A DNA stretch of 9,099 nt. Source: Candidatus Hydrogenedentes bacterium CG07_land_8_20_14_0_80_42_17. GTDB lineage: Bacteria > UBA8481. Under the pieces are notes generated by a model that saw only the letters and a program-made list of their open reading frames with translations, was not told the origin of the DNA and ran no database searches. Shown here one piece after another: positions 1 through 9,099 of this stretch (its first letter is position 1; each line of letters opens with the position of its first letter). The stretch is taken from contig PEWQ01000189.1 in NCBI GenBank assembly GCA_002780065.1, positions 1-9,099 of the forward strand, given 5' to 3'. The position numbers and the translations under genes are program-made.

Positions 1-120
1 AAATTGCAAATTGGAAAGTGCAAATTGAAAATTTTATTTTTCCAATTTTCATTTTTCAATAAATTGCAAATTGGAAAGTGCAAATTGAAAATTTTATTTT
101 TCCAATTTTCATTTTTCAAT
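1..120. repeat. Exact 60-bp AT-rich tandem repeat, two units
   Basis: Bases 1-60 and 61-120 are identical at every position, so this is a perfect head-to-tail duplication of a 60-bp AT-rich unit. The array is cut by the window edge and may continue to the left. Each unit contains a 10-bp perfect inverted repeat, AAATTGGAAA at unit positions 8-17 against TTTCCAATTT at 39-48, enclosing a smaller AAATT/AATTT dyad. It also has three AAATTG words, at unit positions 1, 8 and 22. No reading frame of interest crosses it. Unit identity suggests recent duplication or ongoing homogenisation. An assembly artefact at a contig end is the main alternative explanation. Confidence 0.93.
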
Positions 121-130
121 TATTTCATAC

Positions 131-175
131 GTTCTTCGTCGCGATGACTCTGCGAGTCCGCTCCTCGCAATGACA
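131..175 (-). repeat. GTCATTGCGAG-type intergenic palindromic repeat
   Basis: On the minus strand this stretch begins TGTCATTGCGAGGAGCGG and ends in CGCGACGAAGAAC. It resembles a short dispersed intergenic repeat seen in many unrelated bacteria, whose core I remember as GTCATTGCGAGGAGC...GCGACG. It contains a GACTC/GAGTC stem (146-150 and 154-158) with a 3-nt loop. Two near-identical direct words, TCGCGATGAC (139-148) and TCGCAATGAC (165-174), lie to either side of it. The family assignment is from memory. The dyad and the direct words are read directly from the sequence. Confidence 0.6.
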
Positions 176-225
176 CAAGTAAACACTTTTTGGACAGCCC
201 CGGCTACCGTTCGAATGCGTCGCTT

Positions 226-281
226 GCACGTGCGGGGGCGTCCATTGACGCGTAGCGCCCATTGACGCGTAGCGCACGTGC
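226..281 (+). repeat. GC-rich palindromic element, copy 1 (expanded)
   Basis: The element starts and ends with the self-complementary octamer GCACGTGC (226-233 and 274-281). It is markedly GC-rich against an AT-rich surround. Its plus strand matches the reverse complement of 6242-6280 at 37 of 39 positions once an extra 17-bp unit is removed. The CCTCC following the right-hand octamer is shared as well. The inner GCGTC/GACGC words can form the apical stem of a hairpin. It is most likely a REP/MITE-like dispersed palindrome. A protein-binding site is possible, and nothing here shows which. Confidence 0.85.
242..275 (+). repeat. 17-bp tandem duplication inside copy 1
   Basis: The unit CCATTGACGCGTAGCGC occurs at 242-258 and again, perfectly, at 259-275. 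The second copy of this element (6242-6280, opposite strand) has one unit only. The duplication is therefore specific to this copy and probably arose by replication slippage or hairpin-associated repair. Confidence 0.92.
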
Positions 282-348
282 CTCCTGCTCTTCTTATAAT
301 CATCGGAGTAATTGTTATTCTAATAGCAATGGTCAAAATTTAACTTAA

Positions 349-1689
349 TCACGCATCGCACTTCAAAGGTGTTGAATCAATTCCATAACTGTTCCAGCTC
401 TCTGCAAATTCAGCCGGGTCGGATATTTCATCAAGCAGACGCTGAGCAAGCTCGGCTGAAGTTATTTTACTCTCCGCTCTTTCTCTCAGCTTTTCCAAAC
501 TGCCATCGCAAACACATGATTTCTTTGCAATATTCAAAAGGTCGTCAGCCCAATCTGCAATGCTTCTTCCTCCTGCTTTGCCTTTCAATCCAAATTGAAT
601 CGCCGCTTCTCTCATTCTAAAAAAATCTTCGCGAGATATTTTCCCTAGAAGCTCAAATATTTCATCCAAGTTTCCGTAGATAAGCGAACTCCAAAAACAT
701 GGCACAGTGGGCAATAGAGCCGGCTGGAGCGAATCCGCTGATCTTATTTCAATAAAGCGTTTGAGCCTCACCTCTGGAAATGCCTGAGTCATCGCAAGCT
801 CGACATCATAAAAAGTAATTTTCTTCTTTTGCATTAGGCTTCTCAAAGATACTCCGTCAGACTCATAATAATTTCCATTCTTCTCTATAAACATTAACGG
901 CATATCGAGAAGCCAATCAACATATTCCATGATGTCTGAATTCGCCTTCAGCATAAAATCTGGAATGTTGCATCGGGCGTTATCAGTTTGAGTCCATATA
1001 CTAGCTCGGTAATCCAAAACCGGCAGAGTCTTCCCTCCGCCAATACCTGACGAAGCGAAAAGCGCCTGAGCAATAGGCGTGACCAACGATGCAGCGCGGA
1101 GTTTTTTCATCGCGTCATTCGCGTTCTTATAATCGAGCGCAACCTGACAGCCTGCCGTCATCTTCATCATTTCAAGAGCAAGCGCTCCTTTTTTTTTCAA
1201 ATACGGCGCCATGAATGAATAACGTTTTTTCGGAACAAAAGAGATTTCGTCTAACTTTGAAAACGGATGAAATCCAATTCCAAGAAAAACTATTCCATGA
1301 AATTCTGCGGCGCGGTCGAGTTCGTTTACAGCTTTTCTTGCAGACTTCATAAGTTCTTTTACAGTGCGAGCCGGCGCCGACGAATATTCAGTCTGCCCGC
1401 CTGGTTCCAGAGTAATCGACTCTCCATCACGTTCGAGATAGACAATTCTTCCGTTCTCCAATCCCCTCTTCCATCCGCTCTGTTCTGCCATTGTATCGAG
1501 AACCTTTTCAACTCCGTTATCAAATGGAATCGCTCTGCATGTATCGCGATAAACTCCTAATCTCTCATACTCGATTCCAAAAAGCCGTTCTTCATTGGGT
1601 TTGGAAAATCTTTCAATATACTCGGCAATATCCGAAGGGGAATTAACAATCTCATTCAGTTCTTCACCCCCAGCTATTTTTGTCGTCAT
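349..1689 (-). CDS. gshA: Glutamate-cysteine ligase, plant/proteobacterial type
   Basis: This enzyme probably catalyses the ATP-dependent joining of L-glutamate to L-cysteine to form gamma-glutamylcysteine in the cytoplasm, the first step of glutathione synthesis. The 446-residue protein has the full GCS2-family motif series. These are GIEYE (38-42), LEPGGQTEYSSAP (94-106, normally LEPGGQ.ELS.AP), FLGIGFHP (135-142), PKKRYSFM (153-160), GCQVALD (180-186), R..IWTQTDNAR (228-239) and FPEVRLKRFIEIRSAD (304-319). The length suits the plant-type class, and it lacks the layout of E. coli GshA. The start is supported by a GAGGTG Shine-Dalgarno five bases upstream and by the 4-bp ATGA overlap with the preceding ABC gene. 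No gshB lies in the window. EgtA or another gamma-glutamyl ligase is a possible alternative, but overall motif similarity favours glutamate-cysteine ligase. Confidence 0.88.
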   Translation of the reverse strand: MTTKIAGGEELNEIVNSPSDIAEYIERFSKPNEERLFGIEYERLGVYRDTCRAIPFDNGVEKVLDTMAEQSGWKRGLENGRIVYLERDGESITLEPGGQTEYSSAPARTVKELMKSARKAVNELDRAAEFHGIVFLGIGFHPFSKLDEISFVPKKRYSFMAPYLKKKGALALEMMKMTAGCQVALDYKNANDAMKKLRAASLVTPIAQALFASSGIGGGKTLPVLDYRASIWTQTDNARCNIPDFMLKANSDIMEYVDWLLDMPLMFIEKNGNYYESDGVSLRSLMQKKKITFYDVELAMTQAFPEVRLKRFIEIRSADSLQPALLPTVPCFWSSLIYGNLDEIFELLGKISREDFFRMREAAIQFGLKGKAGGRSIADWADDLLNIAKKSCVCDGSLEKLRERAESKITSAELAQRLLDEISDPAEFAESWNSYGIDSTPLKCDA

Positions 1690-3509
1690 GGTTCCACCTC
1701 AAATTCAAGCGCAGATTTTTCGTCTTCCAAAATTTCATTCTCTAAAACTTCATTCTGCTCGCTCTTCGTTTTTAAACTGCCTGTCATCTTTATGAGATTA
1801 TACAATCGAGCATACAAGCCGTCTCTCGCAATTAATTCTGCATGAGTTCCTTCTTCAACAATCTTGCCGTTGTCGAGTACTCCGATCCGATCTGCGCCTT
1901 CCAGCGTAGATATTCTATGAGCAATAATTATTGCCGAACGATTTGACAAGGCTTTATTCATTGCTCTGCGCACTTTTGCATCGGAGATAGGATCGAGAGC
2001 TGAAGTTGCTTCATCAAGAATAACCATTCCAGGATTGCGAGCAAGAAGCCGCACAATTGAAATTAATTGTTTCTCCCCTTCTGATAATCTTCTTCCCCAT
2101 TCCCCTACTGCGGTAGAGTCTTCCAGCTTCCTAGCCGTATCCAAAAGTCCAACAGCAGAGAGCAGTTTTGTAAGCTCTTCATCAGAAAGTTCCAGCCCCA
2201 TCGCCACATTTTCTTTCAGAGAAGTATCAAAAAGAAAAACCTCTTGAGGAAGAAGCAAAAAGGCAGAGCGTCTCGATGCGAATGAGAAAGAATCCAGTTC
2301 CACTCCGTTCCAGCAAATTGAGCCCGACGACTGTCTGTAAAAACCGGCAAGGATTCTAGCGAGAGTTGATTTTCCTCCGCCACTCATTCCAATAAGCGCA
2401 AGATGAGTTCCTTTCGGTAGATTCAAATCAACTCCTCTCAATACTTTTTGGCCGGTTTTATATTCGAATTCGAGTCTGAAAATTTCAAGTCTTCCTTCTT
2501 TTTCGTTCAGGCTCTTCCTATTTAGTGTTGCGTCTTCCTCCGACGAAATGCCGAGAAAATTATCGACGCGTTCGAGCGCCACAAAAGCCTGCTGAAATGT
2601 TGCGAACCGAGTTGATAAACCTCTAAGCGGAACGAAGAACTGCTGAATGTACTGCGCCATAGCAATGATAGTTCCGGCTGTGACTATCTCTCCATCCGAA
2701 ACAGCGCTTCCCAGAATCACAAATGCAACTGCTAAACCGCCAAAGAAATCGATACCGGAATAAAATGCAGATTCGAATTTATTCATCTCAAGCGAAGTCG
2801 TTTCGTATTCACCATTAATAGTTTCAAACCTTGCGTTGAAATAAGGCCGAGCCGCAAGAATTTCTATAGCTTCATGACCTGAAAAACTTTCCTGCGCAAA
2901 TCCGTTCATCATCGCAGTAAGTCTTCTCATCTCTCGAGTTAAAATCCTCATTCGCCTTCCAATTTCTAAAGTAGAAAAAAACATAACAGGTATTACGCAC
3001 AACCCCCAAATCCCTAATTTTGGCGAAAGCATAATCATAGCTGCTCCAATAGCTACGGCTGTAAAAACATCCCAAATCAGCATAACTCCGCCGGACGCGA
3101 AAGCCTGATCTATGCTCTCTAAATCAGTAGTCAAACGCGAAACAATTCTACCTCTGGATTCATGCCTAAAAAATTCCAACGGCAAGCTCATCATATGTTC
3201 GAAAAGTTCGTTCCTCAGCGACTTCACAACCCGCAGTCCGATATCTCTTAACAAAAATTGAAATACAGCCTGTATCATCATATTGAGAAGAACTATTCCT
3301 GAAAAAAGCAAAATCATTTTCATTAAGTCTGCGATATTTCCCGACATAATATGTGAATCAACAATATCCCGAAGCATTCGCGGTAATAAAAGAGGAAGTG
3401 AAACCGAGAGCGGCAACAGCAAAATGCAGAGAATATAATTTTTCTTTTCCTTTGCAGCGTGAGGAATTATTCGTCTTATTGAAGAGCGCGATAGAAATTT
3501 ATTCATCAT
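1686..3509 (-). CDS. ABC exporter half-subunit, catalytic-Glu partner (MdlB/BmrD-like)
   Basis: This is a fused membrane and ATPase subunit of a type IV ABC exporter, expected in the inner membrane. Residues 1-300 hold about six hydrophobic segments, the clearest near 24-45, 63-88, 140-180 and 252-295. The ATPase domain follows. It has A-loop Tyr350, Walker A GMSGGGKST (374-382), Q-loop Gln422, signature LSEGE (475-479), Walker B VILDE with Glu500, and H-loop His531. LSEGE departs from LSGGQ, while the catalytic Glu is intact. The partner encoded just upstream has the opposite pattern, which points to a heterodimer. The C terminus from about residue 580 is an acidic, Glu-rich tail. It starts ATGATG within the stop of the upstream gene (ATGA overlap) and ends in an ATGA overlap with the ligase gene. 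The substrate cannot be read from the sequence. Confidence 0.9.
   Translation of the reverse strand: MMNKFLSRSSIRRIIPHAAKEKKNYILCILLLPLSVSLPLLLPRMLRDIVDSHIMSGNIADLMKMILLFSGIVLLNMMIQAVFQFLLRDIGLRVVKSLRNELFEHMMSLPLEFFRHESRGRIVSRLTTDLESIDQAFASGGVMLIWDVFTAVAIGAAMIMLSPKLGIWGLCVIPVMFFSTLEIGRRMRILTREMRRLTAMMNGFAQESFSGHEAIEILAARPYFNARFETINGEYETTSLEMNKFESAFYSGIDFFGGLAVAFVILGSAVSDGEIVTAGTIIAMAQYIQQFFVPLRGLSTRFATFQQAFVALERVDNFLGISSEEDATLNRKSLNEKEGRLEIFRLEFEYKTGQKVLRGVDLNLPKGTHLALIGMSGGGKSTLARILAGFYRQSSGSICWNGVELDSFSFASRRSAFLLLPQEVFLFDTSLKENVAMGLELSDEELTKLLSAVGLLDTARKLEDSTAVGEWGRRLSEGEKQLISIVRLLARNPGMVILDEATSALDPISDAKVRRAMNKALSNRSAIIIAHRISTLEGADRIGVLDNGKIVEEGTHAELIARDGLYARLYNLIKMTGSLKTKSEQNEVLENEILEDEKSALEFEVEP
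1695..1700 (-). promoter_or_regulatory. Shine-Dalgarno site for the glutamate-cysteine ligase gene
   Basis: GAGGTG on the minus strand lies five bases before the ATG at 1689. It is complementary to the 16S rRNA 3' end. It sits inside the last codons of the upstream ABC gene, so the ligase has its own ribosome site as well as an ATGA overlap. It is the clearest such site among the starts visible here. Confidence 0.7.
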
Positions 3510-5278
3510 TCAATGCCGCTTCTGTATCGAATATGCAGTTTCTCGGCTTCTAAAGACTCTCTAAGCCATTTTGAAGCCGATAAAACGGATTCCAAATTTC
3601 CGTCAGCTACGATTCTTCCTTTATCAACAACAACTATTCTGTCCATTCGTTCCAAAAGAAGCATGCGGTGAGTAATAAAAATTGTAGTTTGTTTTTTTCT
3701 TCTGAGATAAATTCCGTCAAGAATCTTTAATTCCGAATCGATGTCAACTGCTGAGATTACGTCATCGAGAATCAATATTTTAGGTTCCGACAAAAATGCT
3801 CTAGCAAGAGCTAATCGCTGTCTCTGACCGCCGGAAAGCAATAATCCTCTTTCGCCTATACGCGTCTTCAATCCTTCAGGCGTCGTCCGAATTTCATCTA
3901 TAAGAGCGGCTTCATGCAGAGCACTATAGAGTTTTTCTTCGTCGTATTTCTCGCAAGCCAGACTTAGATTTTCCTCAATCGACATTGAAAACAAAACCGG
4001 GTTTTGCGAAACGAGATGAACATATTTTTTCTTTTCGGAAACCGGCATATTTAAAATTTCAGTTCCATAAAGCTTCAGGCTTCCTGAAGAAGGCGTTCTC
4101 AAACCTGAAATCAATCTTGCCAGCGTAGTTTTGCCCGACGCGGTCGATCCCACGACCGCAATCCATTCGCCTTCGGTAATACTGAGTGAAATATCTTTCA
4201 GCGTATTTTCTGAGCGTGTCGGATATCGAAATGAAATATCTTTCAACTGAATTGCAAATTTATTATCAGCAGATGATTCTGAATCACCTAAACAAATTTC
4301 ATCTTGCGGTGCCTCATAATTTCTTCCGCAAAACGGCTGAAGTCTGATTGCCGCGGCTTTTCCGCGCTGAATTACATTTACAATCCAACCCAATGCAACC
4401 GTAGGCCAAACAAGTTTTGCAAACAGGAAAATAAATGTTGTTAAATCTGCTACACTAATTTTCTGCGGATAAATTCTATATGTGATACCCGCCGCAATTA
4501 AAATTGCAATTATTCCAATCCAGATGATTCCGCTCATCATGCCGATAAATCCTGATTCAGGGCGAGCTCTGTTCCGTTCAGACTCGTAATATCCAAAATT
4601 CAATTCCTTGAACCGACCGGTCTGCCATTTTTCCGAAATATGTGATTTCAAAACTTCTATGCCGGCGACGCTCTCCTCAACAATTGAAGAGAGGGTTCCC
4701 AATGCTTTTTGAGCAAGCACTGACCTATCATGCATCTTTGCCGTAAAAAATCGCGCGAGCATAAAAACCGGAATAAACGGAAGAAGCGCTGATACAGCCA
4801 ATTGGGGCGAAATCATCAGCATAACCGTAATCGTCATTGCATAAGCGATTATGTTGTTTGTCACTTGAAGGAAGCCTGAACCTAATACCATTCTTATATC
4901 TGAAACGTCGTTGATCAATCTCGAAACTAAATCGCCTGTGCGGTATGTATCCATTTCATCTTGACTAAGTTTTAGAATATTCCGATAAATTTTTCCTCTC
5001 ATCATACGCTCTATTTTTCGGCCGGAAAAAAAAGTTACGATTCTGCTTCCCCATCTTAAAAGAAAAATCAAAAGAGAAATCAGCATCAATTCGAAAGCCA
5101 TTCTAATTTCAACTCGGCCGCATGCCGCATCCTCTACGGCAATAGAGGTCATTCTTACCCAAATTATCTCCACTGCATTGACGATAGCTATCAAGAGAAA
5201 AGAGACTAAGTATGATTTCCATGACGGCTTAACAAGATCAAAAAAGAACTTATCTGATTGCCGTAATTGATTGTTCAC
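3506..5278 (-). CDS. ABC exporter half-subunit, degenerate-site partner (MdlA/BmrC-like)
   Basis: This is a 590-residue ABC exporter subunit, close to the length of MdlA-type proteins. The membrane domain (about 20-305) has clear hydrophobic segments near 22-42, 62-84, 137-178 and 246-298. The ATPase domain has A-loop Tyr352, Walker A GSTASGKTT (377-385), Q-loop Gln425, a perfect LSGGQ (481-485), Walker B ILILDD (501-506) and H-loop His537. Asp506 replaces the catalytic Glu, as in the degenerate half of heterodimeric exporters such as TM287/288. It should pair with the 607-residue subunit encoded next. The start is GTG, 10 nt after the dapF stop, with no strong Shine-Dalgarno, so expression may rely on coupling. 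No later start would keep the first membrane segment. The substrate is unknown, with drugs, lipids or peptides among the family possibilities. Confidence 0.9.
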   Translation of the reverse strand: MNNQLRQSDKFFFDLVKPSWKSYLVSFLLIAIVNAVEIIWVRMTSIAVEDAACGRVEIRMAFELMLISLLIFLLRWGSRIVTFFSGRKIERMMRGKIYRNILKLSQDEMDTYRTGDLVSRLINDVSDIRMVLGSGFLQVTNNIIAYAMTITVMLMISPQLAVSALLPFIPVFMLARFFTAKMHDRSVLAQKALGTLSSIVEESVAGIEVLKSHISEKWQTGRFKELNFGYYESERNRARPESGFIGMMSGIIWIGIIAILIAAGITYRIYPQKISVADLTTFIFLFAKLVWPTVALGWIVNVIQRGKAAAIRLQPFCGRNYEAPQDEICLGDSESSADNKFAIQLKDISFRYPTRSENTLKDISLSITEGEWIAVVGSTASGKTTLARLISGLRTPSSGSLKLYGTEILNMPVSEKKKYVHLVSQNPVLFSMSIEENLSLACEKYDEEKLYSALHEAALIDEIRTTPEGLKTRIGERGLLLSGGQRQRLALARAFLSEPKILILDDVISAVDIDSELKILDGIYLRRKKQTTIFITHRMLLLERMDRIVVVDKGRIVADGNLESVLSASKWLRESLEAEKLHIRYRSGIE

Positions 5279-5288
5279 TTCAAATTCT

Positions 5289-6161
5289 TTACTGTCTAAG
5301 ATTTTTCAAAAGTTGCTGCAGATCGAATTCTCCCTCAAATACATGAGTAGCCGGTCCCGTCATCAAAACTCGATTCTCTTCAGTAAGCTCGACGCGAAGT
5401 ATTCCGCCGCGAAGCTCGATCTCCACACTGCGCCCGCATAATCTGTTAAGATTCGCCGCAACAAGAACAGCGCATGCTCCACTTCCGCATGCCATTGTCT
5501 CCCCCGAGCCGCGCTCCCATGTTCTCTGTCGCAGTCTATCTTTGGAAATGACTTCCACAAATTCTATGTTTGCCCTTTCCGGAAATACCTGATGATTTTC
5601 AAGACCAGGCCCGACAGTCTCCATATCTAAGCTGTCTATTCCATTCATGAATATCACCGCATGCGGATTTCCCATCGATACGCAAGTCACTCGCCATGTC
5701 TTTTCATTTACGGTTATCGGATTATCAATGATCGGTTCATTTTCGCCTTTTGGAGATTTCAAGAGCGTCGGAATTTCATTAGGGCGCAATCTTGGATTGC
5801 CCATGTCGACTCGGACTTTTATAGCTTTGCCTTTCGACTCCTCAGCAATCTCGACTCCGACAATTCCGCTTTTCGTTTCGATGCTGGATTTCTTTCCTAT
5901 TCTTCCATTGTCAAAGAGATATTTTGCAATGCATCTGACTCCATTCCCGCACATTGCGCCTTCAGAACCGTCCGCATTATACATTATCATCCTGCCGCCT
6001 GCTTTCTCAGACGGCGCAATAAGAATGATTCCATCGCCGCCTATTCCAAAATGTCGGTCTGAAACAATTTTTGCCAGAAGCGAAGGCTCTTCAACTTTTT
6101 CGGTCGCGAGATCGATATAAATATAATCGTTGCCCGCTCCATGCATTTTATGAAATTTCAT
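5289..6161 (-). CDS. dapF: Diaminopimelate epimerase
   Basis: The enzyme interconverts LL- and meso-diaminopimelate in the cytoplasm, supplying lysine and peptidoglycan precursors without a cofactor. The N terminus MKFHKMHGAGNDYIYID is the classic DapF opening, which fixes the start. Both active-site cysteines are present: Cys71 in AMCGNG (69-74) and Cys225 in ACGSGAC (224-230). FGIGGDG (38-44), VSMGNPHAV (161-169), ERANIEFV (195-202) and TWERGSGET (214-222) complete the family pattern. At 290 residues it is slightly longer than the roughly 275 of E. coli DapF. It is the first gene of the cluster and is followed after 10 nt by an ABC exporter gene. No Shine-Dalgarno precedes the ATG. Confidence 0.97.
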   Translation of the reverse strand: MKFHKMHGAGNDYIYIDLATEKVEEPSLLAKIVSDRHFGIGGDGIILIAPSEKAGGRMIMYNADGSEGAMCGNGVRCIAKYLFDNGRIGKKSSIETKSGIVGVEIAEESKGKAIKVRVDMGNPRLRPNEIPTLLKSPKGENEPIIDNPITVNEKTWRVTCVSMGNPHAVIFMNGIDSLDMETVGPGLENHQVFPERANIEFVEVISKDRLRQRTWERGSGETMACGSGACAVLVAANLNRLCGRSVEIELRGGILRVELTEENRVLMTGPATHVFEGEFDLQQLLKNLRQ

Positions 6162-6170
6162 AGAGTAAAG

Positions 6171-6198
6171 TTTATCAGATTTTTTAGACTCTATTCAA
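6171..6198 (-). promoter_or_regulatory. Weak candidate promoter for dapF
   Basis: Minus-strand TTGAAT (6193-6198) and GATAAA (6171-6176) are 16 bp apart and resemble a sigma-70 -35/-10 pair. The -10-like box ends nine bases before the dapF ATG. A transcript from here would therefore have little or no leader, which would fit the lack of a Shine-Dalgarno. The sequence is AT-rich, so chance matches are likely. Another -10-like word, TAATAA (6199-6204), has no good -35. Confidence 0.25.
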
Positions 6199-6241
6199 TT
6201 ATTAGTACTGCTCAAAATTTACCGGCACATTTCATCTGGAG

Positions 6242-6280
6242 GCACGTGCGCTACGCGTCACTGGACGCCCTCGCACGTGC
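6242..6280 (-). repeat. GC-rich palindromic element, copy 2 (unexpanded)
   Basis: This 39-bp element is bounded by GCACGTGC octamers and folds as an interrupted hairpin. A 9-bp outer stem (6242-6250 with 6272-6280) is followed by an asymmetric internal loop (CTAC against CCT). A 5-bp stem GCGTC/GACGC (6255-6259 with 6264-6268) and an ACTG loop complete it. Its reverse complement matches 226-281 at 37 of 39 positions, apart from the extra 17 bp there. It lies 80 bp upstream of the dapF start and 70 bp beyond the ispG stop. No T-run follows, so it is not a standard terminator. Confidence 0.85.
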
Positions 6281-6350
6281 TGGTTAAGCATGCATCGCTT
6301 GCCCACGAGAAGGCGCCTGTGTCTTTACGAAAATCAAAACTCGCTCCACT

Positions 6351-7955
6351 CTATTCACGGCTGTTAATCAAACTTTCCAGTCTGTCGTATGCTTTCTCTA
6401 TCAGCATCGGTCCTTCCACAAATTTCCCGTCGCGATATAAATTTACCGTGCCCTTTCCTCCACCGACTAGCCCAAAATCAGCATCTGCCATCTCGCCAGG
6501 CCCGTTCACGATGCACCCCATAACAGCAATCTTAACATTCTTTAAATGCGAAAATCTTTTTTTTACCTCTTGCACAACTTCGGGAAGATTGAAAAGCGTT
6601 CTTCCGCACGATGGACATGCAATGATCTCGGCTCGCGAAATCCTAGTCAGAGAATTCTGTAAAATTGAAATAGCAAGTTCGTGTCTCACTTCATCAGAAG
6701 ACTCTCCTCGTATCTCTATCGCGTCTCCAATCCCTTCTATTAGCGGCGCCCCCAGCGCAACGCTTGAACAGAGTTCTATGTCTCCTCGCCTCTTATGTTC
6801 ATAAGTTAATATGAGCGGCAGGTCTAAAATTAATGAAGAAACTTTTCTGACAAATGAAATGCTCTTATCAGGTTTAGTTAAAATTGTTCTGACCGCTTTG
6901 TATTCGGCAATATTTAATTTCGAAACTGAAATCGGTTCATCATCTCTCAATGTCAGTATTTCCGAATCACCGTCTGCAGAGAATTCAATCGGTATCTCCG
7001 CGCCAAAAGCTCCGACGTTTTCGCCGGCAATTCTTACCGGATTGTTTCCTCCAATATTTTTGAACTCACGACTTTTTCTTTTGCCTTTAATTTCGCCGCA
7101 AACTTTTTTTTCATAATCCCTGTACTCGAAAATATCAACAAGCTCACGCGCAACAGGAATTTCATTCTCAGGCGGTTCCGCTAAAGAGACTCGAATCGTG
7201 TCTCCAACACCATCAGCTAGCAGAGCTCCAATTCCTACAGCCGACCGTATTCTGCCATCCTCGCCTTCGCCCGCTTCAGTGACTCCGAGATGTAGAGGAC
7301 AATCAAATCCCTCTTTGTTCATTGCATTGACAAGCATTCTCACAGACTGAACCATTACTCTTGGATTGGACGATTTCATCGAGACAACAATATCTTGAAA
7401 ATCAAGTTCATGCGCAATGCGCAGATATTCCATCGCGGATTCAACCATTCCTAAAGGTGTGTTTCCGAAGCGGGATAAAATTCTTTCAGAGAGAGAGCCG
7501 TGATTTACTCCGATCCTCAATGCTGTTTTGCGTCTCTTCAAAATGTCAATCAGAGGAGAAAATTTTTTTCGAATTCTTTGTAAAGCTTTTTCCGGTTCTT
7601 CATCTGTAACTTTTTCTGAGCATCTTGAATCGGCAAAGTTTCCAGGATTGATTCTCACCTTCTCAACATGCAGAGCCGCTTCCATTGCCGCTTGAGGCAT
7701 GAAATGAATGTCGGCTGAAATAGGAAGATCGATGCCTTCCTCCAATAATCTGGATTTAATGTTTTTCAGAGCCGACGCATCTGCAACACGCGGAGTAGAT
7801 ATTCTTATCAATTCGCATCCTGCATTGTAAAGCCGCCTGCACTCCTCTACTGAGCCTTCTACATCTGTTGCAGGCAATGTCGTCATCGACTGAATTCGTA
7901 TCGGATTAGAGCCTCCGATCCCAAGAGATCCTACTTCACGGCTTTTTCTTCTCAT
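6351..7955 (-). CDS. ispG: 4-hydroxy-3-methylbut-2-enyl diphosphate synthase, long form
   Basis: IspG (GcpE) reductively converts methylerythritol cyclodiphosphate to HMBPP, the penultimate step of the MEP isoprenoid pathway, using a [4Fe-4S] cluster. The N-terminal TIM barrel shows IGGSNPIRIQSMTT (13-26), SADIHFMP (80-87), VRINPGNFAD (100-109) and LHLGVTEAGEGEDG (221-234). The C-terminal cluster domain has CPSCGRT (Cys447, Cys450), then GCIVNGPGEMADAD with Cys481 and Glu488. Between them, about 285-440, is an extra domain absent from the roughly 370-residue E. coli enzyme. At 534 residues this is the three-domain form, on the short side for that class. The ATG shares its A with the TAA of the upstream protease gene (TAATG), which implies coupling. 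The rseP-ispG order is common, often behind dxr. Confidence 0.97.
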   Translation of the reverse strand: MRRKSREVGSLGIGGSNPIRIQSMTTLPATDVEGSVEECRRLYNAGCELIRISTPRVADASALKNIKSRLLEEGIDLPISADIHFMPQAAMEAALHVEKVRINPGNFADSRCSEKVTDEEPEKALQRIRKKFSPLIDILKRRKTALRIGVNHGSLSERILSRFGNTPLGMVESAMEYLRIAHELDFQDIVVSMKSSNPRVMVQSVRMLVNAMNKEGFDCPLHLGVTEAGEGEDGRIRSAVGIGALLADGVGDTIRVSLAEPPENEIPVARELVDIFEYRDYEKKVCGEIKGKRKSREFKNIGGNNPVRIAGENVGAFGAEIPIEFSADGDSEILTLRDDEPISVSKLNIAEYKAVRTILTKPDKSISFVRKVSSLILDLPLILTYEHKRRGDIELCSSVALGAPLIEGIGDAIEIRGESSDEVRHELAISILQNSLTRISRAEIIACPSCGRTLFNLPEVVQEVKKRFSHLKNVKIAVMGCIVNGPGEMADADFGLVGGGKGTVNLYRDGKFVEGPMLIEKAYDRLESLINSRE

Positions 7956-9099
7956 TACTTCGATTCTGACTGAACTGCCTCATCAACAGTCTGATATCCG
8001 AACGCGCGGCCGAGATCGTTATAAGTAATGTAAACTATCAAAGCTAAAAGTGCGGCTAAACCTGCCTGCATCATGCGCTCTTGAATCTTCTGCGGAACCG
8101 GCTTCTTTGCAAAAAATTCGTAAAGCAAAAATATAAAGAGCCAGCCTCCGTCCAAAAGCGGAAACGGAATCAAGTTCACCACGCCTAAATTGACAGAGAT
8201 TAAAGCCAGATAATAGACAAGCTGTTTTGCTCCGCCTTCGCGGAAAGAAGAGCCTGACCCCTGAGCAATTCCGACCGGGCCGGCTAATAACTTCACTGAA
8301 AGTTTTCCTGTCACAAGTTTATGCAGAGTCACAAGAATTAATTTTCCCATCTTTACAGTCATGAATCCCGCTGAAACCATCGAATAAGTAAAACCCTTTG
8401 GATCAGGCTTCATGGTCGGTGAAATGCCTATTGCTGGAAAGCTTTCTATAGTTCCGTTACTGCGTTGAGCAAATGAAATCTTCGGAGAGGCAACTGCAAT
8501 ACCGGTCTCACTTCCTCTTTGATACAAAATATTAATTGCCTGAGCTGTATCTCTGACAATAGCGGTATCAGGCCAAAAAAATCTGCAAATCTTTATCGTT
8601 GCCGGTGAATTTAAATCAGACCACCATCGCTCTTTTTTTACAAAACGAATCGGAGGAATCTTAATTGAACGAATGCTCCTCGTTATATCGATCCATTGCA
8701 TAACCGGAGAGTCGTTGATCGCAAGAATTGTATCTCCAACCATCAGTCCCGCTTTTTTTGCCGGACCGTCTTCTTTCATCTCACCGATAACAGGATTCCA
8801 CCACGGAGCAATCTCCAAGGTTCCGCTTCCGAGCAATCTCGCATCGGCTTCAAGTTGGAGTTTAGAGACGTAATCGATGTCATTCGGAATTTCGAAATGT
8901 TTCGGAGTAACAGACAAATTCAATTCTTGAGTATCTCTCCGCACCTTCAGCGCAATGGACTTATTCACCGAAACACTCATGATCTTTTCAAAATCAAACC
9001 ACGTCTGGATCGATTTTCCATTTGCAGATTCGATTACATCTCCGACCTGCAATTCAGTTGCAGGCGTCTTTTCGGCAATAAAACCAACTTTAGCTAGAT
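7955..9099 (-). CDS. rseP: RseP-family site-2 zinc metalloprotease, N terminus missing
   Basis: This is an inner-membrane site-2 protease. In E. coli RseP cleaves anti-sigma factor RseA and remnant signal peptides. The frame stays open to the window edge, reading LAKVGFIAEKTPATELQVGD, so the gene continues beyond it. The TTG at 9052 is inside a PDZ domain and is not the true start. The first zinc motif, HExxH, and the first membrane segment are outside. Visible are PDZ1 (from the edge), PDZ2 (GLMVGDTILAINDSPV), the LAGPVGIAQGSG segment, and NLIPFPLLDGGW carrying the third zinc ligand (Asp of LDG). A terminal membrane helix (GLAALLALIVYITY) follows. The stretch after PDZ2, about 130-205 counting from that TTG, is poorly conserved. 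The stop overlaps the ispG start by one base. Confidence 0.93.
   Translation of the reverse strand, partial: LAKVGFIAEKTPATELQVGDVIESANGKSIQTWFDFEKIMSVSVNKSIALKVRRDTQELNLSVTPKHFEIPNDIDYVSKLQLEADARLLGSGTLEIAPWWNPVIGEMKEDGPAKKAGLMVGDTILAINDSPVMQWIDITRSIRSIKIPPIRFVKKERWWSDLNSPATIKICRFFWPDTAIVRDTAQAINILYQRGSETGIAVASPKISFAQRSNGTIESFPAIGISPTMKPDPKGFTYSMVSAGFMTVKMGKLILVTLHKLVTGKLSVKLLAGPVGIAQGSGSSFREGGAKQLVYYLALISVNLGVVNLIPFPLLDGGWLFIFLLYEFFAKKPVPQKIQERMMQAGLAALLALIVYITYNDLGRAFGYQTVDEAVQSESK

Follow-up and report, generated by a model that had tools for sequence, protein, structure and literature searches.

Dispersed REP/BIME-like palindromic repeats as the probable origin of the inverted copies flanking a dapF-ABC-ABC-gcl cluster

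The two inverted, GC-rich palindromes that flank a dapF-ABC-ABC-gcl cluster belong, with a probability that we put at roughly 0.85, to a lineage-restricted, non-coding family of REP/BIME-like repeats, and their bracketing of the four genes is incidental. The stretch of DNA analysed, 9,099 nucleotides in length and referred to here as the window, is one whole contig (C153) of a 2.39-Mb genome assembled in 207 contigs. The features on which the analysis rests are collected in Table 1; ispG and rseP lie to the right of the dapF-side copy.

Table 1. Repeats and genes located in the window, with positions and strands.
Feature	Position	Strand	Description
AT-rich 60-bp palindromic dispersed repeat	1-120	.	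two exact tandem copies; repeats D1, I1
Linker-like flank AAGCGACGCATTCGAACGGTAGCC...	198-225	-	common to the copy on contig C89, similar to others; flank table
Left copy	226-285	-	GGAG 282-285; 9-bp stem arms 273-281 and 226-234; two 17-bp units; GT/AC subtype
Two tandem 17-bp units of left copy	238-271	-	cores GCGTCAATGGACGC and GCGTCAATGGGCGC; repeat family D4, unit census
gcl/GCS2	349-1689	-	
ABC transporter gene	1686-3509	-	
ABC transporter gene	3506-5278	-	
dapF	5289-6161	-	
Right copy	6238-6280	+	GGAG tag; 9-bp stem arms; one 17-bp unit with core GCGTCACTGGACGC; GT/AC subtype
Linker TGGTTAAGCATGCATCGC and apparent decayed second monomer (GGCGCCTGTG remnant)	6281-6323	+	comparison with intact inverted pairs

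Direct reading of the sequence bore out the resemblance between the two copies that the initial annotation had described. After removal of one 17-bp unit, the reverse complement of 226-281 is identical to 6242-6280 at 37 of 39 positions, and GCACGTGC stands at both the start and the end of each copy. A repeat search of the window found the copies again as the inverted pairs I2 (84% over 44 nt) and I3 (94% over 31 nt). The conserved core is longer by the GGAG tag, with arms at 273-285 on the minus strand and 6238-6250 on the plus strand. The predicted RNA folds were -31.6 kcal/mol for the left copy (shuffles, -23.4) and -23.7 kcal/mol for the right copy (shuffles, -15.7).

We searched the whole genome for parts of the repeat. 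The unit core GCGTCAATGGRCGC had 165 exact matches and its control none, while the 13-base 5′ arm GGAGGCAYRNRCG had 112 against 1 for the reversed control, so that the match between the window copies is far beyond chance. A 120-base query matched 77 places in the same genome. For a closer view we sampled about 743 kb in contigs C101-140 and C161-179, and in addition used selected repeat-bearing contigs. In the sampled contigs and the window together, 752 kb, we counted 40 copies or clusters, equivalent to about 127 for the whole genome; a lower number results when the 91 units called in the sample, by a looser criterion, are compared with the genome's 165 exact cores. Because the two scalings differ, we state the estimate as roughly 90 to 130 copies, mostly intergenic. 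Copy number, structure and placement together support the suggestion that the palindrome is a dispersed REP/MITE-like family. Nearly half of the sampled copies (19/40) have a contig end no more than 300 bp away. This is consistent with repeats breaking the assembly, and the family may account for part of the assembly breaks.

A search of Rfam found no match to the repeat, and the double-unit pattern was absent from two public collections, of genome and of viral contigs, that may omit this genome or very near ones. A search of 386 genomes with the stem pattern of unit-free (n=0) monomers returned 5 sites in the genome studied here and one site elsewhere. The repeat was absent from G001, the sole genome of the same order compared.

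The monomer consists of an unpaired GGAG followed by two complementary 9-base arms, with 0 to 9 of the 17-bp units between them. The main stem types are GCACAGGCG/CGCCTGTGC, GCACGTGCG/CGCACGTGC, and GCACGCACG/CGTGCGTGC; n=0 monomers of about 25 nt, such as GGAGGCATGTGCGCCTCGCACATGC, retain the 9-bp stem. The monomers are short, imperfect palindromes that can form a stem-loop, predicted to fold better, as RNA, than shuffles. The core of the unit, GCGTC-AATG-GACGC, is itself self-complementary, and an array could therefore take the form of a single long rod or of small hairpins in a row; a six-unit array was predicted to form one long rod at -63.7 kcal/mol (shuffles, -51.0). With arms located by their distance from the units, and complementarity not used, the stem arms of 22 copies paired as AG/CT and those of 12 as GT/AC, and a GC/GC type was present too.

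We also asked how far pairing is kept as the stem sequence changes. From 56 rows we took 24 distinct ones, each made up of an arm, one unit and an arm, that had recognisable arms at both ends, a choice that favours paired ends. In these, 94.9% of cells were paired, and double-sided changes numbered 20 versus 8.7 in shuffles. When all 56 rows were taken, broken ends included, 393 of 504 cells were paired against a shuffled mean of 369, a level reached by 6 of 10,000 shuffles. Most of this covariation comes from two or three subfamilies, so that the independent events are few. G-U variants of the unit lean to one strand, with 36 occurrences of GCGTCAATGGGCGC and 1 of GCGCCAATGGACGC. Units resemble their neighbours more than units elsewhere, with a non-consensus identity of 0.24 within arrays versus 0.10 between them (the pairs are not independent), and some variants are specific to one array, as with GCGCCAATGGGTGC, of which a single array holds six copies. 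This modest within-array homogenisation suggests local duplication.

The GGAG repeat shares much with the REPs described by Di Nocera and colleagues, whose GTAG and CGTC families form dimers, are biased toward gene 3′ ends and have complementary stem variants (PMC3733652). In common with REPs and BIMEs it is a short, tagged stem-loop present in more than 100 copies, intergenic and with a preference for 3′ ends; its subfamilies differ by complementary stem changes, its inverted dimers join monomers of differing stems with the tags outward, and it adjoins another palindromic repeat, as some of those families do (PMC3733652). It differs in its tag, which is GGAG and not the GTAG or CGTC of the described superfamilies (PMC3733652), and we therefore place it in neither. 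It differs also in its loop: described REP loops are mostly 2-20 bp with few longer (inner region up to 27 bp) (PMC3733652), whereas here 0 to 9 tandem copies of a self-complementary 17-bp unit add to the length of the loop. A further difference is that no transposase gene among the four Y1 genes of the genome is clearly flanked by the GGAG family. In plan the repeat recalls the BOX element of Streptococcus pneumoniae, boxA-boxB(n)-boxC, in which outer pairing modules enclose a variable tandem, largely self-folding inner module (PMC3049150). Here, likewise, 0 to 9 units stand between complementary arms, but the arm (13 bases) and the unit (17 bp) are far shorter than the BOX modules and the host lineage is unrelated; the likeness is one of plan. 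In a limited literature search we came across no published REP-like repeat whose loop contains a tandem array of self-complementary units. We regard this loop expansion as a modest variant of a known repeat type; judged from its sequence, the GGAG repeat would work like a REP/BIME. It adds to such repeats a lineage-restricted family, found in bacteria that have been sparsely sampled, that combines REP and BOX features and has a loop that grows by tandem self-complementary units.

The copies are most likely non-autonomous REP/BIME-like elements, and we infer that they spread as mobile hairpins. Monomers would probably be copied through single-stranded DNA hairpins by a Y1 transposase acting in trans, arrays may grow in place by slippage or unequal exchange, and copies that are transcribed could have mild effects on mRNA 3′ ends. 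Growth by slippage is suggested by the varying unit number together with the array-specific variants, with modest statistical support. Neither an empty site nor a target duplication was seen in the comparison with the one same-order relative. We looked for a cognate RAYT and found no clearly cognate candidate among the four Y1 genes. Those at L031 and L033 have unrelated inverted repeats of their own, and the one at L034 has no GGAG-family copy nearby. At L032 one n=0 copy lies about 130 bp upstream of the gene, inside which the contig ends; with about 8% of wide gaps occupied (see below), one such neighbour is not unexpected. The Y1 genes at L031, L033 and L034 include some with inverted repeats of their own (GGGGTCAGGCTTGAAC..., and an ATAACTATATAACTATA type) and one that contains internal GTAG-tagged hairpins (GGACAGGGCACCGCCCTGTCC), which points to other REP-like families in the genome.

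It had been noted that the pair brackets exactly the four-gene cluster, and had been proposed that the cluster might be a mobilised or invertible cassette with the two copies as its ends. Within the window the pair does bracket the cluster, and the inverted orientation, the close match and the position of the cluster exactly between the copies all lend the cassette some appeal. The two gaps concerned are, however, the only wide intergenic gaps in the window, so bracketing needs no special explanation, and with the left gap also adjoining a contig end made of repeats, two flanking copies are unremarkable. Copies are, moreover, dispersed over the genome, where 16 of the 197 interior gaps that are wide (about 8%) contain one; the window has no recombinase or transposase gene. 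In G001, where dapF was recognised by reading the sequence and gcl by search, the two genes are neighbours (L205, open reading frames 6163-7071 and 7232-8593), and among the matches found neither the ABC pair nor the repeat lies between or beside them. In the cassette's favour, ispG lies elsewhere in G001 and is followed there by a kinase-like gene, not by dapF. The repeat-free adjacency of dapF and gcl in G001 speaks against a cassette whose limits the repeats would set, though in so distant a relative, with a different ispG-dapF junction, it leaves room for other rearrangement. We consider the cassette, tempting as the claim is, very unlikely. Very unlikely too is a shared protein-binding palindrome at the operon ends. 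The perfect GCACGTGC palindromes at the ends of both window copies could be read in that way, but most copies in the genome are of the AG/CT subtype and lack GCACGTGC, and a fixed binding site is hard to reconcile with a stem whose sequence varies while its pairing persists.

A role at mRNA ends, the remaining suggestion, is possible, and we examined where the copies lie relative to genes. Of 40 sampled copies, 32 overlapped mechanically called open reading frames by less than 25%, and the other 8 overlapped open reading frames unconfirmed as genes. Flanking genes faced the copies with 41 3′ ends and 20 5′ ends, compared with 154 and 208 in copy-free gaps (P 0.00046), and the preference held for interior copies alone (27 3′ ends and 15 5′ ends, P 0.009). 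This preference, the stable folds, the covarying stems and the one-strand lean of the G-U variants would all suit an RNA structure with a function at the ends of genes, a stabiliser or attenuator selected site by site and not mainly spreading. Against such a structure, a terminator scan found no poly-T terminator site at the copies, the two window copies are unlike in their orientation to transcription, the great majority of wide gaps are empty, and the repeat is absent from the relative G001; REP families, too, are generally placed in the same manner without proven need (PMC3733652). We therefore think this account unlikely. Since the length of the hairpin rod varies with unit number, array length at gene 3′ ends could conceivably be a heritable dial, turned by slippage, that sets the stability or attenuation of transcripts, an idea that we consider rather doubtful.

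Copies also occur in compound forms. In inverted dimers (e.g. L061, L088, L091, and L108) an AG/CT monomer is joined, tags outward, to a GT/AC or GC/GC monomer through a linker like TTGCGACGCATGCTTATCCA. By comparison with such intact pairs, the sequence 3′ of the right window copy looks like a decayed partner monomer. At L108:4271-4410 (both strands) whole 5′ arms are tandemly repeated in addition to the 17-bp units, a second mode of expansion.

Other repeated sequences were found close to the family. The window contig starts inside two copies of the AT-rich repeat, which has 113 copies in the genome when up to 3 mismatches are allowed, most of them exact, and is absent from G001. Its 30-base core is identical in most copies, suggesting recent spread, and 37 of 56 sampled copies lie within 120 bp of the GC-rich family. 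Window positions 288-362, which hold the gcl flank with the last four codons and stop, are matched perfectly over 75 bp by G000:C97:14297-14371 (L105) on another contig, at the 3′ end of an unrelated gene for a membrane protein; either a genuine duplication of a fragment or a chimera in the assembly may be the cause. At L095, a separate short tandem repeat (ACGGCACAATGGTGTCA) lies at about 15860-15930 beside a copy of the GC-rich family.
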